From Qipengyuania flavescens (lineage in GTDB: Bacteria; Pseudomonadota; Alphaproteobacteria; Sphingomonadales; Sphingomonadaceae): a stretch of 64,000 nucleotides of DNA. The stretch is taken from positions 186,001 through 250,000 of the forward strand of contig NZ_JARULD010000003.1 in NCBI RefSeq assembly GCF_029688735.1, in the 5' to 3' direction. Below are positions 1 to 64,000 of this stretch, piece by piece. The position numbers and the translations under genes were made by a program. The notes under the pieces are model-generated. The model was not told the DNA's origin, searched no databases, and was given only the letters and a program-made list of their open reading frames with translations. Position 1 is the first letter of the stretch. Each line of letters begins with the position of its first letter.

Positions 1-1097
1 CCACGCCTCCGGGCGCGGTGACCAGCGCCGCACTTGCCGGCATCCAGCGCGGCCCCGAGATCGCAGGGCTCGGGTTCTCGGGCAGCGATGCCAGCGGCGC
101 GCTCGCCAGTTTCCGGGAATCCTGCCCCAAGCTTCTTGCCCGCACCGACCAGAGCGGCCTGACGCAGCGCGAGGACTGGCGTCCGGCCTGCGAGGCGGCG
201 GCGGGCTGGCCGCTGGGTGACGCGAGCCGATTCTTTTCGAGCTATTTCGAGCCCGTGCGGATCGGCGATGGCGCGGCCTTCGCCACCGGCTATTTCGAGC
301 CGGAGATTCGCGGCAGCCGGACCCGCGCGCCCGGCTACGACGTGCCGGTCTACAAGATGCCGCCCGAGCTGGAGCGCGCTTGGCCGGACGATATGCCGGA
401 AAGCGAACGCACGGGTCGCCCGCCGCTCGGACGCTACGACGCGAGCGGCAAGTTCGTGCCGTTCTACGAACGCTCCGAGATCGTCGCGGGCGCTCTGGCA
501 AACCGCGGGCTGGAAATCGCCTGGGCGGCCGATCCGGTCGAATTCTTCTTCTTGCAGATCCAGGGCTCCGGCCTGCTGCGCCTGCCCGACGGATCGCTGA
601 TGCGGATCGGTTATGCGGGGCAGAACGGCCGCGAATATGTCGGCATCGGCGGCGTCATGCGCGAGCGCGGTCTGCTGGGCGACGGACCCGGCAAATATTC
701 CGGTTCGATGCAGGGGATCATGCAATACATCCGCGAAAACCCGGCCGAGGGCGAAGCGCTGATGAACCTCAACAAGAGCTGGATTTTCTTCCGCGAACTC
801 GACACCGATGGGCCGCTCGGCGCGCTGGAAGTGCCGGTGCGCGGCCAGTCGTCGGTCGCAGTCGATCCCAAATTCGTGCCGCTGGGTGCGCCGGTGTTCC
901 TCGACCTCGACCGCAACGAGGCCGACGGCTTGTGGATCGCGCAGGATACCGGCGGCGCAATCAAGGGTGCCAACCGCTTCGACACCTTCTGGGGCAATGG
1001 CGAAGACGCGCGCCGCATCGCCGGCGGGATGAGCGGGCGCGGGCAGGCCATCGTCCTGCTGCCCCGCGGCACCACCGCCCGCCTGCAGAACCGGTGA
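1..1097 (+). CDS. mltA: Membrane-bound lytic murein transglycosylase A, 5' end outside window
   Basis: Lytic transglycosylase that cleaves the MurNAc-GlcNAc bond of peptidoglycan with formation of 1,6-anhydro-MurNAc, normally in the periplasm at the outer membrane. The frame is open to the left edge; the first start seen is GTG at 18, which would give 359 aa without a signal peptide, so the true start probably lies upstream. The MltA domain fills residues ~70-260 (numbering from GTG18) and is followed by the 3D domain. The catalytic aspartate sits in the QDTGGAIKG motif near residue 310, followed by RFDTFWGNG. The stop overlaps the GTG of the Smr gene by 4 nt, so the two are translationally coupled. 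Confidence 0.93.
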   Translation, partial: TPPGAVTSAALAGIQRGPEIAGLGFSGSDASGALASFRESCPKLLARTDQSGLTQREDWRPACEAAAGWPLGDASRFFSSYFEPVRIGDGAAFATGYFEPEIRGSRTRAPGYDVPVYKMPPELERAWPDDMPESERTGRPPLGRYDASGKFVPFYERSEIVAGALANRGLEIAWAADPVEFFFLQIQGSGLLRLPDGSLMRIGYAGQNGREYVGIGGVMRERGLLGDGPGKYSGSMQGIMQYIRENPAEGEALMNLNKSWIFFRELDTDGPLGALEVPVRGQSSVAVDPKFVPLGAPVFLDLDRNEADGLWIAQDTGGAIKGANRFDTFWGNGEDARRIAGGMSGRGQAIVLLPRGTTARLQNR

Positions 1098-1645
1098 GCG
1101 CCCCGCGGGGCCTGAGCGAGGAAGAAAGCGAAGCCTGGGAAAAACTGGCCGCAACGGTCACGCCCATGCATCCGGCCATCACGAGGCCCAAATCCGAAGC
1201 TGCGAAGCCTCCGCCGCCGAAGCAGCCGAAACTTCGCAAGCGGGAGCATGCGAAGCCTGTGCCAGCACCGGCCCGCGTCCAGTCGAAGCCTTCGCCTTCC
1301 GGTAATCTCGATTCGCATTGGGACCGGCGGCTCAAGTCCGGCGCGTTCCAGCCCGATCTGACGCTGGACCTGCATGGCTATAATCTCGATGCCGCCTACG
1401 ACCGGCTGATGGGCGGCGTCGCGCAGGCTCGCGCTTTAGGCATGCGAACCATCCTGCTCGTCACCGGCAAGTCCCGCCCGGTCGCGGCAGCGGATCGCGG
1501 CGCATCTCGAGGCGTCATTCGCGCCAAGGTGCTCGACTGGCTGGCCGCATCGAGCTACCACACCGCCATCGCCGCCGTCCGCCGCGCGCACCAGCGCCAC
1601 GGCGGCGACGGCGCGCTCTACATCGTTCTCAAACGGGGAGGCTAA
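1094..1645 (+). CDS. Smr/MutS2-type domain protein
   Basis: 183-aa protein with a Pro/Lys-rich, probably disordered N-terminal half (residues ~25-75) and a C-terminal Smr domain. The domain shows the LDLHG motif (near residue 92) and TGKS...GVIR, in place of the usual HGKG...LR motif. Smr domains are nicking nucleases or nucleic-acid binding modules; the cellular role of these short stand-alone proteins is unclear. GTG at 1094 is chosen because it overlaps the mltA stop (GTGA), and the mltA-smr pairing is common in alphaproteobacteria. A much longer frame opens upstream but is antisense-like noise inside mltA. Confidence 0.85.
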   Translation: MSAPRGLSEEESEAWEKLAATVTPMHPAITRPKSEAAKPPPPKQPKLRKREHAKPVPAPARVQSKPSPSGNLDSHWDRRLKSGAFQPDLTLDLHGYNLDAAYDRLMGGVAQARALGMRTILLVTGKSRPVAAADRGASRGVIRAKVLDWLAASSYHTAIAAVRRAHQRHGGDGALYIVLKRGG

Positions 1646-1674
1646 AAGGGGCGCAGCACTCGCACCGCGCCCCT
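1643..1674 (-). terminator. Hairpin terminator between smr and katE
   Basis: Arms aggggcgc (1647-1654) and gcgcccct (1667-1674) form an 8-bp GC-rich stem. On the minus strand it is followed by TTTT, as expected for the end of katE. It lies between convergent genes and may also serve smr. Confidence 0.6.
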
Positions 1675-1683
1675 CCGGTCTAC

Positions 1684-3777
<2,094 letters not shown>

Positions 3778-3836
3778 GTCTATTGCTCCAGTTCAGGTTG
3801 TCGGTGCGTCCGAGAGTGACCTCCCGACTCGAAACT

Positions 3837-3861
3837 TACGGAGCGTAGGTGCCTTCGTTCC
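3837..3861 (-). promoter_or_regulatory. EcfG-type general-stress promoter of katE (candidate)
   Basis: On the minus strand the sequence reads GGAAC, 16 nt, CGTA, matching the alphaproteobacterial EcfG consensus GGAAC-N16/17-CGTT at 8 of 9 positions. The -10 lies 60 nt before the katE ATG. Three other stress loci in the window carry the same pattern at similar distance. Confidence 0.55.
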
Positions 3862-3898
3862 ACCAACCCTTGGAAACATGACGTGATCAAACAAATAT

Positions 3899-3932
3899 CA
3901 ATAAAAAAGCCCCCGACCTGAAGTCGGGGGCT
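3899..3932 (-). terminator. Rho-independent terminator on the minus strand
   Basis: Perfect 10-bp stem, agcccccgac (3908-3917) with gtcgggggct (3923-3932), loop of 5 nt, then TTTTTTAT on the minus strand. It ends transcription either from katG (stop 170 nt upstream) or from a short independent transcript. Confidence 0.75.
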
Positions 3933-3961
3933 CTCGGTGGACGACCAGCCAGGCCGTCTAT
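3903..3961 (-). ncRNA. Possible small RNA between katG and katE
   Basis: A TTGACA box at 3991-3996 (minus strand) is followed 17 nt later by a weak -10 (CATGGT) and then, after about 45 nt, by the strong terminator at 3899-3932. The predicted transcript is only 55-60 nt. The -10 is poor, so this may simply be the 3' UTR of katG. Confidence 0.2.
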
Positions 3962-4104
3962 GCTGTGACCATGGACCCGAAAGTATCAAATGTCAAAGCG
4001 TTCCTGAGCTGCGATGAATGAAAGATTGAACCGTAATCGACCCGCCCAGCTGAGGCCGGGACGGAGCGGTGTCGGGGATCGAGCACCGCTCCGTCTGCAT
4101 CGCA

Positions 4105-6321
<2,217 letters not shown>

Positions 6322-6400
6322 GTTAGTGCTCTCCTCTAGTATAAAGACTCGGTCTCCCGTCCGAGATTGGAAGCACTGTGAACACGGGCCGGTAATCCGT

Positions 6401-6430
6401 CCAATCGATTAAACGGTTCAAATTGATTGG
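6401..6430. promoter_or_regulatory. Inverted repeat upstream of katG, candidate operator
   Basis: Arms CCAATCGATT and AATTGATTGG match at 9 of 10 positions around a 10-nt centre, 80-110 nt before the katG ATG. The T-N11-A-like symmetry would suit a LysR-type regulator such as OxyR, but the classical OxyR ATAG/CTAT tetramers are not present. Confidence 0.35.
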
Positions 6431-6472
6431 CTGGGGCGATTTTGCGATGGGGCGTGTCACCGGATACACAAA

Positions 6473-6499
6473 CGCCGTCATCCGCTTGGGATGACGGCG
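6473..6499 (-). terminator. Hairpin downstream of ahpF
   Basis: Perfect 11-bp stem, cgccgtcatcc with ggatgacggcg, loop gcttg. On the minus strand it follows the ahpF stop by 26 nt and is trailed by TTTGTGT; on the plus strand it is trailed by CTTTTG. Confidence 0.6.
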
Positions 6500-6524
6500 C
6501 TTTTGCTTCGGGTTTCCGGCAGGT

Positions 6525-8114
6525 TCAGGCGGCCTGCGCGATTTCCTCGGCAGGTTCGGTGCGGATCAGGTAGTCGAAAGCGGAGAGGCCCGCCTTCGAG
6601 CCTTCGCCCATGGCGACGACGATCTGCTTGTACGGCACATCGGTAACATCGCCCGCGCCCAGTACGCCCGGGAGATTGGTGCGGCCCTCTTCGTCCGTCA
6701 CGATTTCGCCGAACTCCGTCAGTTCGAGGCCGGAGTCCTTGAGCCATTCGGTGTTCGGCACAAGGCCGATCTGGACGAACACGCCTTCGAGCTCGATGCG
6801 GCGTTCGTCGCCGCTTGTGCGGTCCTTAAGGACCAGACCGTTCACCTTGCCATTGTCGCCGGTGATCTCGGTGGTCTGGCCGCTGGTGACGATTTCGACA
6901 TTGGTGAGGCTGCGCAGTTTGGCCTGCAGGACTTCGTCGGCGCGCAGCTTCTCGTCATACTCGACCAGCGTGACGTGGCCGACGATCTTGGCAAGGTCGA
7001 TCGCCGCCTCGACGCCCGAATTGCCGCCGCCGATCACCGCGATGCGCTTGCCCTTGAACAGGGGCCCGTCGCAATGCGGACAATAGGCCACGCCCTTGTT
7101 GCGATACTCGGCTTCGCCCGGAACGCCGAGATTGCGCCAGCGCGCGCCGGTCGCGAGGATCAGGCTGCGCGCCTTGAGCGAAGCTCCGTTGCCCAGTTCG
7201 ACCGTGTGCAATCCGCCCGCGGTCTGCGCCGGGACCAGCTTCACGGCCTTGGCGAGATTCATGAGGTCGATCGTGTTCTCGCCGATCTGGCGTTCCAGAT
7301 CCGCCGCCAGCTTGGGCCCTTCGGTATAGGCAGTGCCGGGCAGGTTCTCGATGCCGAGAGTGTCGTGCAGCTGGCCGCCGAAGCGCTCAGCCGCGATTCC
7401 CGTGCGGAACCCCTTGCGTGCCGTGTAGATCGCGCTCGCCGCACCTGCCGGACCGCCGCCGACGATCAGCACTTCGAACGGGTCCTTGGAGGCCAGCCTC
7501 TCGGCGGCCTTCGCATCGGCATTGGTGTCGAGCTTGGCGAGGATTTCGGCCAGCTCCATCTTGCCATTGTAGAAGGGCTCGCCGTTGAGGAAAGTTGCCG
7601 GCACAGCCATCACGTCGCGTGCGTCGACTTCGTCCTGGTAGGTACCGCCTTCGATCAGAGTCGCAGTGATGCGCGGGTTTTCCAACGCCATCAGCGTGAG
7701 CGCCTGCACCACGTCCGGGCAATTGTGGCAGCTCAAAGAGAAATACATCTCGAAATTGAAGTCGCCTTCGAGGCCGCGGACCTGCTCCAGCAGATCGGCA
7801 TCGACCTTCGGCGGATGTCCGCCAGCCCATAGCAGGGCGAGCACCAGCGAGGTGAACTCGTGCCCCATCGGCAGACCTGCGAAGCGCACCCACTTCTCCG
7901 CATCGCTCGCGCGGCGGATGACGAAGCTGGGTTTGCGGTCGTCCGTCCCGTCGAAGCTCGCCTCGACCTCGTCGTGCAGACCGGCGATCTCTTCCAGCAA
8001 TTCGCGCGTTTGGCGCGATTTCTCGTCATCGCCCAGCGACGCGACCAGTTCCACCGGCTCGCGCAAATTGGCGAGATATGTGGTGAGCTGCTGTTTCATC
8101 GTGTCGTCGAGCAT
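6525..8114 (-). CDS. ahpF: Alkyl hydroperoxide reductase subunit F
   Basis: Flavoprotein disulfide reductase that passes electrons from NAD(P)H to the peroxiredoxin AhpC. 529 aa from ATG 8114, which follows an AAGGAT ribosome site; the frame extends 36 codons upstream but only through the palindromic repeat. The N-terminal tandem thioredoxin-fold domain carries C129-x-x-C132 (SCHNC). The FAD Rossmann motif is [11 protein letters not shown] near residue 218. The second redox pair is C345/C348 (AYCPHCDG). It lies downstream of ahpC on the same strand, separated by a 100-bp palindromic element and a hairpin, so read-through between the two may be attenuated. Confidence 0.95.
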
Positions 8115-8126
8115 CGTCAAATCCTT

Positions 8127-8226
8127 GTCATTGCGAGGAGCCCCGGGACGGGGCGACCCGGCAGTCCAGAGAGGCAAATGCCAGCGGCTCTGGATTGCCG
8201 CGTCGCCTGCGGCTCCTCGCAATGAC
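8127..8226. repeat. 100-bp imperfect palindrome, MITE/REP-like
   Basis: Outer arms gtcattgcgaggagcc (8127-8142) and ggctcctcgcaatgac (8211-8226) are a perfect 16-bp inverted repeat. An inner pair (gcgacccggcagtccagag against its near complement) matches at 17 of 19. The element starts 12 nt upstream of the ahpF start codon. Elements starting GTCATTGCGAGGAGC are familiar intergenic palindromes in several bacterial genomes; no second copy was noticed here. Confidence 0.8.
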
Positions 8227-8249
8227 GAGGAGCGGGCTGTGGGATGGAA

Positions 8250-8290
8250 AAGGCCCGGGGCGGGGATTGGGGGAGGATGCCCCGGGCCTT
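8250..8290 (-). terminator. GC-rich hairpin between ahpC and ahpF
   Basis: Stem aaggcccgggg (8250-8260) with ccccgggcctt (8280-8290), 19-nt loop. There is no good T-run on either side, so it is more likely an attenuating or mRNA-stabilising hairpin than a full terminator. Confidence 0.4.
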
Positions 8291-8366
8291 CCAGCGACCC
8301 GAGCGGAACTCGGGCTCTTATCGCGCTCCTTCTAGGAGGTATGGGAGCGCGTATGCGGTCGTGGAC

Positions 8367-8933
8367 TTAGATCTTGCCGACGAGGTCGAGCGAGGGGGCC
8401 AGCGTGTCGCTGCCTTCTTCCCACGCGGCCGGGCAGACCTGGCCGGGGTTGGCGCGGACATACTGGGCGGCCTTGATCTTGCGGGCGAGTTCGTTGGCAT
8501 TGCGGCCGACGCCTTCGCAGGTCTGTTCCATGATCTGGATCACGCCGTCCGGATCGACGACGAAGGTCGCACGGTCGGCCAGGCCGACGCCTTCACGCAG
8601 CACATCGAAATTGCGCGCGAGAACGTGGTTCTGGTCGCCCAGGAACGGGAAGGTCAGCTTGCCGATACGCTCGCTGGTGTCGTGCCAGGCCTTGTGGCTG
8701 AAATGGGTGTCGGTCGACACGCCATAGACTTCGACATCCATCTTCTGGAGCATATTGTACTGCTCGCCGAGGTCTTCGAGTTCGGTCGGGCAGACGAAGG
8801 TGAAGTCGGCCGGGTAGAAGAAGAACACGGCCCACTTGCCCTTCACGTCCTCGTCGGTGACCTCGTAGAAATCTTCGCCGGCCTTGAAGGCGGTGGCGGT
8901 GAACGGTTTGATCTGGCTTCCGATGATACCCAT
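8367..8933 (-). CDS. ahpC: Alkyl hydroperoxide reductase subunit C (2-Cys peroxiredoxin)
   Basis: Peroxiredoxin that reduces H2O2, organic peroxides and peroxynitrite; recycled by AhpF. 188 aa, the family length, from ATG 8933 with a GGAGA ribosome site. The peroxidatic cysteine is C48 (FTFVCPTEL) and the resolving cysteine C167 (GQVCPAAW). The sequence is AhpC/Prx1 clade. The promoter region (8934-9060) contains a CAATC-N4-GATTG inverted pair at 9032-9045 that resembles the arms of the katG inverted repeat, although with different spacing. Confidence 0.96.
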
Positions 8934-9177
8934 GGGTTGTCTCCGTTGTGGGGTTGAAACTGATGGGTGGCAGATAGGCCGCGGTGCGATGCACAAAAGC
9001 GATATGTTGCGATTGCGAGCATCGGAATTATCAATCACAGGATTGGAACTTTTGAAAAGTGCAACAAAGGTGCGATTTCATTGCGATTTGCGCAATCGGC
9101 CGAATTCTTCGAGAATTCCTTAGCCGAGCCTGCAATCCGCTGATAATGAGAATGCATCGCAATAAGAAGGATTCGAT

Positions 9178-9687
9178 ATGCGTAAATTTGCTTTCGCCGC
9201 CGCCATTGCCGGTAGCACCCTCGCCCTCGCAGCCTGCTCGGGCGAAGCCGAAGACACGGTGATCACCGACGACGCGACGACGCCAGCCCAGATGGAAACG
9301 GTCGAAGCCACCGATACCCAGACCGTGATCGATGCCGGGACGGCGACAGCCGAAGATCTCGCAGGCGTCGAAGGCATCTCCGAAGAACTGGCAGCCGCCA
9401 TCGTCGCGGGCCAGCCCTATGCCGACGTGACCGCTTTCAACACGGTGCTGATGGAAAGCCTCACCGAAGAGCAGGCCGCCACCGTTCGCGAGCGCGTGTT
9501 CGTCCCGGTCAATCTCAACGAGGCGACCGAAGAGCAGATCCGCCTGATCCCCGGCATGACCGACAAGATGGTCCACGAATTCGAGGAATACCGTCCTTAC
9601 GAAGACATGGCCGAATTCGACCGCGAGATCGGCAAGTATGTCGACGAGGCGGAAGTCGCCCGTTTCCGCAATTACGTCACTCTCTGA
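9178..9687 (+). CDS. Lipoprotein with two helix-hairpin-helix repeats
   Basis: 169-aa exported lipoprotein. The signal peptide ends in the lipobox LAAC (Cys20), followed by an acidic Thr-rich linker to about residue 50. Two ComEA-like helix-hairpin-helix units follow: one around residues 55-85 (LAGVEGISEELAAAIVAG) and one around 112-140 (NLNEATEEQIRLIPGM). HhH units usually bind DNA non-specifically, and ComEA does so during uptake, but no other competence gene is nearby. The ATG is preceded by AAGAAGG. The 3' end overlaps the convergent MsrQ-like gene by 16 nt. Function unknown. Confidence 0.8.
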   Translation: MRKFAFAAAIAGSTLALAACSGEAEDTVITDDATTPAQMETVEATDTQTVIDAGTATAEDLAGVEGISEELAAAIVAGQPYADVTAFNTVLMESLTEEQAATVRERVFVPVNLNEATEEQIRLIPGMTDKMVHEFEEYRPYEDMAEFDREIGKYVDEAEVARFRNYVTL

Positions 9688-10256
9688 CGTATCTGCAGCA
9701 CGATCCTGACGCCTTCGATCCCCGCGAGGATGCCGACGTGTATCCATGCCGTGGTCGGATCGAAGGCGGACAGGACCCAGTGCAGGAAGACGAGCACCGC
9801 CGCCGGATAGACCAGCCGGTGCAATGTCTTCCATGACCGCTTGAGCGCCCTCGTCGCGATGTCGTTGGATGTCACGGCGAGCGGCACGAACAGCGCAAGG
9901 GCCAGCCAGCCCGCGAGCAGATACGTTTCGCTTGCTTCCGCCAGCACGGCAGAAAAGGTGGCCTTTTTCCAGAGGTAGATACCGGTGTGAAACGCGGCAT
10001 AGCCGAAACTCGCCACGCCAAGATCCCGCCTCCGCCGCATCAGCCAGACAGCCCATTTCCGCTTGCGAAACGCGAGCCGGATCGGCGTGACCGCCAACGT
10101 CAGCAGCAGCAGCCATGCGGCCCAGTCGCCGCTATCTCCGATAGCGTGGCCATAGCCATAGGCGTCGGGCGTGGCGATCCAGCGCCAGCTCATCCACAGG
10201 CCGGGTAGCGCGAGGACGAGCCAGAGGGCGGGGCGTGGACCGAGGAACTTGATCAT
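9672..10256 (-). CDS. MsrQ/YedZ-like haem-binding membrane protein
   Basis: Predicted ferric-reductase-like transmembrane protein, 194 aa from ATG 10256 (ATG 10280 is an alternative). About six membrane segments are visible. Histidines in FHTGIYLW, LHRLVYP and FLHWVL fit the haem-b sites of MsrQ, which feeds electrons to the periplasmic methionine sulfoxide reductase MsrP. No msrP homologue lies next to it, unlike the usual msrPQ operon. The stop region overlaps the convergent HhH lipoprotein gene by 16 nt. Confidence 0.75.
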   Translation of the reverse strand: MIKFLGPRPALWLVLALPGLWMSWRWIATPDAYGYGHAIGDSGDWAAWLLLLTLAVTPIRLAFRKRKWAVWLMRRRRDLGVASFGYAAFHTGIYLWKKATFSAVLAEASETYLLAGWLALALFVPLAVTSNDIATRALKRSWKTLHRLVYPAAVLVFLHWVLSAFDPTTAWIHVGILAGIEGVRIVLQIRQRVT

Positions 10257-10464
10257 GCTTTCAACGACTTCGACCTTCATATAGAAGAGTTCTGGAGGAT
10301 GCGTGTGTCGAATGTGCAGCAGAGACACAAAATTCTTCCGCTTTCGACATAGGTCAGCGCGGCCATGTTGCCATTTGGAAAGCATGTAAATAACGCGCTT
10401 TTTGACGAACGGGGGAATTCCATTGGCGATCCGGGTGCCGCGCTTGCGGACAAATCGAAGTCAC

Positions 10465-11976
10465 GTGCGGCTGACGGCTGCGATAATGCTGGTATCGGTC
10501 GCGGCTGCTTGTGGCGGAGAGGAAACATCGTCCTCGCCCCCCCCTGTCGTCGTCGCACCCACCCCTGAACCTACGCCGACGCCCACGCCCACGCCGACCC
10601 CTACACCGACGCCGGTGTCTTGGGAGCCTGACCGCTACAACATTCTGTTCGTCATGGTCGATGATCTGCGGCCGGAGATGGGTATCTACGGAGGAAATGC
10701 CAAAACGCCGAATATCGACCGCTTGTCTTCCGAGGGTCTCGTATTCGACAACGCCTTCGTAAGCCAGGCCGTTTGCGGTCCATCCAGGGCGGCGCTCGTG
10801 CTGGGGTTGCGCCCAACCAGATCCGATATCACCGAAAATTATCATGAGATAGACGAATATCGGCCCCGTCGGACCACCATTTTCGATGCCTTCAAGGCGG
10901 CGGGCTATTTCACTTGGGGCATGGGGAAGATCCTTCATCGCAATCGGGACGATGCGAACGGTTTCGACCATCGCGGCGATAGCGCCAATCCCTACAGCGC
11001 TACCCTGTTCGACAATTCGTACGGCCGCTGGACGAGTTCGGAAAAGCTGCAGGACGAGGTAAATGTCGATCTTGCGCTGTCCTGGATGCCGAAGCTGTCC
11101 GCGCAGGGACAGCCCTTCTTCATGACGGTAGGCTTCCGGTTGCCGCACCTGCCGTTCATCGCGCCCGATCGGTATTGGGATCTCTATACACCAGCGGACT
11201 TGGGCTCGCCATTCAATCCGGGCGGAAGGGCGAATTCCCCGTCGTGGAGCATCGTCCAGCAAGAGATATTCGCCTATCGCGATCTAGCTACGACGAGGCC
11301 GGAGATCCCGCAGAATGTGGCGTTGAACTTGCGCCACGGCTACCTTGCCTCGGTCAGTTTCATCGATGCCCAGGTGGGGCGACTCATGGAAGGCCTTGCA
11401 CAGTACGGTCTGGACGACAAAACGATCGTCGTTCTTTGGGGCGATCATGGGTATAAGCTCGGTGATCATGGTCGCTGGGCAAAGCATTCGAATGCGGACA
11501 TCGATATTCGTGTGCCCCTGATTTTTAGGGTCCCAAACCTGGAAACTGGCGGATCGCGTGTCGACGGGATTGTGGAAACGATCGATCTTTATCCCACGCT
11601 TATGGAATTAACCGGCATACCCGGCCCAACGGATCTCGATGGAGAGTCCTTCATGGAACTCTTGAAGCTGCCCTCTCGCGACTGGAAACGGGGCGCTTTC
11701 AGCCAGTATCACCGGACTCCAGAAGAATGGGGCGGCAGCGGAAAATTGATGGGCGAAACCGTTCGTTCGGAAGATTTTCTCTACACCGCCTGGGTCCGCG
11801 AAAACGGCACGATCGCTGCTCAGGAACTCTATCCGTTGCGAAGCGGCCCGGACCGCTATCGCAATGTCATAGGCGACAGCGATTATGCCGACGATCTCGA
11901 GACGATGAAATGGATGCGCAAAGCCGGGCCGGATCGGGTGCGTTACGATCTGCGCGATACGCTAAAGTCGAGATAG
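10465..11976 (+). CDS. Lipoprotein type I sulfatase, iduronate-2-sulfatase-like
   Basis: Predicted sulfate ester hydrolase on the cell surface or in the periplasm. From GTG 10465 it has 503 aa with a good lipoprotein signal ending VAAAC (Cys16); TTG 10402 upstream is an alternative start. A Thr-Pro repeat linker (residues ~33-50) precedes the sulfatase fold. The metal-binding VDD is near residue 66, and the active-site motif CGPSR near residue 104 supplies the Cys converted to formylglycine. No maturation enzyme (FGE or anaerobic SME) is in the window. Base composition is less GC-rich than the neighbours, a hint of transfer. Substrate unknown. Confidence 0.85.
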   Translation: MRLTAAIMLVSVAAACGGEETSSSPPPVVVAPTPEPTPTPTPTPTPTPTPVSWEPDRYNILFVMVDDLRPEMGIYGGNAKTPNIDRLSSEGLVFDNAFVSQAVCGPSRAALVLGLRPTRSDITENYHEIDEYRPRRTTIFDAFKAAGYFTWGMGKILHRNRDDANGFDHRGDSANPYSATLFDNSYGRWTSSEKLQDEVNVDLALSWMPKLSAQGQPFFMTVGFRLPHLPFIAPDRYWDLYTPADLGSPFNPGGRANSPSWSIVQQEIFAYRDLATTRPEIPQNVALNLRHGYLASVSFIDAQVGRLMEGLAQYGLDDKTIVVLWGDHGYKLGDHGRWAKHSNADIDIRVPLIFRVPNLETGGSRVDGIVETIDLYPTLMELTGIPGPTDLDGESFMELLKLPSRDWKRGAFSQYHRTPEEWGGSGKLMGETVRSEDFLYTAWVRENGTIAAQELYPLRSGPDRYRNVIGDSDYADDLETMKWMRKAGPDRVRYDLRDTLKSR

Positions 11977-12041
11977 CATTTCGCTTTGGGTGGTCCACGC
12001 ATGGTGCCGAAGTCTTCTGCTTAGCTTTTTTTTTACGACGG

Positions 12042-13124
12042 CTAGCCGCACTGCGCGCGGTGGAGCAGCTTGTGGTCGGCCAGCACCAGCGCCATCATCG
12101 CCTCGACCACGGGCGTGCCGCGAATGCCGACGCAGGGGTCGTGGCGGCCCTTGGTGCGGACCTCCGTCGCATTGCCCTCGCGGTCCACGCTGGCGACCGG
12201 CGTCAGGATCGAACTGGTCGGCTTGAAGGCCACGCGGCAGGTCACAGGCTGGCCGGTCGAGATTCCGCCCGCGATGCCGCCGGCGTGATTGGCGGCGAAC
12301 TCCGGCCCGTCCTCGCGCTTTCCTGATTTTGGGGGCGACATGGCATCGGCATTCTGCTCGCCGGTCAGGCGCGCGGCGTCGAACCCGTCGCCGATCTCCA
12401 CGCCCTTGACCGCATTGATGCTCATCATCCCGCTCGCAAGACCTGCATCGAGCTTGGCATAGACCGGCGCGCCCCATCCGGCGGGCACGCCGCGCGCCAC
12501 GCAGTCGACCACCGCGCCGAGCGAAGAGCCGGACTTGCGGGCGTTGTCGACCAGCTGCTCCCAGCGGCTGGCGGCCTCCGCATCGGGGCACCAAAAGGGG
12601 TTGCGCGCAATCTCAGCGGCTTCGAAATTCGCCGGATCGATCCGGTCGCCCCCGATCTCCGAAACGAAGGCGAGTATCTCAACCTCGCCGACCACCTTGC
12701 GTGCAATCGCGCCCGCTGCGACGCGCATCGCGGTCTCCCTCGCGCTCGACCTCCCGCCACCGCGATAGTCGCGGAAGCCATACTTCGCATCGTAGGCATA
12801 GTCGGCGTGGCCGGGGCGATAGGTCTTGGCGATCTCCGAATAATCCTTCGATCGCTGATCTGTGTTCTCGATCAGTAGGCTGATCGGCGTGCCGGTGGTT
12901 TTGCCTTCGAACACGCCGGACAGGATCCGGACCTCGTCGGGTTCCTTGCGCTGGGTGGTGAACTTGTTCTGACCCGGCTTTCGCGCATCGAGAAAGGGCT
13001 GAATGTCGCTTTCGTCCAGCGCGATGCCCGGCGGGCACCCGTCGACCACCGCGCCGATCGCGGGTCCATGACTCTCGCCCCAGGTGGTGAAGCGCAAGGT
13101 CCGTCCGAAGGTGTTCCAGCTCAT
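12042..13124 (-). CDS. aroC: Chorismate synthase
   Basis: Last step of the shikimate pathway: 5-enolpyruvylshikimate-3-phosphate to chorismate, with reduced FMN. 360 aa, the family length, from ATG 13124 (MSWNTFG). Signature motifs are all present: [16 protein letters not shown], the SSARET stretch and the C-terminal [10 protein letters not shown]. The upstream in-frame extension to 13238 is non-coding in character. It is divergent from ruvA with about 116 nt between the starts. A T-run sits at 12024-12034 just beyond the stop, without an obvious stem. Confidence 0.97.
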
Positions 13125-13240
13125 GACGGCCTGTCTGTCGCAACTGTGGGGCACTGTCCATTGTGGCTGGACCAATCTTGTCTTGTGTCGCAAGAACAAA
13201 AGGCGCTCATGCAGCGTAGCAGTAGCGCAGAAAGACACGG

Positions 13241-13846
13241 ATGATTGCGAAGCTCAAAGGCCTGCTCGACGAAACCGGTGCGGACTGGGCGGTAATCGAC
13301 GTCGCGGGCGTCGGGTACCTTGTGCATTGTTCGTCCAAGACACTCGCCGCGCTTGGCGAGACCGGCGAGGCGTGCACGGTCTATACCGATCTGCAGGTCA
13401 GCGAGAACGACATGCGGTTGCTCGGTTTCGCCGAGGCCGCCGAGCGCGACTGGTTCCGCCTGCTCACCCAGGTGCAGGGCGTGGGCAGCAAGGTGGCGCT
13501 GGCAATCCTTTCCGCCCTCTCGACGGGCGAGGTGCAGCAAGCCTGCTCGCAGGGCGATGCCGCAACCGTTGCGCGCGCACAGGGTGTCGGGCCGAAGCTC
13601 GCCGGGCGGATCGTCAACGAGCTTAAGGACAAGGCGGGCGCGCTGCCCGGCGGCGGCATGGCGGGCGGTACGGCTCCCGTGACCCCGGCAGGCGGGGCAA
13701 GCGCCGATGCGGTAAGCGCGCTCGAAAACCTCGGCTTCAAGCCGGCTGTGGCGGCACGCGCCGTCGCGGCGGCACAGGGCGAACTGGGAGACGGTGCGAG
13801 CGAAGGCGATCTGATAAGAGTGGCGTTGAAGAGGGCAGCAGGATGA
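13241..13846 (+). CDS. ruvA: Holliday junction helicase subunit RuvA
   Basis: Tetrameric protein that binds Holliday junctions and loads the RuvB motor. 201 aa, normal length. The N-terminal OB fold ([11 protein letters not shown]...) is followed by the HhH domain ([13 protein letters not shown] and [19 protein letters not shown]) and, after a Gly/Pro linker, by the C-terminal domain III that touches RuvB. The stop overlaps the next start (ATGA). ruvC, often upstream, is not here; aroC lies divergently instead. Confidence 0.96.
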
Positions 13847-14400
13847 AGGTCGATATCATGCGATTTGCATTTATAGCAGCAGCAGCGGCGCTACTTGGCA
13901 CCGCGGCGCAGGCACAGGACATGGATGCCTTCAAACGCGGTCCGGTCTTCGCGGATTTCGGGGCGCATGCGCCGGTCGCGGGGATGGGCGAATTGCCGGC
14001 CGATGCCGCTTTCAGGCACAGCTTCGACGTTGCCGAGGCCGCAAGCGACGGAAAGGCCAACCGCCACATCGAAAGCGCCGCGCGCTTCATCAACATGCAT
14101 GCCGCAGCCGGTGTCGATCCGGAGAACATCCAGGTCGCGGTCGTCGTCCACGGCGGCGCGTCGCTCGACTTGCTGCGCGAAGCTGCATGGCAGGCGAAGG
14201 GCAAGGAGGGCGCCAACGGCAGCCACGCGCTGGTCCGCGCCTTGCTCGACGAAGGCGTGCGCGTGATCCTCTGCGGCCAGAGCGCGGCGGCGCACGACAT
14301 CACGCAGGCGGACCTGATCCCCGGCGTCGAAATGGCGCTCTCCGCCATGACGGCCCATGCGCTGTTGCAGCAGGCAGGCTATTCGGTGAACCCGTTTTGA
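13843..14400 (+). CDS. Exported DsrE/F-like protein
   Basis: 185 aa with a signal peptide (hydrophobic stretch ending TAAQAQ); ATG 13858 is an alternative start that shortens the n-region. The mature part resembles the DsrE/DsrF-like fold: [14 protein letters not shown], a hydrophobic strand [15 protein letters not shown] with one Cys, and a final helix. DsrE-type proteins handle sulfur in sulfur oxidisers, but periplasmic versions like this have no assigned role. It overlaps ruvA by 4 nt and the next small gene by 4 nt, so it is translated as part of the ruv operon. Confidence 0.75.
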
Positions 14401-14536
14401 GGAAACTGCTCGCCTTGGCTGCGAGTTTCGCCCTAGGCTCTGTCGCAGGATGGCAGGCCAAGAATTTCCTTGATGTGGATGCCTGCATCGACGCGGGCGG
14501 CGCTTGGAATTACCGCACCGGATCGTGCAGGACAGA

Positions 14537-14540
<4 letters not shown>
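14397..14540 (+). CDS. 47-aa membrane-anchored or exported small protein in the ruv operon
   Basis: Small gene between the DsrE-like gene and ruvB. The likely start is TTG at 14397, overlapping the previous stop as TTGA; the stop TGA overlaps the ruvB ATG (ATGA). The protein begins [18 protein letters not shown], a positive n-region and hydrophobic segment like a signal peptide or anchor, then a short tail with two cysteines ([10 protein letters not shown] and GSCRTE). Exact 4-nt overlaps on both sides and coding-like codons support it. No family recognised. Confidence 0.65.
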
Positions 14541-15562
<1,022 letters not shown>

Positions 15563-15778
15563 GGCTATCAGGCGGCCGTAACGATTGGAGGGGCGGTGGT
15601 CCCGATTCGGGACGCAGCCGGTGTAAGGCTCGCTTTTCGGAGCGAAATTACCATTCTGCGGTACTGAAGAAGTAAGGAATCGCACGCAAGGCCGGGATTC
15701 GGCAGAACGGTGCGGACAGGGGTCCGGCAAGATCAGGGGGAAGGGCCCCGGTCGAAGGGCCGCGAAGGGAAGCAGTCG

Positions 15779-16807
15779 ATGTCGGTCAAATCAGCTCTTG
15801 CCAAATTGTCGGCCACCGCTGCGGGTGGTGCGCTGGTTGCCGGCGGCGCCGTGCATGTGGCGGAGCGTCCGGTCACCGACAATCCGCAATACAAGGCGCA
15901 GGCCGTCAAGCAGGTGAAGCAAGTGAAGCAGGCCAAACCGGTCGTTCGCACCCTGCCGCGCCGCGCCGCGCGCACCATTCCGCCGCGCCCGATCGAATGC
16001 GTGCCTTACGATTCGCCGCTGGCTTCAGAGAACCCCGACAATATCTGCCCGCCCGTCTATCGCGAGGCGATGGTGCCCGTGCCTGTCCCGCCGCTCCCTG
16101 AAGCGGCACCGGTAGTCGCCGGTGGCGGCAGCGCGCGATCGATCCCGTCGGGCGGCTATGGCGGCGGATACGGCGGCGGCTTCGGTGGCGGCTTCTTCGG
16201 AGGGTTCTTCGGCGGCGGTGGCGGTGGCGGCAGCGTCGTCGTCAATTCGACCACGACGACCGGCGGCGAATTGCCCGACATCGATATCGACGTCTCGACC
16301 TCGACATCCAGCGGCGGCACGTCGACCTCGACTTCGACCGGCGGCAGCTCCAGCTCGACCTCGACCTCGACCGGCGAAGTGTCGACCTCGACCGGCGCGG
16401 TTTCGACCAGCACCGGCGCGGTCTCGACCTCCACCGGCGAAGTCAGCACGACAACGACCAGCAGCTCGTCCGGCGATGTCTCGAGCAGTTCCTCCGGCGA
16501 CGTGTCGACCAGCACCTCGACTTCGACCTCGGGAGACGTTTCCACGAGTACCTCGACTTCGGGCAATGTGACGACCAGCACGAGTTCGTCCAGTTCGACC
16601 AGCAGCTCTTCGTCGAGTTCGACCAGTTCGAGCACGTCGAGCTCATCCAGCACGAGCACCAGCAGTTCGACTTCGGGCTCCACTACCGGTAGCACGAGCG
16701 GCACCGAAGTCCCTGCGCCGCCGATGATGGCGCTGTTCGGGATGGCGGCGGCAGCCGTGCTCGGACGGCGCAAGTTCCGGATAAAGCGCGGCGCCGGCCA
16801 GGTCTGA
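15779..16807 (+). CDS. Ser/Thr/Gly-rich exported protein with PEP-CTERM-like tail
   Basis: 342 aa from ATG 15779 with a GAAGGGAAG ribosome site. The N-terminus has a weak signal-like segment (ALVAGGAVHVA), then a Lys/Pro-rich region, a Gly-Tyr/Phe repeat (about residues 122-150), and about 150 residues of near-pure Ser/Thr with occasional Gly, Asp and Val (STSTS repeats). The end is EVPAPPMMALFGMAAAAVLGRRK: a Pro motif, a hydrophobic helix and a basic tail, the layout of PEP-CTERM sorting signals recognised by exosortase. The repeats suggest a glycosylated or stalk-like surface protein. The minus strand shows a long open frame that is only a shadow. Confidence 0.65.
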   Translation: MSVKSALAKLSATAAGGALVAGGAVHVAERPVTDNPQYKAQAVKQVKQVKQAKPVVRTLPRRAARTIPPRPIECVPYDSPLASENPDNICPPVYREAMVPVPVPPLPEAAPVVAGGGSARSIPSGGYGGGYGGGFGGGFFGGFFGGGGGGGSVVVNSTTTTGGELPDIDIDVSTSTSSGGTSTSTSTGGSSSSTSTSTGEVSTSTGAVSTSTGAVSTSTGEVSTTTTSSSSGDVSSSSSGDVSTSTSTSTSGDVSTSTSTSGNVTTSTSSSSSTSSSSSSSTSSSTSSSSSTSTSSSTSGSTTGSTSGTEVPAPPMMALFGMAAAAVLGRRKFRIKRGAGQV

Positions 16808-16823
16808 CCGCTGGCGTGCGGGT

Positions 16824-17540
16824 CTAACGGTAGTTCCGGCTCCATTCGCCCAGGCGATACCATTGGGTAATCACATATTTGCGGCCTGCCATCACCGGCA
16901 GTGCCGCGTGGCGCGTATTGCGGTTCGGGTGGCCCTTGCGGTCCATGTTGTTCCAGGCGACCAATAGCCCCGGCTCGGGCGTAATCGTCAGGTTCAGGCG
17001 CGGGAATTCTGTCGCCCCGCCTCCTTCTACCGCGTTGAGATAGACCATGGCCGACCAGCTGCGCTGTCCGCCGCGCCTGCGTTCCTGCCGCCAATGCGGG
17101 CGCTCGCTGCGGAAGAAATCGCAATGGTGGCGGTATTCCTCGCCTTCGAGATAGCGCTGTCCCTGGATCGTCTCCGCATGGTTGCGATCGATGCCGAGCG
17201 ATTCGTCGATCCTCCGGCCCAGTGCTACGGTCTCCGCCGCTTCGGTAGCGAAGAAATGCGTCGAGCTGGTCCGGCCGGAGGGATATTGGCTTTCAGAAAA
17301 CAGCGTGGAGGGGCGCAAGCGGCTTTCGATGATCGTCACCAGACTGGCGCATTCCTCGGCGGTCAGGAAGCCGGGGATCAGGAACAGGTCCGCCTTGCGC
17401 CCGCCGCGCTCTTCGGCGCGCGGATTGGCTTCCAGTCGTGCGCGGACTTCGTCGCCAATCCTTGCCAGTTTGACAGGGTCGGCCATCGGATCGGGCGTGG
17501 TGCCGCCGACGATCTGTGCGAGGCGCGTACGAAGCGACAT
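16824..17540 (-). CDS. 2-oxoglutarate/Fe(II) prolyl 4-hydroxylase-type oxygenase
   Basis: 238 aa from ATG 17540. The C-terminal double-stranded beta-helix matches the prolyl 4-hydroxylase alpha-subunit family: HHCDFF provides the H-x-D iron ligands, and KGHPNRNTRHAALPV the distal His and downstream basic residue for 2-oxoglutarate. The N-terminal part ends with LFLIPGFLTAEEC, typical of the family. The protein substrate is unknown. It follows acnA and the rhodanese gene on the same strand with only 16 nt before its ATG, so it is probably co-transcribed. Confidence 0.85.
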   Translation of the reverse strand: MSLRTRLAQIVGGTTPDPMADPVKLARIGDEVRARLEANPRAEERGGRKADLFLIPGFLTAEECASLVTIIESRLRPSTLFSESQYPSGRTSSTHFFATEAAETVALGRRIDESLGIDRNHAETIQGQRYLEGEEYRHHCDFFRSERPHWRQERRRGGQRSWSAMVYLNAVEGGGATEFPRLNLTITPEPGLLVAWNNMDRKGHPNRNTRHAALPVMAGRKYVITQWYRLGEWSRNYR

Positions 17541-17556
17541 ATCGCGCCGCTTATCC

Positions 17557-17975
17557 TCAGTCGCGTTGGACAGACAGCCCGGCGGCTTCCCAGGCGAGAA
17601 TGCCGCCCTCGAGATGCACCGCGTCGCGACCCGTAGCCTCCGCCAGACGTTCCGCAGCGATTCCGGAGCGACGGTCCGACCGGCAATAGAGCATGCGCTT
17701 GGCGCCGTTCGTATCGGGCAGGGCGGTAGGATCGAACCGGTCGAGCGGGATATTGACCGCCCCTTCGAGATGGCCCTGTGCAAACTCCTCCGGAGTGCGC
17801 ACGTCGATCAGCTGGATCGGTTCACCGGCCTCCAGCCGTGTCGAGAGCGCGCGCGGCTCGATCGTCAGGACGCCGGCGTCGACACCTGCGATCCGTGTCT
17901 CCTCGGCCTGCGCTCCGCTACCGGCACAGGCGGCGAGAAGCCCCGCCGCCAGACCGGCGAAGAGCGCCTGCCTGA

Positions 17976-17979
<4 letters not shown>
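17557..17979 (-). CDS. Rhodanese-domain lipoprotein
   Basis: 140 aa from GTG 17979, which overlaps the acnA stop as GTGA. The signal peptide ends with lipobox LAAC (Cys17). One rhodanese domain follows ([17 protein letters not shown]), with active-site loop YCRSDRRS; the Cys would carry a persulfide. Periplasmic sulfurtransferase role and acceptor are unknown. A longer frame upstream lies inside acnA and is ignored. Confidence 0.85.
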
Positions 17980-20651
<2,672 letters not shown>

Positions 20652-20882
20652 GCGCGCGATATTCCTTTCAGTTGAGAGCCGTCACCGGACCAATGGTCGG
20701 GGCGGCCTAATGTGCCGCGCACCTGCGCGCAAAACGGGCAAAAATCAAGGGTCCTGCGCGATTCGGCAACGGCAATACGGGAACGGAAAGGCCGCTTCAG
20801 GCCTTATTAAGGCAAAATCATGGCAATCTTGGTTGCAAGGAGCGCGTGAAGCGCCCGCACTGCGACCACAAGGGGAACATCA

Positions 20883-21032
20883 ATGGGTTCGCAAACCACC
20901 AAACGGCAGCGCACGAAGCACACCGTCCGCACGGCGATAATCGCCGGATCGCTTATCGTGGCAGGCTGCTTCACCGCCGCCTTCACCTTCGCGGAAGAAA
21001 CCGCGACGGCGGCCGAGCGACCGGTCCGCTAG
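20883..21032 (+). CDS. 49-aa single-pass membrane protein
   Basis: Small gene with a good ribosome site (AGGGGAAC) 8 nt before ATG 20883. The N-terminus is basic and polar (KRQRTKHTVR), then one hydrophobic segment (AIIAGSLIVAGCFTAAFTF), then a short acidic/Ala-rich tail. Its TAG is part of a CTAG shared with the stop of the convergent EamA gene. No family recognised; codon use fits the genome. Confidence 0.6.
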   Translation: MGSQTTKRQRTKHTVRTAIIAGSLIVAGCFTAAFTFAEETATAAERPVR

Positions 21033-21916
21033 ACGGCAGCTGGTTCCGGACGGACGCCGGTGGTTGCAATCCAGCAGCCCGCCACGATCAGGACTGCGCC
21101 GCCTGCCGCGGTCCACGTTACATTCTCGCCCAGCATGAGCCAGCCGAAAAGCGAGGCCCAAACGAAGCCTGAGTATTCGAGCGGGACCAGCACTTGGGCC
21201 TCGGCCCGCGCATAGGCCCAGGCCATCGTCAGTGCGCCGCCTACCGTCAGGAGCGCGCCCGCTGTCACGTCGCCGAGCGCCTCGGTTGGCGGGAGGCTGA
21301 ACAGGAAGGGCGCGGCCAGCAGGTAGATGCAGCCAGCGATCCCCATGTAGAATGTCGCGACTTCCAGCGGCTTCGCCACCAAGGCCTGCTGGCGCTGCAG
21401 CACCAGGTTCCAGGCGTACAGTAGCGCCGAGAGTGTGATCGAAGCGAGGCCGATCATCGTGTCTTCGTTGAGATTGCCCCTGCCGAACTTGCCCCCCACG
21501 ATTACCAGTACGCCCACGAGACCCAGCACTGCGCCCCAGACCGCGCGCGGACGCAGGCGCTCGCCGAGCAGGAATGCCGCGAGATAAAGCGAGACGATCG
21601 GCGCGACGAAAGAGATTGCGATCGTTTCCGCCAGCGGCAGCTTTGTCAGCGCGAAGAAGAAGGTCAGCGCCATGATCGAGCCGACCGCCCCGCGCGTCAG
21701 GTGGATTTTCATCACGGCGCGGGCAGGCCATTTGGAGCGAAGCGCCAGCCAGATCGGCGCTACGACTGCAAAGGCGATCCCTGCCCGCAGCAGCGCGGCC
21801 ATATAGGCGCCCATCGCCAGCGCGGCGGTTTTCATGAAGGCATCCATCAGCGAAAGCATCGCGATACCTGCAGCGGTCGCCAGCACGGGCCTGAGAGGGG
21901 ATGCGGACGCGCTCAT
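21029..21916 (-). CDS. EamA/DMT-family transporter
   Basis: Ten-helix drug/metabolite exporter with two EamA repeats, 295 aa from ATG 21916 (TTG 21955 possible). The second repeat contains LEYSGFVWASLFGWLMLGE, the family's typical PLxxxxxAxxxGxxxLGE region. The substrate is unknown; RhtA-like amino-acid or nucleoside export is common in the family. Its stop shares a CTAG with the small gene on the other strand. It is divergent from the L,D-transpeptidase. Confidence 0.88.
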   Translation of the reverse strand: MSASASPLRPVLATAAGIAMLSLMDAFMKTAALAMGAYMAALLRAGIAFAVVAPIWLALRSKWPARAVMKIHLTRGAVGSIMALTFFFALTKLPLAETIAISFVAPIVSLYLAAFLLGERLRPRAVWGAVLGLVGVLVIVGGKFGRGNLNEDTMIGLASITLSALLYAWNLVLQRQQALVAKPLEVATFYMGIAGCIYLLAAPFLFSLPPTEALGDVTAGALLTVGGALTMAWAYARAEAQVLVPLEYSGFVWASLFGWLMLGENVTWTAAGGAVLIVAGCWIATTGVRPEPAAV

Positions 21917-22064
21917 CCGTGCGTCACTAGGGGCGAGGTGCGGCTTCGTCACCAAATTGTCGCCAGTTCAGCCTTTCGACAGAGTGTTTCTTGGACAGTC
22001 GCAGGCAATCGCTTATATTGCCGCTGTCCGCCAATGGGGACTGGCGGCGCAACTGGTGGAACAG

Positions 22065-23489
22065 ATGACCAAGATGAAATTCCTTATCGGCACTGCGTGC
22101 GGCGCAGCGCTCGTCGCAACCTCGGCCTTGGCGCAGGACAATGCGCCGGAAAACCTCCTGCCGCCCGAGCCCGAAAAGGTCAGCGAGCCGCTGCCCGACA
22201 TGCGCGAAGCCGCGCCGGAGATGAACGCGCAGCAGAGCGTCGACGATGCCTTCGGCGATATCCGCATGCGCAGCGGCGAGGTGGTGCAGGAAATACCTTC
22301 GCTGGTCGGCGAATGGAGCGCCGCCGATGCGGCCAAGCTGCTCGCCTTCATCCCGACCGTCGAAGCCGAAGGGCTGGTCCCGGCTGACTACGACAGCGCA
22401 GCCCTCCAGTCCGCGATCATGGCGGGCGAGAGCCCTGCGCTCAACGAAATTGCCAGCCAAATCTTCGTGTGGCTGGTCGAGGATCTGCGCGACGGCCGCA
22501 CGCCGATGGACGCGCGCAAGCAGTGGTTCGTGGTCGATCCCGATGCCGACACCAACCCCACGCACAAGCTGCTCGAGAATGCGCTCGCCACTGGCCAGAT
22601 CGCCGAGACGCTGGCGTCGCTCAATCCCGTCGCGCCCGATTACGCGCGGCTCAAGGAAGAGCTGGCTAAGACCACCGATGCGAAATCGCGTAAGCTGATC
22701 CGTGCGAACATGGACCGCTGGCGCTGGCTGGGGCAGGACCTCGGCAAGCGGTACCTGCTCACCAATGTGCCGGAGTATCAGCTGCGGCTGACAGTCAACG
22801 ACCGGATCATCAAGAATTACCGCGTGGTGGTCGGCAAGCCCGGCCGCACCGCGACGCCGCAGCTCGCCGAGATGGTCGAGGCGGTGATCTACAATCCGAC
22901 CTGGACGGTGCCGCAATCGATCGTGAAGGGCGAAGGTCTGGGCGCGAAGGTGCTGGGCAATCCCGGCTGGGCGCGGGCCAATGGCTACAAGGCGACCAAG
23001 GGTGCCAACGGTTGGGTCACGGTGGTGCAGCAGCCGGGCCCGGGCAATTCGCTCGGCCTGATGAAGCTCGACATGCCGAACGAGCATGCGATCTTCCTCC
23101 ACGACACGCCGAGCCGCCACCTGTTCGCCCAAGACAACCGCGCATTGAGCCACGGCTGCATCCGCGTGCAGGGTGCGCGCGAACTGGCGATGACCATGTC
23201 GATGCTGGGCAATGCGAAAAGCAAGGAAGACCTGCCGCGCATTCAGGAGGAAGTCTCCGAGATCACCCAGAGTGGCGAATACACGCGCTATGCGATGGAA
23301 CGGCAGTGGCCGGTCTACATCACTTATTTCACCATGGGCGTGGACGTGAACGGCAATCTGACCAAGTTCGCCGACATCTATGGCCGCGACGCTCCGGTGC
23401 TCGCCGCGCTGGACGCTCCGCGCCAGCGCGACCGCGCGCGCAAGACGAGCGAGGAAGCCGTCGAAATCATCGACGACATGCAGACCTAG
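22065..23489 (+). CDS. L,D-transpeptidase, YcbB/LdtD-like
   Basis: Periplasmic enzyme that makes 3-3 peptidoglycan cross-links or attaches proteins to the wall. 474 aa from ATG 22065; a signal peptide ends in ATSALAQ. Residues ~60-220 form the long N-terminal/peptidoglycan-binding part, and the YkuD domain starts near 240 (YQLRLTVNDRIIKNYRVVVG). The catalytic motif is SHGCIRV with an upstream His in FLHDTPS. The stop shares a CTAG with the convergent membrane-protein gene. Confidence 0.92.
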   Translation: MTKMKFLIGTACGAALVATSALAQDNAPENLLPPEPEKVSEPLPDMREAAPEMNAQQSVDDAFGDIRMRSGEVVQEIPSLVGEWSAADAAKLLAFIPTVEAEGLVPADYDSAALQSAIMAGESPALNEIASQIFVWLVEDLRDGRTPMDARKQWFVVDPDADTNPTHKLLENALATGQIAETLASLNPVAPDYARLKEELAKTTDAKSRKLIRANMDRWRWLGQDLGKRYLLTNVPEYQLRLTVNDRIIKNYRVVVGKPGRTATPQLAEMVEAVIYNPTWTVPQSIVKGEGLGAKVLGNPGWARANGYKATKGANGWVTVVQQPGPGNSLGLMKLDMPNEHAIFLHDTPSRHLFAQDNRALSHGCIRVQGARELAMTMSMLGNAKSKEDLPRIQEEVSEITQSGEYTRYAMERQWPVYITYFTMGVDVNGNLTKFADIYGRDAPVLAALDAPRQRDRARKTSEEAVEIIDDMQT

Positions 23490-23905
23490 GAAGGCATCGA
23501 GCCTTCGATCCGCCACTTTCGTTTCAGCATTTCGTGCCACAGGCTAAGTGCTGCGGCGAAGGCGAAGGGGCCGGCCAGGGAGAAAGGGCCGGCAAGCCTT
23601 TGCCAGAGAGTCTCATCCTCGTAACTGAAGATCACTGCGAAGATGAGGATCGGTACGGTTGTAAAAAAGAAGATGATGCCCAGCGCCGCATAGCGAGGTG
23701 TGCCGATCCGGTCGACGACCACTGCTGCGATCGCACCAAAAGTGGCGAGCGACGCAATGACGAAAGGTGCCGCAACCAGCGGAATGATCGTGAAAGCGGC
23801 AAGAAACAGGCCGGGCCCGGCGCCAAAGCCGTCCGGTCCGCCGCCGCCGTCGAATGCTATCAGTAACTGAAGTATTCCAACGTAGAGCAACCCGCCGCCG
23901 AACAT
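23486..23905 (-). CDS. Four-helix membrane protein, unknown function
   Basis: 139 aa from ATG 23905. Hydrophobic segments around residues 5-18, 33-62, 73-93 and 108-122, with a Gly-rich loop after the first. The frame is open far upstream but only as an off-frame shadow of the neighbouring transpeptidase gene. The ribosome site is weak, so the start is uncertain. It follows the YkuD_2 gene on the same strand (68 nt) and its stop shares a CTAG with the convergent L,D-transpeptidase gene. Confidence 0.6.
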   Translation of the reverse strand: MFGGGLLYVGILQLLIAFDGGGGPDGFGAGPGLFLAAFTIIPLVAAPFVIASLATFGAIAAVVVDRIGTPRYAALGIIFFFTTVPILIFAVIFSYEDETLWQRLAGPFSLAGPFAFAAALSLWHEMLKRKWRIEGSMPS

Positions 23906-23973
23906 TCCGAAGATCAGCGGGCGAAGCGGGAGATCGCCGACTTCGCGGAAGCCGAGCGCTCCTCTTGTGTGGC

Positions 23974-24672
23974 TCAGAACGCCCCCGGCACCGTTTGTTC
24001 GAAGGTCCCGCCGCCTTCTCGTCGCAGCAATTCCTGTGACGCGACGCGCCGACCGTCGCTCTGGATGCCGAGGCTGTCGGCGTAGAGCAGGCGTCCGCCC
24101 GACAGGTCGATCAGGGCGCGGTCGAACTGCTCGGGACCCATGGCGAAGCAGCCGTTCGAGCGGCCGAGGCGGCCCCAGCGGGCGACATGCTCGGGCGTGG
24201 CATAGCCGGCCTTGTGCATCACGATGGCGCGGGGCAGGGCATTGGAATTGGTCGGGTCGAGCCCGTCGAGCCGGATCGAGGTGCCGAACTTTCCGACATA
24301 CCAGCTGCGCGTCATGTAAGCGCCGCGGCTGGTACAGTGCGAGCCTTCGACATTCGAATAGCGGTCGAGCCACCCGTCGTGCTCCGGATCGGAGCCGTCG
24401 CCATGGCTGACATGGTAGTTCGCCACCCGCTCGTTCTCGACATCGACGAAATAGAACCGCCGCTCCGCCGAATGGACGCCGAAATCGGCGATCCCGACGA
24501 TGTCCCGCTTCCAGATATTCCCGCCGACACGGGCGAGTTGTTCGCGCGCAATCTCGATCAGCACACGGTCGCGAGCGGCATAAGGATTGACTTGGGCAAA
24601 CACGCGCGCGGGAACGGCAGCGATTGCACCCGCTGCCAGCGTCCCCGTCAGAAGATCGCGCCGTTTCATCAA
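23974..24672 (-). CDS. Murein L,D-transpeptidase catalytic-domain protein (YkuD_2)
   Basis: 232 aa with an MKRRDLLTG start that looks like a Tat signal peptide. The mature part matches the YkuD_2/L,D-transpeptidase catalytic-domain family: VANYHVSHGDGSDPEHDG, then SHCTSRGAYMT, MHKAGYATP, and SNGCFAMGP with the catalytic Cys. Probably trims or cross-links peptidoglycan in the periplasm. The context agrees, as a second L,D-transpeptidase lies 500 nt away. Confidence 0.85.
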   Translation of the reverse strand: MMKRRDLLTGTLAAGAIAAVPARVFAQVNPYAARDRVLIEIAREQLARVGGNIWKRDIVGIADFGVHSAERRFYFVDVENERVANYHVSHGDGSDPEHDGWLDRYSNVEGSHCTSRGAYMTRSWYVGKFGTSIRLDGLDPTNSNALPRAIVMHKAGYATPEHVARWGRLGRSNGCFAMGPEQFDRALIDLSGGRLLYADSLGIQSDGRRVASQELLRREGGGTFEQTVPGAF

Positions 24673-24724
24673 CCCTGATGTAGCAGAGCTGCCATAACGG
24701 CACCATGAACATTTAATCGGGTCG

Positions 24725-25258
24725 TCACCCGCCGAGCACCATCCGGTCGCTTTCGATACGGACCGGCTCGATGGTGCGCAGGAAGCTCTGGCCGAGCAGC
24801 GACACGCCGAGGCCCTCGGGCACGATCACGCCGTGGACATTGGTTGCTTCGTGGCCGCCGAGCGAGACATGGTCGAGCTGGACGCTTACGCCATAGACCG
24901 GCCCGCTCGCCCCTTGGGCTACCGCGCGCACATCGGCATCGTTCCAGTAGAGCCCAGCCGCGCGCGCATCCGCGCCCGTGAGGGCGACCATGCTGGCGCC
25001 GGTATCGACCATGAAATTCACCGGCGTGCCATTGATCGTCACGCTGGCATAGAAATGCCCGTCGCCTTCGCGCGGCAGGATCGTTTCGCCCGAAGTCCAG
25101 GCGGCATAGCTCTTGTCGGCTTGGGCCTGCGCGATTTCGGCCTTTGCCTCGGCGATCCCTGCCGCATCGCCTTCCGCAGACGCATCAGCATCGGTGCCGC
25201 CCCATACGATGGCGACGAAGGAGCCGGCTGCTACGGCAAAGAAGAGGGCCTCGCGCAT
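24725..25258 (-). CDS. Membrane-anchored retropepsin-like aspartic protease
   Basis: 177 aa. An N-terminal hydrophobic segment (FFAVAAGSFVAIVW) anchors or exports the protein; a helical linker reaches to about residue 60. The clan AA retropepsin domain follows, with the catalytic MVDTGASMVAL motif near residue 84 and the closing VSLLGQSFL strand. Such TIGR02281-type proteases are common in proteobacteria; substrates are unknown. Confidence 0.85.
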   Translation of the reverse strand: MREALFFAVAAGSFVAIVWGGTDADASAEGDAAGIAEAKAEIAQAQADKSYAAWTSGETILPREGDGHFYASVTINGTPVNFMVDTGASMVALTGADARAAGLYWNDADVRAVAQGASGPVYGVSVQLDHVSLGGHEATNVHGVIVPEGLGVSLLGQSFLRTIEPVRIESDRMVLGG

Positions 25259-25319
25259 GCGAACGAATGTCGCAGGCCAAGCTTAAAAACGGGTAAAGCG
25301 AACAGTCGCCTGGGGGAGG

Positions 25320-26462
25320 TTATTCCGCCGCTTCCTTCGCATGCGGGTCGAAGGCAATCGCATCGCCCGCCTCGATCAGTGCGGCCTTTTCCTCGACCAG
25401 CTTCACGATATGGTCGAGCATGTCCTCGCTCTCGATATGGTGGTCCTTCACGCCCGAGAGATAGACCATATGCTTGCCGCTGCCGCCGCCGGTCAGGCCG
25501 ATATCGGTCTCGCGCGCTTCGCCGGGGCCGTTGACCACGCAGCCGAGGACCGAGAGGCTCATCGGCGTCTTGATGTGCTCCAGCCGCTTTTCCAGCGCTT
25601 CGACCGTCCGGATCACGTCGAAACCCTGGCGCGAGCAACTGGGGCATGACACCACCCGCACGCCGCGGGTACGCAGGCCGAGCGATTTGAGAATTTCGTA
25701 GCCGACCTTCACTTCCTGCTCGGGCTCGGCGGAGAGCGAGACGCGGATCGTGTCGCCGATCCCGGCCCACAGCAGGCTGCCGATGCCGAGCGCACTCTTG
25801 ACCGTGCCGCCGACCAGCCCGCCCGCTTCGGTAATGCCGAGATGCAAGGGACAATCGACTGCCTCGGCAAGCCCGTGATAGGCCGCGACGGCGAGGAACA
25901 CGTCGCTCGCCTTCACCGCTACCTTGTATTCATGAAAGTCGTGATCCTGCAGCAGCTTGATATGGTCGAGCGCGCTTTCGATCAGCGCTTCTGGGCATGG
26001 TTCGCCGTATTTTTCCAGCAAGTGTTTTTCGAGGCTGCCCGCATTCACGCCGATGCGGATCGCGCAGCCATTGGCCTTGGCCGCGCGGACGACCTCGGCC
26101 ACGCGCTCGCTACTGCCGATATTGCCCGGATTGATCCGCAGGCAGGCCGCGCCCTTGTCGGCCGCCTCAAGCGCGCGCTTGTAGTGGAAGTGGATGTCCG
26201 CGACGATCGGCACGCTGGCCGCACGCGTGATTTTGTCGAAATGCTCAGTCGATTCCTCGGTCGGGCAGGACACGCGGATGATATCCGCGCCCGCATCCTC
26301 GCAGCGGCGGATCTGGTCGATCGTCGCGCCCACATCCTCGGTCGGCGTATTGGTCATGGTCTGCACGGTGATCGGCGCATCGCCCCCCACGGGGACGTTA
26401 CCGACCATGATCTGGCGGGACTGGCGGCGCTCGATATCGCGCCAAGGGCGTACGGAAGACAT
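25320..26462 (-). CDS. ispG: 4-hydroxy-3-methylbut-2-enyl diphosphate synthase
   Basis: MEP-pathway enzyme converting MEcPP to HMBPP with a [4Fe-4S] cluster. 380 aa from ATG 26462 (MSSVRPW); the 230-codon upstream extension is the antisense of zntB. TIM-barrel start [17 protein letters not shown] and the cluster cysteines in CPSCSRQG and [11 protein letters not shown] are present. Divergent from zntB with 70 nt between starts. Feeds carotenoid and quinone synthesis. Confidence 0.96.
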
Positions 26463-26532
26463 GGGTGTCGATATAGAGGGCCGATGATGAAGGGGCAATG
26501 ACAAGCGCCGCGCGCTGCGGCATGACGCGTTC

Positions 26533-27534
26533 ATGAGCGAAGCGACCGACGACACCCAGACCGAGACTCCGCTGCTGTTCGGGCGCGTGCTGAACGGGCA
26601 GGGAGGCGCGCGCGAAATAAGCTGGGACGAAGCGCAAGGCTGGCAACCGGCGGCGCCGGGCGAGGTCATGTGGCTCCACGTCTGCCGCAATCGCGCAGGG
26701 GTGCAGGAATGGCTCGAGAGCGAGTTGCAAATTCCCGAGCCTACCGCAGAGCTGCTTACTAGTGACGCGACCCGCCCGCGCGCTTTTGCGGAGGGCGAGA
26801 CGCTGGTGGCGACCCTGCGCGGCATCAACTTCAATCCCGGGGCGCAGCCCGAAGACATGATTTCCATGCAGGTCTGGTGCGACGGGCGGCGGTTGATCAC
26901 GCTGCGTCGCCACCCGCTGCAGACCCCGCGCGAGGTCGTCGCCATGCTCGATCGCGGCAATGGACCGCCCGATGCCGGGGCGACGATCACGCTGCTCGCC
27001 GAACTGCTGATTACCCGGATGAGCCAGTCGATCGTCGACATGAATGCCGTGCTCGACGAGCTGGAGCATGACGATCCGGACGAACAGGCCGAACGCATGC
27101 TCAAGCAGATCTCCACAATCCGTCGCAATTGCCTCGGCCTCAAGCGCCACATGGCGCCGCAGCACGAGGCGCTGGAGCAGATCAGCCGCGATGCGCCCTA
27201 CTGGTTCGAGGACCACGACCGCCGCGAGATCGCCGAAAGTATCGCGCGCCTGCGCCGCTATCTCGACGATATCGACATCAGCAAGGAAAGCGCGCTGGTG
27301 CTGCAGGACGAAATCCGCGCCCGCAGCCTCGCGAGCAGCGAACACGCGACTTATATGCTGACTATCGTGGCGGGCATCTTCCTGCCGCTCGGCTTCCTGA
27401 CCGGCCTGCTCGGCATCAATGTCGGCGGCATGCCGGGGATGGACGATCCCGATGCGTTCTGGGCGGTGGTCGCGCTCTGCCTGTTCGTCTTCGTCGCGCT
27501 GATCGTGATCTTCCGCCGGTTGCGCTGGCTCTAG
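26533..27534 (+). CDS. zntB: ZntB/CorA-family cation transporter
   Basis: 333 aa. The large soluble N-terminal domain is followed by two C-terminal membrane helices ([20 protein letters not shown] and [17 protein letters not shown]). The pore motif reads GIN (LLGINVGG) rather than the GMN of CorA, as in ZntB zinc transporters. ATG 26533 is the only sensible start. Forms a pentamer in the inner membrane. Confidence 0.85.
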
Positions 27535-27535
27535 A

Positions 27536-27760
27536 TTACCACCGCACGAGGGTCGGGACGATCAGGCGACCTGCGATGGCCGAGACAATGATCGGCAGGA
27601 CATGCTAGCTCGCCAGATGCGCCACCGTGTCGATCGGGCACGAAAGGCCATAGGCGAAGGTCCCGATCGATCCGGCAGGGATGCCGGTGTAGCATCCTGC
27701 CGAATTGAGCGAGACCGGGGCACCGCGAAGCAGGGCCGGGTTACAGAATCCGCGAAAAAT
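27536..27760 (-). pseudogene. Possible decayed gene remnant downstream of an SDR gene
   Basis: The minus strand directly after the SDR stop stays in one coding-like frame for 75 codons, broken only by TAG at 27605-27607 and ending TAA at 27536-27538. The translation has segments such as GCYTGIPAGSIGTFAYG and HVLPIIVSAIAGRLIVP, and no start codon except CTG. It is in frame with the SDR gene, but that protein is already full length. Could be an old fragment of a membrane protein or chance. Confidence 0.3.
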
Positions 27761-28723
27761 TCAGTAGGCGAATGTCTCGCCGACCATCTCCTCGCTCATG
27801 GCCCACAGTCTGTCCGCATTGTCGCGATCGATGGCGTAGCTCTTCACCCCGCCGGTCGTATCCTCGTCGTCCTGGTTGGCGACGCGACAATCCTCGCAAT
27901 AGACGCCGCCTGCACCCTCCAGTTCGTCGGTGGTGGCGACCCAGCAGGTGGTCGCCGCGCCCTGCGGGATGGTCTTGAAACCTTGCGGCTCCTCGCCGCT
28001 CTTCTCCGCCATCTTCTTGATACGGTTCATCATCCAGGCCATGTCTTCCTCGGACATGTGGCGGCCGAGATTGGTCTGGATGCCGCCCGGATGCAGCGCG
28101 TAGGCATGCACACCCCTGTCGCTCAGGCGCTGCTCGAGCCCGACGGAAAACAGGATGTTGGCGGTCTTTGACTGGCCGTAAGCCGTCCATTTCTCGTAAT
28201 CGCGCTGCTCGTAATTCGGGTCGTCGAAATGGACGTGGTCGAAATGGTGGCCACGGCTGGAAAGGTTGACGATCCGCGGGCGATCGCCCTTCTCCACCAG
28301 CGGCATCAGCAAGTTGGTGAGCAGGAAGTGGCCCACGTGATTGGTGCCGAACTGCAGCTCGAACCCTTCCTCGGTCCGCTCCAGCGGCGGGGCCATGACG
28401 CCGGCGTTATTGATCAGAAGGTCGATCTTCTCGAAACGTTCGTTGGCCTCCCGCGCTGCCGCGCGCACGCTGTCGAGCGAGGCAAGGTCGCAGACCAGGG
28501 TTTCGATTTTCGCGCCGGTCGCATCGGCGATCTCTCGCGCGGCATCGTCGAGCTTGGCCGCGTCGCGGCCCGACAGGACGATGTGCGCGCCCTTGGCTGC
28601 CATCGCCCGCGCGGTCTCTTTGCCGAGCCCGGAATAGCCACCCGTGATCAGGGCCGTGCGCCCCGACAGATCCTTGCCTTCGAGGACCTCGTCCGCCGTG
28701 CTGGAAAATCCGAATTCGCTCAT
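27761..28723 (-). CDS. Short-chain dehydrogenase/reductase
   Basis: 320 aa, retinol-dehydrogenase-like classical SDR. NAD(P) motif TGGYSGLGKE near residue 27, NNAG near 104, catalytic Ser in VNLSSRGHH, and YGQSK for the Tyr/Lys pair. Specificity unknown. ATG 28723 follows a GAGGAGAG ribosome site. It is flanked upstream by the strong hairpin at 28769-28802. Confidence 0.9.
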   Translation of the reverse strand: MSEFGFSSTADEVLEGKDLSGRTALITGGYSGLGKETARAMAAKGAHIVLSGRDAAKLDDAAREIADATGAKIETLVCDLASLDSVRAAAREANERFEKIDLLINNAGVMAPPLERTEEGFELQFGTNHVGHFLLTNLLMPLVEKGDRPRIVNLSSRGHHFDHVHFDDPNYEQRDYEKWTAYGQSKTANILFSVGLEQRLSDRGVHAYALHPGGIQTNLGRHMSEEDMAWMMNRIKKMAEKSGEEPQGFKTIPQGAATTCWVATTDELEGAGGVYCEDCRVANQDDEDTTGGVKSYAIDRDNADRLWAMSEEMVGETFAY

Positions 28724-28763
28724 GCCGCTCTCTCCTCGTATCTCTAGGCAGGTGACCTAACAC

Positions 28764-28802
28764 GAAAAACGGGGCGCGGGATTGGAAATTCCCGCGCCCC
28801 GT
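28764..28802 (-). terminator. Rho-independent terminator after the MscS-like gene
   Basis: Perfect 13-bp stem, acggggcgcggga (28769-28781) with tcccgcgccccgt (28790-28802), loop 8 nt, followed on the minus strand by TTTTTCG. It lies 20 nt after the MscS-like stop. Confidence 0.8.
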
Positions 28803-28822
28803 TCATTGGGTTCGCTTGGCGA

Positions 28823-30034
28823 TCAGGCGCCCGGAGGCAGGGGATCCTCTGCCCTGGGCGCGGCCTTGCGGCTGCGCTTTGGCTTCGGTGCTGCGGCAGA
28901 GCCGCCCCCGCCGAGATCGCTGTCCATCTGGTCGAGCTTGCGCGCCGCCCAATCTCGGCCGCCGAGGCCGAAGGAGAGCGCGCCAGCCACGGCCACGCCG
29001 GCGATCAGGATCGTCAGCGCGTTGGCCGGGATCATGCCCCCGATGCCGGTGAACTGCAGCCCCATGAACACGAACAGGATGATCGTCGCCCAGCGCACGA
29101 TGGTGGCTGCCGTCGCATTCTCCCCGTCGCCCGAGATCAGGCGGGCGAGGAGATTGGCAATGAAGAAGCCGAAAGCGATCACGACTGCGCCGAAGATCAC
29201 CCGGCCGCCCAGTTCGAGCACCTGGTCGAGGATCGCGGTCAGCTCGGGAAAGCCCAGCAGACGCGTTGCGGCGATGGCGAAGAACAGGATAATCGCTACC
29301 TGCACCACACGGGCGATGATGCCCGAGGCGGTGGTGCCTTCGCCCACCATGCCGGTTTCCGCCAGCGCCCGATCGACGCCGAGGCCGGGCAGCACTTCCT
29401 TTAGCACCTGCACCACGAAGCGGCTGATCAGATAGCCGATGCCCAGCAGGATCGCCGCGGCGATGATGTTGGGAATGGCGTTGAAGATCAGCTGCAGCAT
29501 GGAGCTGGCCGGGCCGCTGATGCTATCGATGCTCAATGCTTCGAGCGCCATGATCGACACGAATATCACGATGATTGCGTAAACGATCGTCGCGATGGTC
29601 TTGCTGATGGCGCTGTTGCCGGTGACGCTATCGACGCCTCCGCGATTGGCCCATTTGTCGAAATCGACGGTCTGCAACGTCGTCATGATCAGGTCGCGCA
29701 CAATCCGCGCCACCATCATGCCGATGAAGAAGATCAGCCCCGCACCGATGAGGTTCGGGATGAAATCGACGATATTCTCCAGCAGGCTGTCCACCGGTCC
29801 GGCAACCGCGCCGAGGCCGAGGATCTGCAGGATGACGAGCAAGCCGAACAGCCAGATCAGCAGGCTGACAATCTTGCCGAGGCTCTCGCCCAGCGATGTC
29901 CCGCTACCTGTGTGCCGCTGGAAGAATGAGATATTGTCGACCAGCTTGGCGAAGGCCCATTTGGCGGCCTTCGCGGCCAGCCAGGTGATGACAAGCACGA
30001 TGAGTGCGAGCCCGACCTTTTCGATGACGTTCAT
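28823..30034 (-). CDS. Mechanosensitive-channel-like membrane protein (conserved TM-helix repeats)
   Basis: 403 aa from ATG 30034, chosen for the strong CAGGAGGTGGCG ribosome site; ATG 30073 and 30115 are in frame upstream. It contains repeated PF05552-type units (e.g. IVDFIPNLIGAGLIFFIGMM and IFNAIPNIIAAAILLGIGYL), found as the N-terminal helices of some MscS-family proteins. There is no clear MscS beta-domain. The tail is Ala/Pro/Lys-rich. Likely an inner-membrane osmotic-stress protein, but channel activity is inferred from family only. Confidence 0.75.
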   Translation of the reverse strand: MNVIEKVGLALIVLVITWLAAKAAKWAFAKLVDNISFFQRHTGSGTSLGESLGKIVSLLIWLFGLLVILQILGLGAVAGPVDSLLENIVDFIPNLIGAGLIFFIGMMVARIVRDLIMTTLQTVDFDKWANRGGVDSVTGNSAISKTIATIVYAIIVIFVSIMALEALSIDSISGPASSMLQLIFNAIPNIIAAAILLGIGYLISRFVVQVLKEVLPGLGVDRALAETGMVGEGTTASGIIARVVQVAIILFFAIAATRLLGFPELTAILDQVLELGGRVIFGAVVIAFGFFIANLLARLISGDGENATAATIVRWATIILFVFMGLQFTGIGGMIPANALTILIAGVAVAGALSFGLGGRDWAARKLDQMDSDLGGGGSAAAPKPKRSRKAAPRAEDPLPPGA

Positions 30035-30181
30035 CGCCACCTCCTGGTCGAACCGGTAATTCCCGATGCGCATTGAATTTCTCCCCAGTTTCCCCTCGCG
30101 TCGCGACCCTAACATGTTGTGGCATCTTTACAAAGTCGCGGGCTCTGGTGAGTGGACAAGTCCGCGTGCTAAGCCCGCCGG

Positions 30182-31237
30182 ATGCACAGACCGACCAGAG
30201 CCGTCACCGGCGCCGCCGCCCTCTTCGCCATCGCTATCGCCGCGCCCGCCAGCGCGCAGGAGGAAGCACCGCGCTGGTCGATCGCCATCCATGGCGGGGC
30301 GGGGACCATCCGGCGCGAGGACATGACGGCAGAGCGCGACGCGGCCTATCGCGCCGCCCTGCAGGCTGCGCTCGATGCCGGATCGAAGGTTCTGGCCGAA
30401 GGCGGCAGCGCGCTCGATGCGATCGAGGCGGCGATCCTGCTGATGGAGGACGATCCGAAGTTCAACGCCGGGCGCGGCGCTGTCTATACCTGGGAGGGGG
30501 AGCACGAGCTCGACGCCTCGATCATGGACGGGCGGGACCGCGATGCCGGCGCGGTGGCAGGCGTGACCGGCATTCGCCACCCGATCCTGCTCGCGCGCAA
30601 GGTGATGACCGACAGCCCGCATGTGATGCTGGCAGGCAAGGGTGCGGAGCAGTTCGCCGCCGAGCAGGGGCTTGAGACCATGCCATCGGAATGGTTCGAT
30701 ACCGAGGCCAAGCGCGAGGCGCTGGAGCGGATGAAGGCGGACAAGCTTTCCGCGCTCGATGTCGATATCAAGTTCGGCACGGTCGGCGCAGTGGCGCTGG
30801 ACCGGGACGGCAACATGGCCGCGGGCACTTCGACCGGCGGGATGACCGGCAAGCGCTGGGGCCGCATCGGCGATGCGCCGATCATCGGGGCGGGGACCTA
30901 TGCCGACAATCGCGCCTGCGCAGTGTCGGCAACGGGATGGGGCGAGTTTTTCATCCGCGTGGGGGTGGCGAAGGATATTTGCACGCGACTAACGTTCCGC
31001 TCGCAAATCCGCGGTGGAGCGCCGTTCGATGGAGGCGTCGAACTGACCGCCGCTGAAAGCCAACAGGAGATCGACGCAGTGATCGCAGATGTCGGCCAGC
31101 TTGGAGGCGATGGTGGGGTAATCGTCGTAACGCCCGAAGGCCACGCGCTCTATGCGATGAATACCGCAGGGATGTATCGCGGACGGGCGACCAGCACTGG
31201 CGGTAGCGAGGTCGCGATCTACGCTGACGAAGAGTAG
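30182..31237 (+). CDS. Isoaspartyl peptidase/L-asparaginase (Ntn hydrolase)
   Basis: 351 aa with a signal peptide (ending APASAQ), so it acts in the periplasm. Plant-type asparaginase fold: WSIAIHGGAGTI at the start, PKFNAGRGAVYT, and the autocleavage site FGTVGAVALD where Thr becomes the N-terminal nucleophile. The substrate loop TSTGGMTGKRWGRIGD is present. It hydrolyses beta-aspartyl dipeptides and asparagine. Single gene. Confidence 0.92.
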   Translation: MHRPTRAVTGAAALFAIAIAAPASAQEEAPRWSIAIHGGAGTIRREDMTAERDAAYRAALQAALDAGSKVLAEGGSALDAIEAAILLMEDDPKFNAGRGAVYTWEGEHELDASIMDGRDRDAGAVAGVTGIRHPILLARKVMTDSPHVMLAGKGAEQFAAEQGLETMPSEWFDTEAKREALERMKADKLSALDVDIKFGTVGAVALDRDGNMAAGTSTGGMTGKRWGRIGDAPIIGAGTYADNRACAVSATGWGEFFIRVGVAKDICTRLTFRSQIRGGAPFDGGVELTAAESQQEIDAVIADVGQLGGDGGVIVVTPEGHALYAMNTAGMYRGRATSTGGSEVAIYADEE

Positions 31238-31298
31238 CGCGTCTGCCGTCGAGTCCGGTGGCCCGCTACCGGATCTCAAGCAGCTTCCAGATAGAGCA

Positions 31299-31330
31299 CA
31301 AAAAAGGGGACCGGATCGCTCCGGTCCCCT
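31299..31330 (-). terminator. Rho-independent terminator after the OmpA-like gene
   Basis: 11-bp stem aggggaccgga (31305-31315) with tccggtcccct (31320-31330), loop TCGC, followed on the minus strand by a run of seven T. A second short hairpin lies just before it at about 31336-31356. Confidence 0.85.
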
Positions 31331-31363
31331 CTCGGTGTTTTCGCTTCGGGGCGAAAACCCTGA

Positions 31364-32455
31364 TTACATGCCCGAACCCGGACCGTAGGTGATTTCCACC
31401 CGGCGGTTCTGCAGTTCGCGAACACCGTCGGCGGTCGGAACGCGGAGCTGGTTCTCACCGAACGCTTCGCTGGTGATCCGTCCACCCGGTACGCCGCGGC
31501 TGGTCAGATAGTCGCGAACCGAGTCGTTACGACGTTCTGCCAGACCCATGTTGTAGGCCGCCGAACCCGAGGTGTCGGTGTGACCTGCCAGCATGACTGC
31601 TGCCGTGCCGCAGTTGGTGTAGGCCGAAACCGCATTGTCGAGGATCGATGCCGCTTCCGGCGTGATCGTCGATTCGTCCCAGTTGAAGAAGACGATGTAC
31701 GGACCCGTCGCACAGGGTGCTTCCGGCGGCGGGGGCGGCGGCGGAGGCGGGGGCGGCGGGGGAGGCGGCGGCGGGGGCGGCGGAGGCGGCGGCGGGGTCG
31801 CGCCACCGAAGTTGAACGCGATCGAGCCGAGCACCGAGTGGGTGGTGAAATCGCCCTTCCAAGCGCTGGAGCCGTTCTCGCCGCCAGCGGTGAAATCGTC
31901 GATGTGATAGTAGCGATAACGCAGCGCGACATCGATCGTGTCGGTCAGCGGAGCGCGCACGCCGGCGATGCCCTGCCATGCGAACTCCCAGTCGCTGCCG
32001 TCTATTACTGGAGCAGCGGCGAGCGTCAGGCGCGGGTCGAGCTTGGCGGCACCGCCGCCGACGCCGAAGAAGAACTGGACGCCATCGTCCGGACCGAAGT
32101 CCGCGAGGATGTTACCCATGAAGCTCAGCGTGGAGACGTCACCGTCGATCAGGCCACCGTCGAAGGTAGCACCACCGGCCTGCAAGGCGTCGAAATCGGT
32201 GTTGCGATAAGCAGCTTCGACTTCCGTGCGGAACTGGCCGAAGTCGTGACCGACGATGATCGCACCGTCGTAACCGAAGTCGTCAGGCTCCAAGGTTGCC
32301 GGGCTACCGGTATTCGGAGCGATTTCGCGAACGTCGATATCTTCCGCGATCAGCGGGCCGAAGCCGAGTTCGACATAGGTCTGTCCATCACGAGCGATGG
32401 CAGGCGTGGCGAGTGCTGTGGAGCAGATCGCCGCAACAATTATTGGCTTGCGCAT
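31364..32455 (-). CDS. OmpA-family outer membrane protein with polyproline linker
   Basis: 363 aa. Signal peptide to about residue 21 (TPAIA); residues ~25-215 form a predicted eight-strand OmpA-like beta-barrel ending AFNFGG. A run of 24 prolines encoded by CCG/CCC/CCT codons links it to the periplasmic OmpA domain, which shows the peptidoglycan-binding pattern AGHTDTSGSAAYN and RRNDSVRDYL...NRRVEI. Tethers the outer membrane to the wall. A strong terminator follows. Confidence 0.93.
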   Translation of the reverse strand: MRKPIIVAAICSTALATPAIARDGQTYVELGFGPLIAEDIDVREIAPNTGSPATLEPDDFGYDGAIIVGHDFGQFRTEVEAAYRNTDFDALQAGGATFDGGLIDGDVSTLSFMGNILADFGPDDGVQFFFGVGGGAAKLDPRLTLAAAPVIDGSDWEFAWQGIAGVRAPLTDTIDVALRYRYYHIDDFTAGGENGSSAWKGDFTTHSVLGSIAFNFGGATPPPPPPPPPPPPPPPPPPPPPPPPEAPCATGPYIVFFNWDESTITPEAASILDNAVSAYTNCGTAAVMLAGHTDTSGSAAYNMGLAERRNDSVRDYLTSRGVPGGRITSEAFGENQLRVPTADGVRELQNRRVEITYGPGSGM

Positions 32456-32613
32456 AGTGAATCCCTCATCATTATTCGAACGAATAAATGCGAGAAAGAA
32501 AAGGACCTGAAAGGAAAAGGTTCCCGTTTATTTTCAGAGTCTGGATGTTTTTCGTTCGACCCGTCGAACTTCAGAAACGACTCACCGAAAGATTTTTGCT
32601 CGGCGGGCTTCCG

Positions 32614-33507
32614 TTAGCCGCGCTTCCTTGCTTGAGGGTAGCTACCGAGCAGGCGGACCTGGTTCGTTTGGAAGGCAAGCTCCTCCAGCGCGGTATCGAC
32701 GCGCGGATTGCCCGGAACCCCCTCTATGTCGGCAAAAAACTGGGTGGCGGCGAAGCTGGCGCCCTTTTGGTAGCTTTCCAGCTTGGTCATGTTGACGCCG
32801 TTGGTCGCGAAACAGCCCAGCGCCTTGTAGAGCGCGGCCGGGATGTTCTTCACCTCGAAGATGAAGGTCGTCATCGCCGACGTCCCGACCAGCGTCGCGG
32901 CGTCGAGCGGTTCCTTTGCGAGCACGACGAAGCGGGTCGTGTTGTCATGCGCGTCCTCGACCTCGTCCTCGATGATCTTCAGGCCGTAGAGATCGGCCGC
33001 CAGCGGTGGGGCGAGCGCGGCGATGAACGGGTTCCCGCTTTCCGCCACGAAGGCAGCCGCGCCGGCTGTGTCGGCATGGCTGAGCCCCACGATCTCGCGT
33101 TCGGCCAAAAACTGGCGCGACTGTCCAAGTGCCTGCGGATGACTGTAGGCCGCTTCGAACGGTCCCTCGCCCAGCGCCATGAGCGCGTGGGTGATGCGCA
33201 TGAAATGTTCCGCAACGATATTGAGGCCGCTTTCGGGGAGCAGGAAGTGGATATCGGCCACGCGCCCGTGCTGCGAATTCTCGATAGGGATCATTGCGCA
33301 GCCCGCACGGCCGCTGTCGACCGCATCCAACGCATCTTCGAAGCTGAAACAGGGCAGCGGCAGCGCCTCGGGCGCGAACTGCATCGCCGCCTGGTGCGAA
33401 TTCGATCCGGGTGCCCCGCCGAAAGCAATAGCGCGCATCGGATCACCCGCCGCAGCGGAACGCATGGAATCGACCATTTCGAGGGCAGGCTTGGCAAACT
33501 GGCGCAT
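32614..33507 (-). CDS. pheA: Prephenate dehydratase
   Basis: Phenylalanine pathway: prephenate to phenylpyruvate. 297 aa, no chorismate mutase domain. PDT motifs: IPIENSQHGRVADIH, the catalytic TTRF (DNTTRFVVL), then a C-terminal ACT domain (FEVKNIPAALYKAL, MTKLESY) that binds phenylalanine for feedback control. ATG 33507 or the ATG at 33438 (MRAIAFGG) could be the start; the first 23 residues are not typical. Confidence 0.93.
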   Translation of the reverse strand: MRQFAKPALEMVDSMRSAAAGDPMRAIAFGGAPGSNSHQAAMQFAPEALPLPCFSFEDALDAVDSGRAGCAMIPIENSQHGRVADIHFLLPESGLNIVAEHFMRITHALMALGEGPFEAAYSHPQALGQSRQFLAEREIVGLSHADTAGAAAFVAESGNPFIAALAPPLAADLYGLKIIEDEVEDAHDNTTRFVVLAKEPLDAATLVGTSAMTTFIFEVKNIPAALYKALGCFATNGVNMTKLESYQKGASFAATQFFADIEGVPGNPRVDTALEELAFQTNQVRLLGSYPQARKRG

Positions 33508-33638
33508 CGCGCAGCGTTACGGGCGGCCCACGCGCGGTTCAAGACCTATTGCACGAAGCGCACTTGCGCCCGCCCGCTTGCTTCACTAGAGCGGCGCGCA
33601 ACCACCAAACCAACAGATTTTTCGCAGGCAAGCACGCA

Positions 33639-34346
33639 ATGGACGACCGTTTCAACACCGCCGCCGGCTGGGTCCTTTTCGCCGGTATCGTCGCGCTCGG
33701 CAGCTCGATCGCATCGGGCATGTATTTCCATGCGGACAGCGGCGAACTGCCAGAGGGCGCGGAGCCTGGCTATTTCGTGCAGGGCGAGGAAACCGATGCG
33801 GGCGCGGATGCGGGGCCGGATCTCGGCACACTTCTGGCCAACGCCGATGCGGCTGCGGGCGAGGCGGTCTTCGCCAAATGCACCGCCTGCCATACGATCG
33901 AACAGGGCGGCGCCAATGGCATCGGCCCGAATCTCTACGGCACGATGGGCAAGGCTATCGCCGGCCACGCGGGCTTCGCTTATTCCAGTGCCTTGTCCGA
34001 AAAGGGCGGTCAGTGGACCTGGGAGAACATGAACGAGTGGCTCACCAGCCCGCGCGCGTTCGCAAGCGGCACCAAGATGAGCTTCGCCGGGCTGTCCAAG
34101 CCTGAAGATCGTGCCAATGTGATGGAATATATGTCCACGTTCGGCGGCGCGCCTGCCAAGCCGGCACCCGCAGCTCCCGAAGTCGAGAGCGAAGACGTTG
34201 CAGGCGAAGCGCCAGGCGCGGGTCCGGGCGCGGTCGAGGGCGAACCCGCCGATCCCGCGCAGGCGGCTGGCGCTATGAGTGCCGATCAGCCGGTGCCTGC
34301 CGCGAACGCCGGTGGGGACAATGAAGGGGCGACCAAGATCGACTAG
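33639..34346 (+). CDS. Membrane-anchored class I cytochrome c (CycM-like)
   Basis: 235 aa from ATG 33639. An N-terminal anchor (WVLFAGIVALGSSIASGMYF) is followed by an acidic linker and one class I c domain with haem motif CTACH and Met ligand in GTKMSFAGL. The Ala/Pro/Glu-rich tail of about 70 residues is unusually long. Resembles cytochrome c552/CycM, which passes electrons to the terminal oxidase. A terminator with a TTCG loop follows. Confidence 0.9.
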   Translation: MDDRFNTAAGWVLFAGIVALGSSIASGMYFHADSGELPEGAEPGYFVQGEETDAGADAGPDLGTLLANADAAAGEAVFAKCTACHTIEQGGANGIGPNLYGTMGKAIAGHAGFAYSSALSEKGGQWTWENMNEWLTSPRAFASGTKMSFAGLSKPEDRANVMEYMSTFGGAPAKPAPAAPEVESEDVAGEAPGAGPGAVEGEPADPAQAAGAMSADQPVPAANAGGDNEGATKID

Positions 34347-34369
34347 GCGCCAGCTTTGTAGTTGACGAG

Positions 34370-34397
34370 AAAAGGCCTCGCTTCGGCGGGGCCTTTT
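34370..34397 (+). terminator. Rho-independent terminator after cytochrome c
   Basis: 12-bp stem aaaaggcctcgc / gcggggcctttt (one G-T pair) around a TTCG tetraloop; the A/T ends provide the U-run. It may also serve the convergent rlmE. Confidence 0.8.
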
Positions 34398-34422
34398 CGT
34401 TTGCGGCCGATCGGTCTGGACC

Positions 34423-35082
34423 CTAGCCTTTAAAGCCTTGGGCAATGACGTACCATTCGCTGGAGCCCTTGCGGCTGGCGGGGGGCTTGGCATGCTTCAC
34501 CGTTTTGAAGTGCTTTTTGAGCAAGGTCAGCAGGTCATTGTCGGTCCCGCCGGCCAGAACCTTGGCCAGATACGTCCCACCCGGCGCAAGGTTCTCGATC
34601 GCGAACCATGCGCCGGCTTCGACCAGGCCCATGGTGCGCAGGTGATCGGTCTGTTTGTGGCCCACGGTATTGGCGGCCATATCGCTCATTACCAACTCGG
34701 CCTTGCCACCCAGCGCCTCTTCCAGAACGCGCGGGGCATCGTCGTCCATGAAGTCCATCTGGAAGATTTCGACACCTTCGATCGGCTCTACTTCGAGCAG
34801 GTCGATGCCCACGACCAATGCCTTTGGCTTGCGCTTGCGCACCACCTGGCTCCAGCCGCCGGGCGCGATACCGAGATCGACGACGCGGGTTACGCCATTC
34901 AGCAACCCGTATTTCTCATCCAGCTCGATCAGCTTGTAGGCTGCGCGGCTGCGATATCCTTCCGCCTTCGCCTGCTTGACGTAAGGATCGTTGAGCTGGC
35001 GTTGCAGCCAGCGGGTCGAGCTCGCCGTGCGTTTCTTCGCGGTGCGAACCCGCGTCTCGCGATCCTTGCCGGAGCGGGCCAT
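34423..35082 (-). CDS. rlmE: 23S rRNA 2'-O-ribose U2552 methyltransferase
   Basis: 219 aa FtsJ/RrmJ family. SAM-binding motif VVDLGIAPGGWSQV; the K-D-K-E catalytic residues fall in YRSRAAYKLIELDEK, MSDMAAN, LAKVLAGG and SSEWYV. Methylates U2552 in the ribosomal A loop. The basic N-terminal 30 residues are typical of alphaproteobacteria. Lies downstream of ppx/gppA on the same strand, with the repeat cluster between them. Confidence 0.95.
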   Translation of the reverse strand: MARSGKDRETRVRTAKKRTASSTRWLQRQLNDPYVKQAKAEGYRSRAAYKLIELDEKYGLLNGVTRVVDLGIAPGGWSQVVRKRKPKALVVGIDLLEVEPIEGVEIFQMDFMDDDAPRVLEEALGGKAELVMSDMAANTVGHKQTDHLRTMGLVEAGAWFAIENLAPGGTYLAKVLAGGTDNDLLTLLKKHFKTVKHAKPPASRKGSSEWYVIAQGFKG

Positions 35083-35105
35083 TATGAGGGTTTCCTGTCG
35101 GGTGC

Positions 35106-35192
35106 GCTATCGACATCCGTCGATAGCTTGAGGCTGCTCCGTCCCACGCCCGGATTCATTTCTGGGCGAGCTATCGACATCCGTCGATAGCT
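35106..35192. repeat. Two direct copies of a 23-nt palindromic sequence
   Basis: The sequence gctatcgac-atcc-gtcgatagc plus T occurs at 35106-35128 and 35170-35192, identical in both. Each copy is itself a 9-bp perfect palindrome with a 4-nt centre. They lie between the ppx stop and the rlmE start, so could be tandem operators, stem-loops in the rlmE leader, or mobile-repeat ends. Confidence 0.8.
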
Positions 35193-35193
35193 C

Positions 35194-35276
35194 GCGGCAC
35201 CAGCCCACGCCCCCACCCGGCCACCCACGGCACTATTCTGTTTGGGTGGCCGGGTGGGGGCGTGGGCTGGTGCCGC
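35194..35276. repeat. 34-bp perfect inverted repeat
   Basis: Arms 35194-35227 and 35243-35276 are exact reverse complements over 34 bp, with a 15-nt loop (35228-35242). The arms are C/G-rich. The left arm starts one base after the second palindromic direct repeat. It has no T-run, so it is not a standard terminator. Confidence 0.85.
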
Positions 35277-35341
35277 AAGGAATGCGCGCATGCGCTTCCC
35301 GTACACAACAAAGACTCCGCAACCCGAGATACTACTCCCCA

Positions 35342-36550
35342 TCATACATCCTGCTCCCGCATCTTCTGCATGGCGGCGCGGCTGCGTTCGCCGTCGGCGT
35401 CGGCGGCGATCAGGCTGCGCAGGATGCCTTCGCGAATGCCGCGATCGGCCACGCCGAGCTGGACCGAGGGCCAGATGTCGAGGATCGATTCCAGGATCGC
35501 GCAGCCGGCGATCACGAGATTGGCGCGATCGTCGCCGATGCAGGGCAGCTGGCGGCGGTCGGCCTCGCTCATGCGCGAGAGGCGCGCGGAAATGTCGCGC
35601 ATCGCCTGCGAGGGCAGGATCAGCCCGTCGACGGCGCGGCGATCGTATTGTGGCAGTTCGAGATGCAGGCTCGCGAGCGTGGTGACCGTACCACTCGTGC
35701 CGAGCAGACGGATACCCTCGCTCGAGCGCGTATGCTCGCCGATCCGCTCGGCAAAACTGCGGAAGCTGCGAGCAACCGTCCGGCGCATTTCGCGATAGCG
35801 CTCCAGCCGGCCTTCCTCGCTGCCGTCGGACGGGCCGACCGTATCGGTCAGCGAAACGACGCCCCACGGCACGCTCAACCAGTCGAGGATGCGCGGGACC
35901 GGGCCGCCGGGTTCGACGAGAACCAGCTCGGTCGAACCGCCGCCGATGTCGAAGATGATCGCGGGACCGTTCCCGTCTTCGAGCAGGACATGGCAGCCGA
36001 GCACCGCCAGTCGCGCCTCTTCCTGCGCGGAAATGATGTCGAGGACGATGCCGGTTTCCGCTTTCACCCGTTCGATGAACTTGGGGCCATTCGCGGCGCG
36101 GCGGCAGGCTTCGGTCGCGACCGAACGGGCGAGGCGGACATTGCGCCGGCGCAGCTTTTCCGCGCAGACTTGCAGCGCGGCGAGCGTGCGGTCCATCGCC
36201 TCGTCCGACAGCCTTCCGCTTGCAGCCAGCCCTTCGCCCAGCCGGACGACCCGGCTGAATGCATCGATGACCGTGAAATCCGCCCCGCTCGGCCGCGCGA
36301 TCAGCAGGCGGCAGTTGTTGGTACCAAGGTCGAGCGCGGCGTAGGCCTGGCGGTGGTGCGTGTTCGGTCCGGCATTTGCGGTCGGCCCGCGTCCGGCTGT
36401 GCCTTTGCGCGGTGCACGGGGGCGAGCTTCGCCTCTCGTCTGGTCGGGCCGGGCGGGGCGCTTGTAGCGGAAATCGGCTACCTTGCCGGACTTGTCGCCC
36501 CGTTTGCGTCCAGGCCCCCTTGTAATGTCCGGCGGAGGACTGTCCGCCAT
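35342..36550 (-). CDS. Ppx/GppA family phosphatase
   Basis: 402 aa from ATG 36550 (ATG 36583 also possible). Residues ~1-65 are Arg/Pro-rich and probably disordered, an extension compared with E. coli GppA. The ASKHA fold shows ALDLGTNNCRLLIA, FDIGGGSTELVLV and LLGTSGTVTTLA. Exopolyphosphatase or pppGpp phosphatase; the sequence alone does not decide. It may share a transcript with rlmE. Confidence 0.88.
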   Translation of the reverse strand: MADSPPPDITRGPGRKRGDKSGKVADFRYKRPARPDQTRGEARPRAPRKGTAGRGPTANAGPNTHHRQAYAALDLGTNNCRLLIARPSGADFTVIDAFSRVVRLGEGLAASGRLSDEAMDRTLAALQVCAEKLRRRNVRLARSVATEACRRAANGPKFIERVKAETGIVLDIISAQEEARLAVLGCHVLLEDGNGPAIIFDIGGGSTELVLVEPGGPVPRILDWLSVPWGVVSLTDTVGPSDGSEEGRLERYREMRRTVARSFRSFAERIGEHTRSSEGIRLLGTSGTVTTLASLHLELPQYDRRAVDGLILPSQAMRDISARLSRMSEADRRQLPCIGDDRANLVIAGCAILESILDIWPSVQLGVADRGIREGILRSLIAADADGERSRAAMQKMREQDV

Positions 36551-36661
36551 GATAAGGAGCTTTCTTCTTTTTTCTTCCCACACCGACCGTCGGGCGCGGG
36601 GACTTGAGGTCGATGCTAGCCGTGAAGCGCAAAGGGGGCAAGAGGGGCCGCCGGAGCGGGG

Positions 36662-36690
36662 TTGACCTCGGCAGGCGGCGAAACTAGATG
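36662..36690 (+). promoter_or_regulatory. Possible promoter of tRNA-Gln
   Basis: TTGACC, 17 nt, TAGATG; the -10 ends 54 nt before the tRNA. Good -35, moderate -10. Confidence 0.4.
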
Positions 36691-36743
36691 GCCCACCTCT
36701 CCCGCGCGCACCACCCGATTCTGCGCGGCCCGGTGAGCGCCGA

Positions 36744-36817
36744 TGCCCCGTCGTCTAATGGTAAGACTACGGACTCTGACTCCGTCAATTGAGGTTCGAA
36801 TCCTCACGGGGCATCCA
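36744..36817 (+). tRNA. tRNA-Gln (anticodon CUG)
   Basis: 74 nt including the encoded CCA. Acceptor TGCCCCG pairs with CGGGGCA; D-arm GTC..GAC; anticodon stem ACGGA/TCCGT with loop CTCTGAC; T-arm GAGG-TTCGAAT-CCTC. Positions 34-36 are CTG, reading CAG codons. Discriminator T. Confidence 0.95.
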
Positions 36818-37190
36818 ATTCTTCTGACCCGAGACGGTTTCACCAAATAGACTGTCAGACCCGTTCCGGACAGTGGCGTAAAGTCCCCGTTTAGCGGAAA
36901 ACTTCGTGGGCTTTGCAAATTCGCTCGACCAGACAAGAACTGCCCGTAATCACTTGCCTATTGGATCAATCTGGGCAGGGAATACAGATCATGCGTCTCA
37001 CCGCCACTGAAGGTGGCGATTACATCAAGGGTCGAATTTCCGTGTCACGGTATTATCCAGCGATCGATGGGCGACTGGCGACAATATCTTGAAGGGTTTG
37101 CCTGGGCGCTGCTGATCGGCCTTGGGCGTAACCTTGACCTTAGCAATAACCGGTAAGGTGTTCCCGCCACTGTTCAACCGTAGTGACACC
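36818..37190. other. Geneless stretch after tRNA-Gln
   Basis: About 370 nt with visibly lower GC than the flanks and no convincing frame with a ribosome site. It starts at the 3' end of a tRNA gene, a usual integration point, but no copy of the tRNA end and no integrase were found. It may contain the promoter and 5' end of the next gene, which could start as early as TTG 37122. Confidence 0.55.
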
Positions 37191-37679
37191 ATGGCGATAG
37201 TCGGCATTGTGCTTTCGAAGCTATTTGCTGTCTCGGCGGAAGACGGGTTGCGCTTTCTCGGTATGCGTCGGATGCGCCAGCGCTACAGCCTCGTGTCGAG
37301 CGCGCTTGTGGTCGCGATCTTTATCGCCCTGGCAGAGAATATTCTGCAATTCGGCAGGGTCTCGACAGGACTTGCGGTCGCGGGCCAGTCAATCGAGCCG
37401 GGAATGCTGATAGTGATCTTCATCGCCATCGGCGTGGCCCGCTTGTTGTGGCATTTCACCTTGTGCCGATACTACGTCGTCTTCGCCGACAATCGCGCAT
37501 GGTCAGGCGTGGTTTTCCTGTTCGTCCTCCACGTCCTTGCGAACTCTGTTCTCGCCCTTCTGCCATTTTACACGGCGAGCTTGGAGGACGCATTTTACTG
37601 GGCTTGCGTCCTGTTTCTCGTCGCGGCTAGCCTAGCCTATGGCGCGTGCCGCAACTGGCCTAGTCTGTCTCGCGGCTGA
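37191..37679 (+). CDS. Four-helix membrane protein, unknown function
   Basis: 162 aa from ATG 37191; the frame opens at TTG 37122 (185 aa). Predicted helices around YSLVSSALVVAIFIALAENI, PGMLIVIFIAIGVARLLW, WSGVVFLFVLHVLANSVLAL and AFYWACVLFLVAASLAYG. A short N-terminal segment carries KLFAVSAEDGLRFLGMRR. No family recognised. The patch is less GC-rich than the flanks, so it may be acquired. Confidence 0.6.
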   Translation: MAIVGIVLSKLFAVSAEDGLRFLGMRRMRQRYSLVSSALVVAIFIALAENILQFGRVSTGLAVAGQSIEPGMLIVIFIAIGVARLLWHFTLCRYYVVFADNRAWSGVVFLFVLHVLANSVLALLPFYTASLEDAFYWACVLFLVAASLAYGACRNWPSLSRG

Positions 37680-37732
37680 GCGGCGACTTCGCGCGAGCCC
37701 CTTTCCACCATCGCCGGCTTGCCCTATGACCA

Positions 37733-39775
<2,043 letters not shown>

Positions 39776-39815
39776 TGCGGAGGCGCACTGGGACGACGAC
39801 AAGACCTACGATTGG

Positions 39816-41204
39816 CTAAAATATTTTCCGAGAGATATCGCTGGCCATGTTTTTCCCCGCTCGCCAGTCACTAGCGGTCTTTGCCATGGTGAATGTGAGT
39901 CTTTCGTCACCAAAATACACTAGCTTGTGATGCTTGCCATCCGACGAAATCGAGAAGCCGAGATCGTTCAGTGCCTTTCGAGTTTTGGCATCAAGTCCAT
40001 CGTTGCCGGACAGGACTGACTTGAGCCTTTCTTTGCGCTCAATCAATTCTTGAGACGAATTAAATCGCTCTGCAAATTCTTGTAATACGAACTCTCTCCT
40101 GCTTCCCTCGAGTACGCCAGAAAGGGCCTGCTCTACGGCCTCTTTCAAGAAATGCTCACTTTCTCCGGGAAAATAATCCTGAATCGATACCTGCTTAGTA
40201 TTGCCAGACTGTCCAGCAGCCACTGCGTTCATGTTTTGAAGATCGATCTTGAGCTGACGGACTTCATTCTCTAAGGCGGTGTTCTGCTCTCGAAGTGCTT
40301 GATTTTCCGTGTCAAATTCTCGGACAAAGGCATCCAAGTCTGTCGAACCAGCACTTTTAAGCGCTTCAATGTTTCGGCGACTTTTATCTGCTTCGATATC
40401 TGGCCAAGAGAATCCTGGTAATGAAAGTCTGGTGAGCAACGCTTCTCGAACAGTCTCACTTGCCGCTTTGCGTAAAGCCCACTCATCTTCATCGACCGGG
40501 ATGATTAGCGACCGTTGGCCAGTGGGAAGATAAATACCGATGGCCCCACCATATGCGTTGCGTGAATTCGTATAGGGTTGAATCGCTCGAGAAAACGACC
40601 TGTTCGGTTCGACGACTACATGGGCCAAACCACCAAGATGCCGTGCCAATGCCTTGGGGTCACAGGACAGTTCTTCGCGGAATGTCCTGCTAATATATAC
40701 GACTGGAAGATGGTTATCGGAGTCGCCGTTCAGTAGCCTAACAGCCATGCCCTGATCGCCCTCAGACAAGCTATGAGGGAGATCCTGGACCCAAAGTTCC
40801 CCGTCTAAACCACCACCTAGCTGGCTCAGCATCAGTTTGATTATCTGTGGTTTGCGCGCTTCCCTAAGCGAAATCTGGGGATCAAGGCTTGCCCTATCTG
40901 TGCGCACGCTAACCCATGTTTCCCCCGACCTTTTTCGACCGACAATCGTCGTGGAATAGATGATCTTTCCATCGACAGATGTGTGTTTCACACCGATGCC
41001 AGACTCTTCATCATCGCCTAGACGGATGAGTTCGACGTTCTGGTCACCAGCCTTAATCTGGTCTTTCTCACCATTCTCCAGCGCCCGAATATCGGCCTCA
41101 TCTAAAACGCGGTGAGGCGAGTTGATCAACCAGACACCAATCGAGCGAATGATGTCGGAAGGCGTGCCTGACTTGAGAGGGAATTCGGCTGCGAATGAAA
41201 GCAT
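39816..41204 (-). CDS. Unknown 462-aa protein in an AT-richer patch
   Basis: Single long frame from ATG 41204. Base composition (about 50 % GC by eye) and codon choice differ clearly from thiC on one side and the genes beyond 42 kb, so it was probably acquired. Residues ~1-150 look like a mixed alpha/beta domain; ~155-215 include PVVYISRTFREE, GGLAHVVVEP and AYGGAIGIYLP; a coiled coil lies near 300-330 (ENQALREQNTALENEVRQL). The C-terminal 60 residues (HHKLVYFGDERLTFT...SDWRAGKNMASDI) recall small HicA-like folds. No family can be named; a defence or toxin role is only a guess. Confidence 0.75.
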   Translation of the reverse strand: MLSFAAEFPLKSGTPSDIIRSIGVWLINSPHRVLDEADIRALENGEKDQIKAGDQNVELIRLGDDEESGIGVKHTSVDGKIIYSTTIVGRKRSGETWVSVRTDRASLDPQISLREARKPQIIKLMLSQLGGGLDGELWVQDLPHSLSEGDQGMAVRLLNGDSDNHLPVVYISRTFREELSCDPKALARHLGGLAHVVVEPNRSFSRAIQPYTNSRNAYGGAIGIYLPTGQRSLIIPVDEDEWALRKAASETVREALLTRLSLPGFSWPDIEADKSRRNIEALKSAGSTDLDAFVREFDTENQALREQNTALENEVRQLKIDLQNMNAVAAGQSGNTKQVSIQDYFPGESEHFLKEAVEQALSGVLEGSRREFVLQEFAERFNSSQELIERKERLKSVLSGNDGLDAKTRKALNDLGFSISSDGKHHKLVYFGDERLTFTMAKTASDWRAGKNMASDISRKIF

Positions 41205-41235
41205 GGGTCCATCTTATCACGAGCGTCGAACTATG

Positions 41236-41256
41236 AAAGAAGCCGCGGGCTTCTTT
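41236..41256. repeat. Short palindrome between the two accessory genes
   Basis: Perfect 9-bp arms aaagaagcc and ggcttcttt with 3-nt centre. Could be a weak terminator for the DUF2726 gene or an operator for the 462-aa gene, whose ATG is 31 nt away. Confidence 0.4.
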
Positions 41257-41339
41257 GGGGAAAACTCGCACCCGTGCTAGCTAAATGAGCCTATCCAATA
41301 ATGTCTGAGGAATGCCCGATGCATTCCAGTGACAATATC

Positions 41340-41945
41340 TCAACCCGCCGGAACCAGCTTCTCCACCAGCGCCCTGAGTTCGCTCGGCGTGGTGTGGCCG
41401 GCGACGATCTCGTGGTAGCCGATGCCCGCCTTGCGCAGCGCTTCCTTCTTCACCGCATCGCGCGCGGCAGCGCTGCCCTGGTGGTGGCCTGATCCCTGAT
41501 ATTCGAGCGCGTGGATCACGCGGCTGTTCTCGTCCATCAGGGCGAAATCGACGCGCTTCGAATTGACGCAGGAGTAAGCGCGCTTGTTGGGGCTGCCGAG
41601 AAACTCGCCGAGCGAGACTTGCGCCATGACCTGCCACTTGGAATTGCGCGCAATCACCGCTTCGTCCAGCGCCTTGAACACCTTGGTCTCGGGGCTGTTG
41701 AGCAACGGGCGTGAGTGGAATTTCGCCTGCATGACGACCTGCAATTGCTCGGTCGCATTGGTGAGATCGTGGAGGTTCTGTCGCGGCGGTTTCCAGTTGG
41801 AGCGCCGCCCGCCTTTACATTTTCGCCTTTTTTCCTTCTTGCCAGCCTTCACCCATTCGGTGGCAAGGAATACCAACGCGACTACTACGATCAGGACAAG
41901 AATAGGCGTGCTGTCCAGAAGCGGAGCGAAAAGTGATTCCAACAA
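41340..41945 (-). CDS. Membrane-anchored DUF2726 nuclease-like protein
   Basis: 201 aa. One N-terminal membrane helix (PILVLIVVVALVFLATEWV), a basic linker, then a DUF2726 domain: LLNSPETKVFKALDEAV, the VDFALMD strand with D, and HALEYQGSGHHQG, a possible D-x(n)-E-x-Q variant of the PD-(D/E)XK nuclease core. Such domains sit next to topoisomerase or helicase pieces elsewhere. Function unknown. Upstream of the 462-aa unknown gene on the same strand with 135 nt between, so the two may form a unit. Confidence 0.75.
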   Translation of the reverse strand: MLESLFAPLLDSTPILVLIVVVALVFLATEWVKAGKKEKRRKCKGGRRSNWKPPRQNLHDLTNATEQLQVVMQAKFHSRPLLNSPETKVFKALDEAVIARNSKWQVMAQVSLGEFLGSPNKRAYSCVNSKRVDFALMDENSRVIHALEYQGSGHHQGSAAARDAVKKEALRKAGIGYHEIVAGHTTPSELRALVEKLVPAG

Positions 41946-42183
41946 GACGTGTGTCTCCCCACGTTGTTGATTAGCGAAAATTGTTCAGCAGTGAACTGCT
42001 TTTCGCTTTCCTACCTAGACACTAGCTGCCTTGGTCGGGCGATGTGCATGCCTATTCCCTCGCCGAAACCGCTTCGAAAGGCTTCCACACCTCCCCGAAC
42101 TTTTTTGCCCCTGGACTGTGGTCCATGCGGTCCATGTAATGGGACTGGCAGGCGGCAAGTCCTGCAATCGTCCTACACGCCGC

Positions 42184-42669
42184 TCAGGCCCTGGCGAGCT
42201 TCACCAGCACCCGGTCCAGCGCCTGCAGGAAGTTGGACCGGTCCGCCTTGCCGAACGGGGGCGGGCCGCCTCCGGCCGCGCCGAGAAGGCCGTCCATTCC
42301 GGCGCGCAGGTCTTCCATGATCGCGCGGGTGGCGATGGCGCTGCCGATGCTGGCGGCGTCGAAGGGCTTGCCGTCGTGGCGCAGCACGCTCGCGCCTGCT
42401 TTCAGACAGCGTTCGGCCAGCAGGATGTCGGCGGTGATGACTACGGTGCTTGGGGACGCCTCTTGCGCGATCCAGTCGTCCGCAGCGTCGAAGCCGTCGG
42501 AGACCACCACCCGCTTCACCCGCTCGCTCACCGGCACGCGGAAGGGGCTGTTGCTGACCACGCGGACATGCGCCTTGTGACGCTCCGCCACGCGGTAGAT
42601 CTCCTCCTTTACCGGGCAGGCATCGGCATCGACCAGGATCATGGGGGTGGGGGGCGTGGGCGCAAGCAT
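42184..42669 (-). CDS. YaiI/YqxD family protein (DUF188)
   Basis: 161 aa from ATG 42669 (AGGGGAT ribosome site); ATG 42642 would begin MILVDADACPV, the usual family start. NYN-like nuclease fold with the acidic motif VDADACPVK, VVSDGFDAADDWI and VITADILLAERC. Probably an RNA-processing enzyme, without a proven role. The 238 nt beyond the stop of the preceding gene shows no gene. Confidence 0.9.
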   Translation of the reverse strand: MLAPTPPTPMILVDADACPVKEEIYRVAERHKAHVRVVSNSPFRVPVSERVKRVVVSDGFDAADDWIAQEASPSTVVITADILLAERCLKAGASVLRHDGKPFDAASIGSAIATRAIMEDLRAGMDGLLGAAGGGPPPFGKADRSNFLQALDRVLVKLARA

Positions 42670-42720
42670 GGCCGATCCCCTAGCCGAGTGGCGCGATGCC
42701 GGTAAATGGCGGCAGGACAC

Positions 42721-42754
42721 GAAAAGCCCCGCCGCGCCGTGTGGCGGGCGGGGC
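42721..42754 (-). terminator. Terminator after the DUF892 gene
   Basis: Stem gccccgcc / ggcggggc (42726-42733 with 42747-42754), followed on the minus strand by TTTTC. About 25 nt beyond the stop of the DUF892 gene. Confidence 0.65.
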
Positions 42755-42777
42755 ATCGATCGTCCGTCGCGGCCGGA

Positions 42778-43287
42778 TCAGGCGGCTTCGGTCTCCTTCG
42801 CGCGGAGGTTGGCGCAGCGTTCGGCGAGGTCGGTCATCTTCTCGTCCGCCTCGTAGCAATTGGCGGTCAGCTCATCGAGCTTGGCCACATGGTCGCTCTT
42901 GCCCAGCGCCTCGGCATAGGCCTTGGCCGTGCCGAAGCCGCAGATGCCGTAGTGGCTCATGCGCTGGTATTGCGAGATCAGCACCACGTCGCGCACGTCG
43001 CCATCGTCGAAATCGGCTTCGAGCACGTGCTTGGTGGCTTCCTTGACGAGGCCTTCCATGCCCTTGCAATGCTCCTTCTCGGAGACGCCGCAGTCGGAGA
43101 GGAGCTGCTTCACGGTCGCGGTGCTGTCGGCAATGCCGTCGGCGGATTCCCTGAGCTTGTCGGCCAGCGAGCTGTCGTCCGTGGCGTCGGCCATCTTGCG
43201 GACGACTGTCTCCATCTGCTCGTTCGCGGACCAGTTGTCCTGCAGTTCGTGGGTGTAGCAATCGGTGAGGTTCTTGGGGGCTGACAT
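42778..43287 (-). CDS. Ferritin-like DUF892 (YciE/YciF) stress protein
   Basis: 169 aa from ATG 43287 with an AAGGAA ribosome site. All-helical protein of the DUF892 family (LTDCYTHELQDNWSANEQM; HYGICGFGTAKAYAEALG), in which carboxylate/His residues bind a di-iron site. YciE/YciF homologues are induced by osmotic and general stress. Consistent with this, a GGAAC-N16-CGTC sequence lies 58 nt upstream. Confidence 0.85.
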   Translation of the reverse strand: MSAPKNLTDCYTHELQDNWSANEQMETVVRKMADATDDSSLADKLRESADGIADSTATVKQLLSDCGVSEKEHCKGMEGLVKEATKHVLEADFDDGDVRDVVLISQYQRMSHYGICGFGTAKAYAEALGKSDHVAKLDELTANCYEADEKMTDLAERCANLRAKETEAA

Positions 43288-43344
43288 GGTCGGGTTCCTT
43301 GTGAGTGCGAGGCAGCAGTGTGCGCCTTGCCATGATGCCTTAGC

Positions 43345-43369
43345 GACGGGTGGTCCGGGATCGCGTTCC
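43345..43369 (-). promoter_or_regulatory. EcfG-type promoter of the DUF892 gene (candidate)
   Basis: Minus strand GGAAC, 16 nt, CGTC. The -35 is perfect, the -10 matches at 3 of 4. The -10 is 58 nt from the ATG. Confidence 0.5.
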
Positions 43370-43513
43370 ACCTGCTCGGCGCATATGCGCGCAGGCGGTA
43401 GCTGGGCGGGGCGAGGGGAGGACGCCCCCCTTCGTCGCCGTGCACCTATCGACAAGCACGCAAACTCCCGCCACTCTCCCGGCAAGATCCGCCGCTGCGA
43501 GAAGGGGAGCGCC

Positions 43514-43858
43514 ATGGCCGATACCGAACCCGCCGCCATACTGGGCGACAAGCGCGAGCGAAGGCGCCTGCCGGTGGTCGGACTCGTCCTGACCGCGCTC
43601 TATCTGGCGGGGCTGGTGATCTATCTGACGGTGCAGGGGCAGAACCCGGCGGACCTGCGCCTCAACGAGCTGGGCGATTTCCTCGGCGGGGTGTCGAGCC
43701 CGCTGGCCTTCCTGTGGCTGGTGCTCGGCTTCTTCCAGCAGAGCCGCGAAATCCGTCTGTCGAACCAGGCGCTCCATCTACAGGCGGCGGAAATGAAGCG
43801 CTCGGTCGACGAACACCGTCGCATCGCCGAGGGCAACAGGGAGAGTGGAAATGGCTAA
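43514..43858 (+). CDS. Two-helix membrane protein with coiled-coil tail
   Basis: 114 aa from ATG 43514 (AAGGGGAG ribosome site). Helices VVGLVLTALYLAGLVIYLTV and SPLAFLWLVLGFFQQ are joined by a short loop, followed by a helical, probably coiled-coil tail (SREIRLSNQALHLQAAEMK). The layout resembles sensory membrane pieces in some abortive-infection proteins, but no effector is attached. The stop overlaps the next gene by 8 nt. Confidence 0.65.
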   Translation: MADTEPAAILGDKRERRRLPVVGLVLTALYLAGLVIYLTVQGQNPADLRLNELGDFLGGVSSPLAFLWLVLGFFQQSREIRLSNQALHLQAAEMKRSVDEHRRIAEGNRESGNG

Positions 43859-44255
43859 TCAAACCGAAACCAACCGAGCACTGATCGAGCAAGCCTTCGA
43901 GGGCCTGCGCCACGGCGATCCGTCGCATTTCCTGCCGCTGTTTGCAGAGGATATCGAATGGCGGGTCATGGGCTCTTCCGCCTGGTCGAAACATGCCAAG
44001 GGCCTGCCTGCGGTGGAACGCGACCTCGTCGGGCCGCTGTTCGCGCGCTTCGCCGGACCCTATCTCAATATCCCCGAACTGATCCTTGCCGATGGCGATC
44101 ACGTCGTGGTGCTGGCCAAGGGCGATGCGGAAACGGTGGAGGGTCTGCGCTACGACAACGACTATGCTTTCGTGTTCAGGCTAGCGGACGGCAAGATCGT
44201 GGAGGTGCGGGAATATATGGACACGATCCTGGCAGACGCGGCTTTGGGGCGGTAG
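43851..44255 (+). CDS. SnoaL-like/NTF2-fold protein
   Basis: 134 aa from ATG 43851 with a GGGAGAGTGG ribosome site. Cone-shaped NTF2 fold: ALIEQAFEGLRHGDPSHFLPLFAEDIEWRV and the closing VFRLADGKIVEVREYMDT. Family members are isomerases, hydrolases or ligand binders; no catalytic residue can be assigned. Coupled to the upstream membrane-protein gene. Confidence 0.85.
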   Translation: MANQTETNRALIEQAFEGLRHGDPSHFLPLFAEDIEWRVMGSSAWSKHAKGLPAVERDLVGPLFARFAGPYLNIPELILADGDHVVVLAKGDAETVEGLRYDNDYAFVFRLADGKIVEVREYMDTILADAALGR

Positions 44256-44282
44256 GATCGAAGGTAGCCAAGGAGAGGCGCG

Positions 44283-44612
44283 ATGGAGTTCTGGCCAATC
44301 GTTTTCTGGGCAGCCGCGGCTTACAACGCCGTGATCGGCGCGGGCAGCTTGCTACAACCCGGCGCACCGCGCGAGGGCAGGGTGATCGGCCTGCTCGTGG
44401 TGGCGTTCGGCGTGGTCTATGCCATCGTCGCGCTCGATCCGGTGCGCTTCGGGCCGATGCTGTGGGCGGGCGTGCTGGGCAAGGCTGGCGTCGTCGCGCT
44501 GATGGCCCCGGCGGTAAGGGAGCCGGGAACGCCGAAAGCGCTCGGCTGGATATTGGCGGGCGATGCCGTGTTCGGCGTGCTATTCCTCGCCTTCCTGCTC
44601 GGCTTCGGTTGA
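44283..44612 (+). CDS. Small membrane protein, unknown function
   Basis: 109 aa, four predicted helices (IVFWAAAAYNAVIGAGSLL, VIGLLVVAFGVVYAIVAL, MLWAGVLGKAGVVALMAP, LGWILAGDAVFGVLFLAFLL). ATG 44283 follows GGAGAGG. Same strand as the NTF2-like gene, 27 nt downstream. Confidence 0.75.
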   Translation: MEFWPIVFWAAAAYNAVIGAGSLLQPGAPREGRVIGLLVVAFGVVYAIVALDPVRFGPMLWAGVLGKAGVVALMAPAVREPGTPKALGWILAGDAVFGVLFLAFLLGFG

Positions 44613-44642
44613 GGGGGACGCGGCCTTGGGTGCCGCCTCGCC

Positions 44643-45182
44643 TCATAGTCCGTCGAAATCGATATCGACCACGCGTCCGCGGCGATCGATCAGGCATTCG
44701 AACTCGCCGCTGTCACCATTGTCGTAATCGTAGTCGTTCCAGCCCTCGCGCTCGTAATGGCCGACGATGCGGATGTCGCCTTCGACCTTGAGCAGGCGGC
44801 CGTCCCGATCGACATCTTCGATCTGGGTCACATTGGCCGGTCCCCAGCGGCGGGCTTCGTTCTCGGCGACATAGACGCAGCGTTCGATCAACTCGCGGCT
44901 GTACTGCATGCGGTACTCGCCATCGTAATAGCGGCCTTCGTAGCCGCGGTCGTAGTAATAATCGTCGCCATAGCGACGGTCGCGGTACCGATCATCGTCG
45001 TCGTCCCCGCCAAGGATCGCGGCGAGCCCGCCGATGATGACGGCCCCTGCGATTACCTCTTCGGTGCCGATGTCGTCACCGTCGTCGTCGCCATCGAGAT
45101 CGAAATCCTGGGCTGCGAGCGGCGCTGCAAAAAGGGCGCTCGCGGCGATTGCTGCGGTGAGGGGGGCGAGGCGTATGGTCAT
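44643..45182 (-). CDS. Exported Asp/Tyr/Arg-rich protein
   Basis: 179 aa with a signal peptide ending APLAAQ. After an acidic stretch (DLDGDDDGDD) comes a hydrophobic Gly/Ala segment (IAGAVIIGGLAAILGG), then DDDDDRYRDRRYGDDYYY-type repeats. The C-terminal ~80 residues are ordered: ERCVYVAENEARRWG, RLLKVEGDIRI and FECLIDRRGRVVDIDF, with two Cys. Found as hypothetical proteins in sphingomonads. A GGAAC-N16-CATT sequence at 45245-45269 is a weak match to the stress promoter. Confidence 0.75.
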   Translation of the reverse strand: MTIRLAPLTAAIAASALFAAPLAAQDFDLDGDDDGDDIGTEEVIAGAVIIGGLAAILGGDDDDDRYRDRRYGDDYYYDRGYEGRYYDGEYRMQYSRELIERCVYVAENEARRWGPANVTQIEDVDRDGRLLKVEGDIRIVGHYEREGWNDYDYDNGDSGEFECLIDRRGRVVDIDFDGL

Positions 45183-45387
45183 GGGGCAGATCTTCCCGAC
45201 CGGCGTCCACCGGTCTGCGAGTGTTGAATTGCTTGTAGAAAATCAATGATTGGCGGCGGGTGGCGTTCCGGAGCCTCTGCGTTTCCTGGCGGTCCATGGC
45301 CCGCGAAAAAATGAAATTTGCTCTGGAAACCCGGTGGCCCCGACCCATCTCTGAATATGAGAGAAACAATCGAGAGGAGTGATCCCG

Positions 45388-45732
45388 ATGCAGGTCCAGT
45401 TTAATTCCGACAGTAGTGTGATGGGAACCGAAAACGTCGCCGAGCGGATCGAGGCGAGCGTTCGCGAGAAGCTGGCGAGGTTCGACGAAAGGCTAACGCG
45501 GATCGAAATTCACGTGCGCGATGAGAACGGTGCCAAACATGGTGCCGACGACAAGGCCTGCACGATCGAGGCGCGCCCGCGCGGCGGCAAGCCGGTCGGC
45601 GTGACCGCAAAGGCCAGCAAGGTAGACGATGCTGCGCGAATGGCGGCAAATACGCTCGCCCAGCGGCTCGAGCGGCACTTCGGTAAGGAAGGCCGCCACG
45701 GCCACGACCCGCGCCCCGACAAGGTCATGTGA
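45388..45732 (+). CDS. HPF/RaiA-domain ribosome hibernation-like protein
   Basis: 114 aa from ATG 45388 (GGAG ribosome site); GTG 45379 also in frame. Matches the HPF/RaiA alpha/beta domain: VQFNSDSS, ERIEASVREKLARFDERLTRIEIHVRDEN, and ASKVDDAARMAANTLAQRLER. It is separate from the long HPF that usually sits next to rpoN, so it may be a second, stress-specific ribosome-binding factor. Confidence 0.8.
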   Translation: MQVQFNSDSSVMGTENVAERIEASVREKLARFDERLTRIEIHVRDENGAKHGADDKACTIEARPRGGKPVGVTAKASKVDDAARMAANTLAQRLERHFGKEGRHGHDPRPDKVM

Positions 45733-45763
45733 GCACGGGTCGACCGAGGTTCCGCGCGAATGC

Positions 45764-46183
45764 TCAGGGCGTTAGTTCGCCCTGGTCGCGGCCTTCCCAC
45801 CACGCGATCCGGTCGGGCGATACTTCGATCAGCACCAGACCGTCGGTGTCGAGACCATTCTCGAACCATTTCTCGAGATCCTTGACCCAATGCTTTTCCA
45901 GCGTTGCACGGTCGCGATGGAGTTTGCCGGTCCCCTGGACGGCACAATAGAATTCGCCGCTGGAATAGGTCGCACCGCACTGCTCCGAACGCTTGAGGTC
46001 GTCGTCGATCCGGCCATCATCGGTGGCGAAATGGTAGGTGGTTCCGTCCTCGGCGCTGACGTCCTTATTGTTCGACATCGGTCGAGCGGCGATTGCGCCT
46101 TCGGCACCGGTTTTGGTGACGAGCATGGCGATGTCGATCGACTTCAGCTTGGCGGCGATATCGGAAATGGTGCGGTCAGGCAT
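45764..46183 (-). CDS. PPOX-like general stress protein (flavin-binding split barrel)
   Basis: 139 aa from ATG 46183 (GAGGAAAAG ribosome site). Split-barrel fold of the pyridoxamine 5'-phosphate oxidase-like general stress family (pfam16242 type): IDIAMLVTKTGAEGAIAARPM, TYHFATDDGRIDDDLKR, RIAWWEGR. Likely binds FMN or F420-like cofactor; no proven reaction. Confidence 0.87.
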   Translation of the reverse strand: MPDRTISDIAAKLKSIDIAMLVTKTGAEGAIAARPMSNNKDVSAEDGTTYHFATDDGRIDDDLKRSEQCGATYSSGEFYCAVQGTGKLHRDRATLEKHWVKDLEKWFENGLDTDGLVLIEVSPDRIAWWEGRDQGELTP

Positions 46184-46349
46184 AGGCTTTTCCTCGTGTT
46201 GAGAGCAGGTCAATCATGAACGAGCGAATCCATCCGAAGTGCCAGAGGCGTGAGGGGGCTCATTGAGATCAGCTCGTGACCGTCTCGACCTTGGTTATGC
46301 CTCGTTTCGTCGCAGCTTCGCGCCGATTGGACACAATTTCGCCCAAATC

Positions 46350-46375
46350 GGAAACATCCAGCTGGGTTTGTCGTT
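46350..46375 (+). promoter_or_regulatory. EcfG-type promoter of the fasciclin gene (candidate)
   Basis: GGAAAC, 16 nt, CGTT; -10 perfect, -35 with one extra A. Seventy nt before the ATG. Confidence 0.5.
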
Positions 46376-46444
46376 CGTATCTTGAAGCGGCGGCTGGAAG
46401 AGCCTGTCGCCGACACGCTCACTCTCTTCAAAAAGGGGTTAGAT

Positions 46445-47023
46445 ATGAACAAGCTTACAATCGCGCTCGCCTCGGCTGCCTCGCTGGCAATCGCCGCCTG
46501 TGCAGAACCGGTCGAAGAAACGCCGACGACCGACGACACCGCCGTTGCCGACCAGATGGCGAATGACACCGCCGAGACCGGCACCATCGTAGAAGTCGCG
46601 CAGGGCGACGAACAGTTCTCGACGCTGGTCAGCGCCGTGACGGCTGCCGAACTCGGCGATACGCTCTCGGGCGACGGACCCTACACTGTGTTTGCGCCGA
46701 CCAACGACGCTTTCGGCAAGATCCCCGAGGCGACCCTGACCGAACTAACCACGAACGATACTGAGACGCTCGGCAACATCCTCACCTACCACGTGGTGGA
46801 AGGCAATGTTGATGCGGCTACGCTGACGCAGGCGATCAACGATGCAGGTGAAGACGGCTATACGATCAACACCGTGAATGGCGGTACGCTGACTGCCACT
46901 GTCGTCGACGGCAACGTCGTTCTGACTGATGCAACCGGTGGCACGTCGACCGTGACGGCAACCGATGTTGCTGCATCGAATGGCGTGATCCACGTCATCG
47001 ATACCGTGCTTATGCCGCAGTAA
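46445..47023 (+). CDS. Fasciclin-domain lipoprotein
   Basis: 192 aa from ATG 46445. Lipobox IAAC (Cys20), acidic Thr-rich linker, then one FAS1 domain: FSTLVSAVTAAELGDTL, GPYTVFAPTNDAFGKIP, LTYHVVEGN and GVIHVIDTVLMPQ. FAS1 domains mediate adhesion. Stress promoter upstream, strong terminator downstream. Confidence 0.93.
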   Translation: MNKLTIALASAASLAIAACAEPVEETPTTDDTAVADQMANDTAETGTIVEVAQGDEQFSTLVSAVTAAELGDTLSGDGPYTVFAPTNDAFGKIPEATLTELTTNDTETLGNILTYHVVEGNVDAATLTQAINDAGEDGYTINTVNGGTLTATVVDGNVVLTDATGGTSTVTATDVAASNGVIHVIDTVLMPQ

Positions 47024-47044
47024 GCGCTCGATAATTCGAATGGA

Positions 47045-47077
47045 AAAGGGCGGCCTTAAAGGTCGCCCTTTTTGTTT
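47045..47077 (+). terminator. Rho-independent terminator after the fasciclin gene
   Basis: 11-bp stem (47045-47055 with 47061-47071, one G-T pair), loop TTAAA, then TTTTTGTTTT. It covers the stop of the convergent gene at 47056 and may serve both. Confidence 0.85.
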
Positions 47078-47607
47078 TCCGGATTATCGATGGACATTTG
47101 TTCGGGAGTATCTGCGATCGGCTCCACCTCGAGCGTGCCGGCGAGTGGCTCGACGATGACGGCACCAGCGGCCGTCGAACGTCGTATCGGCGAGGGGTCG
47201 CGAGGCTTGCCCTGCTCGAGCGGCTCACGCGTTACTGCAGGACCTGATGCCAGCGCATCGACTTCGGCCTCGTCGAAGAAGTTGTCGTAGTCGGCATCGA
47301 GCCGGGTCGTGTCGCCTTGATCGAGCCACTCCAGGCGCTGATCCCGCAGCCTTCCATGAAAGGCGAGCTCCGCCACCGGGATCGTTCCCTCGGGAGTGAC
47401 AAGGGGATAGTGATCAGGGGTGTTCCGGCTCGCCGTTCTCGAAACCTCGGGCGCAGGCGTTTGCGGAATGGTGAACTCGTGACCACGATTTTGCAACATC
47501 GGCGTTTCGCCGATGGCTTCACCGGTCAGCATGCCGCCGAGCACCACGCCGAAGAGGGCAACGGCGAAGCCTGTGCGGGCAAGATTGATGTTGGGACCGC
47601 TTGTCAT
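47056..47607 (-). CDS. Membrane-anchored protein, unknown function
   Basis: 183 aa from ATG 47607 (the frame runs to 47832 without coding signs). One N-terminal helix (TGFAVALFGVVLGGMLTGEA), then a polar, Pro/Glu-rich region that is probably periplasmic. An EF-hand-like acidic stretch DADYDNFFDEAEVDAL lies near residue 108. No family recognised. Confidence 0.65.
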   Translation of the reverse strand: MTSGPNINLARTGFAVALFGVVLGGMLTGEAIGETPMLQNRGHEFTIPQTPAPEVSRTASRNTPDHYPLVTPEGTIPVAELAFHGRLRDQRLEWLDQGDTTRLDADYDNFFDEAEVDALASGPAVTREPLEQGKPRDPSPIRRSTAAGAVIVEPLAGTLEVEPIADTPEQMSIDNPENKKGDL

Positions 47608-47810
47608 GGTTCTGCTTAAGGAATGAGCAGACCGTGCCCCCGGTTCCGCGGCCCTCTTTACGAGCATCGCCCACCCTCGGCATTCACACCGCTTTAACCG
47701 ATGCCTTGAACCGGCCTGCAATGGTTCAGCGGCTAGGTTAACAGCGTGGTGACAATTTGCGCGTATGCACTGCGCGAAACCTCCGGACAGCCGGAAGCGA
47801 GAGACGAGTG

Positions 47811-48707
47811 ATGCATGACCTGCAACTGACATTTGCGACCGCCAAGGGCGAGAACGCCTGGGAGAGCGACCTGCGGCGCCTGTTCGAGGCGGGCAGTCTC
47901 GACGACATCCACGCCATCCTCCAACCGGCGATCGAGCAGCTCGAAAGCGAATTCGGGCGCATGTGCCTGCGTACGACGCCCGAAGTCGTTACCATCGCCG
48001 GATGGCCGGAACTGGTCGACGCCATTCAGGACCACGAGGGCGATACGATCACCGGCGTCACGCTGGCGGTGGCAAACGAGGCTGACCGGGCGTTCGAGAA
48101 GGGGCAGCTCCATCACCCGTTCATGATGCTCGGCCTCTACACGGACGGGGCCTTCGGCTTCAGCACGGCGCGCGAGGCGGACCTGTTTGCCCAGATGCAG
48201 GCGGAAGACGGCCCCGCCTGGGCCGGATATGACGAGGACATCGAAGTCTATCTCGACATCGACGGACTGGACGAGCTCAACACGGCACTGCTGCATCACA
48301 AGCAGCGCCACTTCTTCCGCGATGGTGCGCCCGAAGATGCGCCATTGCGCTATGTCGAATATGTGCTCGGCTGCTGGTGGCGCGCGCTTCTGTTCCAGCA
48401 GGCGGTTGCCAGCGAATGCACCATCCACGGCCTGCCAGGCGGTATTCCGGTGCTCGCCGGAACGGTGGAGATGCGGCCTGAAATCGTGATGGTCCACGGC
48501 ATAGGTGCGCGGACGGTCGAGCCGCGGCGCAAGACCGAGGCGAGCGAATGCGCCCCGATCCTCGCCGCCGACTTCATTCAGGTTCGATCCGTCGAGGAAG
48601 AAAGGGAGCCGACCGGCTCGGACCTGCGCCGCCGCGTCCTCGAAACCGGCCAAGAGGAAGAGGAAGAGCCCAAGCGCGGGCTGCTTTCGCGCATCTTCGG
48701 CCGCTGA
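47811..48707 (+). CDS. Conserved hypothetical cytoplasmic protein
   Basis: 298 aa from ATG 47811. No signal peptide or helix span. Acidic, with WESDLRRLFEAGSLDDIHAI near the start and a long central alpha/beta part rich in Glu/Asp and Trp (YVLGCWWRALLFQQA). The C-terminal 40 residues are charged (EEEEEPKRGLLSRIFGR), a possible amphipathic membrane or partner tag. I do not recognise the family. Confidence 0.65.
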   Translation: MHDLQLTFATAKGENAWESDLRRLFEAGSLDDIHAILQPAIEQLESEFGRMCLRTTPEVVTIAGWPELVDAIQDHEGDTITGVTLAVANEADRAFEKGQLHHPFMMLGLYTDGAFGFSTAREADLFAQMQAEDGPAWAGYDEDIEVYLDIDGLDELNTALLHHKQRHFFRDGAPEDAPLRYVEYVLGCWWRALLFQQAVASECTIHGLPGGIPVLAGTVEMRPEIVMVHGIGARTVEPRRKTEASECAPILAADFIQVRSVEEEREPTGSDLRRRVLETGQEEEEEPKRGLLSRIFGR

Positions 48708-48791
48708 CGCGCAGACCCTGCCGCTGGACGGCACGTAATCCCTCGCTAGTCTTCGCGCCTACCACGTCGGTAGATTGGGAAAAGCGATACC

Positions 48792-49712
48792 ATGCCCAGC
48801 CTGCGAGCACGCCTCGTCAATCTTGCCTTGCCGCTCCTCGGCATCAAGCGGTTCTTTTCCGAACCGGACAAGCTCAAGGACCGCATCGCGGCCTTACGGC
48901 GCAAGCCGACGGTCATGCCGCGCGCTGCGCTTCGCAAGCAATTCGATATAGTCGAGGACGACAGCCCAGGATACAAGGTCATTACGATGACGCCGCTGGA
49001 CGGCGATCCTGCTGGCGGCCCACACCTGCTCTACCTGCATGGCGGCGGCTATGTGATGGATATTGCCGCTGTGCACTGGGACAGCATTGCGCAGCTCTGC
49101 CGCGATCTCGGCGCGTCGGCCACGGTCCCGCTCTATCCGTTCGCGCCCGAACACAAGGCAACCGAAGTGCTGGATGCCATGCGAGCGCTCTACGACGATG
49201 TCGCCGCGAAACACGGCGCGGCAGCGCTGACCGTGATGGGCGACAGCGCAGGTGGCGGCATGGCTCTGGCGCTGGCGCAGATGATCCGGGAGGACGGCGG
49301 CGAATTGCCCGGCTCGCTCGTCCTTTTCTCGCCTTGGCTGGATGTGACAGCGAACGCGCCGGGGCAGCGCGATATCGAGTCGCGCGACAGGATGTTGGCG
49401 GTCGCGGGCCTTGAGGCATGCGGCGCGATGTATAGGGGTGAACTTGCGCCGGACGACCCCAAGGTCAGCCCCTTGTTCGGACCGCTAAAAGGACTTCCTC
49501 CAATGGCGATCTTTTCGGGTACGAGCGACATCCTGCTGGTCGATGGTCGCCGTCTCAACGACAAGCTCACGGCGCTCGGCTCTCGCTCGCATGTCTATTG
49601 CGAGTATCCGGGGATGTTTCATGTCTGGATGTTGTTTCCGGTGCCTGAGGGACGGCAGGCGCTCGACGAGACGGCAGACTTTATTCGCCAGCACGCAAGG
49701 GTTTCCGTATGA
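48792..49712 (+). CDS. Alpha/beta hydrolase, hormone-sensitive-lipase family
   Basis: 306 aa. HGGG oxyanion motif (LYLHGGGYVMD), nucleophile GDSAGGG, acid residue in GTSDILLVDG and catalytic His in GMFHVW: a complete triad. Family members hydrolyse short acyl esters. The stop overlaps the next start (ATGA), and the two genes may be co-expressed with the DUF3429 gene. Confidence 0.9.
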   Translation: MPSLRARLVNLALPLLGIKRFFSEPDKLKDRIAALRRKPTVMPRAALRKQFDIVEDDSPGYKVITMTPLDGDPAGGPHLLYLHGGGYVMDIAAVHWDSIAQLCRDLGASATVPLYPFAPEHKATEVLDAMRALYDDVAAKHGAAALTVMGDSAGGGMALALAQMIREDGGELPGSLVLFSPWLDVTANAPGQRDIESRDRMLAVAGLEACGAMYRGELAPDDPKVSPLFGPLKGLPPMAIFSGTSDILLVDGRRLNDKLTALGSRSHVYCEYPGMFHVWMLFPVPEGRQALDETADFIRQHARVSV

Positions 49713-50128
49713 GAACTGCATTGGTCGCCTGCACGATCGCCGCACTCCTAACCGGCTGTCAGGCAGGGGAAGAGACTGCGCGCAGCGAAGCCTTCGACGC
49801 TATCGCCGCCGATGACATCGTGCGCTTCACCGGTACGGAGCCTTTCTGGAACGGTTCGATCGAAGGCGGTACCGCATCCTATGCGACGCCAGAAAATCCG
49901 GACGGAACGCGCTTTGCGGTCGAACGCTTTTCCGGGCTCAATGGCGCGGGCTACAGCGGCACACTGGATGGCGCGACTTTCGACCTCACCATCACGCCCG
50001 GCACCTGTTCCGACGGCATGAGCGACCGCAGCTACCCCTACACCGCCACCCTGTTGGTCGGCGACGAAATGCGCGAAGGTTGTGCATGGACCGATCGGCA
50101 GCCTTTCTCCGGACCTGCAGTGCCGTGA
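49709..50128 (+). CDS. Lipoprotein of COG3650 type
   Basis: 139 aa; lipobox LTGC (Cys17). The mature part has the FTGTEPFWNGSIEGG stretch and a C-terminal CSDGMSDRSYPYTATL of COG3650-like outer-membrane lipoproteins, with Cys residues that may pair (C118-ish and C134-ish region). Function unknown. Coupled to the hydrolase by a 4-nt overlap. Confidence 0.8.
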   Translation: MRTALVACTIAALLTGCQAGEETARSEAFDAIAADDIVRFTGTEPFWNGSIEGGTASYATPENPDGTRFAVERFSGLNGAGYSGTLDGATFDLTITPGTCSDGMSDRSYPYTATLLVGDEMREGCAWTDRQPFSGPAVP

Positions 50129-50156
50129 GCGCGTTGGCCGGGCGGAGACACTTTGA

Positions 50157-50612
50157 ATGATGCGCACCGTACCATCGCTTCCCCGCCTGCTCGGCCTTGC
50201 CGGCCTCTTGCCGCAGCTCGCCTGCGTGCTCGCTTTGTATTTCGGGCCGGAAGAGTGGCGCTACGCCGCCCAGGCGATCGCCTTCGGCTATGCCGCGCTG
50301 ATCTTCAGTTTCCTCGGCGGTATGTGGTGGGGCATTGCGGCCATGGCCCCGGCGGCGGAGAACCGGCGCTCGCTCGGCTGGGTCTGGGTGGCGGCGGTCG
50401 TTCCAAGCCTGATAGCGCTCGTCGCCTATCTGCCATGGGTGTTCGGCCAGACCTGGCCCGAGCCGTCGCTCATCATGCTGGGGAGCGGCATTCTCATGAG
50501 CCTCGCCGTCGATGCGAAGCTGCGCCCGCTGGCGCCCGCCTGGTGGTTGTCGCTCAGGGTGCCGCTCTCGGTCGGGCTCGGTCTCGCTACGGTCGCTGCG
50601 GCGCTTGCCTAG
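50157..50612 (+). CDS. DUF3429 membrane protein
   Basis: 151 aa, five predicted helices; contains the family pattern AYGAALIFSFLGGMWWG-like (GYAALIFSFLGGMWWGI). Found widely in proteobacteria, no assigned role. Its TAG is part of a CTAG shared with the convergent DUF962 gene. Confidence 0.85.
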   Translation: MMRTVPSLPRLLGLAGLLPQLACVLALYFGPEEWRYAAQAIAFGYAALIFSFLGGMWWGIAAMAPAAENRRSLGWVWVAAVVPSLIALVAYLPWVFGQTWPEPSLIMLGSGILMSLAVDAKLRPLAPAWWLSLRVPLSVGLGLATVAAALA

Positions 50613-50944
50613 CGCTCGACGCCTGCACGCTCGAGCTCGGGTCCGAGACGTCCCGTCAGCCACAGCCACCACATGCGAAAATCGGCTCCAAGGCTCCAGA
50701 GCGGGTAGGTAAAGGTCGCAGGCCGGTTCTTCTCATGCGCGAAATGCGCGATCCATGCGAAGAAGTAGCCTGCGACCGGCATGGCTGCGAGCAGCCACCA
50801 GTTCGCGGTCACCAAAGCTACGATGGCCAGCGCCACGACTAGCGACGTGCCGATATAGTGCAGGGCGCGCGTGCCGGGGCGCGAATGCTCGCGCAGGTAG
50901 AACGGCCAGAAATCGGCGAAGCTGGTGTATTGCTTCTCAGCCAT
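50609..50944 (-). CDS. DUF962/Mpo1-like membrane protein
   Basis: 111 aa. Family pattern FWPFYLREHSRPGTRALHYIGT and FAWIAHFAHEKNRPATF with the conserved His residues. The yeast homologue Mpo1 is an Fe-dependent dioxygenase that shortens 2-hydroxy fatty acids by one carbon; sphingolipid-containing sphingomonads make that an interesting possibility. Bacterial activity is not shown. Confidence 0.88.
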   Translation of the reverse strand: MAEKQYTSFADFWPFYLREHSRPGTRALHYIGTSLVVALAIVALVTANWWLLAAMPVAGYFFAWIAHFAHEKNRPATFTYPLWSLGADFRMWWLWLTGRLGPELERAGVER

Positions 50945-50956
50945 GCACGCTCCGGA

Positions 50957-52384
50957 TCAGAAGAGCCCCGGGATACGCAGCTGCGCAGCGCTCGGCTCGC
51001 TCGGCATCATCAGTTCGCGCTCCGGCAGGCGGGCCTGCACGGTGCCGTCCTTGCTGGCCGCGCCGATCGCAGTGCAACTGCGCCCGGCGAGGAAGTCCAG
51101 CGCCGCGGAAATCGACGCCTCGCGCGGATCGCCGAGCGGAACGAGGAAATCGTCTGCCGCCGCGCAGGTGCGCGGCATGACGGAGGCGAGGCCATCGTAA
51201 TAGCCCCCGTTGTCGTCGCGGTTGACCGAGCGGAAGGCGACCACGCGCAGGCGGTCGTCGCAGGCAGAACGATCACGGGCGATCTGGCCGACGGGCTTGC
51301 CGAAGGTGTCGCTGCCGACGAGGGCGATATTCTGGCCGAGATAGGGAATGAACGCATTCGGCAGAAGTTCGCTAGCCGATGCCGTGGCGTTCGTACCGAT
51401 CACTGCGATCTTCATTGCGGAAATCGCCTGGGGTTGAGAACTGAAATTGTAGGTTTCGTTGTTCTCGCTCTTGGAAGGCCTGAAGATAGTCGTCGAAAAT
51501 TCCTGTCCGACCTTGTCCGCCGCCAGCAGGTCGCCGAGCAGTTCTGCTACCGATACGAGCCCGCCACCGTTGTAGCGAAAATCGAGAATGACCTGCTCGA
51601 TACCCTGCGACCGGAATTGGGAGAAAGCCTCGCGCAACTGGCGCGAGGCGTCGTCGACGATGAAGGTCCGCAGATTTATGTAACCGACCTTGGTCCCGCC
51701 GTTGTCCAGGATCAGCGAGCCGTAGCGATCGGACAGCGGATCGAGGCTGTATTCCTCCTTCGCTACAGAGACCGTGCTTTCCGTGCCGTCTGGCTGGCGA
51801 ATACGCAATTCGCGGGTGACCCCGGGTTCGCTCGGGCCAAGGGCGTTGCTAACCGCGCCTGCGGGATTACCCGGATTGGCCGCCATGATGCCAGCCACGG
51901 TCTGCCCACCGATCGCGAGAATTTCTGTCCCCCGGTCGATCCCCTCGGCAAAGGCAGGGGCGTTTTCGAAAGCTTCCACCACGAACACTCGCCGCGCCTG
52001 CGTGTCATAGCTCAGGCGAATCCCAAAACCTGCGTTGGAGCCGTTTTGGATGAGATCGTTCTCTTCTTCGATCGAGGTGATGTAAGTGAAGAAGCGATCA
52101 CGGTTCTGCGCGCGGGCGGGTGCCACAAGAGCGTTGATGTAGGACTGGACGCCGTCGTAATTCGCCTTCGATACGGAGGTGTCGAGCAGATTCGGGAACA
52201 GGTACCACTCGTTCAGCTGGGCGAGGACCCAATCCTGGCGTTGGCTCAAGGAGCACTGATTCGTGCTGCCTCCGCCGATCGCTCCGCCGCCGCTACCGCT
52301 GGTGCTTCCGCTGCTCCCGCCTCCGCCGCAAGCTGCGAGCGAGAAGGCCAGGGTGGCGCTTAGAATGGTGCGACCCATTGACAT
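50957..52384 (-). CDS. S41-family peptidase lipoprotein
   Basis: 475 aa from ATG 52384 (GGAGACAAGAC). Lipobox LAACGGGG, a Gly/Ser-rich linker, an N-terminal helical part, a PDZ-like segment (GTEILAIGGQTVAGI) and a tail-specific-protease core: VILDFRYNGGG followed by ATASASELLPNAF, where the second Ser would be the nucleophile. Periplasmic protein degradation; target unknown. Confidence 0.9.
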   Translation of the reverse strand: MSMGRTILSATLAFSLAACGGGGSSGSTSGSGGGAIGGGSTNQCSLSQRQDWVLAQLNEWYLFPNLLDTSVSKANYDGVQSYINALVAPARAQNRDRFFTYITSIEEENDLIQNGSNAGFGIRLSYDTQARRVFVVEAFENAPAFAEGIDRGTEILAIGGQTVAGIMAANPGNPAGAVSNALGPSEPGVTRELRIRQPDGTESTVSVAKEEYSLDPLSDRYGSLILDNGGTKVGYINLRTFIVDDASRQLREAFSQFRSQGIEQVILDFRYNGGGLVSVAELLGDLLAADKVGQEFSTTIFRPSKSENNETYNFSSQPQAISAMKIAVIGTNATASASELLPNAFIPYLGQNIALVGSDTFGKPVGQIARDRSACDDRLRVVAFRSVNRDDNGGYYDGLASVMPRTCAAADDFLVPLGDPREASISAALDFLAGRSCTAIGAASKDGTVQARLPERELMMPSEPSAAQLRIPGLF

Positions 52385-52617
52385 GTCTTGTCTCCAAATT
52401 CCTGCGGTCCCGATCGACGGACCCCGTGTTTCCGGCATGGGGGATTAATCCGGGCTGATCAAGGAGGTAGCGAAAGGGTAGCGGAAATAGCGAAATTCGG
52501 TTTTTACGGGGGGAAAACGGTGCAAATTCCTCCACCGCACATGGTTTTCCTCCCGTCCCTGTGCCTTACTCTCCCATCGAATGGCGCGCGCAGTGTGCGC
52601 CGGGCATAGGAGCATTC

Positions 52618-53202
52618 ATGTCGAGCGGCGTACCGGGTTGGATTCAACAGGCGATCGGTGGAGGGGAGGTGCCGCATGCACCTACCCTGGCGAAGGTAGC
52701 CGACGAGAAGGCTCTGGGTCGCTCCGGCTTCGCGTTGGCGAGCGACGCTTTCCGCCATGGTGGCGAGCTCGATCCCTCTTTCACCGCGATCGAAGAGGAC
52801 GCCGTCGCGCCGCCGCTCGAATGGACCGCGCCGCCGCCGGGTACGCAGGAACTGGTGCTGGTCGCCGAAGATATCGATACGGGCCAGGTGCATTGGACGG
52901 TTTGGGGGCTGCCCGGCCAGAAGGGAAAGCTGCTCGAAGGCGAGGTCCCCCCGCGCACCGGCAAGAACGCTCACGGCAATTCCGAATGGCTCCTGCCCGA
53001 CCCGCCGCTTGGCGAAGAGCACCGTTACCTGTTTCAGCTTTTCGCCGTCGATCTCCCGCTCACATTGATGCCGGGTGCGACGCATGAGGAACTCGTCCGC
53101 AATCTGGACGGACACGTGACCGCCGCCGCGGTCCTCACTGCCCGGTTCGAAGGCCATCAGGTCGAAGAACTGGACCTCGAGGATCTCGACGACGATGATT
53201 GA
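52618..53202 (+). CDS. YbhB/YbcL-type PEBP-like protein
   Basis: 194 aa from ATG 52618 (AGGAG). Phosphatidylethanolamine-binding/Raf kinase inhibitor fold: PPLEWTAPPPGTQELVLVAEDID, VHWTVWGLPG and HRYLFQLFAVD. The C-terminus is strongly acidic (EDLDDDD). Bacterial members have no clear function. The SWIB gene follows at 25 nt. Confidence 0.87.
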   Translation: MSSGVPGWIQQAIGGGEVPHAPTLAKVADEKALGRSGFALASDAFRHGGELDPSFTAIEEDAVAPPLEWTAPPPGTQELVLVAEDIDTGQVHWTVWGLPGQKGKLLEGEVPPRTGKNAHGNSEWLLPDPPLGEEHRYLFQLFAVDLPLTLMPGATHEELVRNLDGHVTAAAVLTARFEGHQVEELDLEDLDDDD

Positions 53203-53227
53203 AGCGTAGCCAAGGAAAGGAATTATC

Positions 53228-53479
53228 ATGGCTGGCAAGAACAACGCATTGCAGAAACCGGTTAACCTGACGCCGGAACTGGAAAACGTGGTCGGCAAGG
53301 GTCCCATGACCCGCGCCCAGGTCACGTCGAAGGTGTGGGATCACATCAAGGCGAACAACCTGCAAGATTCCAAGGACAAGCGCATGATCAACCCCGACGA
53401 CAAGCTCGGCGCGGTGATCGGCAAGGAACAGATCTCCATGTTCAAGATGACGGGCGCCGTCTCGAAGCACATGAGCTGA
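53228..53479 (+). CDS. SWIB/MDM2-domain protein
   Basis: 83 aa, almost only a SWIB domain (LQKPVNLTPELENVVG, KVWDHIKANNLQD, INPDDKLGAVIG). SWIB domains are known from eukaryotic chromatin remodelers and chlamydial/topoisomerase fusions; stand-alone bacterial copies are of unknown use. Preceded by AAGGAAAGGAA. Convergent with the DoxX gene. Confidence 0.9.
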   Translation: MAGKNNALQKPVNLTPELENVVGKGPMTRAQVTSKVWDHIKANNLQDSKDKRMINPDDKLGAVIGKEQISMFKMTGAVSKHMS

Positions 53480-53485
53480 TCCTGC

Positions 53486-53887
53486 TCAGGACCGGCGGCG
53501 GAACGGCCAGTCCGTTACGCCGCCGGACCACAGCGTGAGCCAGATGACGAGCGGCTGCGCGAACATTCTCGGTATGTGATAGCCGAGCCCCAACCCGCCA
53601 TCGGGGCGCGCCATGTCGAGCGCGAAGTGATTGATATTCGCCGGAAACACGCACACTGCATAAAGCGCGAGACCGCTCGCGCCCGCTCGCCTGAGAGGCA
53701 TCGATACGCCCTGCAATAGCACGGCCGCGCCCAGTAGTTCGGCGATGCCGGTCCAGAACACGACGGCTTCGGCCATGGGTACCCAAAGTGGCATGATCGT
53801 GAGAAACGGTTCCGGCCGAGCGAGGTGCAGGTAGCCGGCGACCGCATAGAATATCGCCAGCAATAGTCTGACACCCAGCCGGATCAT
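53486..53887 (-). CDS. DoxX-family membrane protein
   Basis: 133 aa, four helices, DoxX pattern (RLLLAIFYAVAGYLHLARPEPF; ELLGAAVLL; HFALDMARPDGG). ATG overlaps the DUF3253 stop by 4 nt, so it belongs to an operon DUF427-DUF3253-DoxX. Possible redox function by family only. Confidence 0.87.
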   Translation of the reverse strand: MIRLGVRLLLAIFYAVAGYLHLARPEPFLTIMPLWVPMAEAVVFWTGIAELLGAAVLLQGVSMPLRRAGASGLALYAVCVFPANINHFALDMARPDGGLGLGYHIPRMFAQPLVIWLTLWSGGVTDWPFRRRS

Positions 53888-54120
53888 CGGCTGGGCCTGC
53901 CAATACGGTATGGACCTTTACGCCGTGGCATCGGCTTGCCCTGCCAACTGAGTAGGACTTCGCCGCGGATGACCAACGTATCGGTCGCACAATGCACCGC
54001 GCTCATCTCCGCCCGCCAAGCATCGGGCGCTAGACGGCGGGCCACCTCGCTGGGGCATATCGTCGCGCCCTCGGCGCGTTGACCGAGCATCTCCAGAATT
54101 GTTGCTTCGAGGTCGGTCAA
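53884..54120 (-). CDS. DUF3253 protein
   Basis: 78 aa from TTG 54120, which overlaps the DUF427 stop (TTGA). Winged-helix-like DUF3253: ATILEMLGQRAEGATICPSEVARRLAP then VLLSWQGKPMP and GPYRIGR. May bind nucleic acid. A longer upstream frame is inside DUF427 and ignored. Confidence 0.8.
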   Translation of the reverse strand: MTDLEATILEMLGQRAEGATICPSEVARRLAPDAWRAEMSAVHCATDTLVIRGEVLLSWQGKPMPRRKGPYRIGRPSR

Positions 54121-54410
54121 ACCTCGACCACTTCTACGCCGTTCCAGAAAGCGATGTGGCCTCTGATATGGGCGGCGTCGGGCTTCGGTTCGGGATAGTA
54201 CCATGCGGCGTCGGGATTGATCGCGCCGCCAGCATTTATCGAATGGTACTGAGCCGTGCCTTTCCACGGGCAGGTGGTGGTCTTGTCGCTGGTCGTCAGA
54301 ACGCCGCGCGCCACATCCTTGGCCGGGAAATAATGATTACCCTCGACGACGACCGTGTCGTCGCTTCTTGCCAGCGTCTCGCCGTTCCACCGTGCTTCTA
54401 TCGTCATCAT
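54117..54410 (-). CDS. DUF427 protein
   Basis: 97 aa from ATG 54410 (or ATG 54407). Family motifs ARWNGETLARSDDTVVVEGN, YFPAKDV and CPWKGTAQYHSI, AWYYPEPKP. DUF427 is a small beta-rich domain common in bacteria and fungi, without known activity. First gene of the three-gene operon; divergent from the dipeptidase. Confidence 0.9.
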   Translation of the reverse strand: MMTIEARWNGETLARSDDTVVVEGNHYFPAKDVARGVLTTSDKTTTCPWKGTAQYHSINAGGAINPDAAWYYPEPKPDAAHIRGHIAFWNGVEVVEV

Positions 54411-54474
54411 TCGCGCCTTTTCTTGCTGTCTGTCTTTGCTAGGACAGCCCACGACATCGCAAGGGGTTCCATTT

Positions 54475-55743
54475 ATGCGCACACTCGCTCTCGCCGCCAC
54501 GTTGCTCATCACGACCAGCCCGCTCGCCGCACAGGACCGGGCGGAGCAAACCGCTGCAGCCGCGCTCGAAGCGGCGCCGGTGTGGGATGGCCATAACGAC
54601 GTGCCGATCCAGCTTCGCGGCAGGTTCGATAACCGCATCAACGATTTCGATTTCGCCGACACGCTCGATACCGCGACCGGGGATCGGGCTGCGATGCACA
54701 CCGACCTTGCGCGCCTGCGCACGGGCAAGGTCGGCGCGCAGTGGTGGTCGGTCTATGTCAGCGCCGGCCTGCCGGAACCCGAGGCCGTGCAGGCGACGAT
54801 CGAGCAGATCGACGTGACCAAGCGGTTGATCGCGCGCTATCCCGATGCGCTGCAACTTGCGCTGACTGCCGACGACGTCGAGCAGGCGATGGCGGCGGGC
54901 CGCGTGGCCTCGCTCCTCGGGATGGAAGGCGGGCACTCGATCGGGTCGAGCCTCGCCGTGCTGCGCCAGATGTACGATCTCGGCGCCCGCTATATGACGC
55001 TGACCCACGGCACCACGCTGAGCTGGGCCGACAGCGCGACCGATGCGCCGCAGCATGGCGGATTGAACGCTTTCGGCATGGATGTCGTGCGCGAGATGAA
55101 TCGCATCGGCATGCTGGTCGATCTCAGCCATGTCAGCGAAGAAGCGATGCACGATGCGCTCGACGTGGCCGGCGCACCGGTAATCTTCAGCCACTCCGGT
55201 GCACGGGCGATCAACGGCCATTTGCGCAACGTGCCGGATAGCGTGCTTGCCCGCCTGCCGCAGAATGGCGGTATTGTGATGGCGGTGGCACTGCCGTGGT
55301 TCCTGACCGAGGATTTGCGCCAGCATTCCGCCAATCGCGCGGCGGAGCAGGCACGGCTCGAGGCACTACTTCCTGGCCGGCCCGACGAAGTCGAAGCGCA
55401 GCTGGCAGTCTGGGATGCAGAGAACCGCGCGCCGGTTTCGACGATTTCCGATATGGCCGACCATATCGACCACATTCGTGAAATGGCCGGGATCGACAAC
55501 ATCGGCATCGGTGGGGACTACGACGGCATGCCCAACGGCCCGGTCGGCATGGAAGACGTGACCGGCTATCCGGCGCTGTTCGTCGAACTGGCGCGGCGCG
55601 GCTATTCGCAGGAGGATCTGGAGAAGATTTCCTCGCGCAACATGATGCGGGTTATGCGCGCGGCGGAGGCCTATGCGGCGGGCCAACGGAACGCTACGCC
55701 GATCGAATATGCTGTCGGGGTACCGCGCAACGGGGAGGACTGA
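54475..55743 (+). CDS. Membrane dipeptidase (M19, renal dipeptidase type)
   Basis: 422 aa from ATG 54475 (AAGGGG ribosome site); signal peptide ends TTSPLAAQ. Binuclear zinc ligands in DGHNDVPIQL, in MEGGHSIG, and in LSHVSEEAM and SHSGAR. The C-terminal GIGGDYDGMP motif is typical. Cleaves dipeptides in the periplasm. Confidence 0.94.
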   Translation: MRTLALAATLLITTSPLAAQDRAEQTAAAALEAAPVWDGHNDVPIQLRGRFDNRINDFDFADTLDTATGDRAAMHTDLARLRTGKVGAQWWSVYVSAGLPEPEAVQATIEQIDVTKRLIARYPDALQLALTADDVEQAMAAGRVASLLGMEGGHSIGSSLAVLRQMYDLGARYMTLTHGTTLSWADSATDAPQHGGLNAFGMDVVREMNRIGMLVDLSHVSEEAMHDALDVAGAPVIFSHSGARAINGHLRNVPDSVLARLPQNGGIVMAVALPWFLTEDLRQHSANRAAEQARLEALLPGRPDEVEAQLAVWDAENRAPVSTISDMADHIDHIREMAGIDNIGIGGDYDGMPNGPVGMEDVTGYPALFVELARRGYSQEDLEKISSRNMMRVMRAAEAYAAGQRNATPIEYAVGVPRNGED

Positions 55744-55758
55744 ACCTCCCCGGTCGGC

Positions 55759-56091
55759 TCACTTGCAGGGGTCGTGGCCCCAGTTCATCAGGCTGTAGCG
55801 CCAGTCGCTTTCTTCGATGTCGCCGGATGGCTTCTGCGCGGTGTGACGGTGCACATAGCCGACGACCTTCTGCATATGCTCGTACTGGCTGTCCGTCAGG
55901 TCGCCTTTCTTCGTCCGCTTGATCTCGACGATCCGGCGGCCCGACCGGTGGCCGGTGCTTTCGCCGCTGTCATTGTCGCCGACCGATTTCGACTCCTCGG
56001 TTTCGAGCCATTCCTCGAGTTCCTTCGGCTGCATGTTCACGCAGTCGGTGAAGTCGGAATAGACCTCGTCCTTCTTGTGGTCGTCCATCAA
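55759..56091 (-). CDS. DUF3140 protein
   Basis: 110 aa, acidic-basic mixed, with TDCVNMQPKELEEWL and RTKKGDLTDSQYEHMQKVVGYVHRH, the DUF3140 signature. Fungal and bacterial members are annotated as DNA-binding-like, unproven. Fourth gene of the operon starting at 56853; its ATG overlaps the DUF3008 stop by 4 nt. Confidence 0.87.
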   Translation of the reverse strand: MMDDHKKDEVYSDFTDCVNMQPKELEEWLETEESKSVGDNDSGESTGHRSGRRIVEIKRTKKGDLTDSQYEHMQKVVGYVHRHTAQKPSGDIEESDWRYSLMNWGHDPCK

Positions 56092-56279
56092 TCGTCGTCT
56101 GCGGTGTCGGGCAGGTCGGAGCGGTCGGTCGACGCCATTTCGTCGAGCTCATCCTCGCTCATGCTCTCATACATATCCTTGGACGCGCCTTGCAGGTCCG
56201 ACACCTTGGTCTCGCCGCGCTTGGCGGACAGGGCGGCTCCGGCAGCCTGCTGCTGCGCCTTGCTTTTTGCTTTCGGCAT
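56088..56279 (-). CDS. DUF3008 protein
   Basis: 63 aa, DUF3008: KAKSKAQQQAAGAALSAKRG then LQGASKDMYESMSEDELDEM, with an acidic end. Start overlaps the DUF2945 stop by one base. Stress-cluster member, unknown function. Confidence 0.87.
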   Translation of the reverse strand: MPKAKSKAQQQAAGAALSAKRGETKVSDLQGASKDMYESMSEDELDEMASTDRSDLPDTADDD

Positions 56280-56506
56280 CAGTTCTGCGCCGAAAGTTCG
56301 GAGCCGCGCTTGAGAACCTCGTCGCCGTCTTCCTGCTTGATCAGATAGGCCGGGTTGTCCTCGTCGCCATCCTTGGTGACTTCGCTGCCCTGGAGCGTGC
56401 GGGTCACCTCACGCTCGAAGCGCTCTTTGATCTGACCCTTGCCCTTGCCGTTGCCCCAATCCCATTCGACATATTGGTCGGTCTGGAAGCTGTTGGAATT
56501 GCTCAT
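56279..56506 (-). CDS. DUF2945/HVA1 TUDOR-like protein
   Basis: 75 aa: YVEWDWGNGKGKGQIKERFEREV ... YLIKQEDGDEVLKRGSEL, the hypervirulence-associated TUDOR domain pattern. Small SH3-like fold of unknown ligand. ATG 56506 with AGGTGA upstream. Confidence 0.87.
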   Translation of the reverse strand: MSNSNSFQTDQYVEWDWGNGKGKGQIKERFEREVTRTLQGSEVTKDGDEDNPAYLIKQEDGDEVLKRGSELSAQN

Positions 56507-56526
56507 CGTAAGGTCACCTCGGCAGA

Positions 56527-56853
56527 TTAGTTTTCGATAACTTCGAGCCCGTCCTCGTTAACAACCTGCCCCTCTTCGGTAAGTTCCGTTTCGCCGCCGA
56601 GGTCTTCGGAAGGTCCGGTGCCGACGATGCTGTCGGTGCCGTCGCCATCGTTATCGATCGAGGAGATCTCACCACTTACGGTGGCCTCGTCTTCGATATC
56701 GTCTTGCGTCAGTGCAGGGACGATCCAGGTGACGGACAAGAGCAGGATCGCAAGCAGCAACCCTCCGGCAAGAACCCAGCGTACGACGCCTTCCTTGCTG
56801 CCGCCGCTCGCTTCGACTTCGTCCACGTGGACGTGACCATCATGCTTTTCCAT
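56527..56853 (-). CDS. Single-pass membrane protein, first gene of a stress operon
   Basis: 108 aa. One helix (WVLAGGLLLAILLLSVTWIVP) after a His-rich short N-terminus (KHDGHVHVDEVEASGG), then an acidic tail. Twenty-one nt before DUF2945 on the same strand, and preceded by a GGAAC-N16-CGTA promoter 41 nt upstream. No family recognised. Confidence 0.7.
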   Translation of the reverse strand: MEKHDGHVHVDEVEASGGSKEGVVRWVLAGGLLLAILLLSVTWIVPALTQDDIEDEATVSGEISSIDNDGDGTDSIVGTGPSEDLGGETELTEEGQVVNEDGLEVIEN

Positions 56854-56893
56854 TGTGAGAATACCTCCCGGTCGTTTCGACCATTTGCTGCGA

Positions 56894-56918
56894 TACGCGC
56901 CTCAGCGGCGAATGTTCC
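56894..56918 (-). promoter_or_regulatory. EcfG-type promoter of the four-gene operon (candidate)
   Basis: Minus strand GGAAC, 16 nt, CGTA, the same form as at katE. The -10 lies 41 nt before the ATG at 56853. Confidence 0.55.
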
Positions 56919-56936
56919 CTTTTACAGGCCTGCGGA

Positions 56937-57761
56937 TCAGTCGCGCAACAAGTCGTTGATGCCAGTTTTCTCGCGGGTTTGCGCATCGACCGTCTTGACG
57001 ATGACGGCGCAAGCGAGGCCGGGTCCGCCATCTTTGCCGGGCAGCGAGCCGGGCACTACGACGGAATAGGGCGGGATATGCCCGCGAATGACTTCGCCGG
57101 TGTCGCGATAGACGATCTTGGTCGACTGGGTGATGAAGACGCCCATGGCGACGACGCTGCCTTCGCCCACGATTACCCCTTCGACGATCTCGCTGCGCGC
57201 GCCGATGAAGCAGTTGTCGCCGATAATGGTCGGGTTCGCCTGCATCGGCTCGAGGACGCCGCCGATGCCGGCGCCGGCGGAGATGTGGCAGTTCTCGCCG
57301 ATCTGGGCGCAGCTGCCGATGCTGGCCCAGGTGTCGACCATCGTGCCCTTGCCGACATAGGCGCCGATGTTGACGAAGCTGGGCATCAGCACGCAGCCGG
57401 GGGCGATATATGCACCTTCGCGGGCGATCGCGCCGGGCACGACGCGGAAGCCTGCTTCGCGGAAACGTGCATCGTCCCAGCCGGCGAACTTGCTCGGCAC
57501 CTTGTCGAAGGCGGGGTGGCCGGCACTGCCGCCGTCCATCACGCGGTTGTCGTTCAAGCGGAAGCTGAGCAGCACGGCCTTCTTGAGCCACTGGTTTACC
57601 TGCCAGCCGCCCTTGCCGTCGGGTTCGGCGACGCGCCCCTCGCCGCTGTCGAGCATATTGAGCGCAGCCTCGACCGCCTCGCGCACGTCGCCCGATTTTG
57701 GCGTCACATTCGCGCGGTCCTCCCACGCGGCTTTGATGCGGGTTTCAAGGTCGGCGCTCAT
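56937..57761 (-). CDS. dapD: Tetrahydrodipicolinate N-succinyltransferase
   Basis: Lysine/DAP pathway. 274 aa, DapD length. Left-handed beta-helix of hexapeptide repeats (e.g. [28 protein letters not shown]-like [16 protein letters not shown]) and the C-terminal [19 protein letters not shown]. Stop-region spacing suggests a separate transcript from the acyl-CoA operon. Confidence 0.96.
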
Positions 57762-57809
57762 GCTGGTCTCCGTTTGCGTGTCGGAGCGCTCGTTAGCAGC
57801 CCAGCCGCG

Positions 57810-58886
57810 CTAGTCCATCCCCGCAGCCTTCGCGAACTGGTAGGCGCGCTCCACCAGCGGCGCGACGCGCTCGGACATGTTCTTGGCGTGGGCGGACGAA
57901 GCCGTACCGTCGATGACGCGCTTCTTGATGCCCTGCATGATGCCGGCTAGCCGGAACAGATTGTAGGCAAAGTACCAGTCCATCGGCGGCACCGGATAGC
58001 CGGTCTTGGCGACATAGCGATCGACCGCTTCCTGCTGCGTCGGGATGCCGAGCTCGTCCAAGTCGAGGCCGAGCAGCCCCGCGCGCCCGTCGGCCGGATT
58101 ATGCCAGTTGAGCATGAGGTAGCTGAAATCCGCGATCGGATCGCCCAGCGTCGACAGTTCCCAGTCCAGCACCGCGAGCACGCGGTTGGCGTCCTTTTCG
58201 AAGATCATGTTGTCGAGCCGGTAGTCGCCATGGACCACGCTGCTCTCGTGCTGCGGCGGGATCGTCTGCGGCAGCCATTCGATCAGCCGTTCCATCTGCG
58301 GCATGTGCTCCGTTTCGGAGAGCTTGTACTGCTTCGACCAGCGACTGATCTGGCGCGCGCAATAGTCGGTCGGCTTGCCGAAGTCGGACAGGCCGATTTC
58401 ATCCGGCTTGCGCAGGTGCAATTCGGCCATTGTGTCGATCATGGTATTGTAGATCTCGCGCCGATCCTTCGGGTCGATGCCGGGGAGGGCACCGTTCCAC
58501 AGGGATCGCCCGTCGGCGAGACCCATGACGAAGAACTTGGAGCCGATGACGTCGGGGTCCTCGCACAGGCCATAGGTCTTCGGCACCGGAAAGCCGGTCG
58601 GGCCGAGCGCATGCATGGCCTTGTATTCGCGATCCACCGCATGCGCGCTAGGCAGCAGTTTGCCGAAGGGCTGGCGGCGCAGAACGTAGGACTGCTTCGG
58701 CGTGTCGATGCGGTAGGTCGGGTTCGACTGGCCGCCTTTGAACTTCGAATAGCTGATCGGCCCTTCGAAGCCCTCGACATTGGCTTCGAACCACGCCGTC
58801 AGTGTGTCGAGGTCCATTGCGTCCTTGTCCGACACTTCGACCGTGCCGACCATTTCCTTGTCGAAGTCGATTTGCTGTTCCGTCAT
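57810..58886 (-). CDS. APH-family phosphotransferase (ACAD10/11-like kinase)
   Basis: 358 aa from ATG 58886, which overlaps the alcohol dehydrogenase stop (TGATG). Aminoglycoside-phosphotransferase fold with GGQSNPTYRI, catalytic VVHGDYRLDNMIF and Mg-binding VLDWELSTLGDPIADFSY. Next to an acyl-CoA dehydrogenase, as in human ACAD10/ACAD11, where the kinase phosphorylates 4-hydroxyacyl-CoA. That function is a good guess here; drug resistance is not indicated. Confidence 0.88.
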   Translation of the reverse strand: MTEQQIDFDKEMVGTVEVSDKDAMDLDTLTAWFEANVEGFEGPISYSKFKGGQSNPTYRIDTPKQSYVLRRQPFGKLLPSAHAVDREYKAMHALGPTGFPVPKTYGLCEDPDVIGSKFFVMGLADGRSLWNGALPGIDPKDRREIYNTMIDTMAELHLRKPDEIGLSDFGKPTDYCARQISRWSKQYKLSETEHMPQMERLIEWLPQTIPPQHESSVVHGDYRLDNMIFEKDANRVLAVLDWELSTLGDPIADFSYLMLNWHNPADGRAGLLGLDLDELGIPTQQEAVDRYVAKTGYPVPPMDWYFAYNLFRLAGIMQGIKKRVIDGTASSAHAKNMSERVAPLVERAYQFAKAAGMD

Positions 58887-59971
58887 CAGTCGAACACCAC
58901 CACGCTGCGCGCCGAAGTGCCCTGCTTCATCTTCTCGAACCCCTCGTTGATCTTCTCGAGCGGAATGCGCTCCGCGATGATCGTGTCGAGATCGAGCAGG
59001 CCGCGCATGTAGAAATCCACGAGACGCGGCAGGTCGACGGGGAAGTGGTTCATCCCCATGATCGCGCCCTGCAGCTTCTTGCCGGAGAGCAGGTCCATCG
59101 CGCCGAGGCCGACCTTGCAGTCCAATGGCATCATGCCGAGGATCGTCGCCGTGCCGCCGCGCCGCAGGATCTTCACGCACAGGTCTGCGCTCGCCTGGCG
59201 GCCCACGGCCTCGATCGCATGGTGCACGCCGCCGCCGGTGATCTTCATCACCTGTTCGACTGCATCGTCGGCCATGGCGTCGATCGTGTGCGTTGCGCCC
59301 AGCGTTTCGGCAAGGGCGCGCTTTTCCGGCAGCGGATCGATAGCGATGACCTTGCCCGCACCGGTAATCTTCGCCGCATTGATGGCGGCAAGCCCGACGC
59401 CGCCGCACCCGACGATCGCGACTGTCTCGCCCGGGACGACCGAGCAGGCATTGAAGATCGCGCCTGCCCCGGTCGTCACCGCACAGCCGATAACGGCAGC
59501 ACGGTCCAGCGGCATGTCTTTGTCGATGGCGACGCAGGCATGCTCGTGGATCAGCATCTGTTCGGCAAAGGCCGACAGGTTGAGCATCTGGGCCACGGTT
59601 TCGCCACCGTTGCGGGTGATGCGCGGCGGTGCCGTCTGGTCGCGGCGCGTGTCCGCTCCCATGCACAGCGCCATGCGCCCGGTCACGCAGAACTCGCAAT
59701 GGCCGCAGAAGGCAGAGAGGCAGGAGACGACATGGTCGCCCGGCTTCACCGTCTTCACCTCGCTGCCGACCGCGCGCACCACGCCCGCCGCCTCGTGACC
59801 AGGAATGGCCGGAAGCGGGTGCGGGTAGGCCCCGTCGATGAAGTGCAGGTCCGAATGGCACAACCCGCACGCCTTGGTGTCGATCAGGACTTCGTGCGGG
59901 GCCGGATCGGCGAGTTCGACCTCGCCGATCGTCAGCCCGCCAACCTGTTCCAGTATCGCTGCCTTGGCCAT
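58886..59971 (-). CDS. Zinc-dependent alcohol dehydrogenase
   Basis: 361 aa, medium-chain dehydrogenase. Catalytic zinc ligands in CGLCHSDLHFIDG and GHEAAGVV; structural zinc C-x2-C-x2-C-x7-C in CGHCEFCVTGRMALC. NAD motif VGCGGVGLAAINAA. Resembles the long-chain or hydroxyacyl-oxidising AdhD/class III-like enzymes; substrate probably a hydroxyacyl or fatty alcohol. Overlaps neighbouring genes on both sides by 1 nt. Confidence 0.9.
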   Translation of the reverse strand: MAKAAILEQVGGLTIGEVELADPAPHEVLIDTKACGLCHSDLHFIDGAYPHPLPAIPGHEAAGVVRAVGSEVKTVKPGDHVVSCLSAFCGHCEFCVTGRMALCMGADTRRDQTAPPRITRNGGETVAQMLNLSAFAEQMLIHEHACVAIDKDMPLDRAAVIGCAVTTGAGAIFNACSVVPGETVAIVGCGGVGLAAINAAKITGAGKVIAIDPLPEKRALAETLGATHTIDAMADDAVEQVMKITGGGVHHAIEAVGRQASADLCVKILRRGGTATILGMMPLDCKVGLGAMDLLSGKKLQGAIMGMNHFPVDLPRLVDFYMRGLLDLDTIIAERIPLEKINEGFEKMKQGTSARSVVVFD

Positions 59972-61323
59972 TAGCGCGTTGCTCCTACATCGCCACTGGA
60001 CATGCCGGCGCTGGCCGCCGCGCTGCCGGCACTGGCCGACTGCGCGTTGCTGTTGCGCAGGGCATTGCTGCTCGGCCCTTCGTTCGGCGTATGCTTGGCG
60101 AATTCCATGCGCGCGATGGAGCGGGCGTGGACCTCGTCCGGCCCGTCCGCGAGGCGCAGCGTGCGCTGGTGCGCATAGGCGCTGGCAAGGCCGTAATCCT
60201 CGCTCACGCCGCCACCGCCATGGGCCTGGATGGCATCGTCGATAATCCGCAGGGCCATGTTCGGCGCCTGCACCTTGATCATGGCGATTTCCTGCTTGGC
60301 CGCCTTGTTGCCGACCTTGTCCATCATGTCCGCCGCCTTGAGGCAGAGCAGGCGGGTCATGTCGATATCGATGCGGGCGCGGGCCACGCGCTCTTCCCAG
60401 ACCGAATGCTTGTAGATCGGCTTGCCGAAGGCTTCGCGCTCCTGCAGGCGTTTGCACATCTTCTCCAGCGCTTCCTCGGCCACTCCGATGGTGCGCATGC
60501 AGTGGTGGATGCGGCCCGGGCCGAGGCGGCCCTGCGCGATCTCGAAACCGCGGCCTTCGCCCAGCAGCATGTTGGTCACGGGGACGCGCACATCCTTCAG
60601 TTCCACTTCCATGTGGCCGTGCGGAGCATCGTCGTAACCGAAGACCGGCAGGTGGCGGATGATGTTCACGCCTTCAGCATCGTTCGGCATCAGGACCATC
60701 GATTGCTGCGCATGGCGACCGGCGGAAAAGTCGGTCTTGCCCATGACGATCGAGACCTTACAGCGCGGATCGCCGAGGCCCGAGGACCACCACTTGCGGC
60801 CATTGATGACATATTCGTCGCCGTCGCGTTCGATGCGGGTCTCGATGTTCGTCGCGTCGGAGCTGGCAGTGTAAGGCTCGGTCATGAGGAAGGCGGACCG
60901 GATTTCGCCGTTCATCAATGGCGTCAGCCACTCGTCCTTCTGCTCGCGCGTGCCATAGCGGTGGAACACTTCCATGTTGCCGGTATCGGGCGCGGAGCAG
61001 TTGAAGACTTCGGACGCGAAGCCGACGCGGCCCATTTCCTCGGCGCAGAGCGCATATTCGAGGTTGGTCAGGCCGGGACCCTCGAACTCATAGGTTTCCT
61101 CGACATGGTGATGCCCCTCGTTACGCGGCGGCATGAACAGGTTCCAGATGCCATCGGCTTTCGCCTTGGCCTTTAGTTCCTGGACTACCGGGATCACCTT
61201 CCAGCGATCGCCTTCGGCATCCTGTTCGCGATAGGTGGGAATGGCCGGGCGGACATGCTGCTCGATGAAATTCTTCACCCGGTCGCGCCAGAATACTTGT
61301 TTCTCAGTGGGTTCGAAATCCAT
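59971..61323 (-). CDS. Acyl-CoA dehydrogenase
   Basis: 450 aa from ATG 61323. ACAD fold; [22 protein letters not shown] and the FAD-binding C-terminal helices [18 protein letters not shown] and [19 protein letters not shown], the catalytic region. Best resembles the ACAD11-like clade, matching the downstream APH kinase. Its last ~40 residues ([20 protein letters not shown]) are an Ala/Ser tail. First gene of the operon; stop overlaps the ADH start (TAATG). Confidence 0.93.
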
Positions 61324-61404
61324 CGTATTTTCCTCTTCTCTCAGATCGGTTGCTTCATGAAACTGGCAGATGCGGCGGCGCAAGCCAAGCCTCCACCTGC
61401 ACGC

Positions 61405-62874
61405 CTAGGGGGTTATCGTGTGGCCATCCGGATCGGCGCGTACCGCATCGTCGATCGCCTTGGGGAATTCGGTGTCGGAAGCGCGCCGGGCCGCCACGCG
61501 GGCCTCGTGCTGCTCGCGTGTGATAGGGAAGCGGCCGAGCCAGAAAGCGGCGATCGACCCCAGCACGCTGGCTGCCGCGACGAAGAGCACGACGAGCTGG
61601 GTCACGGTCTCCTGCGTCACCTGCGATTGCGGAGTGCCGGGCGCGAGATCGATCGACTGCACGATCAGACTGGTCAGCAGGATGCCGCCCCCGGTCGCGC
61701 ATTTCTGGACCAGCCAGTTTCCCGAGTAGAACGTGCCTTCGGCGCGCTTGCCGGTCCGCTCCTCGAAAGCCTCGACGATCTCGGCGACCATGGAGGTGGC
61801 GGAGATGATCGACACGACGCTCGCAGTATTGGCGCAGATGAGGAAAGCGTAGAGCAGCGCGGTGGATGCCGTGGTCCCCGTGGTCGGCCAGGCTCCTGCC
61901 AGCAGCAGCACATAGGGCACACAATAAAAGGTGAGGCCGACGATGGCCGCCACCGCTGCCGATTTCGGCTTGCCCCAGGCGCGGTGCAGCGGGCCGACGA
62001 TGACGAACATCAGCACGACGGAAAAGAACAGCACCACCGGGTAAAGCCGGAAGGCGAGCTCGCTGAACTGCCAGACGTAGAGGTTGACATATTGCGTGAT
62101 CGAGAAGGTCATTCCTTGCAGCACGTATGCGGCGAGGCCGCCGAGCGCGAAGATCACGAAGGCCTTCTCGCGAAATGCATCGAAGATTTCGGCGAACGCC
62201 CCGCGCAGCGAGAAGGGGGGCGGTCGATGCGCCGGAAGCTGCGCCACGATCCTGTGCTGCGCCGCCGCCGAACCGATGACCGCCAGCGCCATCAGGCCGG
62301 CCCCGAACAGGCCGAACTGCGCGTAACCTTCGGGCTGCAATTGCGCCTCGGGCGTGGGCAGGAAGATCGTGAAGGCCAGTATCATCATCAGCAAGCCGCC
62401 GAGCCAGCCCGACAGGAAGCGATAGCGGAACAGCGTGGTGCGCTCGTCGTAATCGTCGGTGATTTCGGGCACCAGGCTGACCGAGGGCACCTCGCAGGCG
62501 GAGAGCAGCAGGCGCACGCCCACGGCCAGCGCGACGATCTCCCAGAAGCCGGGTGTGCCGGTGAAGGGCGGGGACCACAGCACTGTCCACAGCAGCGCCA
62601 GCGGCCAGGGTGCGACATAAAGCCAGGGCAGCCTGCGACCCCAGCGCGTATAGGTCCGGTCGGACAGGTGGCCGATCAGCGGGTCGACCAGCGCATCGAC
62701 CACGAGCGCGGTGGCCAGCGCGGCACCCACGACGCCCGCATCGACGCCCAGCACGAGATTGTAGAACGGCAGCAGGAAGAAGCTGAACCCTGAATCCTTC
62801 ACGCCGAAGGCCACCGCGCCGGAGCCGTGGACCAGCTTCAGCCTTTGAGGGAGGGGGCCGTCGACGAAAGACAT
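61405..62874 (-). CDS. MFS transporter of GPH type
   Basis: 489 aa, 12 predicted helices, glycoside-pentoside-hexuronide family: KLVHGSGAVAFGVKDSGFSFFLLPFY, VVDALVDPLIGHLSDRTYTRWGRRLPW (loop 2-3 motif). Probable cation symporter for a lipid, terpenoid or steroid-like substrate given the acyl-CoA genes. ATG overlaps the SDR stop by one base. Confidence 0.88.
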   Translation of the reverse strand: MSFVDGPLPQRLKLVHGSGAVAFGVKDSGFSFFLLPFYNLVLGVDAGVVGAALATALVVDALVDPLIGHLSDRTYTRWGRRLPWLYVAPWPLALLWTVLWSPPFTGTPGFWEIVALAVGVRLLLSACEVPSVSLVPEITDDYDERTTLFRYRFLSGWLGGLLMMILAFTIFLPTPEAQLQPEGYAQFGLFGAGLMALAVIGSAAAQHRIVAQLPAHRPPPFSLRGAFAEIFDAFREKAFVIFALGGLAAYVLQGMTFSITQYVNLYVWQFSELAFRLYPVVLFFSVVLMFVIVGPLHRAWGKPKSAAVAAIVGLTFYCVPYVLLLAGAWPTTGTTASTALLYAFLICANTASVVSIISATSMVAEIVEAFEERTGKRAEGTFYSGNWLVQKCATGGGILLTSLIVQSIDLAPGTPQSQVTQETVTQLVVLFVAAASVLGSIAAFWLGRFPITREQHEARVAARRASDTEFPKAIDDAVRADPDGHTITP

Positions 62875-63734
62875 CAGGTGGCGGCAGGGCCCTGTTTCAT
62901 TTGCTCTTCCATCGCTTCGAGCGCGGCGAACAGGCCCGGTTCCTCCGGATCCCAGCTATGCCGGGGGCCGAGCGTGATCCCGCCGTCGACCACCAGCGAA
63001 GCCCCGGTCATGAAGCTCGCTTCATCGCCCGCAAGAAAGGCGACCGCATTGGCGATGTCGCGCGGCTGGCCGCCCCGGGCGACCGGCTGGGCATTGGAGG
63101 ACATCTGCGCGATCGCCGCATTGGCCATCGATCGCATCTCGCCGGTGATTTCCAGGCTGGAAGTGAAGATATTGGTGTTGATGAAGCCCGGCTGGATCGC
63201 ATTCACGCGGATCCCGAATTGCGCCAGATCGGTGGCTGCGCATTTGGTCAGGTGCAGCACGCCGGCCTTGGCCACGGCATAGGCGGTCGGCGAATAGCCG
63301 GGGCCCACAGCGGCGACGCTGGAGACGTTGACGATGCTCGCACCCTTTCGGCCCTTCATATGCGGCACGGCATAGCGGATACCCATCGCGACCGAGCGCA
63401 GCAGCAGGTCCATCGTGCGGTCCCACTCGTCGGGTGCGATTTCGTCGATACCGGGACGCGCGCCTCCCGCGCCGGCATTGTTGAAGACGACGTCGATGCC
63501 GCCGGTTTCGGTAGCCGCGCGGTCCATCAGCGCCTTGATGGCCGCAGTATCGCAGACGTCGCACTCGGCGAACCGCACGTCGCCTTCGGTTTCGCTCGCG
63601 AGCTTTTCGCCCGTCGCGGTATCGATGTCGCTGGCGAAAACGGTCGCGCCTTCGCTGGCGAACAGGCGCGTAGTTTCAGCACCGATGCCCGATGCAGCGC
63701 CGGTAATCACGACCGTCTTGCCAGAGAATCGCAT
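62874..63734 (-). CDS. Short-chain dehydrogenase
   Basis: 286 aa classical SDR: TGAASGIGAE, NNAGAGG, VNVSSVAA and YAVAKAG (catalytic Ser, Tyr, Lys). The C-terminal ~25 residues after ITLGPRHSWDPEEPG form a helical extension. First gene of the SDR-MFS pair, divergent from the acyl-CoA dehydrogenase at 63908, with a palindrome between. Confidence 0.93.
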   Translation of the reverse strand: MRFSGKTVVITGAASGIGAETTRLFASEGATVFASDIDTATGEKLASETEGDVRFAECDVCDTAAIKALMDRAATETGGIDVVFNNAGAGGARPGIDEIAPDEWDRTMDLLLRSVAMGIRYAVPHMKGRKGASIVNVSSVAAVGPGYSPTAYAVAKAGVLHLTKCAATDLAQFGIRVNAIQPGFINTNIFTSSLEITGEMRSMANAAIAQMSSNAQPVARGGQPRDIANAVAFLAGDEASFMTGASLVVDGGITLGPRHSWDPEEPGLFAALEAMEEQMKQGPAAT

Positions 63735-63862
63735 GCCTACTCTTTCCCCGAATTTCTCCGCCTCCAGCTTAGGCGCGCTGCCCCGCTCGTCAACGCATTC
63801 CGCCTGACGCTACGGCATTGCCGGTCGTCGTGTGCACCCTTGCACCCGGTGGCCGAATCCTC

Positions 63863-63872
63863 CTAACGTTAG
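63863..63872. promoter_or_regulatory. Palindrome between SDR and acyl-CoA dehydrogenase, candidate TetR-type operator
   Basis: CTAACGTTAG is a perfect 10-bp palindrome, 36 nt before the plus-strand ATG and within the divergent promoter region; GCGTCAAC follows, and TGACGCTACG occurs 60 nt earlier. TetR regulators of acyl-CoA genes use similar TAACGTTA-type cores. No regulator gene is visible here. Confidence 0.35.
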
Positions 63873-63907
63873 CGTCAACATACCGATGTTTCAGAACAGA
63901 GAGGATC

Positions 63908-64000
63908 ATGGCCATGTCCGATAGCGATCTCGAAGCCTTCCGCGCCGAAACGCGCCAATGGCTGGAAGCCAATTGCCCGCCCGAAATGCGCGAGCCCGTC
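63908..64000 (+). CDS. Acyl-CoA dehydrogenase, N-terminal part, cut by window end
   Basis: ATG 63908 after AGAGGATC; 31 codons visible (MSDSDLEAFRAETRQWLEAN, PPEMREPV). The pattern is the N-terminal helix of acyl-CoA dehydrogenases. The gene continues beyond the right edge. Confidence 0.75.
   Translation, partial: MAMSDSDLEAFRAETRQWLEANCPPEMREPV

Follow-up and report, generated by a model that had tools for sequence, protein, structure and literature searches.

What kind of sequence separates ppx/gppA from rlmE in Qipengyuania flavescens, where palindromic direct repeats stand next to a long and exact inverted repeat? The initial annotation of the window (the whole stretch of 64,000 nucleotides that was analysed) had described two identical 23-nt copies between the two genes, followed by an inverted repeat whose 34-bp arms match perfectly around a 15-nt loop, and had offered three explanations: a non-autonomous mobile element, a folded RNA in the rlmE leader, or the remnant of an integration.

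Composite palindrome at the ppx-rlmE junction

The description itself holds. The two copies of GCTATCGACATCCGTCGATAGCT lie at 35106-35128 and 35170-35192, 64 nt apart from start to start and within a 35-nt repeat that is 89% alike, and the perfect inverted repeat lies beside them between ppx/gppA and rlmE. The palindromes at this junction exceed chance: in a scan of the window for arms of at least 16 bp and loops of 3-40 nt the inverted repeat is the longest perfect one, and the longest repeats in three shuffles of two-base blocks were 11, 10 and 14 bp as against the 34 bp observed. RNA folding of 35070-35330 (minus strand) gave -167.3 kcal/mol versus a shuffle mean of -107.6 (sd 5.5, n = 200; z = -10.85). 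The initial annotation had overlooked a third hairpin, built like the other two but less perfect and pointing the opposite way; with it, the whole element spans about 35091 to 35317 and consists of the following parts, given with the flanking genes:

34423..35082, minus strand: rlmE (FtsJ family, PF01728), flanking, outside the element
35102..35131, plus strand: outer hairpin 1, class A, an extra tandem unit; tag GTGC at 35102-35105, stem GCTATCGAC / GTCGATAGC, loop ATCC, tail TTGA
35166..35195, plus strand: outer hairpin 2, class A, left partner of the central palindrome; stem identical to that of hairpin 1, degenerate tag GCGA
35194..35227, plus strand: central palindrome, left arm, 34 bp, perfect
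35228..35242, plus strand: central loop, 15 nt, CGGCACTATTCTGTT, type T1, forward
35243..35276, plus strand: central palindrome, right arm
35213-35257: core (inner 14-15 bp of both arms and the loop), which matches the pattern in other alphaproteobacterial families
35275..35304, minus strand: outer hairpin 3, class C, right partner; tag GTAC, loop ATGC, tail TTGC, stem GGGAAGCGC / GCGCATTCC with 7/9 pairs
35305..35317, minus strand: outer box, right end, minus reading GAGTCTTTGTTGT; GANTC at 35313-35317
35342..36583, minus strand: ppx/gppA (PF02541), flanking, outside the element

The tag of hairpin 1 is 19 nt away from the rlmE start codon, and the end of hairpin 3 is 37 nt away from the ppx/gppA stop codon. 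NCBIfam matches of both proteins fall under the curated cut-offs, and the best named matches of rlmE are from Qipengyuania, with up to 94% identity. Apart from the outer box, GANTC occurs in the element between the tandem units (35153-35157) and is absent from the loop. Elsewhere in the window (31364-32455, minus strand) an OmpA-family protein is encoded in which a long proline run separates the beta-barrel domain from the OmpA domain.

A terminator or promoter at the element was considered and none was found; intrinsic terminators numbered 0 on both strands of 34900-35500, and T-rich boxes precede the hairpins and do not follow them. MicroRNA models attract any long perfect hairpin, and such models made up most of the sub-cut-off matches in Rfam 15 (16 matches at E up to 1, all under the cut-off); 7 further loci gave 0 matches at the cut-off. 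An attC-like integron site was also considered and dropped because the motifs face the wrong way, and the integration remnant found no support.

A dispersed element in the genome and in relatives

The feature belongs to a family of copies scattered over the genome (2.98 Mb in 13 contigs, labelled G000), in which 8 occurrences of the palindrome and 11 of the arm were found with at most 3 mismatches. The copies follow a common plan: a box ending in TTTGTTGG is followed by a hairpin (tag GTGC, 9-bp stem, loop ATCC, tail TTGC, hence the short layout GTGC-9 bp-ATCC-9 bp-TTGC), by a palindrome of ~34 bp with a 15-nt loop, and by the same hairpin inverted. Some sites are single or tandem hairpins, and a few are pairs without the centre. 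A hairpin pattern that leaves the stem free (up to 2 mismatches) found 39 places in the genome, outer hairpin 1 among them, versus 2 for the reversed control, corresponding to 21 catalogued sites, and a covariance model built on 47 hairpins gave 46 matches. The tag reads GTGC in 208 of 249 matches of a finder that itself favours this tag, and the loop reads ATCC in 202 of the 249. Of 215 hairpins, 36 have a GANTC that begins at position -13 relative to the tag, versus a mean of 0.53 per position between -60 and -23. At one site (L018, G000:C6:204322) the copy ends, by eye, near what appears to be the acceptor piece of a two-piece tmRNA. Uniqueness of the sequence, on which the initial annotation had made an RNA structure depend, is thus not what we observe, and the assembly error it had also considered is unlikely, since the A-A/C arrangement recurs at this junction in the genome G057.

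Genes around the sites were called by codon-position divergence, a codon-score finder having been dropped for spurious genes across some elements. Stop codons are close to the element at 11 of the 21 sites, with 8-18 nt between the codon and the nearest tag. The flanking genes are codirectional at 14 sites, convergent at 4 and divergent at 3 (window background 29, 14 and 13, respectively); two of the divergent sites, C5:424790 and C5:493182, are weak calls that look codirectional by their translations, and the calls at C5:443636 and C6:204322 are doubtful. Ribosome stalling is reported for REPs that lie no more than 15 nt from a stop codon, as stated in the part of the RepRanger report cited here (PMC12306157), and by analogy the present element may act on transcripts through such stalling or through 3'-end protection, both of which are reported for REPs. 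A structured RNA or bidirectional terminator under selection at each site would fit the strong fold, the covariation described below and the close stop codons. This explanation is nevertheless very unlikely in our view, as there are 0 terminator-like sites, the T-rich boxes come before the hairpins, G-U pairs, which selection on RNA would allow, are few, 30 of 60 genus genomes have no hairpin match, and 17 of 30 ppx-rlmE sites are empty. Of the folded RNA in the rlmE leader proposed initially, the strong fold stands, but not the tie to rlmE, the same element being found at 21 sites.

Within the genus, hairpin matches (E up to 0.01) were obtained in 30 of 60 genomes and numbered from 0 to 49 per genome over the 60; G023 and G044 have no hairpin match, yet contain one core palindrome each. 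In these two loci (L312 and L317) the core palindrome is located just ahead of an apparent mutM start, in a neighborhood that apparently equals the site C7:172716 of G000 (L007/L044), as judged by eye from unaligned sequences.

The ppx-rlmE junction was surveyed in the best 30 of the 60 genus genomes by rlmE match, G000 included. In 17 of them the two genes overlap by 1-8 nt and the site is empty, in 10 the gap measures 108-265 nt and contains two or more hairpins, and the remaining 3 have gaps of 69-113 nt with at most one hairpin match. The junction of Q. mesophila is filled with other ends, that of Q. flava holds a spacer of ~108 nt without palindrome, and that of five other Qipengyuania species is empty. 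The overlapping gene pair is probably the older state; at this locus, the element would separate rlmE from ppx and so keep apart two genes that overlap in those 17 genomes. G000, G059, G057, G002 and G041 form one filled clade, which makes inheritance in place likely among these five close species. The tree of ppx and rlmE, which is weak, needs 5 changes of state, of which at least 2 are forced by well-supported branches, and on this count repeated insertion or transfer at the junction is possible. A comparison of empty and filled flanks revealed no clear target duplication.

Repeated insertion into preferred sites behind stop codons is what one would expect of a classical MITE with terminal inverted repeats (TTTGTTGGGTGCG), recognised in trans by the DDE transposase of some insertion sequence, and ends that differ at one site would then mark independent insertions. 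The ends are indeed inverted, many copies carrying the TTTGTTGGGTGCG box on either side, the hairpin number is patchy among the 60 genomes (0 to 49, with 30 positive), the junction is filled in at least two lineages, and some duplication around the gene overlap would be needed for both genes to stay whole. However, no autonomous copy was seen in two of the stretches with hairpins 3-4 kb apart (L171 and L168), which hold ordinary-looking genes that read as recO/leuB-like and his-operon-like in translation. Fresh insertions are also a poor fit to the sharing of 19 and 21 of 21 sites with two relatives, and to a loop orientation that is kept in 25 of 30 comparisons while the ends change (both discussed below), and we regard a MITE as unlikely. 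Among the three initial explanations the non-autonomous mobile element is nonetheless the best supported, through its many copies, the empty sites in relatives and the lack of a gene inside; what speaks against it is that neither a clear target duplication nor a partner transposase was found.

End hairpins at shared sites

The stems of the genus can be grouped into class A (GCTATCGAC, GCCTTCGAC), class B (GGTCAGGAC, GGTCGGGAC, GGGCCGGAC and others) and class C (GGAAAGCGC, GGGAAGCGC and others). Neighborhoods were compared for 23 of the 24 hairpin clusters of G057 and for 24 of the 26 of G059, and of the 21 sites of G000, 19 were recovered in the former and 21 in the latter, with flanks 89.6-96.8% identical (one of the 19, L232, retains just a degenerate hairpin). 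These 21 sites common to close species reveal different stems at the same places. In 39 same-site comparisons of G000 with G057, G059, G041 and G002, which are not independent, as sites and species recur among them, stems with at most 2 differences were counted as same: both ends were the same in 12 comparisons and exchanged in 11, one end was kept in 10 and neither in 4, and 2 had no dimer. The orientation of the asymmetric central loop was unchanged in 25 of 30 comparisons and inverted in 5; by site (n = 14), it was always the same at 9, mixed at 4 and inverted at 1. Most simply read, each site goes back to a single old insertion that was inherited and had its ends replaced in place, and the end hairpins appear to have been swapped at fixed genome sites. 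Inversion of the whole element was rejected as the sole cause of exchanged ends, as 7 of 10 exchanged cases keep the loop orientation and 3 do not. When the loops of 55 dimers are set CGGCAC-forward, B-left/A-right (23) is seen more often than A-left/B-right (7), with the orthologous sites among them not being independent.

The two ends that face each other across an element differ. None of 58 convergent pairs from four genomes had similar stems (at most 2 of 9 bases different), versus 16.9 pairs on re-pairing (20,000 re-pairings within genomes), with p-values for single genomes of 0.0014 (G000), 0.0044, 0.0035 and 0.087 (G041). Over all 79 listed pairs, 1 was alike, from outside the genus, versus 22.4 expected. 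No such rule is followed by tandem neighbors, of which 6 of 23 are alike, near the re-pairing share for convergent pairs, and the tandem pair of the window has identical stems. In the centre the opposite holds, with matching arms in 49 of 51 elements versus 30.2 on re-pairing. Since facing ends differ and centre arms match, the structure that is kept comprises three hairpins that stay separate. With matching ends, an element would form a single palindrome, with arms that we roughly estimate at ~65 bp, and this is probably the reason why alike facing ends are nearly absent: a single very long palindrome in place of three hairpins would probably be lost or would not work. SbcCD was discarded as the filter against matching ends, since SbcD (TIGR00619) was not found in any of 5 Qipengyuania genomes, two of them hairpin-free (E. 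coli control positive). As SbcD is an obvious remover of long palindromes, this weakens one form of the argument from instability, and its apparent absence may allow long palindromes to persist. The facing-ends rule, which the tandem control breaks, represents a clear and testable constraint on palindrome maintenance.

Complementarity of the stems is kept through change. In the 47 hairpin sequences 94.1% of cells were paired versus 62.5% in shuffles, and both sides had changed in 127 cells versus 46.7; two of the five measures were no higher than in shuffles, with changes on both sides at 7 of 9 pairs (reached by 354 of 500 shuffles) and a number of pair types that was not raised (493 of 500). 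Because the search pattern used to select the sequences holds part of the stem fixed, the weight of the covariation lies on the free middle positions. The 249 finder matches include 27 perfect-stem alleles, and new stem alleles outside the genus, e.g., in Novosphingobium panipatense, are nearly all complementary. Among 2241 pairs 20 were G-T or T-G and 48 were A-C, and the low number of G-T pairs makes the pattern unlike slow RNA evolution via wobble pairs. Eight of 111 imperfect hairpins are mosaics combining the arms of two known perfect alleles, 6 by a single base and 2 by two bases (GCCTTCGAC with GTCGATAGC, both in G057), and these few cases may be the product expected from recombination in the conserved loop. 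One-step mending of hairpins by template switching is a published mutation process, as outlined in the part of PMC8794818 cited here.

We favor, with moderate confidence, the reading that the feature is a non-autonomous, dispersed REP/REPIN (BIME)-like element with its own tag, whose ends turn over in place. Two tagged hairpins in opposite orientation would enclose a structured spacer, here a long conserved palindrome, and the end hairpins would be replaced via ectopic gene conversion or template switching during replication, to which the few mosaics point. A bolder form of this reading, which we put forward tentatively and consider rather doubtful, is a self/non-self rule by which the conserved central palindrome would need unlike end hairpins and a dedicated single-strand recombination other than that of RAYT would move the ends, as exchangeable modules, from one fixed site to another; if true, the element would represent a novel kind of modular repeat whose modules are exchanged in place.

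Distribution in Alphaproteobacteria and comparison with known repeats

The covariance model, used with a strict cut-off and favoring Qipengyuania stems, gave hairpin matches in 21 of 196 genomes and 6 of 63 genera of the order. The exact inner arms of the central palindrome were found in 23 of 196 genomes and 10 of 63 genera of the order and, at class level, in 12 of 385 genomes and 9 of 277 genera, own genus included, with 0 for the reversed controls in the rows listed. The central palindrome is present on 3 of 72,556 plasmid records (Novosphingobium, Sphingomonas, Sphingopyxis). A phage origin was rejected, with no match in phage records and one viral contig carrying a single hairpin without the centre. 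The core of the central palindrome occurs in several families of Alphaproteobacteria, which suggests either sequence-specific recognition or wide horizontal spread, and the outer parts around it are lineage-specific and, by eye, often hairpins unlike on the two sides. In 43 loci (7 of them from Qipengyuania) the arm positions 15-17, 19, 21-23, 26 and 27, which the search pattern leaves unfixed, hardly vary. Positions 18, 20 and 24 do vary but stay paired (in 41, 40 and 39 loci), and pairing is poorer at positions 25, 28 and 31 (in 29, 24 and 29). GANTC was counted 20 times near elements outside the genus versus ~7 expected, in 12 of 37 elements. In two loci (L330 of G434 and L335 of G526) half-units of the central arm stand in tandem ahead of the full palindrome, and L335 has a GGAGTC junction like that between tandem units of G000 (L007).

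How REP-like repeats without a transposase spread, and why their stems stay perfect, is a standing puzzle. The present element shares with REPs a palindrome of 20-40 nt in many intergenic copies, and an unpaired GTAG or CGTC tag at one end was not seen. It shares with REPINs the arrangement of two REPs inverted around a pairing spacer (79 convergent pairs listed, a few of them without the centre), and no RAYT flanked by the repeat was found. Y1_Tnp genes were searched in a set of 21 genomes and in 11 copy-rich ones; they were absent from 10 of the 11 (0 matches in G000) and from all 13 members of the first genus sample. The exception is G057 (G057:C6:76691-77017, within L270), whose contig C6 has no listed hairpin match, and none of the 8 Y1_Tnp loci taken from the order's other families showed such hairpins, a weak comparison as these genomes may not carry the element at all. 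A REPIN mobilised by a RAYT that has since been lost from most genomes, leaving an old population to decay and recombine, would explain an anatomy that, as far as the cited descriptions go, equals that of REPINs and REP heterodimers. In the part of PMC8266576 cited here TnpA_REP is reported to cleave and recombine REPs, which could yield the exchange of ends, and the one Y1_Tnp gene does occur in a copy-rich genome. But its absence from the other copy-rich and first-sample genomes, its location on a contig without listed hairpins, the 0 of 8 loci elsewhere (weak as noted) and a tag other than GTRG render this history improbable.

The preferred REP/REPIN-like element can be compared with the GTAG/CGTC superfamilies of REPs, from which the following features are taken as given in the main text of Di Nocera et al. 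(2013, PMC3733652). REPs of the CGTC type occur mainly in Alphaproteobacteria, have no dedicated transposase, and consist of an 8-9-bp stem with a 4-5-nt loop. Like the members of both superfamilies, our element is a short tagged hairpin, intergenic and mostly behind ORFs, which forms head-to-head dimers with structured spacers as well as heterodimers. Unlike them, it has the tag GTGC, the tail TTGC, a stem with G-C at its start and C-G at its end, a loop that is mostly ATCC, facing ends that differ, and a long spacer palindrome with a core common to several families. E. lithoralis and several sphingomonads carry other REPs (PMC3733652), and a word search of that main text yielded neither 'GTGC' nor 'Erythrobacter'. 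A literature search for REP repeats in Sphingomonadales, Erythrobacter, Sphingomonas and Qipengyuania returned nothing relevant in main texts, to which it was confined, so that an earlier description is possible. RepRanger predicts thousands of REPs in many bacteria, 3,055 of them in Erythrobacter cryptus of a related genus (PMC12306157); theirs is a broad count of palindromes, and the part of the report cited here describes no element of the present plan.

The GANTC sites near the hairpins also recall a repeat of Caulobacter. CIR are reportedly the CcrM-associated intergenic repeats described in that genus by Chen and Shapiro in 2003. By the descriptions in the cited parts of PMC2229807 and PMC10969869 they are, like our element, alphaproteobacterial and intergenic, with ~110 bp, two stem-loops and a GANTC site; unlike in CIR, where GANTC is at a terminal loop, it is found here in the outer box of some ends, as far as descriptions can be compared. 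E. coli BIMEs, built from y, z1 and z2 REPs, are similarly mosaics of a few REP classes with two REPs inverted (PMC8266576, part cited), whereas in our element A, B and C each pair with the others, around a long palindrome. A further parallel in anatomy is with REPINs, which in the part of PMC3116915 cited here likewise consist of two inverted hairpins around a pairing spacer with compensatory changes, and which are discussed there as folding either into a single long hairpin or into a clover whose end hairpins are separate. Unlike REPINs, the element has no RAYT in 10 of 11 copy-rich genomes, and as its ends differ they disfavor the single long hairpin, so that the fold of three hairpins is left.
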